From an uncultured Bacteroidales bacterium (lineage in GTDB: Bacteria; Bacteroidota; Bacteroidia; Bacteroidales; F082): 64,000 nt of DNA. The DNA lies in NCBI GenBank assembly GCA_900317055.1, contig ONFF01000007.1, forward strand, positions 48,882 through 112,881. The letters are read 5' to 3'. The notes below the pieces were generated by a model. It had not been told where the DNA came from. It was given only the letters and a program-made list of their open reading frames with translations, and ran no database searches. Position numbers and translations under genes: made by a program. Below are positions 1-64,000 of the stretch, in pieces; position 1 is the first letter of the stretch, and each line of letters opens with the position of its first letter.

Positions 1-121
1 CGACACCAAGGCCGGTCACGGCGGTGGCAAACCCATCTCCAAGGTTCTGGAAGAGCAGGCCGACATTTACTCGTTCATCCTGTATAACATGGGATTGACT
101 TATCCGAAAGAAGCAAAATAA
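1..121 (+). CDS. Prolyl oligopeptidase (S9A family), 3' end only
   Basis: Only the last 39 codons are in the window, reading in frame from base 2 to a TAA at 119-121. The peptide has AGHGGGK followed by a helix with ADIYSF and a short tail. This matches the extreme C-terminus of S9A prolyl oligopeptidases, where the His of AGHGGG is the catalytic-triad histidine. The enzyme would cleave after proline in short peptides. The Ser and Asp of the triad lie upstream of the window and cannot be checked. A strong hairpin follows directly, so this is the last gene of its transcript. Confidence 0.8.
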   Translation, partial: DTKAGHGGGKPISKVLEEQADIYSFILYNMGLTYPKEAK

Positions 122-140
122 TCGCTGGACTAAAACGCTT

Positions 141-176
141 AAATCGCCCGTTGGATCTTTTTCCAATGGGCGATTT
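141..176 (+). terminator. Rho-independent terminator after the peptidase gene
   Basis: AAATCGCCCGTTGGA pairs with TCCAATGGGCGATTT across a very short loop. The 15-bp stem has a single G-U pair. It lies 19 bases after the stop codon. Confidence 0.85.
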
Positions 177-188
177 TGATTATTTTAC

Positions 189-196
189 TACTTTTG
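189..196 (+). promoter_or_regulatory. Bacteroidetes -7 promoter element (TACTTTTG)
   Basis: TACTTTTG matches the TAnnTTTG consensus known for Bacteroidetes and lies 17 bases before the ATG at 214. No clear -33 TTTG element is visible. Confidence 0.6.
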
Positions 197-213
197 CTCC
201 AAATTTATAACCA

Positions 214-1365
214 ATGAAAAGACTCCTGACTACGATAATCCTATCCTTTGGCATTGCCTCTTTGTACGCCCAAGAAAACTCATTTTTTGGAAAAGTCAAC
301 CATTTCCTGACCAAGCCCGCAGTGGTCGATACGACACGCATCTATCAGCCGAGCCCCTGTTTCTCATTGGGCTTGTTCACCACAGGACAAAAAGCTGGCT
401 TCGATGTGGATGCCAATTTCATGATTGATTTCGCTAACAATGAAAGGCTAGCAGGCTTGTCGCAATACAGTCTTTCCGAGAACCTCTGCAAAAAGATAGG
501 CCTTGAAGTTGGCTATGGTAATGTCGCCTTGGGTTACAGCCTTGAAGTGGGGCCTCGAAGCGCATGGAAAAAGAGTGCCTTCGGCTTAGGCATCATGGGC
601 AAGTCGTGGGGCGCGAAGTTCAATTATTCTAAAATCACCAATCCTTTCATTTCTTCGTTTACCGTTGGGCAAGAGGGTAATGAGGGCTACTTTCACGATG
701 AAATCATCACCGAAGAGGCTGCTGTTTTGAAGAATTTTACCATTGACGGCTACTATGTCTTCAACAACAAGCGTTTTGCCTACCCTGCCGCCTATAAGAT
801 TGGTCTCATACAACGCCATACGGCGGGCTCCTGGATGCTGACGGCACGCTATATGCAAGGCAGCCTATACAACTCCCCTGAAGCTTCATGGGATTCCTAC
901 AATATGCTGGACTGCTTCTCCACCATGCAAGCTTCCGTAGGTGGAGGCTATTCGGTCAATTTTGTGCTTTGGCATAAAAATCCCGTTGGACCTCGTGACG
1001 AAGGCTTGGGTAATCTCACCATTAATTTGACGGCTATGCCTGTGATTACCTTAGTCAATTACCTGAAAACCACATCTTATGAATACGGCTCTGACGAGGA
1101 GACCAATGAGGTTTACAGTACTGGAGAAAAGATTTCTAAGATTTGGTGCTATCCCATGCCTAACTATATTGGAAGTGCCGCCTTTAGCCTTACCATGTGG
1201 CGATTCTTTTTCTCCACCCAGTTCACTTACAACAGGTTCTATTTCCGTAGTCGCGACGCCTTCAATGCCAGCCAGATGGACCTGCCCAATTATGTGGACG
1301 ACCTCAGTTTCAGAGGCACTTTCCACGACTGGATGCTGAAAGGAATATTGGTTTATAGGTTCTGA
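214..1365 (+). CDS. DUF4421-like outer-membrane protein
   Basis: The 383-residue protein starts with a signal peptide that probably ends at YAQ (about residue 20). The rest is rich in alternating aromatic and glycine segments. It ends in Phe (VYRF), as outer-membrane beta-barrels often do. The stretch SAFGLGIMGKSWGAKFNYSK resembles the 'G.G.SVGKWGFEFQY' core of DUF4421 proteins, a Bacteroidetes family of unknown function. It has its own promoter and no operon partner, and the next gene is convergent. The barrel and outer-membrane location are inferred, and the family assignment rests on recalled pattern similarity. Confidence 0.65.
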   Translation: MKRLLTTIILSFGIASLYAQENSFFGKVNHFLTKPAVVDTTRIYQPSPCFSLGLFTTGQKAGFDVDANFMIDFANNERLAGLSQYSLSENLCKKIGLEVGYGNVALGYSLEVGPRSAWKKSAFGLGIMGKSWGAKFNYSKITNPFISSFTVGQEGNEGYFHDEIITEEAAVLKNFTIDGYYVFNNKRFAYPAAYKIGLIQRHTAGSWMLTARYMQGSLYNSPEASWDSYNMLDCFSTMQASVGGGYSVNFVLWHKNPVGPRDEGLGNLTINLTAMPVITLVNYLKTTSYEYGSDEETNEVYSTGEKISKIWCYPMPNYIGSAAFSLTMWRFFFSTQFTYNRFYFRSRDAFNASQMDLPNYVDDLSFRGTFHDWMLKGILVYRF

Positions 1366-1383
1366 ACCAATTGTTAGTTATAT

Positions 1384-1872
1384 CTACCAACAATATTTCA
1401 CCGCATACCAAATGGCCACAAACTGTTCGATGGTGACATTGTCGGAAAGGGTGAAATCGACATCCGATGAATAGCTGGAGTTGTCTTTGTACACTTTGAG
1501 ACCTTTCTTGTTGGCAAAAATGTCTGATGTATAGCTCGAATTGCCTTTGTAAAGCTTGCCATCCTTGACGGTGAAAACAACATCGGATGAATACGATGAT
1601 GTCCCTCTATAGACTTTACCATCCCTGATGGTGAACAGTATATCACTACGGTAGGTGGAATTGTTCTTGTACACCTTGTTGTCATCAATTCGGCAGAGGA
1701 TATCGGAGTTGTATGAGGAATTTCCTTTATACACTTTATTATCCCTCAAGTTGCATATCACATCGCTGCTGTATGAGGAATTTCCTTTATACACTTTCAC
1801 TTGGGCGAATCCACTGACAAAAGCAAAGCATAGCAACAAGGTTGTCATGATTATCCGATAAGGGGTTTTCAT
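1384..1872 (-). CDS. Exported protein made of six 20-residue repeats (unknown function)
   Basis: The 162-residue protein has a signal peptide (to about A23-Q24). Residues 26-145 are six consecutive 20-residue repeats of the form KVYKGNSSYSSDVxxxxxDN/G, and a 17-residue tail ends in KYCW. Each repeat predicts two short beta-strands separated by polar turns, which suggests a beta-solenoid or other stacked-strand fold. The first two repeats are nearly identical in DNA as well: TGAGGAATTTCCTTTATACA recurs 60 bp apart, so the array has expanded recently or is being homogenised. It is convergent with the DUF4421 gene. I do not recognise a named family. Confidence 0.75.
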   Translation of the reverse strand: MKTPYRIIMTTLLLCFAFVSGFAQVKVYKGNSSYSSDVICNLRDNKVYKGNSSYNSDILCRIDDNKVYKNNSTYRSDILFTIRDGKVYRGTSSYSSDVVFTVKDGKLYKGNSSYTSDIFANKKGLKVYKDNSSYSSDVDFTLSDNVTIEQFVAIWYAVKYCW

Positions 1873-1936
1873 GGTAGTCGGATTTATGTTTACCCTGCAA
1901 AAATAGGTAATTCTCTATTTCCTCGCCACTATCTGC

Positions 1937-2845
1937 CTACTCCATCGGCAGTTTCTCATACGTGTAGGTAGCCTTCTCCCCTACATTGACGACCAAATAA
2001 CTCGGTGTCACCTTGCCGTCGTTGAGGTTGTCAGTCATGATGTATTGCACACCGCCGAACTGACGCTGTTCGCGCATGTGGAAGTGACCCATAATCACCA
2101 TATCCACATTGTTGTTGCTCATCAGGTCCATGAAGGCATATTGTTCATCCTGCGGCAAGTTGGCAGCAGGCGTGGTGGTGTAGTTGTACGAGGTGCGGAA
2201 CAACCAATTGTGACTGATGACGAAGCAGTGACGGTAGTCCTTGCGATGCGAGAGCTTCTCCTCCAGCCATTCCAGCTGACGCTTGCCATGGGTGCCGTTA
2301 CCCGAATCCAAAAAGATGAACAAATCTTTGTATCCACTGACGGTATTCACCGTTACGGTATAGGTCGAGGTGTGGAAATACTGCTTGAAGAACGGAGTGC
2401 AATCGAAGTACACATCATGGTTGCCCATGACCAAGAAACATGGGTCGTTTTTTACTTGATTCACGGAATCGTAACGCAATGCGTCGTTAGTCATTCTGAA
2501 ACCTGCTTCGCCGCTCTCGTTGACCATGTCACCAGCGTGGATGGCAAAGATGGCCTTAGGGTCGTTGCGCTCGGCGGTGATGTATTTGTAGAGGCGGTCT
2601 TTCTCGCCATGTGGCACGATGCTGTCGCGCTCGGAATAGTGCGAGTCGGAGCAGGAATAGACATGGTACTCGTCAGGAGCATTCTCGATAACGGGTTCAC
2701 TGTTTTGGGCGTTGTAGTCGAGCCAGTCGGCGACGCGCTCTTCGGTGTCGCTCCGGTTGACGACCATGCCAGCAATGTCAAGACGGTTGCAGCCTGTAGC
2801 AAAGATCGCGGCTGCTGCGATGATAAATATAAAGTGTTTTTTCAT
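1937..2845 (-). CDS. Calcineurin-like metallophosphoesterase lipoprotein
   Basis: The 302-residue protein has a lipoprotein signal (FATGC, Cys19), so it is probably anchored in the envelope. The metal-binding motifs of calcineurin-like phosphoesterases occur in order: SDSH (a D-x-H), HAGDM, MGNHD, SHNW and GHFH. Such enzymes hydrolyse phosphomono- or diesters with a di-metal centre. The natural substrate cannot be read from sequence. Its start lies 5 bases after the stop of the barrel gene 2851-3549, so the two probably form one transcript, with a phosphoesterase and an outer-membrane protein made together. Confidence 0.88.
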   Translation of the reverse strand: MKKHFIFIIAAAAIFATGCNRLDIAGMVVNRSDTEERVADWLDYNAQNSEPVIENAPDEYHVYSCSDSHYSERDSIVPHGEKDRLYKYITAERNDPKAIFAIHAGDMVNESGEAGFRMTNDALRYDSVNQVKNDPCFLVMGNHDVYFDCTPFFKQYFHTSTYTVTVNTVSGYKDLFIFLDSGNGTHGKRQLEWLEEKLSHRKDYRHCFVISHNWLFRTSYNYTTTPAANLPQDEQYAFMDLMSNNNVDMVIMGHFHMREQRQFGGVQYIMTDNLNDGKVTPSYLVVNVGEKATYTYEKLPME

Positions 2846-2850
2846 GATGT

Positions 2851-3549
2851 TCAGTTTTTAGGTTTCCAAATCAGTCCGACATTGCCGTACCAGCCATTGT
2901 ATTGTGCCGAGAGGTTGAGTACGCCGCTGGGATGCAGTCCTGCTTCGGCAGTCAAGCGCAGCCCATTGCCGAGGTCGTAATAGCCATTCACGCTATAGAA
3001 GAATAAGGTGAAACGCTCGATGACAAAATCCCTGTAGTTGGACACGCGTGCACCCACATTCCAAGGATGCTCTTGGTCAAACAGATTGCCTTCTACACAG
3101 AAAGTGACATTCATCGGCTCAAAAACAGTCTCCATACCGCCATTTTTACGCAACGGTATAGGTGCCGTGTAGCGGTTGGTCAAGCCCAACTGGAAGTTGA
3201 AATGGCGGTTGCGCCAGCCTAAGTCAAACACACCATTGAATTCCTGCAAATTGTAATTTGGGAACAAACGATACAAATAACGGTTTTCCAAATAAAGTGT
3301 GCCACAATTGGCCTTGAGCAGATTCACCTGGTATTGCAGGTTGATGGCATGACAGTTCAGCGTCGTGCCTTGATAGCCAAAGCCAATGTTGAAGTTTTCG
3401 GCCAACTGATAGTCAGCTTTTAAGGCCAACGAGGCACTATTGCCGGAAGTATGCGTGTAATCGTACTCGCCATAGGTTTGCAAAGTCCACTGCGCCCTTG
3501 CGGCAAAGGCGAAGAGCAGCAGACCGAGTGTAATCAGTACTTTCTTCAT
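2851..3549 (-). CDS. Predicted outer-membrane beta-barrel protein
   Basis: The 232-residue protein has a signal peptide ending near ARAQ (about residue 20). It then has repeated amphipathic strands, for example NFNIGFGYQGTTL, HFNFQLGLTNRY and LRLTAEAGLHPSG, with many Tyr, Phe, Asn and Gly residues. This composition suggests a 10-12-strand barrel. I recognise no named family. It is the first gene of a two-gene unit with the downstream phosphoesterase lipoprotein. The divergent gene at 3652 begins about 100 bases upstream. Confidence 0.6.
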   Translation of the reverse strand: MKKVLITLGLLLFAFAARAQWTLQTYGEYDYTHTSGNSASLALKADYQLAENFNIGFGYQGTTLNCHAINLQYQVNLLKANCGTLYLENRYLYRLFPNYNLQEFNGVFDLGWRNRHFNFQLGLTNRYTAPIPLRKNGGMETVFEPMNVTFCVEGNLFDQEHPWNVGARVSNYRDFVIERFTLFFYSVNGYYDLGNGLRLTAEAGLHPSGVLNLSAQYNGWYGNVGLIWKPKN

Positions 3550-3616
3550 AGGTTAAAAATTTGGCGCAAAAGTAAGGAAAAGTCTAAAGCGAATGAAAAG
3601 CGATGGCTCTTTTTCC

Positions 3617-3624
3617 TATTTTTG
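3617..3624 (+). promoter_or_regulatory. Bacteroidetes -7 promoter element (TATTTTTG)
   Basis: TATTTTTG fits TAnnTTTG and lies 27 bases before the ATG at 3652. That placement favours 3652 over starts further upstream. Confidence 0.6.
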
Positions 3625-3651
3625 CACTTCATTCAAAATACCTTATTGTTT

Positions 3652-4956
3652 ATGAAAAGCATATTTATCGGAATCTTCAGCCCGCTCGTTTTCAGCTTTT
3701 TATCTCTTAATCTTTCTGCCCAATATGGCCCTCAGTTCGATAATCGTGGTTTTGAGCAATGGACCGACCGCGTCAGCGAACCTGTCCATTGGCATTCAGG
3801 AGGCACGGCGACTGGTACTTTTTCCGGGTTCGTGTCAAGCCAAATCGAAACCTCAACACAAACTCGACCTGGTTCAACAGGAAGCAAGAGCGCCCGAGTG
3901 TTCCCAACGAGCGTGCTCGGAATCACGGCCAATGGCAACATCACCAACGGTCGCATGAATGCCGGCAGCATGTCGGCCACTGGCTCCAGCAACTACAACT
4001 ACACACAACGCTCCCAAGGCGCATACAACACTCCCATTAATCAACTTCCTGACTCGATTTCTGTTTGGGTATGCTTCCGCAGTCAAAGCACCTCAGATAA
4101 AGCCCAAGTGAAAGCCGTAGTCCACGGTGACGCCGACTATAAATTCATCGCCAACGGCACGGAAGAGCCTACCGACAAACATGTCGCCACAGCAGTGTCG
4201 TCATTCACTCGCACTTCAACCGCCAATGGCGCTTACACTTGGCGTCGTTTGAGCATCCCGTTCAACAACAATGGTCCCTGCACCGATGTGCGCTACATCC
4301 TTTTTACAGCGACCACCAATGAAACACCTGGCACGGGCAGCACCAGCGATGATTTGTTCATCGATGATGTTTTGCTGATTTACAAGCCGACACTTAGGTT
4401 GGGCAACCTTAACCAAACCCAATTCAAGCCCGATGAATCCATTAGCATTAACTTCACGCTTACGGGAACCATGTCGCCCGATAATCTCAATAATGCTCCA
4501 AATGAAGTCATTGCCCAGCTTTCCGATGCCAATGGCAACTTCAGCAATCCCATTGAGTTGGGCCGAAAAACCACAAACGGAAGCGGTGACATCATAGGAA
4601 CCATTCCGAGTGTGCCCAATGGCGACCACTATCGTGTTCGTGTGGTTTCCACTAATTATCCCATGATTGGGGACAACATTCAAGAAATCCGCATTTCAGA
4701 TACCTTGGACATCAATGAGAACTCGTTTTTTTGTAGTCTGTACCCCAACCCTTTCACCACTACCTTGAATGTCATAACGGAAGATGAGGTCAAAAGCATT
4801 CGTGTCTATGATATTAACGGTCGAATGCTGAAGGAACAGTATGTTTCGGGCACACAATTCAATCTTGATCTGAGCGAATTGAGTATAGGTACCTATCTGC
4901 TGCAAATCAATCACGGCCTTTGGCAAAGTTTTCACCGAATGATGAAAGTCGAATAA
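3652..4956 (+). CDS. PCMD-domain-like secreted protein with T9SS sorting domain
   Basis: The open frame extends upstream, but the ATG at 3652 follows a promoter element and opens a signal peptide ending at LSAQ, giving 434 residues. Residues of about 22-245 begin GFEQWTDR...VHW and continue through a beta-rich module with DDLFIDDVLLIY. This pattern resembles the Bacteroidetes PCMD (putative carbohydrate metabolism) jelly-roll domain. The end carries YPNPF...SIRVYDINGRML...GTYLLQI, a type A T9SS sorting domain of about 75 residues. The protein should therefore be exported through T9SS and anchored or released at the surface. The ligand is unknown, and glycan binding is an inference. Confidence 0.75.
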   Translation: MKSIFIGIFSPLVFSFLSLNLSAQYGPQFDNRGFEQWTDRVSEPVHWHSGGTATGTFSGFVSSQIETSTQTRPGSTGSKSARVFPTSVLGITANGNITNGRMNAGSMSATGSSNYNYTQRSQGAYNTPINQLPDSISVWVCFRSQSTSDKAQVKAVVHGDADYKFIANGTEEPTDKHVATAVSSFTRTSTANGAYTWRRLSIPFNNNGPCTDVRYILFTATTNETPGTGSTSDDLFIDDVLLIYKPTLRLGNLNQTQFKPDESISINFTLTGTMSPDNLNNAPNEVIAQLSDANGNFSNPIELGRKTTNGSGDIIGTIPSVPNGDHYRVRVVSTNYPMIGDNIQEIRISDTLDINENSFFCSLYPNPFTTTLNVITEDEVKSIRVYDINGRMLKEQYVSGTQFNLDLSELSIGTYLLQINHGLWQSFHRMMKVE

Positions 4957-4960
4957 AAAG

Positions 4961-4995
4961 AAATCGCGACGAGGTTCTTCCCCGCCGCGATTTTC
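4961..4995. terminator. Bidirectional terminator between convergent genes
   Basis: AAATCGCGACGAGG can pair with CCCCGCCGCGATTT across a 5-base loop. There is a T-rich run on the + side and an A-rich run on the other. It separates the T9SS protein (+) from the superoxide dismutase gene (-). Confidence 0.75.
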
Positions 4996-5012
4996 TTTTA
5001 GATGCGTTTTGT

Positions 5013-5591
5013 TTAGAGTCTTTCGTTCACCACATCCCAGTCGATGATCTGCCACAAAGCATTCAGATGGTCAGGACGACGGTTCTGGTAGTCGATGTAA
5101 TAGGCGTGCTCCCAAACGTCGAAAGTCAGCAAGGGCTTGAAGCCGCGTTGTACGGGGTTGCCGGCATTGGTCTCCTGCGTGATTTGCAGTTTGCCGTCTT
5201 TGTCGACGGAGAGCCACACCCAGCCCGAGCCAAACAAGGTTGCGCCTTTCTTCGTGAATTCCTCCTTGAAAGCGTCGAATGAGCCGAACTGTTGGTCGAT
5301 CCACTCGGCAATCACGCCTGTGGGCTTGTTGTCGGCTTTCGGAGCGCGGAACTGTGTGAAATACAAGTTGTGGTTCAAAATCTGGCCAGCGTTGTTGAAC
5401 ACGCCACCGTCGGCGGTCTTCACGATTTCCTCCAAAGGCATGTCTTCGTATTTTGTGCCTTCGATGGCCGCATTCAGGTTGTTGACATAGGCGTTCAAGT
5501 GTTTGCCGTGGTGGAATCCCAGAGTCTCTTTGCTGATAACGGGTTCCAAAGCATTTGCCTCATAGGGCAATTTGATGAGTTCGTATTTCAT
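5013..5591 (-). CDS. sodB: Superoxide dismutase, Fe/Mn family
   Basis: The 192-residue protein is full length for the Fe/Mn SOD family. The four metal ligands are His27 (FHHGKH), His74 (ILNHNLYF), Asp158 and His162 (DVWEHAYY). Gln70, in the NNAGQILNH stretch, occupies the place of the active-site Gln typical of iron enzymes. In Mn enzymes this position is Gly and the Gln comes from a later loop. Enzymes of this group in Bacteroides and Porphyromonas are known to work with either metal, so cambialistic use is possible. There is no signal peptide, so it is cytosolic. It would protect this presumably anaerobic cell from superoxide. It is monocistronic between two hairpins. Confidence 0.95.
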   Translation of the reverse strand: MKYELIKLPYEANALEPVISKETLGFHHGKHLNAYVNNLNAAIEGTKYEDMPLEEIVKTADGGVFNNAGQILNHNLYFTQFRAPKADNKPTGVIAEWIDQQFGSFDAFKEEFTKKGATLFGSGWVWLSVDKDGKLQITQETNAGNPVQRGFKPLLTFDVWEHAYYIDYQNRRPDHLNALWQIIDWDVVNERL

Positions 5592-5651
5592 ATGATGTCG
5601 TTTGAGTGATTTGACTGCAAAAATATGAAAAAAATCAAAATATAAAAAATA

Positions 5652-5690
5652 ACCGCCTATGTCATTTCCTTGGAAATCTATAGGCGGTCA
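5652..5690 (-). terminator. rpoD terminator (two-storey hairpin)
   Basis: ACCGCCTAT pairs with ATAGGCGGT, and an inner ATTTCC/GGAAAT stem stacks on it across a small asymmetric internal loop. On the minus strand the hairpin is followed by TTATTTTTTATA. The same skeleton occurs at 13593-13645. Confidence 0.85.
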
Positions 5691-5694
5691 TTTT

Positions 5695-6561
5695 TCATTG
5701 GTTCATGTACATCTGGTAAAGTGGAGAGTTGGGTTCCGTTTTCAGACGTTTTAGTGCACGGTCGCGAAGCTGACGGGTGCGTTCACGCGAGATGTCGAGC
5801 TTCATGGCGATCTCTTCCAAGGAATACTCACGCGAAGTGCCGAGCCCGAAGTACATGCTGATGATGGTTCGTTCCTTCTCGTTGAGCATGTCGAGCGAGT
5901 TGCGGATGGCGTTGCTGGTCGATTCCTGCTCCACGGCAGCATCGGTCTTCACTTCATCATCGGGGACAAACACATCCAAGAAGTTGGCATCGTCTTCATC
6001 ATCCAAAGGCGCGTCGGTCGACACGGTGCGCGAGTTGAGGTTCATCAGCTGTTCCACCTTGTCTTCAGGCATATTGATCTCGTCGGCAATCTCCTTGATG
6101 GTAGGACGGCGCTCCAGCCTCTGTTCCAACAAGGAAACGGCCTTCTTCACCTTCGCCAAAGCGCCTACCTGGTTCATGGGCAGACGAATAATGCGTGCCT
6201 GTTCGGCCACGGCCTGCAAGATGCTCTGACGGATCCACCATACGGCATACGAGATAAACTTGAAGCCTCTGGTCTCATCGAAACGTTGGGCGGCTTTCAC
6301 CAACCCCAAATTGCCCTCATTAATCAGGTCTTGCAAGCTAAGACCTTGGTTTTGATACTGTTTGGCCACCGAAACGACGAAGCGTAGGTTGGCCCTGACC
6401 AGCTTGTCCAATGCGACCTGGTCTCCCGCTTTGATGCGCTGCGCCAGTTCGACTTCCTCGTCGGTGGTCAGCAACGCCTCCTTCGCAATGTCAGCCAGAT
6501 ACTTGTCCAAAGTACCTGCATTGCGGTTGGTGATTTGCTTTGAAATTTTTAGTTGTCTCAT
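5695..6561 (-). CDS. rpoD: Primary sigma factor of RNA polymerase (Bacteroidetes RpoD type)
   Basis: The 288-residue sigma-70 protein lacks region 1.1 and the long non-conserved insert, as expected for Bacteroidetes housekeeping sigma factors. Region 1.2 begins near DKYLADIAKE. Region 2 contains LVRANLRFVVSVAKQYQ and the -10-reading FKFISYAVWWIRQSI. Region 3 contains AVSLLEQRLERRPT. Region 4.2 is the helix-turn-helix SLEEIAMKLDISRERTRQLR. It directs core polymerase to promoters of the TTTG / TAnnTTTG type seen across this window. A terminator lies 4 bases after the stop. The upstream region holds a separate hairpin (6653-6688) that could lie in the leader. Confidence 0.97.
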   Translation of the reverse strand: MRQLKISKQITNRNAGTLDKYLADIAKEALLTTDEEVELAQRIKAGDQVALDKLVRANLRFVVSVAKQYQNQGLSLQDLINEGNLGLVKAAQRFDETRGFKFISYAVWWIRQSILQAVAEQARIIRLPMNQVGALAKVKKAVSLLEQRLERRPTIKEIADEINMPEDKVEQLMNLNSRTVSTDAPLDDEDDANFLDVFVPDDEVKTDAAVEQESTSNAIRNSLDMLNEKERTIISMYFGLGTSREYSLEEIAMKLDISRERTRQLRDRALKRLKTEPNSPLYQMYMNQ

Positions 6562-6877
6562 TTCTTCGTAATCTTTTATTGTTTATTAGTGCTTGTTTTC
6601 ATGTTCTCACACATCATACCAATCTCCTCAGTTTTTTTGCATAATCTTCTAGCTTGGGAGGAAAGTGGGTTTGCGCTTTCACTCCCAGACTAAAAGTAAA
6701 ATACTACAATAATCGTACCGAAATCTCTGTTTTTCAGGGAAAAACTACATTATTTTTGACTTTTGGTTACTAGTGACTATGACTGCTTTCACTTTCGTTG
6801 AAGCGGTCATAGTCATTGTCACAAGTCATTGTCACATAGCTTCAAGTGTTTTAAGCAATTTAATCTCGCTCATTTAC
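6562..6877. other. 316-base spacer with two large hairpins and a 13-bp tandem duplication
   Basis: No credible gene is present. A hairpin at 6653-6688 pairs CTTGGGAG/GAAAG with CTTTC/ACTCCCAG and could lie in the rpoD leader. A second at 6775-6814 pairs GACTATGAC with GTCATAGTC and extends to about 16 bp with G-U pairs. It lies 64 bases past the htrA stop and may act as that gene's terminator, although no T-run follows. Directly next to it AGTCATTGTCACA is repeated in tandem (6811-6836). A TATTTTTG lies at about 6751 on the + strand with no gene after it. Confidence 0.5.
6811..6836. repeat. Tandem duplication of 13 bp
   Basis: AGTCATTGTCACA occurs at 6811-6823 and again at 6824-6836. It abuts the right arm of the 6775-6814 hairpin. 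Confidence 0.8.
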
Positions 6878-8353
6878 TTAGTAGTAGAACGATCCCGTCA
6901 TGCCGTTCGGGAAGACACCTTCGATGGTCGTGCGGCGCGAACGGGCATTCTTCAGCGCATTTTCAAGGTCGGACTTGTTGTTCACGGCATAGCCGTTCAC
7001 CTTGGTGATGACAAAGTCTACCGGAACACCCGAGTTCATGAAACGGCCTTCGCGTATTTCGACAATCTTCAGACCGTTCTTGATGTTCAGTCGGCCCATG
7101 TCGTTTTGATTGATGGGTTGCAGCATCAGCCCAAACTCCGAATTGTAGAATGCCTCGCCATTTTTGACTAGATCCACATTGCCGGCTTCATTCAACAGGG
7201 TCAGCTCATAATGATGGTGATGACCGTTGCGGTTCACCTCGACATCTACTTTGTCGCCAGGACGGTATTGTCCGATGTTTTCCTTGAGTTGTGTCGTGGA
7301 ATTCACCTTCTTGCCGTTGATGGCTGTGATCACATCACCGGCTTTCATGCCTGCCAATTTGGCAGCACCGCCTTCCGTAACTTCAGCAACATACACGCCT
7401 TCAATATTTTCCAAACCTTCCTTCTCGGCCAACTCTTGGGTGAGTTCAGCGATTTGTACGCCAAGATAGCCACGTTGTGCTGTGCCATAGAGCAAAAGGT
7501 CGTCGACTACCTTGCGCACGATGTTGGACGGGATGGCGAAGGAATAGCCTTCGTAGGAGCCCGTGTGCGAGGCGATGGCTGCGTTGATGCCAATCAGCTC
7601 ACCTTTGGTGTTCACCAGAGCGCCGCCACTATTACCAGGGTTGACAGCAGCATCGGTCTGGATAAACGACTCAACCGAAGTGCCTTCACCTAAAATACTG
7701 AGGTTACGCGCCTTGGCGCTGACAATACCTGCCGTGACGGTAGAGGTCAGGTTGAAAGGATTACCTACAGCCAGTACCCATTCGCCGATGCGGACATTGT
7801 CGGAGTCGCCGAAGGTAAGGAAGTGTAAGTCGGATGCTTCCACCTTGATTAAAGCCAAGTCGGTGGTCGGGTCAGTTCCGATGATGGTAGCGGTCTTCTT
7901 AATCTTATTATTAAAGGTAACCTCCACTTCATCGGCGCCTTCCACAACATGGTTGTTGGTGACGATGTAGCCGTCGGGGGTCAGTACCACGCCGGAACCG
8001 TAGGCCACCATGGTGTTGTTGCGCGTCTGCCCTGGGTAGCCATAGATTTGGCCGAGCAAGGCTCCGAAGAAGTCCTCGTAGGTGTTACTTTGTCTCACCA
8101 CTTTGGTCATGATATGCACCACTGCGTCGACACTGTTTTCGGCGGCATCAACGAAGTCGGGAGTGTTCTCAGTAGGCACAAAAGCCGTCCGTTGCACACG
8201 GGGTTGAACTTGTTCAACTTGCGAGACGCTTTCCTCTTGCAGTTGTTCCTGTTCGTTTTGGTTCTCGTTCTCTTTCGCTTTGTTAAGCATGGCATCACAT
8301 GATGTTGCCATCAGCAGTCCGGCAAGCATCAACATCAAACTCACTTTTCTCAT
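6878..8353 (-). CDS. HtrA/Deg-family serine protease (lipoprotein-like)
   Basis: The 491-residue periplasmic protease has the trypsin-like triad His135 (TNNHVVEGAD), Asp165 (TTDLALIK) and Ser242 (NPGNSGGAL). Two PDZ domains follow: one around GVYVAEVTEGGAAKLAGMKAGDVI, the second around IVEIREGRFMNSG, ending near residue 480. The N-terminus MLMLAGLLMATSC could be a lipoprotein signal with Cys19. A Gln/Glu-rich linker (about residues 28-55) follows, which fits tethering to a membrane. The function is degradation or refolding of damaged envelope proteins. The + strand gene upstream is divergent. Confidence 0.93.
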   Translation of the reverse strand: MRKVSLMLMLAGLLMATSCDAMLNKAKENENQNEQEQLQEESVSQVEQVQPRVQRTAFVPTENTPDFVDAAENSVDAVVHIMTKVVRQSNTYEDFFGALLGQIYGYPGQTRNNTMVAYGSGVVLTPDGYIVTNNHVVEGADEVEVTFNNKIKKTATIIGTDPTTDLALIKVEASDLHFLTFGDSDNVRIGEWVLAVGNPFNLTSTVTAGIVSAKARNLSILGEGTSVESFIQTDAAVNPGNSGGALVNTKGELIGINAAIASHTGSYEGYSFAIPSNIVRKVVDDLLLYGTAQRGYLGVQIAELTQELAEKEGLENIEGVYVAEVTEGGAAKLAGMKAGDVITAINGKKVNSTTQLKENIGQYRPGDKVDVEVNRNGHHHHYELTLLNEAGNVDLVKNGEAFYNSEFGLMLQPINQNDMGRLNIKNGLKIVEIREGRFMNSGVPVDFVITKVNGYAVNNKSDLENALKNARSRRTTIEGVFPNGMTGSFYY

Positions 8354-8433
8354 CTTGTCTCAATTTTATGGTTTCTTTTCTGTTTTATAGTTTCATTAAT
8401 GCTTTTTTTCAACCTTTATTGCACTGAAAAGTG

Positions 8434-8441
8434 TATTTTTG
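8434..8441 (+). promoter_or_regulatory. Bacteroidetes -7 promoter element (TATTTTTG)
   Basis: TATTTTTG lies inside the 5' extension of the acetyltransferase frame. Transcription would therefore begin after the in-frame codons at 8399-8440, which argues against a start at 8399. Confidence 0.5.
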
Positions 8442-8545
8442 TCGAAAATTTGACTAAGTCGAATCCGACGATTTCAGCGGGCTATGCCAATCAAATTATG
8501 TGCCAGCCTGCTTGGAAAAGTGGTATTTTCAACGAATTGGACAAA

Positions 8546-9559
8546 ATGTTCATCAAGAATGACACGATAACGCTCCGTTGCGCCGAGCCCGAGGATGCCG
8601 GACAGATTTTCCTTTGGGAGAACGACCGCGACATCTGGCGGGTCAGTGGGACGCACGTACCCTACACCCGTTTCCAAATTGAGCAATTCCTTTTAGGCAA
8701 CAATGACTTGTTCAGCAACAAGCAGCTCCGTCTGATGATCGACTTGACCGGAAGCGGACAGTCCATCGGCTGCATCGACATCTTCGACTATGACGGCATC
8801 AACCAACGGGCGGGTTTGGGCATTTTGATTGACAAAGCGTTTCGCCAGCAGGGCTATGCCAAGGCAGCTTTGGCTTTGTGCATTGAATATCTATTCAAGG
8901 ATGTCATGCTGCATCAAGTGTATTGTTCCATCGATGAAACCAACTTGGAAAGCCAGCAATTGTTTGTCGGACAAGGATTTGAACTTTGTGGCAGGCGGAA
9001 AGAATGGTTGAAGACGGCTGAAGGGTATTTGGATGTTTTAGAGTATCAATTGATGTCCCAAATAAACCTTAAAGCAACTCCCCCTTTAAAGGGGGCTGGG
9101 GGGATTAAACCCACCCCAACCGACCGATTCTCAATTTTCACTCCAGACTATCTTCAACAAAACGGGATACACACAGATAACCTGATATTTGTACCATATA
9201 ATCTTCCATACAATCCAAATCTAAAACAACGAAGTCGCAATTTGCGCAATGATTGTCAGTTGTCGGAAAAGCTATTATGGAATCAATTGAAAGGTAAACA
9301 AACTGGCTATACATTTAATCGACAGAAACCCATACTAAACTATATAGCAGATTTTTATTGCAAACAACTTGACTTAGTTATTGAGATAGATGGAGCTTCA
9401 CATTTTAATGAAGATGCTCAAGAATATGACAAGGAAAGAGATCGACAAATGAAAGTATTAGGACTGAAAGTTTTTAGAGTGTTGGACGGCGAGGTGAGAA
9501 AGGATTCTAAACATGTTGCTAAGAGTATTATGAATCAAGTTTTATCAATTACAAAATGA
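8546..9559 (+). CDS. GNAT N-acetyltransferase fused in frame to a DUF559 nuclease-like domain
   Basis: From the ATG at 8546 (after ATTGGACAAA) the frame gives 337 residues. Residues 1-175 are a complete GNAT fold: TLRCAEPEDA at the start, and the acetyl-CoA-binding GILIDKAFRQQGYAKAAL followed by ESQQLFVGQGFELCGRR. This resembles diamine or ribosomal-protein acetyltransferases of the RimJ type. Then comes ATPPLKGAGG, encoded by a palindromic repeat. About 125 residues of DUF559 follow (LSEKLLWNQLKG..., IADFYCKQLDLVIEIDGASHF, DRQMKVLGLKVFRVLD), a domain related to very-short-patch-repair endonucleases with acidic E-x-D residues. The fusion coincides exactly with the left edge of a repeat-bounded cassette. 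The DUF559 part is therefore probably an insertion that removed the GNAT stop codon, not an ancestral domain pairing. An upstream in-frame extension to 8399 is possible but crosses a promoter element. Confidence 0.8.
   Translation: MFIKNDTITLRCAEPEDAGQIFLWENDRDIWRVSGTHVPYTRFQIEQFLLGNNDLFSNKQLRLMIDLTGSGQSIGCIDIFDYDGINQRAGLGILIDKAFRQQGYAKAALALCIEYLFKDVMLHQVYCSIDETNLESQQLFVGQGFELCGRRKEWLKTAEGYLDVLEYQLMSQINLKATPPLKGAGGIKPTPTDRFSIFTPDYLQQNGIHTDNLIFVPYNLPYNPNLKQRSRNLRNDCQLSEKLLWNQLKGKQTGYTFNRQKPILNYIADFYCKQLDLVIEIDGASHFNEDAQEYDKERDRQMKVLGLKVFRVLDGEVRKDSKHVAKSIMNQVLSITK
9079..9106 (+). repeat. Left inverted repeat of the DUF559 cassette
   Basis: The element has the pattern TCCCCCTTTAAAGGGGG followed by CTGGGGGGATT. 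It is translated in frame as TPPLKGAGGI in the upstream protein. Confidence 0.8.
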
Positions 9560-9575
9560 GGAGAAAGCACCTTTG

Positions 9576-9603
9576 AATCCCCCTAACCCCCTTTCAAGGG
9601 GGA
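9576..9603 (-). repeat. Right inverted repeat of the DUF559 cassette
   Basis: Read on the minus strand it is TCCCCCTTGAAAGGGGG followed by TTAGGGGGATT. It differs from the left copy at only a few positions. It lies 17 bases after the DUF559 stop codon. Confidence 0.8.
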
Positions 9604-9649
9604 ACAACTTTTACGGAATTTGAAACATTATATAAGAACAAAAACACAA

Positions 9650-10753
9650 ATGGTCAAAATAGAAACAAAACTTCCCAATGAGAAAAAGTCGCGCAAAAGC
9701 GGCAAGAAGAAAAACGGCAAAAGCACGAAACGAACAATATGGCTCGTGCTCATTATCCTGCTGATATTCGCCGCAGCGTTCGGCTACTGGGGCTACAAAA
9801 CCATTATGTCGCCCAATGTGAAGACCACGGACGGACAACCTATCGAGCTATTCATCCCGACGGGCTCCAATTATGACCAAGTGAAATCCCTCTTGGCGGA
9901 AACGCATTGCATCGTCAACGAGAAGGGCTTCGATTGGTTGGCGGAGAAGAAAGACTTGCCCGCCAACATCCATCCTGGCCACTATGTGCTGAAAAATGGC
10001 ATGACCAACAACCAACTGGTCAACATGCTGTGCGGCGGACTGCAAACACCCGTGAAGGTCACTTTCAACAACATGCGCGATGTGGACATGCTGGCAGGTC
10101 GTATTGCCACCCAAATTGAAGCCGATTCTTCTTCCCTCTCTATCCTGCTTCACAATCAGGATTATGTCAAGCAGCTGGGCTTCAACAATTACACCATCCC
10201 TGCTCTATTCCTGCCCGACACCTATGAGTTCTACTGGAACACCGATTCTGAGGGTTTTGTGAATCGTATGTTCCAAGAGTATAACAAGTTCTGGAACGAA
10301 GAGCGTAAGCAACAGGCCCAAACCAAGGGTTTGACACCCGTACAAGTGAGCACCTTGGCTTCCATTGTCAACAAGGAGACCAACATGAGCGATGAGATGC
10401 CTCGCGTGGCTGGCGTCTACCTCAACCGACTGAAAAGCAACTGGCTGTTACAAGCCGATCCCACTCTTGTCTTCGCCTGGAACGACTTTACTATTAAGCG
10501 CGTGCTCGACCGTCACAAGGAAATCGAATCACCCTATAATACCTACAAATATCCTGGCCTACCTCCTGGCCCCATCTGTATTCCTTCCCTCGCTGCCGTC
10601 AAGGCCGTGTTGAACGCCGAAGACCACCATTACTTCTATTTCTGTGCCAAAGAGGACTTTTCGGGCTACCACAACTTCGCCAAGACCTTGGCCGAGCATA
10701 ACCGCAACGCAGCAAAATACCAACAAGCGTTGAACCAAAGAGGTATAAAATAG
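9650..10753 (+). CDS. mltG: Endolytic murein transglycosylase MltG (YceG-like)
   Basis: The ATG at 9650 gives 367 residues; an upstream TTG at 9620 is possible but less likely. A Lys-rich cytosolic tail (residues 1-28) precedes one membrane helix (TIWLVLIILLIFAAAFGYWGY). A LysM-like segment follows, then the YceG domain with ASIVNKETNMSDEMPRVAGV, whose Glu in the KET motif (about residue 243) is the conserved catalytic candidate. QADPTLVFAW and the C-terminal LPPGPICIPSLAAVKAVLN are also family hallmarks. It cleaves nascent peptidoglycan strands and limits glycan length. It begins 46 bases after the DUF559 cassette, so the insertion now separates it from whatever promoter it used before. Confidence 0.93.
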   Translation: MVKIETKLPNEKKSRKSGKKKNGKSTKRTIWLVLIILLIFAAAFGYWGYKTIMSPNVKTTDGQPIELFIPTGSNYDQVKSLLAETHCIVNEKGFDWLAEKKDLPANIHPGHYVLKNGMTNNQLVNMLCGGLQTPVKVTFNNMRDVDMLAGRIATQIEADSSSLSILLHNQDYVKQLGFNNYTIPALFLPDTYEFYWNTDSEGFVNRMFQEYNKFWNEERKQQAQTKGLTPVQVSTLASIVNKETNMSDEMPRVAGVYLNRLKSNWLLQADPTLVFAWNDFTIKRVLDRHKEIESPYNTYKYPGLPPGPICIPSLAAVKAVLNAEDHHYFYFCAKEDFSGYHNFAKTLAEHNRNAAKYQQALNQRGIK

Positions 10754-10882
10754 CTCCTGGCCATTGGCTGCTGGCTACTGGCAATGGGCTGTTAGCTATT
10801 AGCCAAGCAAGCCAGAGGCCAGAAGCCAAGAGCCAGTAGCAACTGAACAACTGAATAACTGAACAACTAAACAACTGATAAA
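10754..10882. repeat. Low-complexity spacer with two interspersed repeat types
   Basis: The first half is built of variants of GGCTGCTGGCTACTGGC and GCCAGAGGCCAGAAGCCA, mutually near-complementary. The second half consists of AACTGAACAACTGAATAACT units. The second type recurs at about 49430-49460 with at least 27 identical bases. There is no coding potential. Confidence 0.75.
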
Positions 10883-12226
10883 ATGAAAGCATTCAAAGCA
10901 TACGACATCCGTGGTGAATGGGGTACTGACCTTAATGAAACCATCGCCTACCGCATCGGCTATTTCCTGCCTGATGTGCTCGACACCGACATCTATCTCG
11001 TGGGACGCGACATGCGCCTCTCATCGCCCACACTCTTTGATAATCTCACCCGAGGCCTCACCGACCGTGGCAAAAATGTCGACTTTATCGGTCTTTCTAC
11101 TACGCCATTGGTCTATTGGTCGACGGCCAAATACGGCTATGGCGCATCCATCCAAATCACAGCCTCGCACAATCCGAAGCACCACAATGGACTGAAGATT
11201 TCGGCCAAGGATGCCCTCCCCGTGGGCTACGACACGGGCTTGAACCGACTGGAAGCTCTTGTGGCGAGCGATAAAGCCACCGTACCTTGTGAGAAGAAAG
11301 GCATCATTCGCGAAAAGAATGTCTATGCCGATTACTTGGCCTTCCAAAAGCAGTTTGTGGGACCGCACGACAACCTCAACATCGCTGTAGACTGCAGCAA
11401 TGGCATGTCGTCCATCTTTGTCCACGAGCTGATTGGCGAGGTGCATTACATCAACGACACCTTGGACGGCAATTTCCCCAACCATGAACCCAATCCTTTG
11501 GAAGCCAACGCGCAGGAACAAATCAAGGCCTTGGTGAAGAAAGAGAAATGCGACATCGGTCTGCTCTTTGACGGCGACGCCGACCGCATCACCTTCATCG
11601 ACGAGAAAGGCCGTTTCATCAGTCCCGACCTCATCATTGCTTTCTTGGGCGACTATTTCATTGGAGAACAAAAACAAAAAGGCATTGTGTTGCAAGACAT
11701 CCGCAGTTCGCGTGCCATACAGGAATACCTCAACCGATACCAGGCTAAGGTGGAGACTTGGCGCGTGGGTCGTGCCTATGCCGCATTGAAGCTTAGGGAG
11801 TTGGATGGATGCTACGGTGGCGAACTTGCTGGTCACTACTATTTCCGAGATTTCTATTATTCCGACTCTGCCTTGCTGGCCGCATCCATCGTGCTCAGAC
11901 TCTTGTCCGAACGCAAGAAAGAAGGCAAGACCATGAGCCAAATCATTGATGAGATATCACCTTATAACAATTCGGGCGAGATCAATTTCAAAATTGAGCG
12001 CAAACAAGAGGCTATGGATGCCGTCAAAGACCACTTCGCCCAAATCGAGAAGCCGGAGCGTTTCTTGGACTTCGATGGTTATCGCTTGGACTATCCCGAC
12101 TGGTGGCTTAATATCAGGCCTTCCAATACCGAACCTTATCTGCGTTTCCTTTGCGAGGCCAAGAATGAGGTAAAGTTGAAGGAAATCATCGACACGGTGA
12201 CAGGAATTATCCATAGTTTTGAATGA
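10883..12226 (+). CDS. Phosphomannomutase/phosphoglucomutase
   Basis: The 447-residue protein of the alpha-D-phosphohexomutase family interconverts hexose 1- and 6-phosphates for glycan and nucleotide-sugar synthesis. The phosphoserine loop is TASHNPK (Ser95). The Mg2+ loop is LFDGDADR, the sugar-specificity loop includes GGELAGHYYFRD, and the phosphate-binding loop is RPSNTEPYLRF. GGELAGH with the RPSNTEPYLR ending fits the ManB-type bifunctional PMM/PGM group. The start lies directly after the repeat spacer, and it is probably co-transcribed with the DUF2279 gene 32 bases downstream. Confidence 0.93.
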   Translation: MKAFKAYDIRGEWGTDLNETIAYRIGYFLPDVLDTDIYLVGRDMRLSSPTLFDNLTRGLTDRGKNVDFIGLSTTPLVYWSTAKYGYGASIQITASHNPKHHNGLKISAKDALPVGYDTGLNRLEALVASDKATVPCEKKGIIREKNVYADYLAFQKQFVGPHDNLNIAVDCSNGMSSIFVHELIGEVHYINDTLDGNFPNHEPNPLEANAQEQIKALVKKEKCDIGLLFDGDADRITFIDEKGRFISPDLIIAFLGDYFIGEQKQKGIVLQDIRSSRAIQEYLNRYQAKVETWRVGRAYAALKLRELDGCYGGELAGHYYFRDFYYSDSALLAASIVLRLLSERKKEGKTMSQIIDEISPYNNSGEINFKIERKQEAMDAVKDHFAQIEKPERFLDFDGYRLDYPDWWLNIRPSNTEPYLRFLCEAKNEVKLKEIIDTVTGIIHSFE

Positions 12227-12258
12227 CTAAGATGTCCCCTCGATGAGGGATTGGGCAA

Positions 12259-13134
12259 ATGAAGCACAAGCTGATTTCAATTCTTCTCGCATTGTCGTTT
12301 TGTTCCGCATGGGCACAACAACCTACCGATTCCATTGTCAAGCGCAATGTCAAAATCGTGCTGGGGAGCCATGCCGTAATCTATGGCGGTACGGTAGTTG
12401 GATTGAACCGGCTTTGGTTCAAGGACTGCCAATGGGTTGGAATTCATACCATTAACGACAATGGTGACTGGCTTCAGATGGACAAGTTGTGTCACGCTAC
12501 CACTTCTTACCACACTAGTTTATTTGGTGATGAAAGCATGCGCTTGGCAGGCTTGGACTCGAAACGGTCTGCCCTTTATGGCGGTGCTTATTCTTTGCTT
12601 TTCATGACCTCCATTGAAATCATGGATGGGGGTTATGAAAACTGGGGGTTCTCGTGGGGCGACATGGCTGCCGATGTCAGTGGTATCGCGCTTTATACCA
12701 CCCAACAACTGCTATGGGACGAACAGCGTATCAGCCTGAAATACTCATTCCATCCAACCGAATACGCCCAATACAATCCTGAAGAATTAGGCCACAACTT
12801 GATAAGCCAGTCTTTGAAGGACTATAACGGTATCACCCTTTGGGCCGCCTTCAATGTCAAGGAATTGTTTTTGAATTCTGAAAGCGGCTTTCCCGAGTGG
12901 CTCACCGTCGATTTTGGCTACGGTGCCAAAGGCATGGTTGAGCCACAGCCCACCGCCGATTTCGACCGTGTACGACAATTCTATCTCGCACCAGGTGTTG
13001 ACTTGGCGAAACTGCCTGTCGAGAACCGCTATCTCAAAGCTGTTTTGCGTGCATTGAGTTTCATTAAGTTGCCTACACCCGCATTGGAGTACAATGCTTC
13101 CGACAAATTCGTTTGGCATTGGCTCTATTTCTGA
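12259..13134 (+). CDS. DUF2279 family exported protein
   Basis: The 291-residue protein has a signal peptide ending near AWAQ (residue 20). The central part reads NDNGDWLQMDKLCHATTSYH, IEIMDGGYENWGFSWGDMAAD and SLKYSFHPTEYAQYNPE. These match the Bacteroidetes DUF2279 (YfiM-related) pattern with its conserved DK..H, GFSWGD and SFHPT blocks. Several moderately hydrophobic helices suggest association with a membrane. The function is unknown. It follows the phosphomannomutase gene closely, and a promoter for the next gene begins right after its stop codon. Confidence 0.8.
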   Translation: MKHKLISILLALSFCSAWAQQPTDSIVKRNVKIVLGSHAVIYGGTVVGLNRLWFKDCQWVGIHTINDNGDWLQMDKLCHATTSYHTSLFGDESMRLAGLDSKRSALYGGAYSLLFMTSIEIMDGGYENWGFSWGDMAADVSGIALYTTQQLLWDEQRISLKYSFHPTEYAQYNPEELGHNLISQSLKDYNGITLWAAFNVKELFLNSESGFPEWLTVDFGYGAKGMVEPQPTADFDRVRQFYLAPGVDLAKLPVENRYLKAVLRALSFIKLPTPALEYNASDKFVWHWLYF

Positions 13135-13143
13135 AAAAAGCCG

Positions 13144-13151
13144 TATTTTTG
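13144..13151 (+). promoter_or_regulatory. Bacteroidetes -7 promoter element (TATTTTTG)
   Basis: TATTTTTG lies 9 bases after the DUF2279 stop and 18 bases before the ATG at 13170. Confidence 0.6.
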
Positions 13152-13169
13152 CGACAAATAATTACTGAA

Positions 13170-13580
13170 ATGAAGAAACTAGCATTGATATTCACGACCA
13201 TCTGCGTACTTTTCCTGGTTAGCTGTGAAAACCCCGCCAAATCACGCCTTTACACGGAAGAAGGCTCCAAACAGCTGCTTCGCTATAGCGACTATAAAAA
13301 AGCAGAAGAGACCCTTACCGAGGCTATCAAATACGACAAAAGGAACTTCGAAGCCTATTATTACCGTGGCTGCGCCAAAGTGAATGCCATGAAATACAAC
13401 GAAGCCATTGCGGATTTTGAAAAGGCCGTTGAACTAAAGCCCGACTATGCGGATGCCTATTTCAACATGGGCAAGACCTATTTCCTGATGAATGATGAGG
13501 ACAAGGCTTGCGAGTACTATAAATTGGCAGAGGAATATGGTCGGCCCAACATGGAGGATTATCTCAGAAGGTGTAATTAA
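13170..13580 (+). CDS. Small TPR lipoprotein
   Basis: Starting at the ATG after the promoter element, this is a 136-residue protein with a lipoprotein signal (FLVSC, about Cys17). The rest forms about three tetratricopeptide helices pairs: YKKAEETLTEAIKYD, NFEAYYYRGCAKVNAMKYNEAIADFEKAVELKPD and ADAYFNMGKTYFLMNDEDKACEYYKLAEEYG. TPRs usually mediate protein-protein contacts, and here it is probably envelope-anchored. The partner is unknown. An in-frame extension to 13113 overlaps the previous gene and is unlikely to be used. Confidence 0.85.
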   Translation: MKKLALIFTTICVLFLVSCENPAKSRLYTEEGSKQLLRYSDYKKAEETLTEAIKYDKRNFEAYYYRGCAKVNAMKYNEAIADFEKAVELKPDYADAYFNMGKTYFLMNDEDKACEYYKLAEEYGRPNMEDYLRRCN

Positions 13581-13592
13581 GGAAAACCAAAA

Positions 13593-13645
13593 CGAAACCT
13601 ACCACCTATAGATTCCCATGGGAATGACATAGGTGGTAGGTTTCG
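13593..13645. terminator. Bidirectional terminator, same skeleton as the rpoD terminator
   Basis: A 17-bp perfect outer stem (CGAAACCTACCACCTAT with its complement) encloses ATTCCC/GGGAAT. The asymmetric AG / GAC internal loop also occurs at 5652-5690. It sits between convergent genes. Confidence 0.88.
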
Positions 13646-13648
13646 TAT

Positions 13649-14326
13649 TCAGTAAACAAACTCGCCAAAAGTCTCTTCGGCGATGACATCGCCTTCCTCG
13701 TTGTAGGTCTTCCAAGTGCCCGATTTCTTTCCCTTCGTATATTGCCCTTCTTCTTTTAGGGCTGTACTGGGATAGTAGGTTTTAGTGGGACCCTCAAGCA
13801 ATCCATCATGGTATTGGCATTCCATGACCAAAGAACCCGTGTCGGAGTATTTCTTACATTGGCCTTCGGGTTGACCATCAACAAATTGCGTTTCCTCAGC
13901 CAGCATACCGTTCTGCGGGTTATAGATCCTTGACCAGCCATGAACCTTGCCCTCTTTGTTGTCCTCCACCAAACGAAGCTGCCCCGATTGGGCATCATAA
14001 TACTTCCACTCCCCGTCTTTCTTTTGGTTCAGGTAAGAGCCAGTGGCAATCACCCTGCCGTTTGGGGCGTAGGTCTTGTTCAACGCCTTTTCGCCCGACT
14101 TGTCAAACTCGTTGGTAGCCTTCAAGTTACCTTGCTCGTCATAATATCGGAAAGTACCCTTGCACTTGTCGTTCTTGAACTCTCCTTCGTAACGCAGCTG
14201 TCCGTTGGGATAGAAGTCGCGCCACTGCCCTTGACGGCGGCCTTTCGAGTCGGTCTGGTTGAAATCTTGGGCCACGGCAAACACGGTAAGCAACAAAACT
14301 GCAATGATAAGGCAATATCTTTTCAT
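13649..14326 (-). CDS. Exported MORN-repeat protein (YwqK-like)
   Basis: The 225-residue protein has a signal peptide ending near AVAQ. It is then almost entirely MORN / YwqK-type repeats of about 20-23 residues: QGQWRDFYPNGQLRYEGEFKN, CKGTFRYYDEQGNLK, DGEWKYYDAQSGQLR, SGTWKTYNEEGDVIAEETF. Such repeats form beta-hairpin arrays. The YwqK group has been described as antitoxin-like, but in Bacteroidetes most are of unknown role. There is no toxin partner next door. The neighbour recR is divergent, 62 bases away. Confidence 0.88.
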   Translation of the reverse strand: MKRYCLIIAVLLLTVFAVAQDFNQTDSKGRRQGQWRDFYPNGQLRYEGEFKNDKCKGTFRYYDEQGNLKATNEFDKSGEKALNKTYAPNGRVIATGSYLNQKKDGEWKYYDAQSGQLRLVEDNKEGKVHGWSRIYNPQNGMLAEETQFVDGQPEGQCKKYSDTGSLVMECQYHDGLLEGPTKTYYPSTALKEEGQYTKGKKSGTWKTYNEEGDVIAEETFGEFVY

Positions 14327-14388
14327 GATTTCTTCATTTTTGAGTCTGCAAATTTAAGGAAATAACTTAATTTTGCAGCGATTATTGT

Positions 14389-15000
14389 ATGGCCGAGTAT
14401 TCATCCATATTACTTGAGAATGCGGTAGAGTCGCTATCAAAATTGCCAGGCATTGGCAAGAAGACGGCTTTAAGATTGGCTTTGCACCTGCTCAATAGTG
14501 AAGATTTGGAAACCGAGCAACTTGCTGATTCTTTGCTGAAAATGAAGCATAACATCATGCTTTGCGAGCGTTGCTACAACATCAGCGACACCAAAGTATG
14601 CTCTATTTGCAGCAATCCGCGTCGCGACGAGAACACGCTATGCGTGGTGGCCGATATGCGTGATGTGCTGGCCATTGAGCGCACGGCTTCCTACAACGGA
14701 CTCTATCATGTATTGGGTGGAGTTATTAGTCCAATTGAAGGCATCTCGCCTAATGACTTGAAGATAGCACAATTGGTACAACGCACGCAAAAAGAAGACA
14801 TTAAGGAAATCATCTTGGCCTTGCCTGCCACAATTGAGGGCGACACGACCAACTTCTACATTTTCAGGCAACTGAAAGACTTTGAAGGAAAGATTTCGGT
14901 GATTTCGAAAGGCATTGCCGTGGGCGATGCTTTGGAATATGTCGATGAGGTGACCCTGGGAAGGTCGATTCAGAACCGCATTCCGTTCAATCAGAAATGA
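14389..15000 (+). CDS. recR: Recombination mediator RecR
   Basis: The 203-residue protein has an N-terminal helix-hairpin-helix (LSKLPGIGKKTALRLALHLL). A four-Cys zinc finger (CERCYNISDTKVCSICSNPRRD) and a Toprim domain (LCVVADMRDVLAIERT...YHVLGGVISPIEGI) follow. The C-terminal Walker-like segment has LGRSIQNRI. Length and domain order match RecR, which with RecO/RecF loads RecA at gapped DNA. It is a single gene here, without the dnaX/ybaB neighbours found in many other bacteria. Confidence 0.96.
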   Translation: MAEYSSILLENAVESLSKLPGIGKKTALRLALHLLNSEDLETEQLADSLLKMKHNIMLCERCYNISDTKVCSICSNPRRDENTLCVVADMRDVLAIERTASYNGLYHVLGGVISPIEGISPNDLKIAQLVQRTQKEDIKEIILALPATIEGDTTNFYIFRQLKDFEGKISVISKGIAVGDALEYVDEVTLGRSIQNRIPFNQK

Positions 15001-15020
15001 TGATTGAAGGGCTAATTGAT

Positions 15021-15059
15021 GGTGCTTCGATACTTCGACAAGCTCAGTACTCAGCAACC
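15021..15059. repeat. Interspersed palindromic repeat (TTCGACAAGCTCAGT type)
   Basis: The 39-base element runs from GGTGCTTCGA to TCAGCAACC, with core CTTCGACAAGCTCAGTAC. Its core complement TGAGC..GTCGAAG recurs inside two coding sequences (31768-31791 and 41413-41438). Confidence 0.7.
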
Positions 15060-15060
15060 T

Positions 15061-15309
15061 TCATTCCAACATGAGGGTTTCGGAAAACAGATCCAATTGG
15101 TTCTCGGTGAGGTACAAATCCGTCGGAACCTCATATTCGTACGCCGTGATGAACCGCTCTATGTTTTTCTTGATCAGCTTGATGGGCGTTGTGCGGCGAG
15201 CTTTGCAGTAATTGCGAAGCGAGCGGTATTGCCCTGCCGACAACTTGAAGGTAATCGCATGGTATTTGTAGTTGCGACGCTTCCTCTTCTTGCTTTGTTG
15301 GTGTGCCAT
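15061..15309 (-). CDS. Small basic protein, ribbon-helix-helix-like (conserved, unnamed)
   Basis: The ATG at 15309 gives 82 residues; an in-frame upstream ATG at 15360 would add an improbable hydrophobic stretch. The N-terminus is very basic (QQSKKRKRRNYKYH). A strand (AITFKLS) and two helices separated by RRTTP follow, a layout like Arc/MetJ ribbon-helix-helix DNA-binding proteins. The C-terminus ends ENQLDLFSETLMLE. I recall similar uncharacterised Bacteroidetes proteins ending in 'NQLDLF'. DNA binding is an inference. The stop abuts an interspersed palindromic repeat. Confidence 0.65.
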   Translation of the reverse strand: MAHQQSKKRKRRNYKYHAITFKLSAGQYRSLRNYCKARRTTPIKLIKKNIERFITAYEYEVPTDLYLTENQLDLFSETLMLE

Positions 15310-15378
15310 AACACATTGATTTGAAGGCACGAAATAACAAAATAAAAACGTGAAATCCAAATTCTCACAAAAGTTTTC

Positions 15379-15386
15379 TACTTTTG
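15379..15386 (+). promoter_or_regulatory. Bacteroidetes -7 promoter element (TACTTTTG)
   Basis: TACTTTTG lies 20 bases before the ATG at 15407 and supports that start over the in-frame ATG at 15350. Confidence 0.6.
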
Positions 15387-15406
15387 TAATTCAAAACAAA
15401 GGAATC

Positions 15407-16300
15407 ATGAAGATTACCGTCATTGGAGAATCCAACATCGATATTGCAGTGAAGCCCCATGCCGAGGCAAATGCCAAGGGTTGCGTACCAGGAAACATCG
15501 CTTTCCATCATGGGGGCGTGGCGCGTAACATTGCCCACAACCTTTGTCTGTTGAACCATGAAGTGATGCTGGTAAGCGTTTTTGGCAATGATGATTTCGC
15601 CAACCGCATGATATCCGATTGCGAGCAGATCGGTATGGACTTGTCGCTTTCCGACCAGTTCGAAGATGTTAAAAGCCCCATTTTTCTCAGTTTCAATGAC
15701 GACAATGGCAATATGGTTTCAGCGGTTTCCGATGTAAGACTCAATGATCGTATGGATTTAGGTTGGCTCAAAGACAAGATGGAAGCCATCAACACATCGG
15801 ACATCGTGGTTGCCGACACACTGCTCAGTACAGAAGCCCTCAGCTATCTCATCGACCATTGTGAAGCTCCTTTATATATTGATACGGTTTCTCCAGGTAA
15901 AGCCGTGCGGTTTGCAGAAGCTATGAAGATATCGAAAAAGCAAGCTGTCTTTGCGTTAAAATGTAACATGGCAGAGGCGGAGCAAATCACTGGTGAAAGC
16001 AAGACAATTGAAGCATCCAAAAAACTGAATGACAATGGAGTAAACAATGTCTATTTAACCATAGGTTCAAGGGGTGTTATCTATTGTTCAGATGGTGTGG
16101 CAACCACTTTTCCCGCACTTCCCACAGCAATTGTAAATGTGACAGGTTCGGGCGATGCGTTCTTTGCTGGCGTGATTCACGCGAATGCAATTGGACATTT
16201 TGGAAAGGATGCGGTTCTATTTGGCTTGAAGGCCGCCCAACACAACATAAAAAACGAAGCGCCGGTGAATCCGACGCTTCGCGTTTCAATGTTCATCTAA
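15407..16300 (+). CDS. PfkB-family kinase, pseudouridine-kinase-like
   Basis: The 297-residue ribokinase-family protein starts MKITVIGESNIDIAV. It has the substrate-side signature GNIAFHHGGVARNIAHNLCLL and the C-terminal catalytic signature VNVTGSGDAFFAG, whose Asp is the base. The His-Gly-Gly-Val-Ala-Arg-Asn-Ile pattern and the N-terminus are closer to PsuK pseudouridine kinases than to fructokinases. No PsuG-type pseudouridine-5'-phosphate glycosidase is adjacent, so the substrate stays open. It appears to be monocistronic and convergent with the barrel gene that follows. Confidence 0.78.
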   Translation: MKITVIGESNIDIAVKPHAEANAKGCVPGNIAFHHGGVARNIAHNLCLLNHEVMLVSVFGNDDFANRMISDCEQIGMDLSLSDQFEDVKSPIFLSFNDDNGNMVSAVSDVRLNDRMDLGWLKDKMEAINTSDIVVADTLLSTEALSYLIDHCEAPLYIDTVSPGKAVRFAEAMKISKKQAVFALKCNMAEAEQITGESKTIEASKKLNDNGVNNVYLTIGSRGVIYCSDGVATTFPALPTAIVNVTGSGDAFFAGVIHANAIGHFGKDAVLFGLKAAQHNIKNEAPVNPTLRVSMFI

Positions 16301-16310
16301 TGAAATACTA

Positions 16311-17084
16311 TTAGAAGCTGAATCCTATCCTGGCTAAAATCATAATGGGATGTATGGTACCATAAGAGGGATAGGTTTCATCCGTTTTAGTAGTGTTGTC
16401 GTTGAAAGTTTTAGTTTTAACAGTCTTTTCTGCATTGACAGCGGCACTGCCAAGATCGTAGAAGCTGCATCCAATTACAAGCTTTTTGGCAACTTCAAAG
16501 CCGATGCCAGCCTGATATGCAAAACTGAAAGCCTTATCATAACTGTTGGTCTCCTTAATTTGAGTTTCTATTCCAGCCAAAGTGAATCTATTAACTGATT
16601 CCATATCGGTGATGAAACGGAGGTTGCCACCTGCACCTGCTTCAACATAAAAGCCCAAATTGGGGTTGAAATGGAAAGAGTAATTCAGACCTAACATGGC
16701 GGGAACATTGATGTATTTCGGGGTAGCATTGTACTTAAAGCTTCCATCAACGATCTGCCCATCATAAGAACTTTCCCTATTGCGATAAGCGTTTTTCAAA
16801 TCTTCACATGGACCATTGTAAAAGCCATCCAAAGAGAGCATGACACCTAAACCTTTGACACCAATATTAAAATTCCATTTTATACCAGCATTAAAACCGA
16901 TGCCAGCACCAGCATAGTTTTCATCGATGGTTGTCAAGGCAAATTCATTTAATCCGTCAAATTTAGCAAAATCTTTCATGGGGAATGATGCACCGAGGAA
17001 CATGGCACCTCGAGATTGAGCCATTGCCTGACCGCCCAAAACCAGCATGAGGGTCATAGCGAACACTTTTAATAATTTATTCAT
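16311..17084 (-). CDS. Outer-membrane beta-barrel protein
   Basis: The 257-residue protein has a clear signal peptide (GGQAMAQ, about residue 23). Alternating strands follow, such as GIGFNAGIKWNFNIG, GLGVMLSLDGFYNG and FYVEAGAGGNLRF, and the C-terminal strand MILARIGFSF ends in Phe. This is typical of small outer-membrane barrels of the OmpW / PF13505 kind, but I cannot name a subfamily. The promoter candidate is TAATTTTG on the minus strand at 17132-17139. It is convergent with the PfkB kinase gene, leaving only about 10 bases between stops. Confidence 0.75.
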   Translation of the reverse strand: MNKLLKVFAMTLMLVLGGQAMAQSRGAMFLGASFPMKDFAKFDGLNEFALTTIDENYAGAGIGFNAGIKWNFNIGVKGLGVMLSLDGFYNGPCEDLKNAYRNRESSYDGQIVDGSFKYNATPKYINVPAMLGLNYSFHFNPNLGFYVEAGAGGNLRFITDMESVNRFTLAGIETQIKETNSYDKAFSFAYQAGIGFEVAKKLVIGCSFYDLGSAAVNAEKTVKTKTFNDNTTKTDETYPSYGTIHPIMILARIGFSF

Positions 17085-17131
17085 CTCTTTGATAATTTAA
17101 GGTTAGTTTTTCCGTTTGAATTAAAACGATG

Positions 17132-17139
17132 CAAAATTA
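17132..17139 (-). promoter_or_regulatory. -7 element for the barrel gene (TAATTTTG on minus strand)
   Basis: CAAAATTA on the + strand is TAATTTTG in the direction of the barrel gene, 48 bases before its ATG. Confidence 0.5.
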
Positions 17140-17150
17140 CAAAATTTTTG

Positions 17151-17158
17151 TATTTTTG
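17151..17158 (+). promoter_or_regulatory. -7 element for the membrane protein-ligA unit (TATTTTTG)
   Basis: TATTTTTG lies 18 bases before the ATG at 17177. It lies nearly back to back with the divergent element. Confidence 0.6.
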
Positions 17159-17176
17159 CGATTCAATTGGAATAAT

Positions 17177-19950
<2,774 letters not shown>

Positions 19951-19960
19951 TAAAAAACAC

Positions 19961-19968
19961 TACCTTTG
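19961..19968 (+). promoter_or_regulatory. Bacteroidetes -7 promoter element for eno (TACCTTTG)
   Basis: TACCTTTG begins 11 bases after the ligA stop. The 62 bases between it and the eno ATG include an AT-rich AATTTTAAATCTTTAAATCT repeat that also occurs near 46690. Confidence 0.6.
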
Positions 19969-19982
19969 CACTTCGGTTTTAA

Positions 19983-21338
<1,356 letters not shown>

Positions 21339-21356
21339 TCTTGTGATTTCAAACTG

Positions 21357-21391
21357 AAAAGCCGTGCTTCGATTTACGAGGCACGGCTTTT
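21357..21391. terminator. Bidirectional terminator after eno
   Basis: AAAAGCCGTGC pairs with GCACGGCTTTT around a 13-base loop, with T-runs on both sides in the respective orientations. It separates convergent genes. Confidence 0.88.
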
Positions 21392-21410
21392 TCTATGTGG
21401 CGAGATAGTA

Positions 21411-22577
21411 TTATCCGAATACAGCTTTCAGTTGCTTCATTGCATCCTCCACTGTTGCCCTCGGGCAAGCCAAGTTCACACGGAAAAAGCCACTGCCAGC
21501 TTCCTCGCCAAAGTCCTTGCCTCGGTTGAAACCCAATTGTGCTTCTTGGGTCATCTTTTGCCAAAGCTCTTTTTCCGAAAGACCATAGCCGTTGAAGTCG
21601 AGCCACATCATGTAAGTGGCTTGAGGTTTGTGGAACTTGACCTTGGGTAAGTTCTCGGTCAGGAAACTGGAGACATAGTCGATGTTGCCTTGCACATATT
21701 CCAATAGTTGTTCCAGCCATTCGTCACCTTGGTTCATGGCGGTTTGTGTTGCCACTTTGCCGAAAATATTGCCAAGATGAGCCTCCAAGGCTTCAACATA
21801 ATCGACATAAGTCTTTCGCAGCTCCTCATTGGGAATGATTGCCGTTGAGGTGGCTAAACCAGCAAGGTTGAAGGTTTTGGAGGCAGCATGGAAGGTGATG
21901 CTGTTTTGAGCGAACTCCTTATCCAATGAGGCAAATGGATGATGTCGATAACCCGGCAACACCAAATCGCAGTGGATCTCGTCGGAAATGACCAACACAT
22001 TGTTTTTCATGCAAATCTCTCCCAATAGCAATAATTCGTTTTGCGTCCAACAACGCCCTACAGGGTTGTGAGGATTGCAGAGAATCAACATTTTAGCCGT
22101 CTTGACTTGCTCAACCAATTGGTCAAAATTGAACTCATAGCCATCACCTCTATCAATTAAGGTGTTGTAAACCAACTTTCGTCCATGGCTGCTAACGGCA
22201 TGATGAAACGGCGGATATACAGGTGGCTGAATGATGATTTCATCGCCAGGTTGGGTGAAAGCCAGCACTGCCATATTGAAACCGCAAACAACACCTGGCA
22301 CGAATGACATCCAATCTTTATGCACATTCCAATGATGATGCCGAAGAATCCATTTCCTAATGGCCTCAAAATAAGCCTCATCTTTGAAATGATAACCGTA
22401 GACAGGATGCTCAGCCCGCTTGATGACAGCTTCGCGCACGAAGTCGGGGGTCTCAAAGTCCATGTCGGCCACCCACATGGGCAGCACATTAGGATTGCCG
22501 AAGACCTGTTGGCGCAGGTCATATTTAACGCAGTTGGTATCAGCGCGATTAATGGTTTTGTCGAAATCGTATTTCAT
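21411..22577 (-). CDS. PatB/MalY-type pyridoxal-phosphate C-S lyase (aminotransferase fold)
   Basis: The ATG at 22577 gives 388 residues beginning MKYDFDKTINRADTNCVKYD. The open frame extends upstream across the tRNA-Tyr gene and is not coding there. The N-terminal LPMWVADMDFETPDFV and the loop VYGYHFKD are typical of the PatB/MalY group of fold-type I enzymes. The cofactor residues are Asn in LCNPHNPVGR, Asp199 in SDEIHCDL and Lys234 in HAASKTFNLAG. These enzymes cleave cystathionine or cysteine, releasing thiol, pyruvate and ammonia. True aminotransferase activity cannot be excluded. It is monocistronic. Confidence 0.88.
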   Translation of the reverse strand: MKYDFDKTINRADTNCVKYDLRQQVFGNPNVLPMWVADMDFETPDFVREAVIKRAEHPVYGYHFKDEAYFEAIRKWILRHHHWNVHKDWMSFVPGVVCGFNMAVLAFTQPGDEIIIQPPVYPPFHHAVSSHGRKLVYNTLIDRGDGYEFNFDQLVEQVKTAKMLILCNPHNPVGRCWTQNELLLLGEICMKNNVLVISDEIHCDLVLPGYRHHPFASLDKEFAQNSITFHAASKTFNLAGLATSTAIIPNEELRKTYVDYVEALEAHLGNIFGKVATQTAMNQGDEWLEQLLEYVQGNIDYVSSFLTENLPKVKFHKPQATYMMWLDFNGYGLSEKELWQKMTQEAQLGFNRGKDFGEEAGSGFFRVNLACPRATVEDAMKQLKAVFG

Positions 22578-22595
22578 TGTTTGATCGTTGTTTTT

Positions 22596-22678
22596 GACTT
22601 CGAGACTTCGAAACTTCAGGACGAAAGGTCGCAGGGGTCGACTCGTAGTCCCGTCGTCTTGTAGTCTTGAGTCTTTAA
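22596..22678. repeat. Low-complexity spacer of GACTTCGA / TAGTCTTG units
   Basis: GACTTCGAGACTTCGAAACTTC is followed further on by CTCGTAGTCC, GTCTTGTAGTCTTGAGTCTT, all built of short near-repeats. It lies between the lyase gene and the tRNA-Tyr promoter and shows no coding potential. Confidence 0.5.
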
Positions 22679-22738
22679 ATTTGCTGCAAAGTTGCGAAAA
22701 AATTCTTGGAGTTTTGCCGCAGGTACGGAAAAAAGATG

Positions 22739-22746
22739 TACTTTTG
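22739..22746 (+). promoter_or_regulatory. Promoter of tRNA-Tyr (TACTTTTG, upstream TTTG)
   Basis: TACTTTTG lies 37 bases before the tRNA 5' end, with a TTTG at 22713-22716 at roughly the expected -33 distance. Confidence 0.6.
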
Positions 22747-22783
22747 CAGCGCTTTAGATAAGAGCATGGTTCTATAACATTTT

Positions 22784-22865
22784 GGGGGAGTCGCATAGTG
22801 GCAATTGCAACAGACTGTAAATCTGTCCGGGAATCCGTTCGGTGGTTCGAGTCCACCCTCCCCCA
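22784..22865 (+). tRNA. tRNA-Tyr (GTA anticodon)
   Basis: The acceptor stem GGGGGAG pairs with CTCCCCC at 22858-22864. The anticodon arm is ACAGA-CTGTAAA-TCTGT, with GTA at 22817-22819. The T arm is GGTGG-TTCGAGT-CCACC. The long variable arm (about 14 bases, with CGG/CCG pairing) is the class II feature expected of bacterial tRNA-Tyr. The discriminator is A, and the CCA end is not encoded. Confidence 0.96.
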
Positions 22866-22967
22866 CATCAAGGCGAAGTATTAAACTTCGCTTTTTTGTT
22901 GCTGTCTATCTCAGTTAAAATTTTCAAATATTTCATGCTTTTTTGTTAGTGCTATCAATTTATTGTA

Positions 22968-22975
22968 TATCTTTG
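22968..22975 (+). promoter_or_regulatory. Promoter of the RRM protein gene (TATCTTTG, upstream TTTG)
   Basis: TATCTTTG lies 21 bases before the ATG at 22997. A TTTG at 22942-22945 is a plausible -33 element. Confidence 0.6.
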
Positions 22976-22996
22976 CACTACTAATTTAAATTCATT

Positions 22997-23317
22997 ATGA
23001 AGATTTTTGTCGCCAAACTAGCTTTTAAAACTACTACAGAAGATCTCAAAGCCTTGTTCGAGCAATTCGGCACGGTGGAATCCTGTAAAGTTATCATGGA
23101 TCATGAAACGGGACGCTCAAAGTGTTACGGCTTTGTGGAAATGCCCAACGACGATGAGGCCTACAAGGCCATCGTGGAAACCGATGAGACCGTTTTCATG
23201 GGTAACGAGTTACAAGTCAAGAAGTCACGTCCACAGACTGCCACTGCTCCAAAGCAGGAGAAACCTGCTCGCCCGAAACGTCCTCACCATCCTTATGTCC
23301 CTAAAACGGAGGAATAA
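22997..23317 (+). CDS. RRM-type RNA-binding protein
   Basis: The 106-residue protein is one RNA recognition motif (about residues 1-76) with RNP2 KIFVAKLAF and RNP1 RSKCYGFVEM. A short basic, Pro-rich tail follows (PKQEKPARPKRPHHPYVPKTEE). Small single-RRM proteins are common in Bacteroidetes and cyanobacteria, and some act as global RNA-binding regulators. Bacteroidetes lack a typical Hfq in many lineages, so such proteins are candidates for that role; this is an inference. The gene stands alone between two tRNA genes. Confidence 0.92.
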   Translation: MKIFVAKLAFKTTTEDLKALFEQFGTVESCKVIMDHETGRSKCYGFVEMPNDDEAYKAIVETDETVFMGNELQVKKSRPQTATAPKQEKPARPKRPHHPYVPKTEE

Positions 23318-23373
23318 AATGTATAAATTGTAATTTTTTCGCAGAATACGGTTTAACACATAAAAAAAAGTCG

Positions 23374-23381
23374 TACCTTTG
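23374..23381 (+). promoter_or_regulatory. Promoter of tRNA-Arg (TACCTTTG)
   Basis: TACCTTTG lies 15 bases before the tRNA 5' end. Confidence 0.6.
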
Positions 23382-23396
23382 CACCCGCAAAGCGAT

Positions 23397-23470
23397 GGCC
23401 TGGTAGCTCAGCTGGATAGAGCAACAGCCTTCTAAGCTGTGGGTCTTGGGTTCGAATCCCAACCGGGTCA
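23397..23470 (+). tRNA. tRNA-Arg (TCT anticodon)
   Basis: The acceptor stem GGCCTGG pairs with CCGGGTC at 23463-23469, with two G-U pairs. The D arm is GCTC-AGCTGGATA-GAGC. The anticodon arm is ACAGC-CTTCTAA-GCTGT, with TCT at 23431-23433. The T arm is TTGGG-TTCGAAT-CCCAA. The discriminator is A, and the CCA end is not encoded. It reads AGA/AGG codons. Confidence 0.95.
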
Positions 23471-23481
23471 CGAAGCAATTC

Positions 23482-23519
23482 AACCCCTATCTTGTAATTC
23501 AACAAGTTAGGGGTTTTTC
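23482..23519 (+). terminator. Terminator of tRNA-Arg
   Basis: AACCCCTATCTTGT pairs with ACAAGTTAGGGGTT (one mismatch) around a 6-base loop and is followed by TTTCTTTT. Confidence 0.88.
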
Positions 23520-23558
23520 TTTTCCAGACATCCTTGTCTCTATGGATATAATAAAAAC

Positions 23559-23586
23559 ATCCCAACCCTTTACAGGATTGGGATGA
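23559..23586 (-). terminator. Terminator of the thrS-infC-rpmI-rplT operon
   Basis: CATCCCAA pairs with TTGGGATG, and an inner CCT/AGG stem supports it. On the minus strand the sequence continues TTTTTATTATA. It lies 28 bases past the rplT stop. Confidence 0.85.
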
Positions 23587-23614
23587 TTCGTTATCGATGG
23601 AACAATAACGCGAT

Positions 23615-23959
23615 TTACTTCACCTGGTCGACGATGGCCTTGAAAGCCTCGGGGTTGTTCAAAGCGAGGTCGGCAAGAACCTTGCGGTTGATTTCGATAC
23701 CCGACTTGGTGAGCTTGTCCATGAATTGGCTGTAGTTCATGCCATATTCACGCACGGCGGCGTTGATACGGACAATCCACAGGCTACGGAACTCGCGCTT
23801 CTTGTTTCTTCTGTCGCGATAAGCGTAGGTTTGACCCTTTTCGTAAGAGTTCTTCGCCACAGTCCAGACATTCTTTCTCGTGCTGAACTGACCTTTGGTC
23901 TTCTTCAGGATTTTCTTTCTTCTGGCTCTTGAAGCCACTGCATTGACTGATCTTGTCAT
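23615..23959 (-). CDS. rplT: 50S ribosomal protein L20
   Basis: The 114-residue basic protein has the L20 N-terminus [23 protein letters not shown] and the blocks [34 protein letters not shown] and [15 protein letters not shown]. It binds 23S rRNA early in 50S assembly. In several bacteria L20 also represses its own operon at the infC-rpmI junction. It is the last gene of the operon, followed by a terminator. Confidence 0.98.
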
Positions 23960-24035
23960 TTTGTTTGATTTTTTCGTCCAGCGCCTCGCTCCTTTCGAGA
24001 ACTTTTCTGCTGAGACAAATTACACATTGGGTTAA

Positions 24036-24230
24036 TTACATGAGAAGCATTTGTTTCACGACTTTCTCGTCTGCTCTCTCAACGATTGCAGTGTGGTCGA
24101 GGTTGCGTTTTCTCTTCTGGCTCTTCTTGGTCAGGATGTGGCCATGATAAGCATGCTTTCTCTTCAGCTTGCCGCTACCCGTTACTTGGAAACGCTTCTT
24201 GGCAGCGGACTTTGTCTTCATTTTCGGCAT
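24036..24230 (-). CDS. rpmI: 50S ribosomal protein L35
   Basis: The 64-residue protein reads [25 protein letters not shown] and continues with the conserved [19 protein letters not shown], the L35 family signature. It sits between infC (32 bases upstream) and rplT (76 bases downstream) in the usual order. Confidence 0.98.
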
Positions 24231-24262
24231 TTTACAAATAATTTAAAGTATTAAAAATGAGT

Positions 24263-24832
24263 TTATTTCTTCGTTGATTTAGGAGCTATCATCATCTGCA
24301 TGCGCTTCCCTTCCAACTTGGGCATCATCTCCACCTTTCCGAACTCTTCCAGCTCTTGCGCGAACTTGAGCAATATGATTTCACCTTGTTCCTTGTAGAC
24401 GATGGAGCGGCCTCTGAAAAAGACTTCCACCTTCACTTTCGAACCTTCCTGCAGGAAGCGCTTGGCGTGGTTCAACTTGAACTCAAAGTCGTGATCGTCG
24501 GTTTGGGGTCCGAGGCGGATTTCCTTGATAACGACCTTAGTGGCTTTGGCTTTCTGTTCCTTCAGACGCTTCTTCTGGTCGAAGACGAACTTCTTGTAGT
24601 CCATCGCTTTGCAGACCGGCGGATTGGCATCGGGCTGGATCTCAACGAGGTCGACACCCAATTCCTCTACGATTCTCAAGGCTTCGCGCAAGGGATAGAT
24701 GTTCGGTTCAACGCCCTCGCCCACCAGACGAACCATCGGAGCTTTCACTTCCTCATTGATACGATGGTTGAATCCGTCTTTGTCTTTGTTCGGCTTTTGG
24801 CCCGGTCTTCCTTTTTGTGGAATCTGTGCTAT
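24263..24832 (-). CDS. infC: Translation initiation factor IF-3, with a non-canonical start codon
   Basis: The protein has the IF3-N domain (NHRINEEVKAPMVRLVGEGVEPNIYPLREAL) and the IF3-C domain (IKEIRLGPQTDDHDFEFKLNHAKRFLQ, VFFRGRSIVYKEQG). The first ATG/GTG/TTG-type codon in frame is a GTG at 24748, which would cut off the conserved NHRINEE segment. Between it and an in-frame TAG at 24845-24847 the frame is fully open and clearly coding, but holds no ATG, GTG or TTG. The best start is the ATA at 24830-24832, nine bases after AGGAG, giving 189 residues. The ATT three codons later is the alternative. E. coli infC starts with AUU and IF-3 rejects such codons, which provides negative autoregulation. 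The same logic probably works here. Confidence 0.93.
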   Translation of the reverse strand: MAQIPQKGRPGQKPNKDKDGFNHRINEEVKAPMVRLVGEGVEPNIYPLREALRIVEELGVDLVEIQPDANPPVCKAMDYKKFVFDQKKRLKEQKAKATKVVIKEIRLGPQTDDHDFEFKLNHAKRFLQEGSKVKVEVFFRGRSIVYKEQGEIILLKFAQELEEFGKVEMMPKLEGKRMQMMIAPKSTKK

Positions 24833-24873
24833 AGTATTAGTCTCCTATATTAAGTTTATATTCAGTTAATTAG

Positions 24874-26814
24874 TTATCTCTTGTTCTGTTCCTCTTCGAC
24901 TTGCTTCTTGATCATCGCTGCAAAGTCGTCGGTAGGCATTGTGCCCAAGTCGACTTGTCCGTGCTTACGCACAGACACTTGATTTTCAGCTTCTTCCTTT
25001 TCACCAACGATGAGCATGTATGGATATTTCTTCATTTCAGCATCACGGATCTTACGGCCAATTTTCTCGCTACGCTCGTCAATGAGGGCGCGAATATCGG
25101 ATTTTTTCAGATACGATTGCAAATTTTTCGCAAAATCGAGGTATTTTTCGCTGACCGGGAGGATAATCACCTGGTCGGGAGCCAGCCACAACGGGAACTC
25201 ACCGGCGCAGTGCTCGAGCAACACGGCCACGAAACGCTCCATGGAACCGAAAGGAGCGCGGTGCACCATCACGGGACGGTGCTTCTCGTTGTCGGCGCCG
25301 ATGTAGCTCAGGTCGAAGCGCTCAGGCAGGTTGTAGTCCACCTGGATGGTACCCAGCTGCCACTTACGGCCGAGGGCGTCCTTCACCATAAAGTCGAGCT
25401 TGGGACCATAGAATGCAGCCTCACCATATTCCACATGGGCGGGCAGACCCTTCTCGGCGCAGGCCTCCTGGATGGCGGCTTCAGCCTTGGCCCAGTTTTC
25501 GTCCGTACCCACATACTTCTCATGATCGTTGGGGTCGCGAAGCGATATCTGTGCTTCAAAGTTCTTGAAGTCAAGAGCCTTGAAGATGATCTCGATGATT
25601 TCCATCACACGGATGAACTCTTCCTTCACCTGGTCGGGGCGGCAGAAGATGTGGGCGTCGTCTTGGGTGAACGAACGCACACGGGTCAAGCCGTGGAGTT
25701 CACCACTCTGCTCGTAACGATACACCGTGCCGAACTCTGCGCAGCGGAAAGGCAGATCCTTATAGGAACGCGGTTTCCACTTGAAGATCATGCAGTGGTG
25801 AGGGCAGTTCATCGGCTTCAGCAGGTACTCCTCACCTTCTTCGGGTGTGGTAATCGGGCGGAAGCTGTCTTCGCCGTAGTGATCCCAGTGACCTGAGGTC
25901 ACATAGAGTTGCTTGCCACCAATATGAGGCGTGATGACTTGTTCATAACCATACTCCTTCTGGATCTTGGTCAGGTACTCCTGCAGGCGGAGACGCAACT
26001 CGGTGCCTTTGGGTAACCAAATCGGCAGGCCCTTACCCACGGTGTCGCTGAACATGAAGAGCTCGAGCTCACGACCCAGCTTACGGTGGTCACGCTTCTT
26101 GGCTTCTTCGAGCAGCACGAGGTACTCATCGAGTTCCTTCTGTTTCGGGAAGGTGATACCATAGACGCGGGTAAGCTGCTTGCGCTTCTCATCGCCACGC
26201 CAGTAAGCGCCGGCCAACGAAGTCAGCTTCACAGCCTTGATGAAGCCTGTGTTCGGGATATGAGGACCGCGGCAGAGGTCGGTAAAAGCACCACATTTAT
26301 AATAGGTGATGGTACCGTCTTCCAACTCGCTGATCAGTTCTTCCTTGTACTCATCGCCTTTCTCGGCGAAGTACTTCAAGGCTTCGGCCTTGCTCACATC
26401 GACGCGCTCGAAGGTCTGCTTCTCGCGGGCCAGTTCAAGCATTTTCTTCTCGATGGCGACGAGGTCGGCCTCTGTCAGGGTAAGGTCACCCGTGTCGATG
26501 TCATAGTAGAAACCAGCATCCACTGCGGGGCCGATGCCGAACTTCACGCCTTTATAGAGGGCCTCGATGGCTTCGGCCATGAGGTGGGCAGAAGAGTGCC
26601 AGAAGGTAGCCTTACCTTCGGGGTCGTCCCAGGTGAAGAGTTGTATGGTGGCGTCCTCATTTACGGGGCGCATGGCATCCCACATCTTACCGTTCACTTT
26701 GGCGGACAGCACGTTACGTGCCAAACCCTCGCTCAGGCTCTTGGCGATATCCAGCGGCGTGACACCGGCTTCAAATTGTCTGACACTATTGTCAGGGAAG
26801 GTTATGTTAATCAT
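24874..26814 (-). CDS. thrS: Threonyl-tRNA synthetase
   Basis: The ATG at 26814 gives 646 residues, the usual length; an upstream in-frame extension to 26904 crosses the promoter element. In order there is a TGS domain ([23 protein letters not shown]) and the editing domain ([28 protein letters not shown]). The class II core follows with zinc ligands in MNCPHHC, the [20 protein letters not shown] block and [14 protein letters not shown]. The C-terminus is an anticodon-binding domain ([15 protein letters not shown]). It is the first gene of thrS-infC-rpmI-rplT. Confidence 0.98.
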
Positions 26815-26841
26815 AGATATAGGTCTTTTTGAAAGCGGCTG

Positions 26842-26849
26842 CAAAAGTA
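26842..26849 (-). promoter_or_regulatory. -7 element of the thrS operon (TACTTTTG on minus strand)
   Basis: CAAAAGTA on the + strand reads TACTTTTG toward thrS, 28 bases before its ATG. Confidence 0.6.
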
Positions 26850-26922
26850 CAAAATATTTCCTTACAAATTGCAGTTTATTAGCCTTTGCGAAGTTTTTTT
26901 TCACCTTATTCAGAAATAATGC

Positions 26923-26930
26923 TAAATTTG
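26923..26930 (+). promoter_or_regulatory. -7 element of the SGNH hydrolase gene (TAAATTTG)
   Basis: TAAATTTG lies 16 bases before the ATG at 26947. Confidence 0.5.
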
Positions 26931-26946
26931 CGCCAAAATTTGAACA

Positions 26947-27624
26947 ATGAAGAAGACCCTTATTCTCATCATTTTTGCAACTATGTCATTCTTCGGCTAT
27001 TCCCAAGACTGGTTCGGCTTCAATCGCTATAAAGCCGACAACGAACGCATTATTGCCAGCGGCAACTTCCCAGAAGTAGTCTTTATGGGCAACTCCATCA
27101 CCGACAACTGGGCCTATTTCCACCCTGATTTTTTCAGCAGCCACAACTTCTGTGGTAGAGGTATCGGCGGACAGACCTCCGCGCAGATGTTGGTGCGATT
27201 CAATGATGATGTCATAGACCTCCACCCCAAGGCTGTGGTCATCATGGCTGGCACCAACGATGTGGCTCATAACGAATATTGGGTTTCGCCCGAACGAGTG
27301 GTCGACAACATCGTTGCCATGTGCAACCAAGCCCAAGCCAATGGCATCGTGCCCATCATCAGCTCCATCCCACCCTGCTCAGAATTTCCATGGCGTAAAG
27401 AAATTAAAAATCCAGGGCAGACCATCGTAGACATCAATAAGAACCTGAAGGCATATGCCGATGCGAATGGGATAATTTACCTCGACTACCATTCGGCTCT
27501 CACTGACGAGAACCTCGGTCTTTCCAAGACGCTCAGCGATGACGGCTGCCATCCCCTTCCCGACACTTATTTCACCATGGAAGAGATGGTTTTGGAGGCC
27601 ATAAATATTGCCTTGAAAAAGTAG
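26947..27624 (+). CDS. Exported SGNH/GDSL hydrolase
   Basis: The 225-residue protein has a signal peptide ending at GYSQ (residue 20). The four SGNH blocks are FMGNSITD (nucleophile Ser50), [11 protein letters not shown] (Gly), MAGTNDV (Asn) and DDGCHPLPD (Asp-His). This layout is that of PAF-acetylhydrolase-like or acetylxylan-esterase-like SGNH enzymes, which remove acyl groups from glycans or lipids. The substrate cannot be told from sequence. It has its own promoter and lies 63 bases before the C10 protease gene, where no hairpin separates them, so some read-through is likely. Confidence 0.9.
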
Positions 27625-27687
27625 CATCATATTATCTCTGCATATCAAAACAACTATAATAAATTCGCGGCCTAATCTTTCCAAACA

Positions 27688-30339
27688 ATGAAAAAGCTTT
27701 CACTCATTCTATCACTGCTTTTCGCAACTGTTTTCTGCTCTTTTGCCCAAACCTCAATGCAGGTTGATGAGACTCGGGCGTATAAAACGGCACAAGCCTT
27801 TGCCAACACCAAAATTGCCTTCAAGAACCAAGATCTAAAATTGGTTTCCTCCGAAGGCATGTTTGTTTACAATGTTGGCGAGCAAGGCTTTGTCATCATC
27901 TCCAACAACACCGTTTTACCTCCTGTGTTGGGATGGTCTAACCAAGGCGTTTTCCCAGACATGGAAGACGCTCCGGAAAACTTCTCCTCATGGATACAGC
28001 ATTATGCCGAAATGATAGAGTTTGCCTCAACCAATGGTATACATCCCGAAACCAAAATCCAACGCCTTTGGGACGAAGCAGCTCAAGGCATCTTCGGAAC
28101 CCGCAATACCACAACGGTCGACCCTTTGGTCAGCACGCGTTGGAACCAGGACTGCTACTACAACGAGTATTGTCCTGAGACAAATGGCGGCTGGTGGTGG
28201 GGCGGTCCCTGCGGCCATTGCTATGCGGGCTGTGTGGCCACGGCCATGGGTCAAGTGATGAAATACTGGGATTATCCTACAACCGGCTTTGGTTCACATA
28301 GTTATGTCCACAGCGAATATGGCGAACAAAGTGCCAACTTTGGCGCTACAACCTACCATTGGGATCAGATGCCCAATGAGATTTGGAGCACCAACGATGC
28401 CATAGCTACTCTGCTGTATCACTGCGGTGTAAGCGTCAACATGAACTATTCTGCTTCGGGCAGTGGTGCCCAATCAGCTGATGTAGAGACAGCTCTCCGC
28501 TCCTATTTCGGCTATTGCGGTGCCAAATACCACATGAAAAGCAGCTATCAGGACGAAGCTTGGAACGCGATGCTGAGGGCTGAACTCGACCAGTCGCATC
28601 CTGTATATTATTCAGGTGCCAACGGCGACAGCGGTCACGCCTTCGTTTGCGATGGCTATGACGACAACGACCTCTTCCATTTCAACTTCGGTTGGAGCGG
28701 CAGTGGCGACGCGTTCTATTCCACTTACGATGTAAACGGTTTCAACCAAGGTCAGGCGGTGGTGAACAACATCTTCCCTGTCAGTATTCAAGCCGATGCC
28801 AATGGGATCATTTATGTCAGTGAAAACGGTGTCGGAGACGGCTCATCATGGGACAATGCCACCAACAAATTGCATTTTGCCTCAGCCCTCTCGAGTGGTG
28901 GTAGCACAAGGGTTTGGGTAAAAACCGGCACCTACTACGGCGACACCAACGATACGGAAGGTGCTTTCTACATCTCGCCAAACAACCGTGTCTATGGTGG
29001 TTTTGAAGGCAACGAAGCTCCCGACTTCGACCTCTCTCTCCGTGATTTCGACAAGTTTCCTACCATCCTCGACGGACAAGGGGCGCGGCGTGTGTTGCTG
29101 CAAGACCAAGCCTTCACCTCTGCTACGATGCCCATTTGGGATGGTTTCACCATTCAAAACGGAGCCATCGGTAGCGGTGCAGGAGCCTACCTGAACAACT
29201 ATGTCACGCTGAACAACTGCACCATCATCAACAACACAGCCACCATGTACGGTGGTGGCATTTACATCAACTCAACGGGAGGCACTGCGCATGTCACGCT
29301 GAACAATTGCCGTATCACTGACAATAGCGCCTCTATGGGAGGTGGTGTTTGCGACCGCGTTGGAGCTGATTACAACAACTGCCGCATCAGCAACAATACT
29401 GCCACAACCAAAGGTGGAGGAATATACCTCTATAATAACACAGAGCCGACACTCAAAAACTGTGTCATCAGTAACAACTCAGCCAAAAACGCAGGCGGCA
29501 TGTATGCCCGTGGCAAGTTCACTGCCTACAATTGTGATTTCGTGATGAACCTCGCCACGGAGAGCATCGGAGGCGTCTATCATGAGGAAAGGCACAACAA
29601 ATACATCAATTGCATCCTTTGGGGCAACATGGCCAACGGTCAGCCAAGCCAGATGGATGGTGTGAGTGATTATGAGTACTGTGCTGTGCAAGGTGGAGCC
29701 GAAGGCACAGAGATAACCAATCTGTCAGCCGAAAACAGTGGCGTTGAACCTGGTTGTTATGTGCGATTCAATCATCCCGCCCAAGGCGCAGGAGCCGAAT
29801 ATCACAACAGCAATTGGAGCATTCATCCGCGCAGTATCTGCCTCAATGCAGGCAAGCCTTATACGACAGGTTTGGGTAACACCGACATTGCAGGTAATCT
29901 GCGCCTTCAGAAAGGTCGCGTGGAGATTGGTGCTTACGAAAGCTGTGCTTCGCTCACCCAGATTGAGGACGCTTTATATGAAAGCGATACTCCGTATTGG
30001 TTCTTCAGCCGTCCCTTGAACGAGCCCGGCTACTACACCCATGCGCTCGAAGGCCCTGACTGCGACAGTGTCATCGGCCTCACTTTGATGGTTTTGGAAG
30101 GCGTAACTGAAACTTCTGAAAATGCCATACAGGTATGGCCGAATCCCACAAAAGGCCTGCTGCACATCGAAGCGCAAGACATTGACAAACTAGAAATCCG
30201 CAATCTTTTAGGGCAGTTGGTATTGGAAGCAAGAAAAGCTGAAATCCTCAGCCTCGAAGGATTAGAAAAAGGCGTTTATTTCTTGATTGCCAGAAATAAA
30301 AACGGAGTAAAGACCGTTACCAAGGTAATCAAGGAGTAA
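27688..30339 (+). CDS. C10-family (streptopain-like) cysteine protease with beta-helix region and T9SS sorting domain
   Basis: The 883-residue protein has a signal peptide (to SFAQ, residue 21). A C10 propeptide (about 22-140) follows. The catalytic domain has Cys182 in CYAGCVATAMGQVMKYW and His317 in DSGHAFVCDGYDDN, followed by FHFNFGWSG. From about 375 to 750 there are right-handed beta-helix repeats such as GGGIYINSTGG and GGGIYLYNNTEPTLKNC. These are the architecture of polymorphic-outer-membrane or pectate-lyase-like modules, here probably a spacer or glycan-binding stalk. The C-terminus VWPNPTKGLLHIE...LEIRNLLGQLVLE is a type A T9SS domain. The protease is thus surface-displayed or secreted. 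It is the first gene of a unit with a thioredoxin-like lipoprotein and msrA. Confidence 0.92.
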   Translation: MKKLSLILSLLFATVFCSFAQTSMQVDETRAYKTAQAFANTKIAFKNQDLKLVSSEGMFVYNVGEQGFVIISNNTVLPPVLGWSNQGVFPDMEDAPENFSSWIQHYAEMIEFASTNGIHPETKIQRLWDEAAQGIFGTRNTTTVDPLVSTRWNQDCYYNEYCPETNGGWWWGGPCGHCYAGCVATAMGQVMKYWDYPTTGFGSHSYVHSEYGEQSANFGATTYHWDQMPNEIWSTNDAIATLLYHCGVSVNMNYSASGSGAQSADVETALRSYFGYCGAKYHMKSSYQDEAWNAMLRAELDQSHPVYYSGANGDSGHAFVCDGYDDNDLFHFNFGWSGSGDAFYSTYDVNGFNQGQAVVNNIFPVSIQADANGIIYVSENGVGDGSSWDNATNKLHFASALSSGGSTRVWVKTGTYYGDTNDTEGAFYISPNNRVYGGFEGNEAPDFDLSLRDFDKFPTILDGQGARRVLLQDQAFTSATMPIWDGFTIQNGAIGSGAGAYLNNYVTLNNCTIINNTATMYGGGIYINSTGGTAHVTLNNCRITDNSASMGGGVCDRVGADYNNCRISNNTATTKGGGIYLYNNTEPTLKNCVISNNSAKNAGGMYARGKFTAYNCDFVMNLATESIGGVYHEERHNKYINCILWGNMANGQPSQMDGVSDYEYCAVQGGAEGTEITNLSAENSGVEPGCYVRFNHPAQGAGAEYHNSNWSIHPRSICLNAGKPYTTGLGNTDIAGNLRLQKGRVEIGAYESCASLTQIEDALYESDTPYWFFSRPLNEPGYYTHALEGPDCDSVIGLTLMVLEGVTETSENAIQVWPNPTKGLLHIEAQDIDKLEIRNLLGQLVLEARKAEILSLEGLEKGVYFLIARNKNGVKTVTKVIKE

Positions 30340-30343
30340 AACC

Positions 30344-30979
30344 ATGAAAAGACTTGCATTCGTATTTTCCATTATTCTTATTGCCTTCGCATCATGCAAT
30401 AGGACTGACAATTACATCATCCCTGTAGATTACGAAAAGTATTACGAGGGTATCACCAGTCTAACCGAAAAGGAAGGCCGAGAGCTCAGCCAAAGGATTT
30501 ATATGGATTGGTACAACAATACGATGGGAAAGGAAATTCCTGACCTCAAAGTGAAAGACCTCGATGGGAAAACCGTCAAACTCAAGAAATGGCTTAAAAG
30601 AGAAACCATCCTCGTTTTCACCGACACGCATTGTGGATTTGGGGCGGAAGAGGTTGAAAAAGAATTACCAATAGCCATCGACAACATGAAGGATGAGCTT
30701 GTTGGCATTGACATTCTGTGCCTCGTTGAAGATATTGAGGATTCAGCACCTGGAGAAGCTCTTAATTATGCCAAGAGTCTTAAAGATATTTACAACAATA
30801 TATTCATCATCGATCAACAGGATGCCTTACGGATGAACCTCACTGGCAGTCCATCTAAATTTTACATTGACAAAGACCAAATTGTAAGACAAGTCCACAT
30901 TGGTTTTGCTATGAATCAAGAACAGCGTGAGGAAAGTATCCGCCAAGGAATCTCTCTAATGAAAAAGGAAAAAAAATGA
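30344..30979 (+). CDS. Thioredoxin-fold lipoprotein with a single active-site cysteine
   Basis: The 211-residue lipoprotein (signal with AFASC, Cys19) has an AhpC/TlpA-like fold: EIPDLKVKDLDGKTVKLKKWLKRETILVFTDTHCGFG, then GSPSKFYIDKDQIVRQVHIGF. In typical TlpA proteins the site is CxxC; here it is CGFG, so only the first Cys remains, and the following cis-Pro region is GSPSKF. A one-Cys site cannot run the usual dithiol exchange. It may form mixed disulfides or act as a peroxidase or binding protein. It starts 4 bases after the protease stop and its own stop overlaps the msrA start (ATGA), which indicates a tight operon. Confidence 0.8.
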   Translation: MKRLAFVFSIILIAFASCNRTDNYIIPVDYEKYYEGITSLTEKEGRELSQRIYMDWYNNTMGKEIPDLKVKDLDGKTVKLKKWLKRETILVFTDTHCGFGAEEVEKELPIAIDNMKDELVGIDILCLVEDIEDSAPGEALNYAKSLKDIYNNIFIIDQQDALRMNLTGSPSKFYIDKDQIVRQVHIGFAMNQEQREESIRQGISLMKKEKK

Positions 30980-31455
30980 AAAAAGCATATTTCTCAGCAG
31001 GTTGCTTCTGGGGCGTGGAGTATTACTTCAAGCGTCTCAAAGGCGTGACAAAGACCGTCGTTGGATTCATGGGTGGCGATTTGGAAAACCCGAGCTATAA
31101 ACAAGTCAAGACAGGCACCACGGGGCATTTAGAAACCATCGAAGTTGAATATGATCCCAATCTGGTTTCCTACGAAGCCTTGGTGCGCTATTTCTTTGAG
31201 ATCCACAACTTCGAGCAAGTCGACGGCCAAGGCATCGATATCGGTTCGCAATACCTTTCCGCCATTTGGTTCAACGACACCACGGAGCGCGACACGGCCA
31301 TTAAGGTTTTTGGCGAATTAATGCAGATGGGCTATCATCCCGCCACGCAGATTCGACAGGCCATGCCTTTCTACACCGCAGAAGATTACCATCAAAATTA
31401 CCTCGACGAAAGGCAGGAAACACCAGAATGTCACATTTATCGGAAGATTTTCTGA
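30976..31455 (+). CDS. msrA: Peptide-methionine (S)-S-oxide reductase MsrA
   Basis: The 159-residue protein begins MKKAYFSAGCFWGVEYYF with the catalytic Cys10 in GCFWG. It has the family blocks VGFMGG, GHLETIEVEYDP, FFEIHNFEQVDGQGIDIGSQYLSAIW and AEDYHQNYL. There is no signal peptide, so it is likely cytosolic. It reduces methionine-S-sulfoxide in proteins with thioredoxin as donor. Its translational coupling to a thioredoxin-fold lipoprotein and an upstream secreted cysteine protease is unusual. No msrB is adjacent. The resolving Cys could be Cys152 in ETPECHIY. Confidence 0.95.
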   Translation: MKKAYFSAGCFWGVEYYFKRLKGVTKTVVGFMGGDLENPSYKQVKTGTTGHLETIEVEYDPNLVSYEALVRYFFEIHNFEQVDGQGIDIGSQYLSAIWFNDTTERDTAIKVFGELMQMGYHPATQIRQAMPFYTAEDYHQNYLDERQETPECHIYRKIF

Positions 31456-31461
31456 AAAACA

Positions 31462-31532
31462 TGTAGGGCTGTCACATCGTGGCAGCCGCATTTGTATTTG
31501 CAATGCGGCTGCCGTGATACGGCAGCCCTACA
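31462..31532. repeat. 71-base imperfect palindrome between convergent genes
   Basis: TGTAGGGCTG and CAGCCCTACA form the base. The arms continue through (T/C)C(A/G)..ATC..GGCAGCCGCATT with several G-U compatible changes, closing on a short loop near 31494. It probably ends both convergent transcripts and looks like a dispersed repeat rather than a simple terminator. Confidence 0.75.
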
Positions 31533-31548
31533 AACCTGTTTTTGGTGG

Positions 31549-34230
31549 TTATTTCACCACAAATTTCTGCGTAACACCATCAATGGCAATAAAATACATG
31601 CCTTGAGGCAGGTTTGTCACATCAATTTGTTGGGTTTCTCCTGTGATTTGACCTGTCATCAAGGTTTGACCCATGGTGTTGGTGATGCGATATGCGTTGG
31701 TTTGAGACGCGATAAATTGCGTCTCTACAAAGAGGATACCATGGGTAGGATTCGGATAAACCGTTAAGGTCCCTGAGCCCGTCGAAGGACCGTTCTCTTC
31801 CAGACCATCGGTATGCACCGTAACGAAATCATGGATGCCGTCTGCCGACATTGCCGGTGCCGATTCACATTCACCACCGACAATTGTGTTGATGGCGGTC
31901 ACCTGATAGTAATAGGTCTCGGAACTGGTATCATGGTCATCAAAATGCATGTCCGTACCAGTGGCAATGCCAATCAAATCATAGTTTTGGCCATTGGTGG
32001 AACGATAGACATAGTAACCGTATGTCGAGCTTATCGTTCCTGCCCAAACCACATTTGTGACTGTAATGTTGTCGATAACCAAAGAATAATTCGACACATG
32101 GGTGAAATGGCGGAAACCGAGGTATATCTCCTGACCTTCGTATGCCGAAAGGTCGACAGAATAGGCATGATACGGATAGCCGGAATCCCATTCGGCAATA
32201 GTAGCGATGTTCATTCCGTCACCTGAAGCTACAGCCACCCCAAAATGCTCCGTCGAATATGAGGGGTCAAAACCCGAAGCATAGAAGGTCATCGAAGCAT
32301 TCTCCATCACCTTCACTTTTGGCATAAAAGCGTAGTTATCAGGCTGAAGCGATCCCAAACCATTCATATAGGAAAATGAACTTAGCGAGGCGTTGGTGTT
32401 GGTCGTGTTCACCGAACCATCCGAGTTCATACCGCCACCATTATAGATGCCAAAGATCTGTCCGTCGCCATCGGCATCGAGGAAGGTCCAGCCTTGTGGG
32501 TCTTCTCCAAAACCAGTGTAAATCTCGCGTTCCCACGAAATCCTCACTTTATCACCCAAATTCTCGGCCTTGAGGTTTTTGGGAGCGACACAGTCCAACT
32601 CAGCTTCAGCACATTGAGGAGCAGCAAGGGCATAATAGTCACCTGTCTCGCGACTACCCTCTTGGATAATACGGATGCAATAATTAGAGGTGTAACGGTT
32701 CACCTCGTGGGTGAAAGAAGTCTCACCGTGATTGAGCATGGCAATCAACTCATTATCAGCATAAACCAATGCACCTATGGCAGGGCGTGTCACCTCAGCC
32801 TCAACGCCAGTCACTTTGATGTCATCGACGCAGAGGAAATAGGTCTCGCCCGTCGTGTTGAAGTGGCGAATGGCGACATAGATTTGCTGTCCGGCATAAG
32901 CTGAAAGATCGGCGGAATACTCAGTGTAGGTACCCGTGCTGTTCCACTCCTGAATCATGGTGAAATCTGAAGGATTGGTGTTGCCCGAAGTGGAAACAGC
33001 CACCCCAAAATGCTCAGGGTCGGGGGCAATGCCAGGCATGTCGGCATCGCAAGCCATGAAGGTGATGCGACCATTGGCGGTCGGAGTCAATCGTGGCGTG
33101 ACGATGAAATTGTCGGGGTTGAGTTCATCCATTCCAGCCATCCACGACCATGAACGCAGACCGATGCCTCCATTATAACCTCCGTATGGATACACACGGA
33201 AGTTCTGTCCATCGTTATTGGCATCGATGAGGGTAAGGTCCATCAAGGTGCTGTCGGCAAATTCGTAATAGAGTTCCTCCACGGGAAATGGCACACTCAT
33301 TTCGGGTAATGTCCAAGAGAGTTGCACCTGGTTACCGTCGCTTTCGGCGTGAAGACCTGTAGGCGAGCCTTGGAAGTGGTCGGGCGTGCGGTAAGTCCAA
33401 GCGTATTCGTTCTCAATCATTGCGCCATTCTCATAATAAGCACGAATGGTGGTCGTGTGATTCGAGCCGTCCGCAAAACCGTTGGTATTCAGCAAATAAC
33501 TAGTGCCAAAATGATTCTGGGCCACTGTCTGGCCATCAAGAACGATGTCGCTACCGATATAAAAACCGGCGTTGAGGTTTCCGACAAAAACATTGTCAAT
33601 GCAAATGGCAAACTTGTCAGTGCAGTTGAAATGGCGGATGGCAAGATAAACCTCCTGACCTGCGTAAGCAGAAAGGTCAACGGAGTACACATGCCAATTG
33701 CCTTGTCGTGTTCCGTTGTATTTTGCGGTCAGATTCCATTCCTGAAGGGTAGTGAAAGCCGATGGATTGTCATTGACCGTCGTCGAAATGGCTACGCCAA
33801 AATGCTCGGCGGGATAAGCCTCATCCATAGCACTGGCATGAAAAAGTATCTCGCCGCTTTCAGGAACAATCAAGCGGGGCGAAACCATGAAATTGTTGGG
33901 CGTGAGCGGTGAAGTAGTGGCATTGTCGTAAGAATACGACACCAGCATACCATCGAAACCGCCAAATCCCATGCCGCCAGTTGAAGGCAGTTGCCAGTTG
34001 TGGCCATCACCATCGGCATCGATAAGGGTCCAGTCGAGGATGCGGCCTTCTTCAAAGTCCTCCTCAAAATCCCAATAGTACGCTCCATCGGGGGAATAAA
34101 CGCCTGGTGCGCGATAAAGCACATAGCCCGAGGCCGATACATAATTTTCTATGCCCTGTTGGGCTTTCGCTCCAAAGGGAGCGGTCATCAGTAGTGCCAT
34201 TGTCAGGAATGGCAGGAGGTGTTTTCGCAT
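31549..34230 (-). CDS. Surface adhesin with three cleaved-adhesin (K) domains and T9SS sorting domain
   Basis: The 893-residue protein has a signal peptide (to AKAQ, residue 24). Three copies of the jelly-roll 'cleaved adhesin' domain are found at about 53-215, 325-475 and 575-735. Each has (L/F)IDA(D/N)xDGxxW/F, (P)xNFxVxPRL or an equivalent, EHFGVA(I/V)S, and YS(V/A)DLSAYxGQxxYxxxRHFN/T...DN(V/I). These resemble the haemagglutinin/adhesin domains of P. gingivalis gingipains and HagA. Fibronectin-III-like linkers lie between them. The end VYPNPTHGILFVE...GMYFIAIDGVTQKFVVK is a T9SS type A domain. No protease domain is present, so it probably binds host protein or glycan. Two short palindromic repeats are read in frame near the C-terminus. 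Confidence 0.88.
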   Translation of the reverse strand: MRKHLLPFLTMALLMTAPFGAKAQQGIENYVSASGYVLYRAPGVYSPDGAYYWDFEEDFEEGRILDWTLIDADGDGHNWQLPSTGGMGFGGFDGMLVSYSYDNATTSPLTPNNFMVSPRLIVPESGEILFHASAMDEAYPAEHFGVAISTTVNDNPSAFTTLQEWNLTAKYNGTRQGNWHVYSVDLSAYAGQEVYLAIRHFNCTDKFAICIDNVFVGNLNAGFYIGSDIVLDGQTVAQNHFGTSYLLNTNGFADGSNHTTTIRAYYENGAMIENEYAWTYRTPDHFQGSPTGLHAESDGNQVQLSWTLPEMSVPFPVEELYYEFADSTLMDLTLIDANNDGQNFRVYPYGGYNGGIGLRSWSWMAGMDELNPDNFIVTPRLTPTANGRITFMACDADMPGIAPDPEHFGVAVSTSGNTNPSDFTMIQEWNSTGTYTEYSADLSAYAGQQIYVAIRHFNTTGETYFLCVDDIKVTGVEAEVTRPAIGALVYADNELIAMLNHGETSFTHEVNRYTSNYCIRIIQEGSRETGDYYALAAPQCAEAELDCVAPKNLKAENLGDKVRISWEREIYTGFGEDPQGWTFLDADGDGQIFGIYNGGGMNSDGSVNTTNTNASLSSFSYMNGLGSLQPDNYAFMPKVKVMENASMTFYASGFDPSYSTEHFGVAVASGDGMNIATIAEWDSGYPYHAYSVDLSAYEGQEIYLGFRHFTHVSNYSLVIDNITVTNVVWAGTISSTYGYYVYRSTNGQNYDLIGIATGTDMHFDDHDTSSETYYYQVTAINTIVGGECESAPAMSADGIHDFVTVHTDGLEENGPSTGSGTLTVYPNPTHGILFVETQFIASQTNAYRITNTMGQTLMTGQITGETQQIDVTNLPQGMYFIAIDGVTQKFVVK
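31704..31725 (-). repeat. Palindrome GAGACGC...GCGTCTC inside the T9SS-domain coding sequence
   Basis: Perfect 7-bp arms GAGACGC/GCGTCTC enclose GATAAATT. It is read in frame as part of VETQFIASQT. Confidence 0.65.
31768..31791 (-). repeat. In-frame copy of the CTGAGC..GTCGAAGG repeat
   Basis: GGTCC and GGACC flank CTGAGCCCGTCGAA. Read on the minus strand it encodes GPSTGSGT just before the sorting domain. It is related to the intergenic copy at 15021-15059 and to 41413-41438. Confidence 0.7.
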
Positions 34231-34335
34231 AAATCAATGTGATTAAAGTGGATTTGAAATTGGGCTGCAAAGGTAGGATTTTATCGCTGACAATCCAAAA
34301 TCTTGAAGCAAAACCAAATAAAAAGGCTATTTCTG

Positions 34336-34365
34336 TTTGACAAAAAGAAATAATCGTTACCTTTG
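34336..34365 (+). promoter_or_regulatory. Complete promoter of pckA (TTTG, 18 bases, TACCTTTG)
   Basis: TTTG at 34336-34339 and TACCTTTG at 34358-34365 have the -33/-7 spacing known for Bacteroidetes. The -7 element is 27 bases before the ATG at 34393. Confidence 0.75.
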
Positions 34366-34392
34366 CACATCATTTCAACTAAACTAACAATT

Positions 34393-36024
34393 ATGGCAAA
34401 AAACATCGAAGAGATTAAAGCCGCGTTGGCCGAATATGGCATCACCGGCACAAAGAATGTTTACTATAACCCGAGCTACGAACAGCTCTTCAAGGACGAG
34501 ATGGACCCCGCCTTGACTGGCTACGACAAAGGCGTGTTGACCGAACTCGACGCCGTCAACGTGATGACGGGTATCTACACCGGCCGTTCGCCCAAGGACA
34601 AATACATCGTCATGGACGCCAAGTCGAAGGACACCGTGTGGTGGACCACTGAGGGCTACAAGAACGACAACCATCCGATGAGCGAAGAGGTCTGGGCACA
34701 AGTGAAAGACCTCGCCAAGAAACAGCTCAGCGGCAAGAACCTCTATGTGGTTGATGCCTTCTGCGGTGCCAACAAGGACACCCGCATGGCCGTCCGCTTC
34801 ATCATGGAAGTGGCATGGCAAGCCCATTTCGTGCTGAACATGTTCATCAAGCCCACGGCTGAGGAATTGGCTGACTTCAAGCCCAACTTCACCGTTTATA
34901 CCGCCTCGAAGGCCAAGGTCGACAACTACAAGGAACTCAGCCTCAACAGCGATACCTGCGTGGCATTCAATGTCAGCAGCCGCGAACAAGTCATCCTCAA
35001 CACCTGGTACGGTGGCGAGATGAAGAAAGGCATGTTCTCAATGATGAACTATTACCTGCCGCTGCAAGGCATCGCCGCCATGCACTGCTCCGCCAACACC
35101 GACATGAAGGGCGAGAACACCGCCATCTTCTTCGGCTTGAGCGGCACTGGCAAGACCACCCTTTCGACCGATCCGAAGCGTCTGCTCATCGGCGATGACG
35201 AGCACGGTTGGGACGACGAAGGCGTGTTCAACTTCGAAGGCGGCTGCTATGCCAAGGTCATCAACCTCGACAAAGAGAGCGAGCCCGACATCTACAACGC
35301 CATCAAGCGTAACGCATTGCTTGAAAATGTCACCGTCGATGCCAATGGCAAGATTGACTTCAAGGACAAGAGCGTGACCGAGAACACCCGCGTCTCCTAC
35401 CCCATCGAGCACATCGAGAAGATCGTGAAGAATGTGCGTCCCATCTCGGCTGGTCCCGCCGCCAAGAATGTCATCTTCCTCAGCGCCGACGCCTTTGGCG
35501 TGCTGCCTCCTGTCAGCATCCTGACACCTGAACAGTGCAAGTACTACTTCCTGAGCGGCTTCACCGCCAAGTTGGCAGGCACCGAGCGCGGCATCACCGA
35601 GCCTACGCCTACCTTCAGCGCCTGCTTCGGCCAAGCCTTCCTTGAGTTGCACCCGACCAAATACGCCGAGGAACTGGTGAAACGCATGGAACAGAGCGGC
35701 GCCAAGGCTTATTTGGTGAATACCGGGTGGAACGGCACGGGCAAGCGCATCAGCATCCGCGACACGCGTGGTATCATCGATGCCATCCTCGATGGTAGCA
35801 TCGAGAAGGCTCCGACCAAGATGATTCCGTACTTCAACTTCGAAGTTCCGACCGCATTGCCGGGCGTCGACCCGAACATCCTTGACCCGCGCGACACCTA
35901 TGCCGACAAGAACGCTTGGGAAGAAAAGGCTAAAGACCTGTCCTCACGCTTCATCAAGAACTTCGAAAAGTTCACGACGAACGACGCTGGTAAGGCTTTG
36001 GTGGCTGCTGGACCGAAACTTTGA
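34393..36024 (+). CDS. pckA: Phosphoenolpyruvate carboxykinase (ATP)
   Basis: The ATG at 34393 gives 543 residues. The kinase-1a P-loop GLSGTGKT lies at about 249-256 after [17 protein letters not shown]. The metal-binding [22 protein letters not shown] and the [14 protein letters not shown] and [18 protein letters not shown] segments are family signatures of the ATP-dependent enzyme. In rumen and gut Bacteroidales it works in the carboxylating direction (PEP to oxaloacetate) toward succinate and also in gluconeogenesis. Codon bias is strong, as for enolase, suggesting high expression. It is monocistronic with a good promoter and terminator. Confidence 0.97.
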
Positions 36025-36068
36025 TTTTTCTCACGCAGAATTCGCAGAAATCGCAGAATAATTTAGAG

Positions 36069-36100
36069 AAACGAGCCGCTCCGATTGGGGCGGCTTGTTT
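36069..36100 (+). terminator. Terminator of pckA
   Basis: AAACGAGCCGCTCC pairs with GGGGCGGCTTGTTT (14 bp with two G-U pairs) around GATT, starting 44 bases after the stop codon. Confidence 0.82.
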
Positions 36101-36162
36101 TGCATTATCCTTGCTAATTTTCAAAACCAACATCTTTTCCATTCCTGTTGTTATTATTTTTG

Positions 36163-36170
36163 TATTTTTG
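36163..36170 (+). promoter_or_regulatory. Bacteroidetes -7 promoter element (TATTTTTG)
   Basis: TATTTTTG lies 51 bases before the ATG at 36222 and downstream of the pckA terminator. Confidence 0.5.
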
Positions 36171-36221
36171 CACCTTAAATTAATAATTGTTCAAACTAAC
36201 TATACTAAACTGGCTACTACA

Positions 36222-36845
36222 ATGAAAAAACTATTTACTCTTATCGCTGCTATCTTATTGTGTTTCAACATAAACGCACAGAATCCATTCGACGACGAGC
36301 AAGTTATCGTCACTCCCGATTCGTTGCACCTTTATTTCTACGGCTGCTCTCCTCATGGTGAACGGGTTTGCATCTCCAACTACACTTCAGAAGATTTGGT
36401 CATCAACCGCTGTTATGCCGAGAACTTCCATGTGGAATGCCTTTACGAAGGTAACAACATCGCACAAACGGGCATGATCGTTCCCATTGGCGAGACCATC
36501 TACCTCGACACTTACGCCTCGCCGATTGCAAAAGATGTTTACGGAACTCTATACATCGATACCGACTTTGGCATTTATACCATCACCCTTTATTATGAGA
36601 CCTCATATGGTGTTGAAGAAAATGCCATGGTATTCAGCCTTGCTCCCAATCCTGCCAACGAACACCTCACCATCAAGGGCGAAAACTTGGGCATGGTAAG
36701 CATCTTCAACATGTTGGGACAAAAGATGGAAGACCATTTTGCCGAAGGCAAGGAACTCATCATTTCCACGAGCCATTATCCGAATGGCATATATTTTGCA
36801 AAGACCACCCAAGGCGAAACCAAACGCTTCATTATTGCACATTAA
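36222..36845 (+). CDS. Small T9SS-exported protein of unknown function
   Basis: The ATG at 36222 opens a signal peptide (MKKLFTLIAAILLCFNINAQ) and gives 207 residues; the longer upstream frame runs through the pckA terminator and is not real. Residues of about 22-125 form a beta-sandwich-like module: DSLHLYFYGCSPHGERVCISNYTSEDLVINRCYA..., similar in feel to immunoglobulin-like or choice-of-anchor domains. The end SLAPNPANEHLTIKGENLGMV...YPNGIYFAKTTQGETKRFIIAH is a T9SS type A domain. It is therefore a small surface protein; no activity can be assigned. It may be co-transcribed with the DUF6263-like gene 35 bases downstream. Confidence 0.75.
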   Translation: MKKLFTLIAAILLCFNINAQNPFDDEQVIVTPDSLHLYFYGCSPHGERVCISNYTSEDLVINRCYAENFHVECLYEGNNIAQTGMIVPIGETIYLDTYASPIAKDVYGTLYIDTDFGIYTITLYYETSYGVEENAMVFSLAPNPANEHLTIKGENLGMVSIFNMLGQKMEDHFAEGKELIISTSHYPNGIYFAKTTQGETKRFIIAH

Positions 36846-36880
36846 TCTATCAAATCAAATAACAAAAATCACATTAAAAA

Positions 36881-37669
36881 ATGAAGAAAACTATTAGAAG
36901 AATCGTCCCTGCAATGCTCGTCCTCGTAGCATTGGCAACTCTTTCATTCATGGCCAAAGACGGCGTCACGCTCAGGCTGAAACCCCAACAAGGCAAGACC
37001 TACAGCCTCACAACCAAAGCGAACATGATGATCATGATGGAAGTGCAAGGCCAAACCATGAACATGTCGCAAAACATGGAGACTCGTCAGTCTTTTACGG
37101 CAAAAGAAACCAACGATGCACAATCGGTCTTTGAGACGCAAATTGAAGCCATAAAAATGAGCATCTCGCAAATGGGCATGAAGCTCGAATATGACTCAGA
37201 ACACCCTGAAAAGGCCAGCCCGATGCTTGCCGGACAAACCCAGGAAATCGAGAAATACCTGAAGAAACCTGCCACAGTTACCTACGATGCCATGGGCCAC
37301 ATAATCGACTCGCTTGAGCTTGAAATGAGCCAATTGGGTGCAGCCATCGTTGAACTTCCAGAACAGGAACTGACTGTGGGTAGCGCCTGGACTTTCGACA
37401 AAACGCAAGAAATCAGCGGCACGGAAATGACCACCAAGATGACTTACACGGTTACTGCCATTTCAAAGAAAAGCGTCGATGTCAATATCACTGGCAAGGT
37501 TGAATCAACGGATGTGTCAGGCACCTATACCGGCACGGCCAGCATCAATCCTCAAACGGGCCTGATTATGCAAAGCTCCACGAAGTCAAACATCTCCATG
37601 ACCATGAACGAGCAAGGCATGAGCATTCCTACGACTATTGTCGGCACTACGACTGTTGAGGTCAAATGA
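36881..37669 (+). CDS. DUF6263-like exported protein
   Basis: The 262-residue protein has a hydrophobic N-terminus (MLVLVALATLSFMA) that may be a signal peptide or anchor. The rest is one beta-rich domain with KPQQGKTYSLTTKANM, MSQNMETRQSFTAKE, ELEMSQLGAAIVELPEQELTVGSAWTFD and TGTASINPQTGLIMQS. This layout fits the DUF6263 family found in Bacteroidetes, as far as I can recall it. It is unusually Met-rich in residues 45-70 (MMIMMEVQGQTMNMSQNM), which might matter for metal or oxidant binding. A terminator follows. Confidence 0.6.
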   Translation: MKKTIRRIVPAMLVLVALATLSFMAKDGVTLRLKPQQGKTYSLTTKANMMIMMEVQGQTMNMSQNMETRQSFTAKETNDAQSVFETQIEAIKMSISQMGMKLEYDSEHPEKASPMLAGQTQEIEKYLKKPATVTYDAMGHIIDSLELEMSQLGAAIVELPEQELTVGSAWTFDKTQEISGTEMTTKMTYTVTAISKKSVDVNITGKVESTDVSGTYTGTASINPQTGLIMQSSTKSNISMTMNEQGMSIPTTIVGTTTVEVK

Positions 37670-37693
37670 CAACAGAAATATAGTATTCTACCT

Positions 37694-37731
37694 GTAGGAC
37701 TGATCTAACACATCAGTCCTACTTTATTTTT
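37694..37731 (+). terminator. Terminator after the DUF6263-like gene
   Basis: GTAGGACTGAT pairs perfectly with ATCAGTCCTAC around CTAACAC and is followed by TTTATTTTTC. Confidence 0.9.
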
Positions 37732-37762
37732 CGGCAAATCAGTCAAACCTCATATTATTTTC

Positions 37763-37770
37763 TACCTTTG
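37763..37770 (+). promoter_or_regulatory. -7 element of the GH27 gene (TACCTTTG)
   Basis: TACCTTTG lies 24 bases before the ATG at 37795. Confidence 0.6.
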
Positions 37771-37794
37771 TGGCATCATTAAACACGCATCATC

Positions 37795-39006
37795 ATGAAA
37801 CAAACCATTACCTTTATCGCTATGGTGCTCTTGGCGTTTTCAGCCATGGCACAAAAGCCCAGGCCACAGCCTCTCTCACAAGAGGAATTCGAAGCCTTAT
37901 GCCCTACTCCACCTATGGGATGGAACAGTTGGAACAAATTCGGTTGCAATGTCAGTGAGCAACTGCTGATGGAAGCCGCTGATGCCATGGTGGCTTCAGG
38001 CATGAAAGACGCCGGTTATGAGTATATTGTTGTCGACGACTGCTGGCAAGTAGACCGCGATGCCGATGGCAACATCATCTGCGATCCCGAACGCTTTCCT
38101 CACGGCATGAAATATGTGGCTGACTATATTCATTCAAAGGGACTGAAGTTTGGTCTCTATTCCTGCGTCGGCACCCATACCTGCGCTGGCCGTCCAGGCA
38201 GCATGGGTCACGAATATCAGGATGCGCTCTACTATGCCCGAAACGGAGTCGACTACCTAAAGTACGACTTCTGCAATAACCGCGAGACCAACTCCAAGAC
38301 CGCCTATACCATCATGCGCGAAGCTTTGAAGGAGGCGGGGCGTCCCATTGTCTTCAGTATCTGCGAATGGGGCAGCACGAAGCCCTGGGAATGGGCCAAA
38401 GGCATAGGTCATCTTTGGAGATCCACAGGCGACATCATCAACTCGTGGGATGGTCGTGCAGATTGGGGCGGACATGGCATGGTTCACATCATTGATTTGA
38501 TGCAAGACCTTTATCCATACAACGGTCCTGGCCACTGGAACGACCCCGATATGCTTGAGGTTGGCAATGGTGGAATGAACACCATCGAAGACCAAAGCCA
38601 CTTCTCCATGTGGTGTATGTTTTCCGCACCGCTGATGGCAGGCAACGACCTCAACAATATGAGCGATGACACCAAACGCATCCTTACCAACAAGGATGTC
38701 ATCGCCATTGATCAGGATCCGCTCGGCATACAAGCCCATCTATCCGTCGCCATGGGCGACCACCAGATTTGGGTGAAGCAACTAGCCAATGAGGAATGGG
38801 CTGTATGTTTCTTCAATCGTGGCGATGATGCCTGGAATCTCAACTTCAACTGGAGCGACATCCCAGAATTGCGGAAAGCAGGTGGCAACTACAGCGTCTA
38901 TGATCTTTGGCAGCACAAGACCATCGCCAAGTCGACGGCAAAGAATGTGGTTTCAAGCATTCCCTCCCACGGCGTGCTTATGGTAAGGCTGACACCAGTC
39001 AAGTAA
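37795..39006 (+). CDS. Alpha-galactosidase, glycoside hydrolase family 27
   Basis: The 403-residue protein has a signal peptide ending at SAMAQ (residue 20). The (beta/alpha)8 domain begins PPMGWNSWNKFGCNV and contains YIVVDDCWQ and the nucleophile Asp158 in YLKYDFC. The acid/base Asp213 is in RSTGDI. The block DPDMLEVGNGGM...EDQSHFSMWCMFSAPL is characteristic of GH27. A C-terminal beta-sandwich follows. It removes terminal alpha-galactose (or alpha-N-acetylgalactosamine in some members) from oligosaccharides, in the periplasm or outside the cell. It is not inside a SusCD-type locus here; it stands alone with promoter and terminator. Confidence 0.94.
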   Translation: MKQTITFIAMVLLAFSAMAQKPRPQPLSQEEFEALCPTPPMGWNSWNKFGCNVSEQLLMEAADAMVASGMKDAGYEYIVVDDCWQVDRDADGNIICDPERFPHGMKYVADYIHSKGLKFGLYSCVGTHTCAGRPGSMGHEYQDALYYARNGVDYLKYDFCNNRETNSKTAYTIMREALKEAGRPIVFSICEWGSTKPWEWAKGIGHLWRSTGDIINSWDGRADWGGHGMVHIIDLMQDLYPYNGPGHWNDPDMLEVGNGGMNTIEDQSHFSMWCMFSAPLMAGNDLNNMSDDTKRILTNKDVIAIDQDPLGIQAHLSVAMGDHQIWVKQLANEEWAVCFFNRGDDAWNLNFNWSDIPELRKAGGNYSVYDLWQHKTIAKSTAKNVVSSIPSHGVLMVRLTPVK

Positions 39007-39027
39007 GATCCGAACTACATCCAAAAG

Positions 39028-39057
39028 AAAGCCCGCTGAATTGCTTCGGCGGGCTTT
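39028..39057 (+). terminator. Terminator of the GH27 gene
   Basis: AAAGCCCGCTGAA pairs with TTCGGCGGGCTTT (13 bp with one G-U pair) around TTGC. Confidence 0.87.
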
Positions 39058-39065
39058 GTTGTTGA

Positions 39066-39113
39066 GGGGATTGCAAATCCCCATTTCGAACCAGTCGGAT
39101 TGCAAATCCGACT
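39066..39113. repeat. Two successive palindromes with a shared GATTGCAAATC core
   Basis: GGGGATTGCAAATCCCC (39066-39082) and AGTCGGATTGCAAATCCGACT (39093-39113) share the core GGATTGCAAATCC but have different flanking arms. Both are perfect palindromes. They lie between the convergent GH27 and dnaN genes. Confidence 0.8.
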
Positions 39114-39144
39114 GAACTTTAGGTAATAGCCTATACCCTATTGC

Positions 39145-40269
39145 TTAGTTCAGCATGACCGGCATAAGCAGCATGAGCAGGTCTTCGGCTTCGTTCTCGT
39201 TGTCAACAGGAGTGATGATGCCAGCACGGTTGGGAGCCGACATGTCAATCTTAATTGTCTCTGAATCGAAGTTGCCCAGCATCTCTTGCAGGAAGCGTGA
39301 GTTGAACCCGATTTCCATATCGTCGCCTTCGTAGCTACAGGTCAGGCGTTCCTTGGCTTCGTTGTAGAAGTCGATGTCCTCGGCGGTCAGCGTGAGCTCT
39401 TGTCCTGCAATGCGGAAACGCACCTGATGCGTAGCTTTACTGGAAAACACGGCCACACGGCGAATGGCGGAGAGGAAAGTCTGACGGTCGATGGTCAGGT
39501 GGTTGGGGTTCTGCTTCGGGATGACGGCATCATAGTTGGGATAGCGACCTTCGATGAGGCGGCAAATCAACATATAGTCGCCAAACACAAACGAGGCATT
39601 GGTTTTGTTGAACTCAATGCGCACCGGTTCATCGGCCAGCGTAGCCAAGATGCTCTTCAGCTGGTTGATGGGCTTCTTGGGCATAATGAACGAAGCCACC
39701 ACATCCGATTTCACATCCATCCTTCTGTAGCGCACCAACTTGTGGGCATCGGTGGCGACGAAGGTCAAGAAGTTGTCGGTCATTTCCATCAACACACCCG
39801 ACATGATGGGACGAATCTCATCCATACCTGTGGCAAATACAGTCTTCTCGAAGCCCTTGGCCAGCACATCGGCAGGAATCTCCCATACCGAAGTATCTGC
39901 CATAGCGGGCAGTTGCGGGAACTCATCGCTCTTGTGACCTGCCAGTTTGTAACGGCCTTCACCTGCAATCAGTTCGACAGCCAAGGTGTTGTTGTCGACC
40001 GAAACCGTAATCGGCACATCGGGGAAGTTCTTCATGATTTCCAACAGCAAACGGGCTGGAATGGTCACTTCGCCAGTGCCCTCCACCATGTCGGGAACGA
40101 GACTGACCGTCATGGTCACATCAAGATCCGACGATGTAATCTTCAGTTGGTTCTCATCCAAATGGAAGAGGAAGTCATCCAAGATGGGCAAAGTGTTCTT
40201 TGAGCCGATGACGCCACTCAAGGCTTGCAGGCTCTTCAATAGTTTGAGGCTTGATACTATGAATTTCAT
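39145..40269 (-). CDS. dnaN: DNA polymerase III sliding clamp (beta subunit)
   Basis: The 374-residue protein begins MKFIVSSLKLLKSLQALSGVIGSKNTLPILDDFLF and has three clamp folds. Typical blocks are LEIMKNFPDVPITVSVD, DEIRPIMSGVLMEM, TDAHKLVRYRR, LICRLIEGRYPNYDAVIP and the C-terminal LMLLMPVMLN. It encircles DNA and tethers polymerase III. It is not next to dnaA or recF here, as in other Bacteroidetes where the replication genes are dispersed. It lies 94 bases downstream of the giant exported protein gene on the same strand; no terminator is obvious in that gap. Confidence 0.97.
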   Translation of the reverse strand: MKFIVSSLKLLKSLQALSGVIGSKNTLPILDDFLFHLDENQLKITSSDLDVTMTVSLVPDMVEGTGEVTIPARLLLEIMKNFPDVPITVSVDNNTLAVELIAGEGRYKLAGHKSDEFPQLPAMADTSVWEIPADVLAKGFEKTVFATGMDEIRPIMSGVLMEMTDNFLTFVATDAHKLVRYRRMDVKSDVVASFIMPKKPINQLKSILATLADEPVRIEFNKTNASFVFGDYMLICRLIEGRYPNYDAVIPKQNPNHLTIDRQTFLSAIRRVAVFSSKATHQVRFRIAGQELTLTAEDIDFYNEAKERLTCSYEGDDMEIGFNSRFLQEMLGNFDSETIKIDMSAPNRAGIITPVDNENEAEDLLMLLMPVMLN

Positions 40270-40363
40270 TGCGTTATGTGATTATTATTCATTCAAATTT
40301 GAAGTTGTAAAAATACAAATAAATTGGAATATGAAGGACAATTAATCGAAAAAAACTCAATTT

Positions 40364-43300
40364 TTAGAAAGACCCTATGCTCAGTCCCGCATATTTCAGA
40401 CGATTCAGGAAGTCGAGCATCGACTCGTAGGGCACCGCAACATATTGGAATTTTTGTTCGTCTTTGGTGCGAGTGCGGTTCTTTTCCTTCGTTTCTGCCA
40501 ACCTCTGGTTGATGTCGGAGAAGGTGCAGTGCACTTGGAACTGTCCGTCGCCAGAGTTGTAGTTGATGTAAGTTTGGAACATGTCATCCTGGAAATAATA
40601 GGTGATGTTGCCCAAACGACGGTCGAATACAACACAGCCATCCACATACTTGTTGACGACATGGCTACCAAAGTTGCCCAAACCAATCTTCCCTACCGAC
40701 ACGAAGGCGTGCATCTGGTCGTTCCAAACCATTTTCAAGTCAGGAATCACAATCGTATTGCAGTAGAAATCGGAAGAAGACTCTATCTGCGGATAGCCTC
40801 CAGCCAATTCGATGTTCATCCGCATTTCCTCAGTTTTTTCCTTCGAGTTTTCGGAACGATAATAAGGCATGAAGTTGGTCTTTGTCAGGTCAATAGACTC
40901 ACCTGCAACATTGGCAAAGACTTCTGCCATGGATTGCATTGCCTGGTCGTCAAAGACGGGCGCATTGAATACATTGAGGCCCTGCAATGTGATGCTGTCA
41001 TTGGGATATTGGGTGTAGTCGCCATGGAAAGCAAACTTGGCCAAAGGCGTATCGAAGCCCAAGTCGGTTGTGCCTTGGCCATTGATGACGCCGCGTTTGT
41101 CAAGCACAAGACGGCTATCATATTTTGTCGTGTCGGTCACAACAAAATGCAAGCTGTCAGCATCGAACCACAAGACACCGTTGCATGGCTCTGCTTCATC
41201 CAGCTCTTTCCTGCCCTCTTTGGGCGTAAGGAAGGAGCCGAAATAGCCGCCATCAATGGCCAGCTCATAATAAAGGCCGTTGGTCATCCTTGGTTCCTCT
41301 TCACGAATGCGATCCATATCGATGGGGATGCGAATCGAAGCTGGGTTGACATGAGTTGCCGAGACAAACCAATGGTTGAGGGCAGCGATGCTGTCTTGTG
41401 CAGTCTCTGCAAGGGTCCTTGAGCCTGTCGAAGGGCTCGTTTCATCTGTTTCATCAGGTACAACATCCTCATCCATATTCGTAGAATCTGCCGGCATTCC
41501 GACAGGCTCAACGACAGTAGGCTCTTCAAAAGCCAGCATGGCAAACTTACCATCGAAATATCCTAACCGTTCTGAGGCATCCAATGTCAGTCGGCCTTGG
41601 AAACCGAATTGCGTGCTCAGTTTAAAGTCAGCTGCATCTGCAATATGGGCATAGCCATGCGTGATTCCGTCAACAGGGACGATGGTATCCACCCGAATCG
41701 GTGTGCTAATTCCATCGGCACTGGTATAATCCCAAATGCCTTGCGCATCATAATAGTTACGGCTGTGGATGCTCACCACGGCATCCTTATACAGATGGAA
41801 ACTGTTCAAGGTGTCGGCCAGCAATTCTCCATTCACAGGCTCCAGCTTCGACTCGGCGTTGATGTCCACATCATGCATATAAGGGAACACGGCCGCATCA
41901 GCCACGCGAATGATTTTCACGTCGTGGGCGTGGATAACATAGTTGGTCATATCGTATTCTGCACTCATGCTATAGAACTGCAATGAATCTTGCTCAGGAA
42001 CGAGCGAGATGAATTTGGCCGCGTCGTTGTGAATGGCAAGCAATTCTTCATGTGTAGTCGCTTTGGCATAATCGCCAAACGACTCCACCGGATTATACAA
42101 ATGCAAACTATTAGTGGCCATATCCCATTCAGCTTCTTTCAACGAACAGATGTATTGGTTCATCGGGAAGTCGAGGTTACTGGTTTGATCGAGATAATCG
42201 TATTTCACTTTTTGTGCATCGAAGTCGACATTGGCTCGGTAGTTGGTTGCAGCAAAAGCTATGTTCGCAGTGTCGGCAGAATACAACAGGAATTTGGCTG
42301 AGTCGGCCACAAATGTCCTGGAATCCAAGGCAAAATGATCGGAATCGAACTCTGTCAAGCCGAAGCGCATCTTACCGTCAGCCGAATAGCCTTCAGGCGA
42401 CAGCACCGTCTTGCCTGTGAAATAGGTGTCACCATACATGCAGATAGGTTGGTCGAGAGTTTCAGTGGTCAGTTCGGGAAGGCGAACATCCCATTTTAGC
42501 CGAAGCGCATCCGCCGATGCCATGGGGAATCCTGTGCCGTCCTCGCGTGGCACCATCTTGAACTGATCAGTGATGGCCGTGACCGAGTCGAGATAAAACA
42601 TAAACTGATCGGATCTGAAGGCAGCAGTCTGATAGTCAAGTTTTCCCTCACCGAAGAAACCGCTTCGCGAAAGGAAGACCTTGTTGTGGAATCGGCCCAA
42701 GTCGCTATATAAGGGATAAGATGCTGTTTCATCCTCTCCGATTTGGTGTACAAAGCCTAGGGAGAAGTCTTCCATTACCACAAGCGGTTGCTCGATGTTG
42801 GGCATGATGCCACCCGAGACCAATTGGCCGTCAAACCGCACTTTTTTCATCGAAAGGTCGTTCAAACTGTCGACGACAAAGGGATACACACTATAGTAGA
42901 ATTTGCCGTCGAGGTCCTCGGCGGTCATCACAGAATCGACATTTCCTGGGTCGAAAACACCTCCGTTGATTTTCCTGTAGAACTTAAAGCCTTCGGCTTC
43001 ACTATGGAAGATGGGATAGGAAGGGGTTTCATAACGGCTCGACTTGTTGTCGCTATGGTCGATTTCCAACCGTCCCTTCAGTTTTTCCAAAGTGCCATCA
43101 ACGGGAATAACATGGTTGTCGTAACGCGCATAGAAACGCAAGGAGTCAACCTTTTCCATTTTAATGGTGAAGTCTTCGTAATTGAACTCACTGTCTTTAG
43201 TGAAAAGCTCGAACATTCCAGCCAAGATACCGCCAGAGAACCTGAAATTCTGGTCTTTCGTGAAAGTGATGCGTCCCATGTCGGGCACGATGACCACGCG

Positions 43301-45049
43301 TTTGCGGTCACTTAAAGATATGGCTGAACCATCAAAACCATCAATCTGGCTCGTGATGCCATACACCAGCAGGTCGTTGGTGTTCAAGTCGAGACGAAGG
43401 TTGGGCTGACGGTTTGTGGTGAGCGTGTGTAACTTGATGACATCATAGTCAATGGTCTCGCGATAGGAGTCCACCACATCGAAGAAACGAGGTAAGGCCG
43501 TCGCCCATTTTGTCTCAGTGTCATACTCCACATAACCTTCTGCTCGTAACTTGAGCATAAGCGAGATAACCTGCTCAATGGGATAGCCCAAATAAGAAGC
43601 CAAGTCACCCACAGCAAACTTCACTTGACGATCCACATTGTCGAAGCCTTGCAAGAACTTTTCGATACGAATCATGGGATGCGAACTGTCGAGACCTTGC
43701 AGGCGTTTGAAATCATCGTGACGGAAATAGTTCACGGATACCACATCGCCTTCGCTCACCGGGTTGACGCCTTCCATCCTCCTGAAATCCACCTGGGTGC
43801 CATCGATATTCCAGTACATAGCCTCTAGGAAGATGTCAACACCATGGTAATAATCATGGAAAGGTCCATCACCGAAGTCCTTTTCGGAACGGAAAGCCAT
43901 CATCTTGCGGGTCTTGTTGTCGTAACGGAATCCTATGCCGTTGTGATAAAGGGAATCCATTTCAGTGCCTAAAGTGTCCATCAAATAGACTCGCATAGCG
44001 ACATTGTCTGACACCAGAAGCTCGTCCATCGACATCAGAAAACGCGGCGCTTGCACCCTCACGACTTCCCTACCTCCATGACGGAAATGAAAAACCGCCT
44101 TCTTGCTAACGCCTCCAAACACATCCACTTGGTTGCCCATCATGCCGATGCCACCTTCAAAGTCAATGTTTTCCATCAAATTGGTGATGGCATAATCGGA
44201 ACGATACGATTTCACTCGTGGGAACATCGTTTTTTCATTGGGTGTATTCACGAAAACCTTGTCTTCATAGCAACAGAGGATATCTTGATGGAAATGCGTG
44301 CGTTCATGGAAAATGGCCGAGTCGATGGCATATTCCGAGCGACTGAGGTCAAGTTCGTAAAAGTCGGGCAAAGATACATAGACCTTTTCGGCAGGGATAT
44401 TGAAACGCGACCAGTCGGCGTTTCCTCCAGTCCCTTCCCAACGGTTGTCGTCCAAGTAATACACTCCTTTTGTGTCCTTTAGCAGTGACTCATCCTTTTG
44501 CGACACCAAGGCCAAGGTGCCGTCGACAGTCAACTCGAAACGTTCTTTTGAAGGAAATCCCCAAAGGGCATCACGAAGCGTCCACTTCGAATTGCCCTTG
44601 GCCGACAGCACCTTGTCGACAAAGATGTCATGGCATGAGGCGAGGTATTTGTCCACACCGTTCAATGAATTCTGCGTCTTGGCTTCAGTATAACAAAGCC
44701 AATTGTTCACATCCTTATGCGTCAGTCCTGCGGTAGGAATCTGTTGTACAACTTCAATGTAATTGAAGATGTTGGCGTAGGCCTTGCCACCTGTTCGGTC
44801 ATGCAGGAGTTCACAAAGGCGCATGACCATATTGGCTTCTTGATCATCGTAATAGCTGTCCCAAACCCCACGAAAAGCCTGCATGACGACTGCCGACTTT
44901 TCACGGTCATGCTTCGAGGATGACGAGTTTAAATAGGTAGAAAGCTGGTCATAGAAAGCAATCTTTTCGGTTGGGAAAAAAGCCTGCGCATACGATGAGG
45001 CAACACTTGCGAAAAGTACACAGACGGCAATAAGGATTCCTTTTTTCAT
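40364..45049 (-). CDS. Giant exported protein (1561 residues), unknown function
   Basis: The ATG at 45049 opens a signal peptide (MKKGILIAVCVLFASVASSYAQ) and gives 1561 residues. Residues of about 30-330 are helical, with a possible catalytic-looking but unassigned YAIDSAIFHERTHFHQDIL. Around 445-500 there is a helical block (VKFAVGDLASYLGYPIEQVISLMLKLRAEGYVEYD) that looks like a winged helix. The remainder, about 520-1500, is long beta-rich sequence with many FxFY/YxxxTxxA strands and repeated DSL(R/Q/H)FY-type units, as in beta-helix or AsmA/LPS-transport-like proteins. No T9SS domain is present. It follows prmA by 24 bases and should be co-transcribed with tpiA-prmA. I cannot name a family. 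A dispersed palindrome is read in frame near residue 1204. Confidence 0.7.
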   Translation of the reverse strand: MKKGILIAVCVLFASVASSYAQAFFPTEKIAFYDQLSTYLNSSSSKHDREKSAVVMQAFRGVWDSYYDDQEANMVMRLCELLHDRTGGKAYANIFNYIEVVQQIPTAGLTHKDVNNWLCYTEAKTQNSLNGVDKYLASCHDIFVDKVLSAKGNSKWTLRDALWGFPSKERFELTVDGTLALVSQKDESLLKDTKGVYYLDDNRWEGTGGNADWSRFNIPAEKVYVSLPDFYELDLSRSEYAIDSAIFHERTHFHQDILCCYEDKVFVNTPNEKTMFPRVKSYRSDYAITNLMENIDFEGGIGMMGNQVDVFGGVSKKAVFHFRHGGREVVRVQAPRFLMSMDELLVSDNVAMRVYLMDTLGTEMDSLYHNGIGFRYDNKTRKMMAFRSEKDFGDGPFHDYYHGVDIFLEAMYWNIDGTQVDFRRMEGVNPVSEGDVVSVNYFRHDDFKRLQGLDSSHPMIRIEKFLQGFDNVDRQVKFAVGDLASYLGYPIEQVISLMLKLRAEGYVEYDTETKWATALPRFFDVVDSYRETIDYDVIKLHTLTTNRQPNLRLDLNTNDLLVYGITSQIDGFDGSAISLSDRKRVVIVPDMGRITFTKDQNFRFSGGILAGMFELFTKDSEFNYEDFTIKMEKVDSLRFYARYDNHVIPVDGTLEKLKGRLEIDHSDNKSSRYETPSYPIFHSEAEGFKFYRKINGGVFDPGNVDSVMTAEDLDGKFYYSVYPFVVDSLNDLSMKKVRFDGQLVSGGIMPNIEQPLVVMEDFSLGFVHQIGEDETASYPLYSDLGRFHNKVFLSRSGFFGEGKLDYQTAAFRSDQFMFYLDSVTAITDQFKMVPREDGTGFPMASADALRLKWDVRLPELTTETLDQPICMYGDTYFTGKTVLSPEGYSADGKMRFGLTEFDSDHFALDSRTFVADSAKFLLYSADTANIAFAATNYRANVDFDAQKVKYDYLDQTSNLDFPMNQYICSLKEAEWDMATNSLHLYNPVESFGDYAKATTHEELLAIHNDAAKFISLVPEQDSLQFYSMSAEYDMTNYVIHAHDVKIIRVADAAVFPYMHDVDINAESKLEPVNGELLADTLNSFHLYKDAVVSIHSRNYYDAQGIWDYTSADGISTPIRVDTIVPVDGITHGYAHIADAADFKLSTQFGFQGRLTLDASERLGYFDGKFAMLAFEEPTVVEPVGMPADSTNMDEDVVPDETDETSPSTGSRTLAETAQDSIAALNHWFVSATHVNPASIRIPIDMDRIREEEPRMTNGLYYELAIDGGYFGSFLTPKEGRKELDEAEPCNGVLWFDADSLHFVVTDTTKYDSRLVLDKRGVINGQGTTDLGFDTPLAKFAFHGDYTQYPNDSITLQGLNVFNAPVFDDQAMQSMAEVFANVAGESIDLTKTNFMPYYRSENSKEKTEEMRMNIELAGGYPQIESSSDFYCNTIVIPDLKMVWNDQMHAFVSVGKIGLGNFGSHVVNKYVDGCVVFDRRLGNITYYFQDDMFQTYINYNSGDGQFQVHCTFSDINQRLAETKEKNRTRTKDEQKFQYVAVPYESMLDFLNRLKYAGLSIGSF
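41413..41438 (-). repeat. In-frame copy of the TGAGC..GTCGAAGG repeat in the giant protein gene
   Basis: GGGTCCTTGAGCCTGTCGAA continues with GGGCTC. On the minus strand it encodes SPSTGSRTL in an acidic, low-complexity linker of the giant protein. Confidence 0.7.
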
Positions 45050-45073
45050 TTCTTCTAATAAGTTATAAAACAA

Positions 45074-45901
45074 TTATTTACAAAACTCAGCAGCCACCCA
45101 GTTGTTACGGCTCAGATGACGGCAATAATGCAAACCAAGACGCTCGGCCTCCGCGCGGATGCTATCCAAATCCTCCGTGTAGAAGCCACTGAAGAAGATA
45201 TGGGCATTGGAGTGCATGGCCTCCACATAATAGTGCATGTCGCGCAACAAAATGTTGCGGTTAATGTTGGCCAACACAATGTCGAATTGCCCTGAGATGG
45301 CCAAAGCATCACCAAGCACAATTTCGATGTCAGAGATGCCATTCAACTCACAGTTGGTGAAGGCATTACGATAGGCCCACTCATCATTGTCGATGGCCAC
45401 GGTGCGGGCTGCGCCAAGTTTCTTGGCCAGGATAGCCAATACCGCTGTGCCACTGCCCATGTCGAGCACCTCTTTCCCTTTGAATTCGGTTTCCAGCATC
45501 AGTTGGATGATTTGGGCAGTCGTCTCGTGGTTGGCCGTGCCAAACGACATCTTGGGCTCGATGACAAGGTCGAACTCAAAACTCGGGTCGGGTTCATGGA
45601 AAGGCGCCCTCACACGACAGCGTTCATTGACCACAACGGGCTGATAGGAAGCCTCCCACAACTCGTTCCAATCCTTGTCGGGCATTTCCTCAATGTTCAA
45701 CAGACGGATGTCTGTGAAGGATGGCTCCATCAAGAGGTTTTCCACAGCAAAATCATCACGGCAATCTTCTGAGCAATAGGCTTTCAGGCATCGATCCTCG
45801 TCCATGAACGAGTCGAAACCCATTTCTGCAAGCATCGTAATCAGCATGTCGTGCTGAATGTCGGATGAGGGTGCAGTGAAACTATATTCAAATGTTTTCA
45901 T
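45074..45901 (-). CDS. prmA: Ribosomal protein L11 methyltransferase
   Basis: The 275-residue protein has an N-terminal substrate-recognition part, a linker with FEFDLVIEPKMSFGTANHETT, and a Rossmann methyltransferase domain. The SAM motif is VLDMGSGTAVLAILAKKLGA, followed by VAIDNDEWAYRNAFTN and DIVLANINRNILL (the NxN-type motif IV of PrmA). It trimethylates lysines and the N-terminus of L11. Its start overlaps the tpiA stop by four bases (ATGA), so translation is coupled to tpiA. Confidence 0.94.
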   Translation of the reverse strand: MKTFEYSFTAPSSDIQHDMLITMLAEMGFDSFMDEDRCLKAYCSEDCRDDFAVENLLMEPSFTDIRLLNIEEMPDKDWNELWEASYQPVVVNERCRVRAPFHEPDPSFEFDLVIEPKMSFGTANHETTAQIIQLMLETEFKGKEVLDMGSGTAVLAILAKKLGAARTVAIDNDEWAYRNAFTNCELNGISDIEIVLGDALAISGQFDIVLANINRNILLRDMHYYVEAMHSNAHIFFSGFYTEDLDSIRAEAERLGLHYCRHLSRNNWVAAEFCK

Positions 45902-46677
45902 TCTTCGCCGATATGTGAGGCTTGGTCGCAGATGGAGACGAAATCCTCGGCTTTCAGTGAGGCGCCGCCGATAAGACCACCGTCGACATCGGGTTGTGAG
46001 AACAGCTCGGTCGCATTCTTGGCATTGCAGCTGCCACCATAGAGGATGCGAATGTCGTCTGCTGTAGCTTCATCGTAATGTTCCTTAATCAACGAACGGA
46101 TGTAGGCATGCATCTCCTGTGCCTGCTCGGGCGTGGCGGTCTTGCCCGTACCGATAGCCCAAACGGGTTCATAGGCGATGATGGCATCGTAGATGGCATC
46201 GCCGTCCAAGTGGAACAAGCCTTTCTCCAGTTGTTCCTTGACAACCTCGAAATGACGGCCTGCCTCACGCTCTTCCAGCACCTCACCCACGCAATAAATG
46301 GGCGACATATTATTCTCAATCAGACGGTTAATCTTCTCTGCAAGGATTTCGTTGGTCTCACCAAAGTATTTCCTTCTCTCGCTGTGACCCACGATACAGT
46401 AGTCCACATCGATGGATTTCAGCATCTTGGCCGACACCTCGCCTGTGTAAGCACCCTTGTCATAAGCGCTGCAATTTTGTGCGCCCACATTGAAACGCTG
46501 TTCATCGAATTCAAAGTCGGTCAGCAGTTCAAGATAAGGGAATGGCGGGCAGATAATAACTTCGCAGTTCAAGTCATCCATTTCGTCAAGGCGGTCAAGG
46601 ATATCATCGACCAAGGTTTGTGCCTCATCGAATGTGAGGTTCATTTTCCAGTTTCCGGCTACGATTTTGCTTCTCAT
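45898..46677 (-). CDS. tpiA: Triosephosphate isomerase
   Basis: The 259-residue TIM barrel begins MRSKIVAGNWKMN with Lys11. It has His98 in CIVGHSERR, Glu170 in AYEPVWAIGTGKTA, and the phosphate-binding ILYGGSCNAKN and DGGLIGGASL. It interconverts dihydroxyacetone phosphate and glyceraldehyde 3-phosphate. It is the first gene of tpiA-prmA-giant protein. In Bacteroides, as I recall, tpiA sits next to the DoxX/DUF1599/folP genes; here those lie about 4 kb away with other genes between. Confidence 0.98.
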   Translation of the reverse strand: MRSKIVAGNWKMNLTFDEAQTLVDDILDRLDEMDDLNCEVIICPPFPYLELLTDFEFDEQRFNVGAQNCSAYDKGAYTGEVSAKMLKSIDVDYCIVGHSERRKYFGETNEILAEKINRLIENNMSPIYCVGEVLEEREAGRHFEVVKEQLEKGLFHLDGDAIYDAIIAYEPVWAIGTGKTATPEQAQEMHAYIRSLIKEHYDEATADDIRILYGGSCNAKNATELFSQPDVDGGLIGGASLKAEDFVSICDQASHIGEE

Positions 46678-46688
46678 AATTATTTTGA

Positions 46689-46714
46689 TTTAAAGATTTA
46701 AAATTCAAAATTTG
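46689..46714. repeat. AT-rich repeat TTTAAAGATTTAAAATTCAA
   Basis: The complement of this stretch occurs at about 19990-20015 upstream of eno. A related run of AATTCAAAATT units lies at 49312-49345. All are in intergenic leaders or spacers. Confidence 0.55.
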
Positions 46715-46745
46715 GACACGAGACAAATTCTCGCTATTAAAGTGC

Positions 46746-46753
46746 CAAAATTA
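46746..46753 (-). promoter_or_regulatory. -7 element of tpiA (TAATTTTG on minus strand)
   Basis: CAAAATTA on the + strand reads TAATTTTG toward tpiA, 69 bases before its ATG, with the AT-rich repeat in the leader. Confidence 0.5.
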
Positions 46754-46783
46754 CGAATTTTTCGGTTACTAACTGATTTTTTC

Positions 46784-46791
46784 TACCTTTG
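46784..46791 (+). promoter_or_regulatory. -7 element (TACCTTTG)
   Basis: TACCTTTG lies 27 bases before the ATG at 46819. Confidence 0.6.
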
Positions 46792-46818
46792 CAAAACAAT
46801 TCACAAATAGATGTTGAC

Positions 46819-47577
46819 ATGAAGAAGGCTTTTCTCTTTGTTATTCTGGCTTTTGTAAGCGTATTTTGCTTTGCCCAAGAAGAACTCCCTACGGTTGTCC
46901 CCGACCGTCCAGGCTATACTTGGGGTACTGATGTGACACCGCACCAAAAACTTATTTGGGACCATGGCTTCGGCTTCGAAAAAACACCCGAAGGAGCCAG
47001 CACACTGACTCTCAGCAGCAGTATCTTGCGTTTTGGTCTCTTCGAAAACATGGAGCTGCGCGTTGGCACCGACTTCATGATGTACAACGATGGCAATGCC
47101 AAAGAGCCCACTTTCGGTTTTAGTCCACTCACCATAGGGACAAAGCTGAAGGTTTATGAAGGTTCAGGCATCCTGCCTTCCGTCGGGCTGTTGGCCGAAG
47201 TGAAATCCCCTCATGTTGGATCAAAAGACTTGCTTCCCTCCCATCTTGCTCCATCGATGTACCTGATCTTCGAGAATCCCGTGACTGACTGGTTTGGAAT
47301 ATGCTATAATGTAGGTGAAGAATGGGACGGCGAGTCGGCCAAACCCACCACTTTTCTCGGTTTGAGCCTTAATTTCAGCTTCAACGACCAACTGGGCGCT
47401 TTTATCGAATCCTATAACTATTTGAATTCCGTGGAAGGGAACAAATATATGAGCGAAATCGGCTTCACATGGCTAGTGTCGCGACGCGTGCAATTGGATA
47501 TCGAAGGTGATTTCGACCTACAAAACCTGGGCAAATATTACGCCGTGGGCTGCGGTGTGGCTTGGATGATCAACTAG
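46819..47577 (+). CDS. MetA-pathway-like outer-membrane transporter/porin
   Basis: The ATG at 46819 gives 252 residues with a signal peptide to CFAQ. After a TVVPDRPGYTWG segment, the protein consists of amphipathic beta-strands (LTLSSSILRFGLFENMELRVGTDF, TIGTKLKVYEG, FLGLSLNFSFNDQLGAFIESYNY). It resembles the phenol-degradation MetA-pathway (PF13557) outer-membrane family, whose members start with a 'TDRP' motif. The real substrate is not known, and the phenol label should not be read literally. It is convergent with the LysM hydrolase gene. Confidence 0.7.
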   Translation: MKKAFLFVILAFVSVFCFAQEELPTVVPDRPGYTWGTDVTPHQKLIWDHGFGFEKTPEGASTLTLSSSILRFGLFENMELRVGTDFMMYNDGNAKEPTFGFSPLTIGTKLKVYEGSGILPSVGLLAEVKSPHVGSKDLLPSHLAPSMYLIFENPVTDWFGICYNVGEEWDGESAKPTTFLGLSLNFSFNDQLGAFIESYNYLNSVEGNKYMSEIGFTWLVSRRVQLDIEGDFDLQNLGKYYAVGCGVAWMIN

Positions 47578-47579
47578 TC

Positions 47580-48545
47580 TTATTTCACCCTAACCTTTCG
47601 GCCTTTCCACAATTTGGTGTTTTTCTTGAATTTGTTGAGCTTGCACAAGATGGAGACCGTGGTATAGTTCTCCACCGCAATGGAGGCCAAGGTATCGCCT
47701 TTCTTCACCACATAGTACTTCTTCCTCTCCCTGAGCCTAGGATAAACCGCCTCAACGATATTCACGGTAAACTTCTCATCCATGCCATCGAGGGCAACTT
47801 CCAGCAAGTCATTCGACATGGAGTAGGATCTGTTGACGGGTCTTCCTTTTTGCTTCAAAGAATGGGAGAACAACCAGTCGTAGGTCTGCTTGAGATAGAA
47901 GACGCGTGCCAGACGGGAATGGTTCACGCCTTCAAGACGGTCATAGAGCAATCGGGTGGTGTCGCCGCATGAGCGGATGGAGTCGACCACGCGGTCGGAA
48001 CAGCTCACTGGCACAGCATTATCAGCCGTACCATGGATAATCCAAAGCGGCAAGGTGGTCAGGCCACACAACTCTTTGTCGGATGCCCCGCCACACATCG
48101 CCATGGCGGCTGCCACACGGTCGGGATACTGATTCGCGACATCCAATGAGCCGTAACCGCCCATGCTCATGCCAAGCACATAAAAGCGGTTGGTGTCTAC
48201 CTTGTAATGGTCGTCAAGCCAGTCGTATAACGCCATCACCCTTTGAGGCTCCCAAGCCTGTTGTGCTTGAGGTGCGACCACGATGGCATTGATGGCGCGC
48301 CCCCTCATCAAAGCATGGATGGAGCCATAGCGGAGTACCATTTCCAACGAGTCACCGCTCAGGCTTTTGCCGTGCAGAAACATCACCAACGGCAACTCCT
48401 CCGCTTCCTTATAATTGTCTGGAAGATAGAGCCAAAAATCGTAACAGTCCTCGACAAAGCCGCGGCAAGCCATCAACTGCGCCCTTGTAGTCAAGGGCAA
48501 TAGGAAGAGCAGTAATATGACAAATAGCGGTTTCCTCATAGGCAT
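47580..48545 (-). CDS. Exported alpha/beta-hydrolase with C-terminal LysM domain
   Basis: The 321-residue protein has a signal peptide ending near TRAQ. An esterase-type alpha/beta-hydrolase domain (about 24-215) follows with an oxyanion region FLHGKSLSG, nucleophile GMSMGGYGS, acid IIHGTADNAVP and His in NHSRL. This is the lineage of feruloyl/acetyl esterases and PHB-depolymerase-like enzymes. After a linker, residues of about 273-321 are one LysM domain (YYVVKKGDTLASIAVENYTTVSIL...GRKVRVK), a peptidoglycan or chitin-binding module. The pairing suggests the esterase works at the cell wall. It starts 1 base after the thioesterase stop codon, so the two are co-transcribed. Confidence 0.85.
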   Translation of the reverse strand: MPMRKPLFVILLLFLLPLTTRAQLMACRGFVEDCYDFWLYLPDNYKEAEELPLVMFLHGKSLSGDSLEMVLRYGSIHALMRGRAINAIVVAPQAQQAWEPQRVMALYDWLDDHYKVDTNRFYVLGMSMGGYGSLDVANQYPDRVAAAMAMCGGASDKELCGLTTLPLWIIHGTADNAVPVSCSDRVVDSIRSCGDTTRLLYDRLEGVNHSRLARVFYLKQTYDWLFSHSLKQKGRPVNRSYSMSNDLLEVALDGMDEKFTVNIVEAVYPRLRERKKYYVVKKGDTLASIAVENYTTVSILCKLNKFKKNTKLWKGRKVRVK

Positions 48546-48546
48546 T

Positions 48547-49314
48547 TTATTCGTTCATGTCGGCGAAAACCACTTTGCAACGACAAATTTCAACAGCATC
48601 ATTGCTTTCAGGAGCGGTCTTCATCAGTCGGATATAAAACTCATTCTCAGTAATTTGTTCAAGATAAAAACTCAGTTGGTCGCCTTGGTGCGCCTCGGCA
48701 ACATAAGCAATTTCAAAACGCTTCAGCCGATGCTCACGATACCAGGCGATGTCCCACAAATCCAACACATGTTCGATATATTTTATCGAGTTGACATGCC
48801 CATTAATATCGATGTCGTTATAGCAGATGTCCAGTGTCTTCACCAATTCGGCATTGTGATCCATTTTCACGCGACCGCCTTTCTCAACTGGGCAAGGTTT
48901 GTCAACCACAATCCATTCTTTAATCGCACCGTTGTCGATGGAATAGATGTCCGTTGGTTGTCGTGTTTCCGTATCAATCATGGCCCAAATGGAGCGACCG
49001 TAACCATAGATTTTCCCTTTGCCATCCGACACGCAGAAGTTACGGCTGGTGAAGAACCTCATGGCACTTTCCACCCAGGTCTCAATCGTAAAATGCTCGT
49101 ACTGCATCGGCATCTCCTCCATCTCGATAACTAACCGTGACAGCACCCACGAGCGTTGTATGGTCATCAAATACTTCATGCCAAAGCCACGGTCAGTGGA
49201 ATGGAAATCAGCGGCATTGAGCATCTGATTGCCCAAATACCCCAAAAACATCCTTCCTGAAAAATCACAATGGAAGGGCTCTGCTATGAATTCGTATGTA
49301 CCTATTTTATTCAA
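48547..49314 (-). CDS. Acyl-ACP thioesterase (FatA-like)
   Basis: The 255-residue protein has two hot-dog domains. The first includes DFSGRMFLGYLGNQMLNAADFH. The second has the catalytic-type CYNDIDINGHVNSIKYIEHVLD with the Asn-x-His pair typical of FatA/FatB and their bacterial relatives (PF01643). SWVLSRLVIEMEEMPMQYE and RSIWAMIDTETRQPTDI are further family blocks. It releases fatty acids from acyl carrier protein. It is the first gene of a two-gene unit with the LysM hydrolase. Confidence 0.9.
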   Translation of the reverse strand: MNKIGTYEFIAEPFHCDFSGRMFLGYLGNQMLNAADFHSTDRGFGMKYLMTIQRSWVLSRLVIEMEEMPMQYEHFTIETWVESAMRFFTSRNFCVSDGKGKIYGYGRSIWAMIDTETRQPTDIYSIDNGAIKEWIVVDKPCPVEKGGRVKMDHNAELVKTLDICYNDIDINGHVNSIKYIEHVLDLWDIAWYREHRLKRFEIAYVAEAHQGDQLSFYLEQITENEFYIRLMKTAPESNDAVEICRCKVVFADMNE

Positions 49315-49465
49315 GATTCAAAATTTAAAATTCAAAATTCAAAATTCCCATTTGTCAACTGAACAACTGATAACTGGTTTACTGGACTGTTTCTTCCGTC
49401 TTCACGGAATGAGGCCTCGCAGTGACGCAAAGCGACAACTGAACAACTGAATAACTGAACAAGTG
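49315..49465. repeat. Repeat-rich spacer
   Basis: It contains AATTCAAAATT units (49312-49345), a stretch GTCTTCACGGAATGAGGCCT, and AACTGAACAACTGAATAACT (about 49432-49455). The last is the same element as at 10843-10875. There is no coding potential. A promoter for the thioesterase could not be identified. Confidence 0.7.
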
Positions 49466-50533
49466 CTAACTAATTCTCACCCTCGGGTCAATGATCCCAT
49501 AAATGATATCTACCACGATATTCACAATAATCAGCATGACCGCGATTAAAAGCACCGCACCCATGATGACCGGAAAATCGTACTTATCCAATGCATCGAC
49601 TACCACCACGCCAATGCCTTTCCAGTCGAAGACATACTCCACGAAGACGGCACCCGCCAGCAGCGAGGCAAACCAGCCTGAAACGGCCGTTACAACAGGG
49701 TTCAAGGCATTGCGCAAGGCATGGACGCAGATGACGCGCCACGGCTTCAGTCCTTTGGCTCGTGCTGTGCGTACATAGTCCATCGACATGGCTTCTAACA
49801 AGGAAGTTCGGGTCAACTCGGTCACAACCGCCAAAGGACGCATGCCCAAAGTTAAGGCAGGAAGAATGAGGTTGCGCAAGCTGAGAAACTCTCCCCTGCC
49901 GTATTCATCGACGGTATATAGGCTGCCCGTCATACTCAAGCCTGTATAGTGTTCGAGTAAGAATCCGAAAATCCATGCCATCAAGATGGCGGCAAAGAAC
50001 GAGGGCAACGACATGCCTATGGTGGTGATGAACAATGTCAGCTTATTGATGAACTTTGTGTTGATGACAGCTGCTAAAATGCCTATAATCAAGCCCAAAA
50101 CCATAGCGATGGAGATGGACACTGCTGCCAACAACAAGGTATTCGGGAAGGCCTCGCCCAAGATGTCGGAAACCCTGCGCTTGCTTTGGTACGACATGCG
50201 TAGATAAGGTCCTTTCAGCACGATGGCAGTCGCTCCAATGGTCGCCAATTTGGCATAGTGCCCGATTTTGTCCAGCTTTTGCGTGCCTTTTGAAACATCG
50301 TAAAACGAAATCGGAACAAGGTCGTTGAGATAATCGACATACTGTTTCCCAAGGCTTTGGTTCATGCCGAGTTCCTCGCGGATGGCATTCACCGAGGCTT
50401 CGTCGGCACGCTGGCCGAGCATCATCTGGGCAGGGTCGCCGGGCAGGATATTGAACAGGAAAAACACCAGTGTCGCAACGCCCCAAAGCACCGCGATACC
50501 GTATAGCAATTTCCTAATCACATAAGCACCCAT
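49466..50533 (-). CDS. Peptide/nickel-type ABC transporter permease (DppB/OppB-like)
   Basis: The 355-residue membrane protein has an N-terminal helix (KLLYGIAVLWGVATLVFFLFNILPGDPAQMMLG), about 110 periplasmic residues, and five further helices. The conserved EAMSMDYVRTARAKGL is the EAA loop that contacts the ATPase. VEYVFDWKGIGVVVVDALDKYDFPVIMG is typical of the DppB branch. No second permease, ATPase or binding protein is nearby, so the rest of the transporter must lie elsewhere. It begins 4 bases after the DoxX-type gene stop, so it is co-transcribed with DUF1599 and DoxX genes. Confidence 0.92.
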   Translation of the reverse strand: MGAYVIRKLLYGIAVLWGVATLVFFLFNILPGDPAQMMLGQRADEASVNAIREELGMNQSLGKQYVDYLNDLVPISFYDVSKGTQKLDKIGHYAKLATIGATAIVLKGPYLRMSYQSKRRVSDILGEAFPNTLLLAAVSISIAMVLGLIIGILAAVINTKFINKLTLFITTIGMSLPSFFAAILMAWIFGFLLEHYTGLSMTGSLYTVDEYGRGEFLSLRNLILPALTLGMRPLAVVTELTRTSLLEAMSMDYVRTARAKGLKPWRVICVHALRNALNPVVTAVSGWFASLLAGAVFVEYVFDWKGIGVVVVDALDKYDFPVIMGAVLLIAVMLIIVNIVVDIIYGIIDPRVRIS

Positions 50534-50537
50534 GTCG

Positions 50538-51779
50538 TCACAAAACCTTCAAAACCTTATTGAAATCCACAGCGCTCCATTTGTCCTTCACCAAGCCGTT
50601 ATCCAACCATATCAGTCCAGGATTGTAGCGCACTATCGGCTTGATTTCCAGCTCATCGGCATAATATACTTCATAGAGAAAATCATATTTCTCTCGCAGT
50701 TGTTCCACATATTCCGGCTCATTGGCGACCGTCCATATCACAATATAACCTTGGTTTCCTGCGGTTTCCGTGATTGTCCGAACCTTCTCCCATTCCTTTT
50801 CGGTCACCTTGCTCAAGTCGTGCGAAGTGAACATCAGCAGATTTTCGGTGTTCAAGATGGATTCCGTGACATCATTGCCGTCCTCATCCAAGGCTGTAAA
50901 GCCCAGGTAATTGGCACCGCCTTCTGTCCTTTGGTCGACAAACTCCCATTGCGACATCCACACCGAGTCGTTCCATGGATAATTCGGCGAAATGTACTCC
51001 TTGGTCTCCCCTGTCGCTTTATTTCTGTAAATGAGATAAGTACGAGCTTCCTCAGCAGGTTCGGCATTCAACTGCTTGCCCACCTTCCAGTTCATGAAAT
51101 CGATGACAGGCAGGTGACGGTAATTGTAGATCTCGAATCCCAAGAAAGCCGCGGCAAAGAAACCACCAATGAGGAGCTGAGCTATGAATCCAAGCCTGTT
51201 TTTCAGTTGCTTGTTATTGATAATCAAAGGAGCAAGCACAGCATCGATGACAAGGTTCTTATAGAATGTCTGCCAGTTGCTCATCTTGATGGCCGTACCG
51301 AAACAGCCACAGTCGGGCACGAGGTCGTACAAGGCATCGAAAAGCGTCGTGAAGGTGAAAAACAGCATTAACAAAGTGGCACCAAGCACCGCCAATCGAG
51401 GCAGCACCTTGGTAATCAAGCAAATTCCAACCAAAAACTCTGCCAAAATCATCAACATAGCTAATACCAGCGCAAAGTCGTTCAGCCAGGTCATGCCATA
51501 GACGGCAAGGTAGTCGAGCATCTTGTATTTCGTTCCAAGTGGATCGACACCCTTTGTGAAGCTGCTGAAAATGAACAAGGCACCCACCAACAGACGGCAA
51601 ATGGTCAAGGCAGCATTGGAGTATTTTTTGCTAAAAATAAAGGAAACCAATAGGTTAAGCAGCAAAATGGCCAAAAACCAAATATGGTATTCAGGCAGGA
51701 AATAAATTCCCACCGCCGATGCCAGCGCCACTAAAATGCTTAGCCAAGGAATCGTTGTCGTTTTCTTTTTCTTTCTCAT
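50538..51779 (-). CDS. BT_3928-like membrane protein with DoxX domain and periplasmic tail
   Basis: The ATG at 51779 gives 413 residues (a TTG two codons earlier is possible). After a basic start there are two helices, then a DoxX/MauE-like four-helix unit with CRLLVGALFIFSSFTKGVDPLGT and the conserved PDCGCFG. A long soluble C-terminal part (about 220-413) with a thioredoxin-like feel follows (LMFTSHDLSKV...VRTITETAGNQGYIVIWTVANEPEYV). Such DoxX/MauE proteins are thought to act in envelope redox. The family is conserved in Bacteroidales next to folP and tpiA. It lies 24 bases after the DUF1599 gene. Confidence 0.85.
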   Translation of the reverse strand: MRKKKKTTTIPWLSILVALASAVGIYFLPEYHIWFLAILLLNLLVSFIFSKKYSNAALTICRLLVGALFIFSSFTKGVDPLGTKYKMLDYLAVYGMTWLNDFALVLAMLMILAEFLVGICLITKVLPRLAVLGATLLMLFFTFTTLFDALYDLVPDCGCFGTAIKMSNWQTFYKNLVIDAVLAPLIINNKQLKNRLGFIAQLLIGGFFAAAFLGFEIYNYRHLPVIDFMNWKVGKQLNAEPAEEARTYLIYRNKATGETKEYISPNYPWNDSVWMSQWEFVDQRTEGGANYLGFTALDEDGNDVTESILNTENLLMFTSHDLSKVTEKEWEKVRTITETAGNQGYIVIWTVANEPEYVEQLREKYDFLYEVYYADELEIKPIVRYNPGLIWLDNGLVKDKWSAVDFNKVLKVL

Positions 51780-51803
51780 AGTCAATTAGTTTTGGCCGTG
51801 TGT

Positions 51804-52346
51804 TTATTCGCTCATCAGAATCAGAGCGAACACGGCGTAGTTGATCATATCATAATAGTTGGCGTCAAGTCCCTCGGAAACAAGCGTTTTTCCACCATGA
51901 TCCTCGATGCTTTTGGTGCGCAACACCTTACTCATAATGAGGTCGGTGATGGAGCTGACGCGCATGTCGCGCCATGCCTCATCGTAGTCGTGGTTCTTGC
52001 GCGTCATCAATTCGTATGCCTCCGTGGTGACCTTATCGTATAAGGCGGTAGCTTCCTCGGAAGTCAAGTCGGGCTGGTCGACCACACCGAGTTGGAGCTG
52101 GATAATGCCCATCGCCGCATAGTTGACAATGCCTATGAACTCAGGCTCAATGCCTTCATCTACAAGTTGCTCTGCGGTCGTTTGCAAGGTTCTGATTCTC
52201 TTTACCTTGATAAAAATCTGATCGGTGATGGAAGGCGTTCTCAAAATGCGCCAAGCCGGACCGTAGTCCTTCATCTTGTCGATAAACAGCTTGCGGCATT
52301 GCGCCAAAACAGTATGAAATTGGGTTTTTGTATCTTTTTTTGGCAT
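51804..52346 (-). CDS. DUF1599 protein (tandem)
   Basis: The 180-residue protein contains two copies of the DUF1599 fold: FIDKMKDYGPAWRILRTPSITDQIFIKVKRIRTLQ (about 22-85) and LMTRKNHDYDEAWRDMRVSSITDLIMSKVLRTKSIED (about 113-170). Each ends in INYA(A/V). The all-helical fold resembles MazG-like nucleotide pyrophosphatases, and the family has been called 'nucleotide modification associated'. A role in nucleotide clean-up is an inference. It is the first gene of DUF1599-DoxX-permease and diverges from folP across a palindromic promoter. Confidence 0.9.
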   Translation of the reverse strand: MPKKDTKTQFHTVLAQCRKLFIDKMKDYGPAWRILRTPSITDQIFIKVKRIRTLQTTAEQLVDEGIEPEFIGIVNYAAMGIIQLQLGVVDQPDLTSEEATALYDKVTTEAYELMTRKNHDYDEAWRDMRVSSITDLIMSKVLRTKSIEDHGGKTLVSEGLDANYYDMINYAVFALILMSE

Positions 52347-52354
52347 GAAAAATG

Positions 52355-52370
52355 TATTTTTGCAAAAATA
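52355..52370. promoter_or_regulatory. Perfectly palindromic divergent promoter (two abutting -7 elements)
   Basis: TATTTTTGCAAAAATA is a 16-bp perfect palindrome made of TATTTTTG for folP (52355-52362) and its mirror for DUF1599 (52363-52370). The predicted start sites of the two transcripts cross, leaving very short leaders before the ATGs at 52383 and 52346. Confidence 0.7.
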
Positions 52371-52382
52371 AAACTTTTTTCA

Positions 52383-53231
52383 ATGCTGCAACTCAATTTG
52401 GGCAATAAAGCCCTCATTTTCGATCGCCCCGCTGTCATGGGCATCCTTAATGTGACGCCCGACTCGTTCTCCGACGGTGGACGCTACAACCAGATGGACA
52501 AGGCATTGCAACACTGCGAACAGATGCTTGCCGAGGGTGCCGACTTCATCGACATCGGCGGCTGCTCCACACGACCCAACAATGCCATCGCAACGGAACA
52601 AGAGGAACTGGAGCGCGTCATTCCTATCCTGAAAGCTATCAAAACGGCCTTTCCCGAAGCCTTGATTTCCATCGACACTTCCCGAAAGAATGTGGCTCAA
52701 GCCTGCATTGCCGAAGGTGCCGATCTCATCAACGACATCTCGGGCGGATTGTTTGACAAGGATATGTTGCCTTACATCGGAGAGAACCACATTCCTTATG
52801 TGATGATGCACTGCATTGGTACACCCGAAACCATGCACCAATACACGCTTGGTGGTGACATTCACCAAACCGTGCTGGGCTTTTTCAGGCAGCAATGTGA
52901 AGTTTTGGAAGCCTATGGCGAGCAACAAATCATCCTTGACCCTGGCATCGGTTTCGGCAAAAGCCTTGAAGCCAATTATCAGTTGCTCAGCGACTTGAAT
53001 AAGTATCGCTATAACAATCTGCCCATCCTCATCGGCATTTCGCGGAAGTCTTTAATAAACAAGGTGCTGCACACCACACCCGACACGGCCGAAAACGGGA
53101 CGACGGTACTCAACACCGTTGCCTTGCTCAATGGTGCCGACATCCTGCGCGTCCATGATGTGAAAAATGCACGCGAGGCCATCGAATTGGTCGGGAGTTT
53201 TTGTAATTTTGCACAAAATTTGGAATCATGA
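52383..53231 (+). CDS. folP: Dihydropteroate synthase
   Basis: The ATG at 52383 gives 282 residues; upstream in-frame codons overlap the divergent DUF1599 gene and are not used. The family signatures are MGILNVTPDSFSDGG, ADFIDIGGCSTRPN, ISIDTSRKNVAQACIAEGADLINDISGG and ILDPGIGFGKS. GISRKSLI, with the Arg/Lys that bind substrate, follows. It joins pABA to dihydropterin pyrophosphate and is the sulfonamide target. The stop overlaps the cdaA start (ATGA), so the two are coupled. Confidence 0.97.
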   Translation: MLQLNLGNKALIFDRPAVMGILNVTPDSFSDGGRYNQMDKALQHCEQMLAEGADFIDIGGCSTRPNNAIATEQEELERVIPILKAIKTAFPEALISIDTSRKNVAQACIAEGADLINDISGGLFDKDMLPYIGENHIPYVMMHCIGTPETMHQYTLGGDIHQTVLGFFRQQCEVLEAYGEQQIILDPGIGFGKSLEANYQLLSDLNKYRYNNLPILIGISRKSLINKVLHTTPDTAENGTTVLNTVALLNGADILRVHDVKNAREAIELVGSFCNFAQNLES

Positions 53232-54001
53232 TCGACCTTTTCATACAAGTCCGCGTCTTTGATATCATCGACATCATTTTGGTGGCCGCCTTGTTCTTTG
53301 GGCTCTACCGCCTGCTGAAAGGCACCTCCGCCATGAGCATCTTCATCGGCATCGTGGCGCTTTTCCTTATCTGGCAATTGGTCAAGTTCTTGCAGATGGA
53401 GATGCTGACAGCCATCCTTGGGGCCTTTGTCAGCGTAGGCTTCATTGCGCTAATCATCATCTTCCAGCCCGAGATACGCCGGTTCCTGTTCACCATCGGC
53501 GCACAAGCCCAAGAAGGCAAGCTCACTCGAAAGTTTAAGTTCCTGAGAGTCAGAAGTAATGTGGATTTGGACATTGATGCACTCACCAAGGCTTGTCTCA
53601 ATATGTCGGACATCAAGCAAGGTGCACTCATCCTGCTAACGCGCAAAAACAATCTGGACGACATTGTCACAACGGGCGTGTTGGTTAATGCCGACATCAG
53701 CAACCCATTGATTGAGAACATCTTCTTCAAAAACAGTCCTCTGCACGACGGCGCCATGGTCATCCGCCACAACCGCATCACAGCTGCTCGTTGCATCCTT
53801 CCCGTGACACAAAAGACCAACATCCCCGGACATTATGGCTTGCGCCACCGTGCCGCCATTGGCGTGACTGAAGTCAACGACTGCATCGCCCTCGTGGTCT
53901 CTGAGGAAACGGGAAACATAAGCATGGTGACAGGTGGAGAGATTCGCACTGTCAAGCCTTCGGAGTTGAAGGAAATGATAGAAAATGAGTTGAGAGTTTA
54001 G
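53228..54001 (+). CDS. cdaA: Diadenylate cyclase CdaA
   Basis: The 257-residue protein has three N-terminal membrane helices (IIDIILVAALFFGLYRLL, MSIFIGIVALFLIWQLV, ILGAFVSVGFIALIIIF). A DisA_N catalytic domain follows with NSPLHDGAMVI (DGA motif) and YGLRHRAAIGVTE (RHR motif). It makes cyclic di-AMP from two ATP. In Firmicutes cdaA is linked to cdaR and glmM; here it is coupled to folP, as in other Bacteroidetes. Its stop codon overlaps the stop of the convergent lipoprotein gene by 3-4 bases. Confidence 0.96.
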   Translation: MIDLFIQVRVFDIIDIILVAALFFGLYRLLKGTSAMSIFIGIVALFLIWQLVKFLQMEMLTAILGAFVSVGFIALIIIFQPEIRRFLFTIGAQAQEGKLTRKFKFLRVRSNVDLDIDALTKACLNMSDIKQGALILLTRKNNLDDIVTTGVLVNADISNPLIENIFFKNSPLHDGAMVIRHNRITAARCILPVTQKTNIPGHYGLRHRAAIGVTEVNDCIALVVSEETGNISMVTGGEIRTVKPSELKEMIENELRV

Positions 54002-54783
54002 TTTTTGATTTCAATAAAGCCATCATCCTCTTCCGCATAGCGAAACTTCTTCTCATACGGGTCATAGCGTAGCATAATCTGATAGGCGTAGCCCTTCTTT
54101 TTCAGCTCCGCCCCTACATAGCTGTTCATCATATAGTCATAGGTATAACCCGCATAGAGTTTGCCTAAATACACGGCATAGTTATAGACATCCTTGAGTT
54201 TAAGGGTGTCAATAGAGTAGCTGTAGTCGATGGTATTGGTCCAGATGGAAAAGTCCGTTTTGGAGTCGAAGCCGTCCATGAGGTTGTGTTCGCAAAACAG
54301 CACAGGCCTCCAGTTGCCGTCGTTGACCTCAAACCAAGAGGCCACATTGACCGTGTTCAACGGATGCTTGTAGCTGAATTCATCCGTATCACTAAAAAGA
54401 TAGTCTTCGTATTCCGTGATGCGCCCCACGACCTCCATTTGCGAAAGGATGATCAGCCAATGCGTGGAGTCAATTTGCACATTGTCAGCGTCTTCAGGAA
54501 CATAGACATCGACGCCATAATCGCCCATGGTTTCCGCATAGGCATGGTACATGACATCCAGGAACATATCCTGGTCGAAGCCGTTCAAAACCTCGGTTTT
54601 CTTGCCCAATTGGTCATTATACTCCACTTTCACTTCGGCCTGTTCTGGGAAATACACCGCCGCCGCGATGTTGGGTCGATTCGCCATATATTGCTTGGCC
54701 AGTTTCTTTTCCGTTTGGCAACCGGACAACAATAAAACAAACAACAAACCTACTAAAGACAAGAAACTGGGGCTCACCAACAT
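53998..54783 (-). CDS. Lipoprotein of unknown function
   Basis: The ATG at 54783 gives 261 residues with a lipoprotein signal (FVLLLSGC, about Cys22). The open frame continues upstream to 54927, overlapping the topoisomerase gene, but that stretch is repeat-like and is probably untranslated. The mature protein starts EKKLAKQYM and has no known domain that I can recognise. It has regular strands (YFPEQAEVKVEYND, HWLIILSQMEVVGRITEYEDYLFS) and a C-terminal YDPYEKKFRYAEEDDGF. It is convergent with cdaA, overlapping by the stop codons. Confidence 0.7.
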   Translation of the reverse strand: MLVSPSFLSLVGLLFVLLLSGCQTEKKLAKQYMANRPNIAAAVYFPEQAEVKVEYNDQLGKKTEVLNGFDQDMFLDVMYHAYAETMGDYGVDVYVPEDADNVQIDSTHWLIILSQMEVVGRITEYEDYLFSDTDEFSYKHPLNTVNVASWFEVNDGNWRPVLFCEHNLMDGFDSKTDFSIWTNTIDYSYSIDTLKLKDVYNYAVYLGKLYAGYTYDYMMNSYVGAELKKKGYAYQIMLRYDPYEKKFRYAEEDDGFIEIKN

Positions 54784-54800
54784 GGACCCTTTTACTGTCA

Positions 54801-54820
54801 TGGCGGAGGAACATCCGCCA
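54801..54820. repeat. Palindrome TGGCGGA...TCCGCCA upstream of the lipoprotein
   Basis: Perfect 7-bp arms flank GGAACA. It lies 18 bases upstream of the chosen ATG, in a spacer that also has an AGATTTCGAATGACGG-like dispersed sequence. Confidence 0.65.
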
Positions 54821-54901
54821 TCTCCCAAACGCGAAGACAACACCCTATTGTCTAGGAGATTTCGAATGACGGTTCGCTGTTGGGTTTCGTTTCTCACTTG
54901 T

Positions 54902-57682
54902 TTAAACATTTTTGTTTCCTCCATCATTTAACTCATCAAACAAATCCATTTGCACACCATCGCCCTTGGGCTCCACAATCTCCAACGGCACATCGGCGGG
55001 GTTCACATTAACCTTCTCCGTAACCTCTTCCTCGGAAGGCTCGTCGATTTCATTTGCACCATCAGGAGTTTCCTCTGAAGGCTCGGGCTGATAGGGCTCC
55101 AAAAACTCCCATGTATCAATCTCTCTCGTAGAGAGACGCTTACCCTTGGCCTTGTAACTCTTGATGCCGATGAACTCTTCCACATTGACCTCATCGTCAG
55201 GGAAGCTGTTGCCAGCGTCGCTAACCTTATAGCTTAGCAACAAACGCGGCAGGGTGTCGGTGCTCATGCCGAGATATTTCGCCTCGGGATGTTCACCAAT
55301 GAAAGAAGCACGGCTGTTCAGCTTGGTCTCGGCCTCGATGGTGAATCGTTTCAAGTAGTGCTTCTGCGTCTCGCCTTCGATGTAGATGACGGAGAAAATC
55401 TCGTCCGGGTCGAACTTACGGATTTCCACCATGTCATCATCGAAGTGGGTGTTGAGGTCGAAGCCCGAAATCTTGAACTCGCCGTTGCTGAAGATTTGCA
55501 GGATCTTATCCTCGCCTTCGAAAGCACCCAGATATTGTCCGCGTTTATCGACATTCAAGCGACGCACGGTGTCGTCGAACCAGATGTCACGTGCGTTGAG
55601 CGTGGAGACGCCTTCCCCACCCTTCTTGATTTCCTTGACCTCGTACTTCGTGAGCAAGTTGCCACGCGTGTCACGGCCTTTAACAGCTAAGTCTGCAAAC
55701 TTATAGTCAACAGTCTTTTGTTTCTTGTTGAACAGCACCAGCGTCACTTTGATGACCTCTGCCTCGCCGTTGGGATTCGACGAGAAATAACGAACCTTCG
55801 AGCCAGGCTTACCTTGCGTGAGGTCGTATTCCTTGTCGCGGGTGACGCCCTTCACGGCGAAGCGCTTCACATAGTGCGGTGCCCCGTTCTTGCCATCGCG
55901 ATAAACGACATTGTAGGTCGTTCGGTCGTCATTCTTATGGAATACATCGACATGAATGACCTTCTGTCCGACAAATAGCTTGGGCTGCAACTTGACCACA
56001 GCGTACTTGCCGTCCTCGTGGAAGACGATGATGTCGTCCATATCGGAGCAGTCGCACACATATTCGTAGACTTCCTTGTTCTTCTCGCGTTTCAGGCCTT
56101 CGCCTGTGCAGACAAAACCTTCTTCTCTATTGACATACAGTTTCTCGTTGTTGGCTGCTACAGCCACAGCCGAGATATTGTCGAAGTTGCGGATTTCGGT
56201 CTTGCGCTCGCAGCCTTCACCGTATTTCTCCTTGATATGCAGAAAATAGTCGATGGTGTAGTCCACAATATGGTCGAGGTTGTACTTGGCCTCTTCCATC
56301 TTCTTTTCAATGTCGGCCAACTGCTCATCGGCCTTCTTGATATCGAACTTGGATATCTTGCGAACAGGTTTCTCGCAGAGTTTCTCCACATCTTCGCGCG
56401 TAATCTCGCGTTTCAGCAGTTTGCGGTATTTATCGAAGCGACGCTCGATGCCCGTGAGTTGGTCATCCCAAGTCTCATAGTCCTTGTTCTCCAACTCCTT
56501 ATAGATACCTTTTTCGAAGAAAATCTTCTCCAAAGAAATCCAATGCCAACTGTTTTCAAGTTCCTCGATGAGGATCCGCAGCTCCCAGCTGAGGAGTTCC
56601 ATAGTGCGGTCAGTACTGAGTTTCAGAATCTCGCTCACGCCCATGAATGCCGGATGCTGGTTGACAATGACGCAGGCATTGGGCGAAATCGAAACTTCAC
56701 AATCAGTGAATGCATAAAGTGCATCGATGGTTTGGTCGGGCGACACACCAGGATTCAGATAAATGACAATTTCACACTGCTCGGCGGTGTTGTCATCGAT
56801 CTTTTTGATCTTAATCTTGCCCTTGTCATTGCATTTCACGATGCTCTCGATGAGACTGCCCGTGGTGGTGCCGTATGGAATCTCGCTGATGACCAGCGTT
56901 TTCTTGTCCTGCTGACTGATACGCGCACGGATGCGCACCTTGCCGCCTCGCAGACCGTCGTTGTAGTTGGTCACATCCATCAGGCCGCCTGTTGGGAAGT
57001 CCGGATAGAGTGTAAAAGGCTCGTCGCGCAAATAGGCTATGGAGGCGTCGATAAGTTCGTTGAAGTTATGCGGCAGAAACTTGGAGGCCAAACCCACGGC
57101 GATGCCTTCGGTACCTTGTGCCAACAGCAGTGGGAACTTCACCGGCAGCGAGACAGGCTCGGCATTACGGTTATCATAGGAACGGGTCCAGTCAGTGGTC
57201 TTATGGTTGAAGACGACTTCTTTGGCGAACTTGGAGAGACGGGCCTCGATGTAACGCGGTGCAGCGGCATCGTCGCCAGTGAGGATGTTACCGAAGTTAC
57301 CTTGCGTGTCGATGAGCAGGTCTTTCTGGGCAAGCTGCACGAGAGCATCACCGATGGAGGCATCGCCATGCGGGTGGTATTTCATCGTGTTACCCACAAT
57401 ATTAGCCACCTTATTGAAACGGCCGTCATCGAGTTCATCCATGGAGTGCAAGATGCGACGTTGCACAGGCTTCAGACCGTCCTCGATGGCGGGCACGGCA
57501 CGCTCCAAGATGACATACGAGGCATAGTCAAGAAACCAATTCTCGAACATGCCCTTCAGTGGTATGACATGGTATTCATCCTCTTGAGCCTGAGCGTCTT
57601 CAACACCTTCCAAAGTATCCTCCGTCGGCACATCGTTCAATGCGTCATCGTTTTCCAAATTTGTCTTATCTTCTTTATCCAT
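54902..57682 (-). CDS. parC: DNA topoisomerase IV subunit A (gyrase A-like)
   Basis: The 926-residue protein has an acidic N-terminal extension (about 1-36) absent in most relatives. The breakage-reunion domain follows with LKPVQRRILHSMDEL, the quinolone-region HGDASIGDAL and catalytic Tyr144 in AAPRYIEARLS. A coiled-coil region with KLLKREITREDVEKLCEKPVRKI follows. The C-terminal DNA-wrapping part is divergent and the last 70 residues are acidic (EPSEETPDGANEIDEPSEEEVTE). It decatenates chromosomes with ParE, which is not in the window. ParC rather than GyrA is inferred from the divergent C-terminal domain lacking clear GyrA boxes. Confidence 0.9.
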   Translation of the reverse strand: MDKEDKTNLENDDALNDVPTEDTLEGVEDAQAQEDEYHVIPLKGMFENWFLDYASYVILERAVPAIEDGLKPVQRRILHSMDELDDGRFNKVANIVGNTMKYHPHGDASIGDALVQLAQKDLLIDTQGNFGNILTGDDAAAPRYIEARLSKFAKEVVFNHKTTDWTRSYDNRNAEPVSLPVKFPLLLAQGTEGIAVGLASKFLPHNFNELIDASIAYLRDEPFTLYPDFPTGGLMDVTNYNDGLRGGKVRIRARISQQDKKTLVISEIPYGTTTGSLIESIVKCNDKGKIKIKKIDDNTAEQCEIVIYLNPGVSPDQTIDALYAFTDCEVSISPNACVIVNQHPAFMGVSEILKLSTDRTMELLSWELRILIEELENSWHWISLEKIFFEKGIYKELENKDYETWDDQLTGIERRFDKYRKLLKREITREDVEKLCEKPVRKISKFDIKKADEQLADIEKKMEEAKYNLDHIVDYTIDYFLHIKEKYGEGCERKTEIRNFDNISAVAVAANNEKLYVNREEGFVCTGEGLKREKNKEVYEYVCDCSDMDDIIVFHEDGKYAVVKLQPKLFVGQKVIHVDVFHKNDDRTTYNVVYRDGKNGAPHYVKRFAVKGVTRDKEYDLTQGKPGSKVRYFSSNPNGEAEVIKVTLVLFNKKQKTVDYKFADLAVKGRDTRGNLLTKYEVKEIKKGGEGVSTLNARDIWFDDTVRRLNVDKRGQYLGAFEGEDKILQIFSNGEFKISGFDLNTHFDDDMVEIRKFDPDEIFSVIYIEGETQKHYLKRFTIEAETKLNSRASFIGEHPEAKYLGMSTDTLPRLLLSYKVSDAGNSFPDDEVNVEEFIGIKSYKAKGKRLSTREIDTWEFLEPYQPEPSEETPDGANEIDEPSEEEVTEKVNVNPADVPLEIVEPKGDGVQMDLFDELNDGGNKNV

Positions 57683-57766
57683 AAGTGTCTTTCAACTGCT
57701 TGCAAAATTAGGAAAATCTTTGGATTCGACGAAATAAAAGTACTTATATCTTTTTTATAAAGGTCA

Positions 57767-59335
57767 TCATCTCCCCGACTTCACCACCTTTTTAACGCTG
57801 AAAGCACCATCGGTCGTCAAAACGCGAAGCAGATAAACTCCCGAAGGCAAATTAGCCAGAGAGATTTCTGTGGAATCCATATTCTCGGCGACTTGAGTCA
57901 ACACGCATTGCCCAACTGTATTGAACAGTTCCACCCGTTGCATGTCATGACCATCGACATACAACTTGTCACTTGTCGGATTGGGATGTACGACAATGCG
58001 GTCATCTGAAAGCGAGCCATCTGCTTGATGGTCTTCAATGCCATCGTCGAAGAAATGGACATGGAAGGTCAACTCATTTCCATTCTCTTGGATGTCGGTG
58101 ATCTCGAAGCTGTTTTCGGGCGTACCGTCAGTCAGATAGGGATGCGGATTGGTGTTGGGGCCAAACTTGGTGCGACCTGTAGCATGGCTGAAATGGGCAT
58201 TGTTAAGGTTGCCGTTCTGGATATCGCTGCTGCTGCCAGGGCGGAAAACCCAATACTGGTTGGCAATATTGACATTGTCGAAGAAAGCATTGGCGAACAT
58301 TCCATCATAATCGAGCGTGACAGTGTCGTTCCAACGAGCAATGAGAAGTCCAGTACCTGGAATGCTTTCTTCGAATAGGTCTTGTTTGTTGCGGTATTCC
58401 AGCACATACCACTGCGTGCTGTCGATGGCCGATTTGATGTAGTAGCAGTTTTGCGACTGGCTTGACCCGACGCTCTTCAGGGTATAGTCACCGTCATGGG
58501 TAATCTGTATCGGGTCGTCAGCCACATGCAGGATTTTGTTCTTATAAATGGCAGCCGTATGGTTGGGACCATAGTTGTAGCACATCATGTCCCATGAACC
58601 TGCAGGCGAGACATCCGTGTAATGGATGTAATGGTACAGGTCGGGCAAATCAAGCGAGTGACCAATCTCATGCCTGAACACATGAGCGTTGAAATAAGTC
58701 GGCGCTCCTTCAAACTCGAGATTGAATGTATTGGGCTTTATTCCATTGATCTCGACGGGATAGTCGATGGAGTCATGAGGGAAATACTCCATATGTGGCC
58801 ACAAAATGGAAGCCCATGCTCCCGTGCCACCTTTAACTACAAAACTCACATTGTCGATATAGCCATCGTTGTCACCATCAAGGACCACATAGTCGTCAAC
58901 CAGATGCAGGGAATCCACATAATGGAAAGCACGCGCCAGCAGTTCTGCTTCCCTCCTACAGATGCCCATAAACGGCAATTCACCCTGATAACCGATAGGA
59001 TTGGAAGGGCTATATGGTTCAAAATAGCCACGAGGCATGCTATCCTGATACGAAACGATTTGTCCGTTCTGGATGTTATTGGTGTACACCGTGTTATAAT
59101 TGATGTGACCGTAAGTCATCGTGTTGTAGAAATTGGCAACACTCAGATAGCCTGGAGTCTTTCCATTAAACATGGTGTCAATGGAATTGAATGAATGCGC
59201 AATCTCATCATCATCGGCAAAACGCATGAAGATGACCAGATTGGTAAGGTCTCTGTCCACGATTTGAGCCTTCATCATAACAGGCGAAATGCCAAGGATG
59301 AGGGCCAGTAGAGTTTTTGTAAAGATGTGCTTCAT
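57767..59335 (-). CDS. M6-family metalloprotease with T9SS sorting domain
   Basis: The 522-residue protein has a signal peptide (to MMKAQ, residue 24). The catalytic domain (about 28-310) has the zinc site HEIGHSLDLPDLY at residues 222-234, i.e. HExxH plus a downstream Asp. It also has the M6 features SVANFYNTMTYG and SPAGSWDMMCYN. From about 370 a beta-sandwich follows. The end VVHPNPTSDKLYVDG...VELFNTVGQCVLT...GVYLLRVLTTDGAFSVKKVVKSGR is a T9SS type A domain. It is a secreted or surface immune-inhibitor-A-like protease and, with the C10 enzyme, part of a proteolytic secretome. Confidence 0.92.
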   Translation of the reverse strand: MKHIFTKTLLALILGISPVMMKAQIVDRDLTNLVIFMRFADDDEIAHSFNSIDTMFNGKTPGYLSVANFYNTMTYGHINYNTVYTNNIQNGQIVSYQDSMPRGYFEPYSPSNPIGYQGELPFMGICRREAELLARAFHYVDSLHLVDDYVVLDGDNDGYIDNVSFVVKGGTGAWASILWPHMEYFPHDSIDYPVEINGIKPNTFNLEFEGAPTYFNAHVFRHEIGHSLDLPDLYHYIHYTDVSPAGSWDMMCYNYGPNHTAAIYKNKILHVADDPIQITHDGDYTLKSVGSSQSQNCYYIKSAIDSTQWYVLEYRNKQDLFEESIPGTGLLIARWNDTVTLDYDGMFANAFFDNVNIANQYWVFRPGSSSDIQNGNLNNAHFSHATGRTKFGPNTNPHPYLTDGTPENSFEITDIQENGNELTFHVHFFDDGIEDHQADGSLSDDRIVVHPNPTSDKLYVDGHDMQRVELFNTVGQCVLTQVAENMDSTEISLANLPSGVYLLRVLTTDGAFSVKKVVKSGR

Positions 59336-59354
59336 AGGTAAAAAGATTTGTCGG

Positions 59355-59362
59355 CAAAAATA
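59355..59362 (-). promoter_or_regulatory. -7 element of the M6 protease gene (TATTTTTG on minus strand)
   Basis: CAAAAATA on the + strand reads TATTTTTG toward the protease gene, 20 bases before its ATG. Confidence 0.6.
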
Positions 59363-59463
59363 CTAAACTTCAAATAACAAAGACCAAGAAAACACACTAT
59401 TTCTTTTCAACTTTTCCAACACATTATTTCTTTGTTTTTTTACGGAGCTAATGAAAAAAGCAC

Positions 59464-59471
59464 TACTTTTG
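59464..59471 (+). promoter_or_regulatory. -7 element upstream of the cobalamin riboswitch (TACTTTTG)
   Basis: TACTTTTG lies just before the riboswitch core, so the predicted transcript begins almost exactly at the aptamer. Confidence 0.6.
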
Positions 59472-59479
59472 CCGCCGAT

Positions 59480-59640
59480 TTGTGGTGTCCCCTGCGGACT
59501 CAATAGGGAATCGGGTGTGAATCCCGTACAGTTCCCGCTGCTGTGTTGGTTACAACGCTTGCCATGAACGTCACTGAAAGCCTTGTCTTTCGGGAAGGCG
59601 GCAAGAAAAGACCTTAGTCAGAAGACCTGCCTCAAGTCGC
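59480..59640 (+). ncRNA. Cobalamin (B12) riboswitch
   Basis: The conserved core AATAGGGAATCGGGTGTGAA continues as TCCCGTACAGTTCCCGCTGC and TGTG. Then follow GTCACTG, GGGAAGGCGGCAAG and the B12 box AGTCAGAAGACCTGCC (about 59614-59631). These are the adenosyl/methyl-cobalamin aptamer landmarks in the correct order. The start codon of the next gene is about 150 bases further on. That tail includes a possible ATACCCT/AGGGTGT hairpin near 59690-59710 that could belong to the expression platform. Confidence 0.93.
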
Positions 59641-59789
59641 GAAACAAGGCTTCCGGGAATTGGAGCTGGGATTCTATATTTAATAAGGTATACCCTACCG
59701 AGGGTGTTATCTTCATTTTAGGTATTCCAACATTTTTCCAGAAGTTTTTGGGTAATGAATTGAATGTCAAACCTATAAACTTTTGTATT

Positions 59790-62700
59790 ATGTATTCAAA
59801 ATTCTTTACGCGATTGTTCCTTTTGATAGGAATAATTGGAATGTTTTCGGTTTCATCGAAAGCCGATGAAATTCAGGTTGGGTCGGGAAATAGCACGGAC
59901 TCCAACTTGCCAACCCATTCTAACTACGACTACTCTCTGACACAGCAGATTTACACTGCTGAAGAGATTGAGACTGCTGGAGGTGGCGACGGCACCATCA
60001 ACAGCATCTCCTTTTACAATGCTGGTTCGGAGAAAACACGCACTCTTGATGTTTACTTGGCCAACACCGACAAGGCTTCTTTCGCCAATTCGTCGGATTG
60101 GATTGCCATCACTTCAAGCAACCTCGTTTATAGTGGGAGCGTGACATTCACGGCTGGTACTTGGACAACAATTACATTTACTACGCCTTTTGCCTATGAC
60201 GGTTCAAATCTTGCTGTCATTGTGGACGACAATACTAGCAGTTACAGTTATGGGGTGAGTTGCCGTACTTATACTGCATCTTCCACTCAAAGCATTTACA
60301 GCCGTCGCGACAATAATAACATTGATCCTTCCAATCCTATCAACGGTACTCCAACCACCAACAAAAACCAAATCAAGTTAGACATCGAGTTTGCCTCTGA
60401 AACCTGCGCCAAGCCTAAAAACTTCAATGCCACCGACATCACTGCACACTCAGCCACGCTAACTTGGACTGCTGGTGCTGAAGGTCAAAGCAACTGGGAA
60501 GTCTTTGTGACCACAGATGCTACGATTGTTCCTGATGAAAACACTACACCTACCTATCATGTTACGGAATGTAGCAAATCCTTGAGCAATCTGACTGCAC
60601 AAACCACCTATTATGCATATGTCCGTACCGCATGCGGCGGCGATGATGGAAACAGCAAATGGGCCAGTACTTCTTTCACTACCACACGCGAAGCTTTAAC
60701 CATAGATGCAGAAAATCCATACTCACAAGACTTTGAGACCAACAACGACTGGAGTTTTGCTAATGGAACCTTCACCAATCAATGGTGCTGGGGCAGTGCG
60801 ACCAACAATGGTGGCGAAAAGGCCATGTACATCTCGAAAGACGGTGGAACGACATACGAATATGCCCATAGCGCACTTGTCGTTTATGCCTCAAAGTTAT
60901 TCAGTTTTGCACAAGGCACCTACACCTTCTCTTTCGATTGGAATGCAAACGGCGAGAGCTCCTATGATTATCTCCGTGTGGCTTTGGTTCCTGGAGACAA
61001 AACCTTTACTGCCGGTGGCTCATTACCATCGGGAGTCACCGCAAGTGCATTACCCAGCACATGGATTTCGCTCGATGGTGAAAGCAAACTTAACCAAAGC
61101 ACTGATTGGCAAAACAAAGTAGCCGAAACTACTCTTTCGGGCACATACACTATGGTCTTCCTTTGGCGTAACGACGGCAGCGGAGGCAACCAACCCCCAG
61201 CGGCCATCGACAACATCAGCATCAGCTATATGACTTGCCCGAGGCCTACCAACTTGACCGCCAGTAATGTAACAGGTCGTACAGCCGTCCTGACTTGGAA
61301 GGAAAACGGCACCGCTGACAATTGGACACTTCAATATGCCACCGATGCCAGTTTCAGCGCAAACCTTCTGGAAATCAGCGATGGGTTCATCGTAAGCGGG
61401 AACAATGTAGGCTATGGCTTAACTGGTCTTAATGGAGAAACGAAATATTACGTCCGTGTGAAATCCAATTGTGATAGTTCATGGAGCGATGTGATCAATT
61501 TCACCACCACGGCCACTTGCGAAAAACCCACTTTGAGTTATGTGACCAATTCCAATACGGCATATACAGGTTCGGTGAGTTGGACAGGAACTGCCGACAA
61601 TTACGAACTGATATACTCCACAGCTTATTCTTTTGAACCTGGCGATGAAGGCGTGACACAGATCAATCTCGGGAATGTAAACACCTACACTTTGCAGGAT
61701 TTGACTCCCGAAACAACCTACCGTGTCAAAGTGCGAGCCAACTGCGGCGCGGAAGACGGCTACAGCCAATGGAGCGACCAAGTGAGTTTCACCACAACAG
61801 CCACCTGCGTAGCGCCCTCTGGTTTAGCAGCCACGGCAACGGCTACCACCATCACCTTAATCTGGACGGCTGGAACAACAGGCCAAGATGCGTGGGATAT
61901 TCGCTACAAGACTGGATCCGATGATTACACATACATCCATCTTGATGGTCAAACCACAACCAACTACACCATCACTAACCTCACTCCTGTTACCACTTAT
62001 AGCGTGAACGTGCGTGCATATTGTAGTGATGAAGACCAAAGCAAATGGGGTTACAGTACCAACCAAAACTCTGACTTATCCGTCAGCACAGAATGCGCTG
62101 CCATAGCACTGCCTTACTCATACGGATTCGAGGAGAATCTAAATACAGCCGCGCCGTATAGCTCTTCCTACCCCATGCCCAAGTGCTGGAATGCTATTAG
62201 GTATCAATATGGAAGCTATTCACCTTATACCTATTACCCATACGTATGCAGCACGACTAACAATAGCAACTATGGTCCTCGCACGGGTGGAAAATTTCTG
62301 CTTTTATACAAGGCACCGAGCCTTACCAACGAGATTGCCGTTTTGCCTGAACTCGATGCCAACATCAAGAATGTGCAATTAAGATTCTGGGGAAGAAACG
62401 GCAACGGCAGCAGCGCCTACCCTGAAGTGCTTGTCGGTGTCATGACCGATCCCAACGACGCCAGTACTTTTACCCAAGTAAAGAGCGTTTCAGTCAGCAC
62501 GGCTGATTATCAGGAATACACTGTTGATTTTAGCACCTACACGGGAGAAGGCATCTATATTGCTTTCAAATTGAACCCTCCCTATAGCTCCTACTCCTAT
62601 ACCTATTTCAGCATTGACGATATCACCGTAGAGGAAATCCCCTCCTGCCTTGTCCCCACGGATCTTGAAGCAACCATTAACGGTGCCAACGAGGCCACGC

Positions 62701-63962
62701 TGAGCTGGACGGCTGGAGGCGCTGAAACTGCTTGGAATGTGCAGTATAAGATGGTCTCCGAAAGCGATTGGAGCGAACCGATTGCCGTGAATGAGACTTC
62801 CTATACACTGACCGGATTGCAACGCGCCACCGCCTACGAGGCAAGAGTACAGGCCAATTGCGATGCCAACGACCAAAGTGACTGGACGAATCCCATCAGC
62901 TTCACCACCGAATATGGCATTTGGGCTATTGACGACACTCACGCTTTGATTGAGAACTTCAATGGCGAGACCTTCCCGCCTGATTGTTGGCAAAAGGTCA
63001 ACTTTGGAGAGATGGGCATCTCAAATGGCTGGCTCCAAAGCTTCAACAATCCCTTGGACAACCAAGGTGCCGTGTCCAGCGATTTCAAATACGAAACCTG
63101 GCTCTTCCTACCAGCAATGCACCTCGATGGTGAGGCTTTCCTCTCTTTCGACCATCTGTTTGGCAGCGGCAATGATTATATCCCAAGTTCGGTTATGATT
63201 ACCACCAATACCGACATTGATTTGGAAGACATCAAGATGGAAGGCTTCGTTGCACAACACTTTACAAGCATTTGGACCGCCAATGCTAGCAACCTTCCTT
63301 CAACAAAACAGAACGAGCTCGTCTCATTGAGCGAATATGATGATGAAGATGTCTACATTGCGTTCAGATACGAAGGCACAAACAATTATCAAGGAAAAAT
63401 ATGGTATATTGACAATGTTAAAGTCTACAAACCAGTCAATCAAATCGTTGTATTTAATCAAGGTTGGAACTGGTGGTCGACCAACCTCGACATCACCTTG
63501 GAGCAACTCGAGAGCGCCATCGCTACCGCCGTGGGAACCTCGGGCACTGCCACGATCAAGTCGAAGAACGGCTCCATCACCTACGCTAACGGACAGTGGA
63601 GAGAATCCGGTTCCACTACGATGACCCTCGACATCCGACAGATGTATAAGATCCAAACCAGCACAGCATGCCAAATCACGCTGACTGGTGTGCCAGTCGA
63701 TCCCGCCGACTACGAAATCACCGTCAACCATGGCTACAACTGGATTGGATTCCCTTGCGGCGAGAGCATGTCGGTGACGGAAGCCTTCTCAGGATTGCAT
63801 CCCGTCAACGGTGACGTGATCAAGTCGAAGAATGGCAGCTCCATCTACCAGGGTACCAGCTGGAGAGGGGATGTGGAAACCCTCGTTCCCGGACAGGGCT
63901 ATATATACAACTCAGTTGCAACAGAGAATAAAAACTTCACCTTTCCAACAAACGCAAAATAG
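59790..63962 (+). CDS. Giant fibronectin-III/jelly-roll surface protein under a B12 riboswitch
   Basis: The ATG at 59790 opens a signal peptide (MYSKFFTRLFLLIGIIGMFS...KADE) and gives 1390 residues; the longer frame upstream runs through the riboswitch and is not coding. Residues of about 26-205 are an N-terminal module (IQVGSGNSTDSNLPTH..., LTQQIYTAEEIE...GTINSISFYNAG) seen in other Bacteroidales surface proteins. Fibronectin-III domains begin at about 207, 483, 576, 672 and 952. Choice-of-anchor-J-like jelly rolls lie at about 310-480, 770-950 and 1050-1215. The last 165 residues are two related units, each with (G)WNW(W/I)(S/G), IKSKNGS and GQW/TSW. There is no T9SS domain at the C-terminus, so the anchoring is unclear. 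Regulation by B12 is unusual for such a protein. Confidence 0.85.
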   Translation: MYSKFFTRLFLLIGIIGMFSVSSKADEIQVGSGNSTDSNLPTHSNYDYSLTQQIYTAEEIETAGGGDGTINSISFYNAGSEKTRTLDVYLANTDKASFANSSDWIAITSSNLVYSGSVTFTAGTWTTITFTTPFAYDGSNLAVIVDDNTSSYSYGVSCRTYTASSTQSIYSRRDNNNIDPSNPINGTPTTNKNQIKLDIEFASETCAKPKNFNATDITAHSATLTWTAGAEGQSNWEVFVTTDATIVPDENTTPTYHVTECSKSLSNLTAQTTYYAYVRTACGGDDGNSKWASTSFTTTREALTIDAENPYSQDFETNNDWSFANGTFTNQWCWGSATNNGGEKAMYISKDGGTTYEYAHSALVVYASKLFSFAQGTYTFSFDWNANGESSYDYLRVALVPGDKTFTAGGSLPSGVTASALPSTWISLDGESKLNQSTDWQNKVAETTLSGTYTMVFLWRNDGSGGNQPPAAIDNISISYMTCPRPTNLTASNVTGRTAVLTWKENGTADNWTLQYATDASFSANLLEISDGFIVSGNNVGYGLTGLNGETKYYVRVKSNCDSSWSDVINFTTTATCEKPTLSYVTNSNTAYTGSVSWTGTADNYELIYSTAYSFEPGDEGVTQINLGNVNTYTLQDLTPETTYRVKVRANCGAEDGYSQWSDQVSFTTTATCVAPSGLAATATATTITLIWTAGTTGQDAWDIRYKTGSDDYTYIHLDGQTTTNYTITNLTPVTTYSVNVRAYCSDEDQSKWGYSTNQNSDLSVSTECAAIALPYSYGFEENLNTAAPYSSSYPMPKCWNAIRYQYGSYSPYTYYPYVCSTTNNSNYGPRTGGKFLLLYKAPSLTNEIAVLPELDANIKNVQLRFWGRNGNGSSAYPEVLVGVMTDPNDASTFTQVKSVSVSTADYQEYTVDFSTYTGEGIYIAFKLNPPYSSYSYTYFSIDDITVEEIPSCLVPTDLEATINGANEATLSWTAGGAETAWNVQYKMVSESDWSEPIAVNETSYTLTGLQRATAYEARVQANCDANDQSDWTNPISFTTEYGIWAIDDTHALIENFNGETFPPDCWQKVNFGEMGISNGWLQSFNNPLDNQGAVSSDFKYETWLFLPAMHLDGEAFLSFDHLFGSGNDYIPSSVMITTNTDIDLEDIKMEGFVAQHFTSIWTANASNLPSTKQNELVSLSEYDDEDVYIAFRYEGTNNYQGKIWYIDNVKVYKPVNQIVVFNQGWNWWSTNLDITLEQLESAIATAVGTSGTATIKSKNGSITYANGQWRESGSTTMTLDIRQMYKIQTSTACQITLTGVPVDPADYEITVNHGYNWIGFPCGESMSVTEAFSGLHPVNGDVIKSKNGSSIYQGTSWRGDVETLVPGQGYIYNSVATENKNFTFPTNAK

Positions 63963-64000
63963 TCTACCCACCATCATTAATTAAATCCCTTTTTTATTTC

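Follow-up and report, generated by a model that had tools for sequence, protein, structure and literature searches.

A DUF559 nuclease gene between inverted triplex-type palindromes: a probable small mobile element from Bacteroidales

The locus, its protein and its empty sites

The window, i.e. the whole stretch of DNA that was analysed, comprises 64 kb from an uncultured Bacteroidales bacterium. Between the genes for a GNAT acetyltransferase and mltG it carries a DUF559 coding region that is flanked by two palindromes and fused in frame to the GNAT gene. The features are as follows.

8399..9559, plus strand: fusion frame GNAT-palindrome-DUF559 including the stop; the ORF is open from 8399
8546..9078, plus strand: GNAT acetyltransferase host gene (PF13302), ATG at 8546; it has its own stop in relatives with an empty site
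9079..9106, minus strand: left palindrome, CCCCCTTTAAAGGGGG hairpin outermost and G-tract inside; translated as TPPLKGAGG
9079..9603, no strand: inserted element, probably mobile, 525 bp from palindrome to palindrome, delimited by filled and empty sites; 35% G+C inside
9221..9538, plus strand: DUF559 (PF04480) nuclease domain, predicted from Pfam, fold and conserved residues
9576..9603, plus strand: right palindrome, C-tract inside and CCCCCTTTCAAGGGGG hairpin outermost
9650..10753, plus strand: mltG, in relatives the gene that immediately follows the empty site

The two 28-nt palindromes are inverted copies of each other with 25 of 28 bases alike, and they enclose one DUF559 region exactly where the original prediction had placed it. 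The pattern CCCCCTN{2,8}AGGGGG matched twice in the window, both times at the ends of the element (shuffle mean 0.01). The repeat finder did not return this pair, probably because it contains no exact run reaching the 9-nt seed. Both palindromes possess a third G/C tract of only 5–6 nt. By this three-arm purine/pyrimidine architecture, rather than by the strict TM_ECO consensus, they belong to the class of intrastrand triplex motifs. The genome itself contains 34 such palindromes, and a reversed-pattern control gave 0 matches. DUF559 is the sole gene inside the inverted ends, and no clear target duplication as in IS or MITE elements was seen by eye.

It had also been claimed that the left palindrome is translated and joins both proteins; indeed, the frame is open throughout. 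The GNAT domain covers residues 57–194 and PF04480 residues 275–380 of the fusion protein (E 1.7e-26 for the whole protein), which scored 92.7 bits against the DUF559 profile at a curated cut-off of 20.6 and thus falls within the family. No in-frame ATG, GTG or TTG was found by eye between the left palindrome and the DUF559 domain. Lacking a separate start of the usual kind, DUF559 would therefore be made only as a GNAT fusion. The G+C content between the palindromes (35%) was lower than in GNAT (48%) and mltG (50%). Between mltG and the next gene (10755–10887), an imperfect inverted repeat (10774–10790/10824–10840) and an array of the AACTGAAC type with 8-nt spacing (10840–10887) were observed.

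The core of DUF559 is strongly conserved. After rows with fewer than 85 matched residues had been dropped, E, D and E of the core were identical in 179 of 179 domains, as was another D further along; the core H was kept in 178 and the D of E-x-D in 175. The window domain was modelled with AlphaFold together with 36 relatives; the model reached a pLDDT of 89 and was closest to the structural-genomics endonuclease 3HRL (E 4e-6), followed by the homing endonuclease I-Bth0305I (3R3P, E 7e-4). The Vsr ancestry that had been proposed was thus borne out at the level of the fold, with Vsr itself (1VSR and 1CW0) only weakly matched at E 0.07–0.09. Judging from the modelled fold and the conserved D and E-x-D-G..H, DUF559 can be placed among the PD-(D/E)XK / Vsr-EDxHD nucleases, and we infer which of the conserved core residues are catalytic. 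A cyanobacterial DUF559 gene has been placed in the EDxHD homing endonucleases (PMC9403480), and fusions of DUF559 to SPOUT methyltransferases were noted in 2007 (PMC1829167).

The GNAT locus was compared in the best 30 matches in the genus. The insert was located at the same place in eight of them. In nine, as the original prediction had anticipated, there was no insert and GNAT ended with its own stop 0–59 nt from mltG. Twelve had another arrangement, in which mltG was not seen or lay at a greater distance, or which was unclear. The remaining locus (L097 in genome G057) contained a decayed copy after GNAT, in which the right palindrome was kept and the left palindrome and the first half of DUF559 were gone. 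The nearest empty case was G083 with 95% (GNAT) and 94% (mltG) identity to the window genes, and its spacer resembles those found in G070 (filled) and G057 (decayed). When a tree of 18 genomes was built from GNAT+mltG, the filled and empty states needed five changes, at least three of which are forced by well-supported branches. Hence, the insert was gained or lost repeatedly at this site. The target-site duplication that had been looked for was not clearly seen by eye at either the GNAT or the MetH insertion sites, which counts against a selfish element.

DUF559 genes and palindromes in other genomes

The flanks of DUF559 genes from many phyla were scanned within 250 bp for hairpins of the pyrimidine/purine type that also possess a third arm. 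The set consisted of named loci, the best 80 of 570 confirmed stretches, found with a self-made consensus, of which 77 were usable. A triplex-type palindrome was present at 64 of the 77 loci among these best 80, on both sides at 41 and on one side at 23; the 13 loci without one count against a selfish element. At 397 shifted control positions from the same loci, both sides were positive once, one side ten times and none 386 times. With a laxer hairpin rule, five of the 77 loci among the best 80 had no hairpin within 250 bp. The expectation that the palindrome travels with the gene (64/77 versus 11/397 controls) was therefore upheld. Of the two outcomes named beforehand as speaking against the element, neither was encountered: the relatives did not all carry a fusion without palindromes, and the palindromes were not placed at random relative to DUF559 genes.

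Within the genus, 30 DUF559 loci were collected, one of which was cut by the contig end. All 29 usable loci showed a palindrome within 300 bp, 13 of them on both sides. Eight of the 29 represent the GNAT site described here; when these were excluded, the count was 21 of 21. At the level of the phylum, 22 of 28 loci from the best-scoring 30 were positive. Near-identical cores with unshared flanks were observed for two pairs of loci, L029/L030 (99% over 554 bp) and L018/L021 (90% over 663 bp). Some palindromes of the genus have outer extensions (GCGTCCGGTAGGCG or GCGTCGCTTTGCGC) and form mosaic arrays (L018, L021, L014–L017).

Palindromes were also counted per genus genome, using one arm type only, in a set with many incomplete genomes and with shared descent left in the tests. 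The median was 18 in genomes with full-length DUF559 (n = 30) and 0 in those without (n = 69; p = 2e-13). At least five palindromes were found in 28 of the 30 and in nine of the 69 genomes, respectively, and the latter nine count against a selfish element. The effect persisted in genomes of at least 2.8 Mb (22 vs 16 genomes, p = 3e-6) and was less pronounced in the near subclade (25 vs 8 genomes, p = 0.005). Absences of DUF559 in these genome searches may be misses, because the family search did not return PF04480 in its E. coli control even though K-12 W3110 has ycjD, which is annotated as DUF559.

DUF559 also occurs on phages and plasmids (5 and 54 records, respectively; hairpins were scored in one phage and three plasmid records). 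The gene was found between hairpins on a phage scaffold and on a Deinococcus plasmid, and the E. coli record had a hairpin on one side; the third arm was not scored in these three. By the same rule, no hairpin was found near the DUF559 gene of a cyanobacterial plasmid. On the Deinococcus plasmid pDEIPR03, DUF559 is located at 2501–2809 of locus L278, the element lies between hpaB and the next gene, and by eye the inverted ends extend beyond the palindrome with a AGGGCCAGCGTTGCTG outer repeat.

In E. coli K-12 W3110, an exact copy of the triplex-motif hairpin lies 168 bp after ycjD and an imperfect motif was seen by eye at the ycjD stop. No motif of this type was found upstream of ycjD in K-12, and its presence on one side only counts against a selfish element. 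The ycjD interval gave some match in 5,375 of 5,426 E. coli genomes and was covered to at least 80% in only 3,362 (3,364 with another query). Three low-coverage genomes without ycjD (L301–L303) possess an efflux operon after sapF instead and are hence not simple empty sites.

Copies inside host proteins and the ends of the element

DUF559 with translated palindromes was found in frame inside the methionine synthase MetH (in at least two places) and the leucyl-tRNA synthetase LeuS (in two places), and further in RecG, HsdR, HsdM, Eco57I-type methylases and methylmalonyl-CoA mutase. Another host, a class I tRNA synthetase, was read as ValS. HisF, HemF and a SpoU methylase likewise carry DUF559 and palindromes, in their case at the beginning of the protein. 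Pfam identified DUF559 in 20 of 20 such frames and the host family in 19. These loci had been picked for the length of their open frame, so the share of embedded copies is no frequency.

A linker of MetH was surveyed in a single genus, which we take to be Flavobacterium. Among 29 readable loci (30 fetched), it was empty in 27 and filled in two. In the filled linkers, the breakpoints mark the beginning of the palindromes, which take the place of some eight residues of the linker. Two of the 27 loci with an empty linker have an insert elsewhere in metH (L129, L137), and nine further linker inserts were found by picking on frame length. Since in-frame survivors are expected from selection, these copies are no demonstration of frame targeting.

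On a tree of the 179 domains, the host-site labels needed 26 changes compared to a mean of 73 after shuffling. The tree is based on 107 columns, contains close relatives and many unresolved forks, and every unlabelled domain was taken as free-standing, as was done for the polarity counts below. One clade of 40 domains (support 98 by a quick method) consists entirely of copies that are embedded or fused. An intron-borne nuclease (group I or II) was considered and rejected, as none of 13 DUF559 loci matched an Rfam intron family at the gathering threshold. Intein splicing ends were not seen by eye, and Pfam gave no intein in the 20 frames at E 1e-8.

The hairpins at the MetH inserts were searched for as exact patterns, so that variants were not counted. 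G538 gave just two matches in 4.2 Mb, one at each end of its MetH insert, and the single match in G402 adjoins the insert. A palindrome can thus form part of the element and does not have to be a repeat that is frequent in the genome. Of the four matches in G422, two were located at the MetH insert, and the other two lie in a gene for methylmalonyl-CoA mutase. The single match in G473 lies elsewhere and not at its metH insert, which counts against a selfish element. The other eight genomes gave no match to this pattern, and in G334 a second arm type matched four times, once beside the insert.

Several palindromes without DUF559 were observed in coding genes. In the mutase-like gene of G422, named by its likeness to L195, two inverted triplex palindromes flank a host segment in frame (L272, 1473–1621). 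Two proteins of G334 carry a solo palindrome at the same place of their C-terminal tails (L274, 1580–1600 and L275, 1539–1559; SLNPFSKGEGT), presumably type IX secretion tails.

The polarity of the ends differed with the residence of the domain. For the 105 domains not labelled as embedded, both hairpins were outermost in 42 and both tracts in ten, the rest being mixed or missing an end. For the 51 embedded domains, the corresponding numbers were four and 21, again with the rest mixed or incomplete. The difference (p = 1e-7, relatedness not removed) counts against a selfish element. In the genome of the window, four close solo pairs (L037, L044, L051, L054) have their tracts outermost.

Mobility, rival explanations and known systems

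Comparison showed a patchy presence, a decayed copy, an association with palindromes across phyla, residence in frame, clustering by host site and a kept core. These sequence comparisons give good support to a mobile element bounded by palindromes, and with it to the main point of the original prediction, a small repeat-mobilised nuclease element. We consider it probable that these 525 bp represent a small mobile element of the selfish kind, consisting of one DUF559 gene between two inverted triplex-type palindromes, most likely with DUF559 as its motor. The nuclease would cut DNA at or near an empty site or a palindrome of related type, whereupon the element would be copied in by repair, in the way a homing endonuclease gene spreads. 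The palindromes would be the ends of the element and probably part of the recognition site of the nuclease, and solo palindromes and pairs may be non-autonomous leftovers or followers. The hairpin ends would be translated as linkers because insertions that keep the host frame survive.

The palindromes might instead be pre-existing dispersed repeats, such as triplex motifs or fragile sites, that merely serve as landing sites for DUF559. Solo palindromes and pairs are indeed common in the genome of the window, persist in DUF559-free genomes and are found in frame in coding genes as well. However, the two sides of the insert are inverted copies that bound it, the empty sites examined have no palindromes, including the precise ones at nine of the best 30 GNAT matches, and the hairpin pattern was restricted to both insert ends in G538 and to the side of the insert in G402. 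We regard landing sites as an unlikely explanation, and the rarity of the MetH hairpin pattern in those genomes led us to reject dispersed repeats as the sole origin of the palindromes in the flanks. Less likely still is that RAYT transposases (Y1/HUH) spread the palindromes as REPs and that DUF559 is a passenger landing beside or between them. Y1_Tnp occurs in 70 of 99 genus genomes, with six copies in G000, and the number of palindromes correlated with that of RAYTs (rho 0.71; DUF559 0.73), also among genomes without DUF559. In a regression with both and genome size, RAYT remained significant (t = 3.7 vs 7.6 for DUF559). Against this, no triplex palindrome was found within 300 bp at 19 RAYT loci (20 fetched, one cut), compared to 29 of 29 DUF559 loci in the genus, and a laxer hairpin appeared at two of the 19, on one side only. 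Genomes with at least two RAYTs had a median of 18.5 palindromes with DUF559 (n = 26) and 1 without (n = 23), and the hairpin type of the G538 metH insert is found only at that insert. RAYT is thus disfavoured as the mobiliser. Another hairpin, GTTTCCCTACGGGAAAC, lies after two RAYT genes of the genus (L280, L293) and may be the REP that belongs to them.

That DUF559 is a Vsr-type nuclease with an ordinary role in repair or defence and a chance fusion to GNAT, the palindromes being terminators or hitchhiking repeats, appears very improbable to us. A DUF559 protein from Caulobacter is indeed described as the Vsr-like protein VsrA (PMC12907096), and PADLOC gave weak matches of DUF559 to a methyl-directed restriction enzyme and DpdF. 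Such a role fails to explain the in-frame copies in MetH, LeuS, RecG or HemF, the patchy presence and the pairing with palindromes across phyla.

The selfish DUF559 element resembles several known systems in part. Rickettsia palindromic elements are palindromes inserted in frame in protein genes, as here, and differ in that, to our knowledge, they carry no nuclease gene. REPtrons have one nuclease gene with inverted palindromes, and additional palindromes, solo or in pairs, at other places of the genome, which is the layout of the DUF559 element, too. They are composed of TnpA-REP/RAYT and REPs (PMC8266576), and their nuclease is an HUH single-strand transposase, whereas that of the DUF559 element is predicted to be PD-(D/E)XK/Vsr-like. 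The element is no REPtron, as its nuclease belongs to PF04480 and the 19 RAYT loci of the genus lack these palindromes. I-Bth0305I is a homing endonuclease of the EDxHD (Vsr-like) family (PMC3943268). The DUF559 element shares with homing genes of this type the fold, the clustering by host site in conserved genes and the patchy occurrence, and as expected for a homing endonuclease gene, site-specific insertion and empty alleles in relatives were found at GNAT-mltG and MetH. Unlike them, it gave no Rfam intron in 13 loci and no intein ends by eye, has palindromic ends and stays in the host frame. By analogy, its way of working may be that of a homing endonuclease gene whose ends resemble those of a REPtron, and it is assigned to neither.

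The class of palindromes was described before as intrastrand triplex motifs (TM, TM_ECO, earlier PIT) by Holder et al. in 2015, who found them abundant, patchy and without known function and reported never finding mobility genes beside them (PMC4666352). The palindromes of the window have in common with these motifs the order of pyrimidine arm, short spacer, arm, loop and purine arm, the many copies, the patchy distribution and the inverted pairs. They differ by their pairing with DUF559, as the main text of that description contains no nuclease pairing and no words beginning with endonuclease or DUF (PMC4666352). A full-text literature search, covering mostly articles other than subscription papers and preprints, found no mobile element of DUF559 and palindromes.

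A wider reading, which we offer tentatively and hold to be possible rather than probable, is that the element represents a previously unrecognised, bacteria-wide class of mobile elements. A Vsr-like nuclease of ~110 residues would be both motor and cargo, would recognise its own triplex-forming palindromic ends, would reside in essential proteins as a domain that is not trimmed away and would be the missing mobiliser of TM/PIT repeats, including those of E. coli. Since E. coli K-12 carries ycjD close to a motif of this kind, a laboratory strain is available for testing the idea. The finding provides a candidate gene for what spreads the G/C-rich triplex palindromes of many genomes, and an insert that conserved proteins would tolerate with no known means of splicing it out. 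For DUF559, it suggests selfish DNA as the likely biology, and a selfish element would explain its odd fusions with MetH, LeuS, RecG or HemF.
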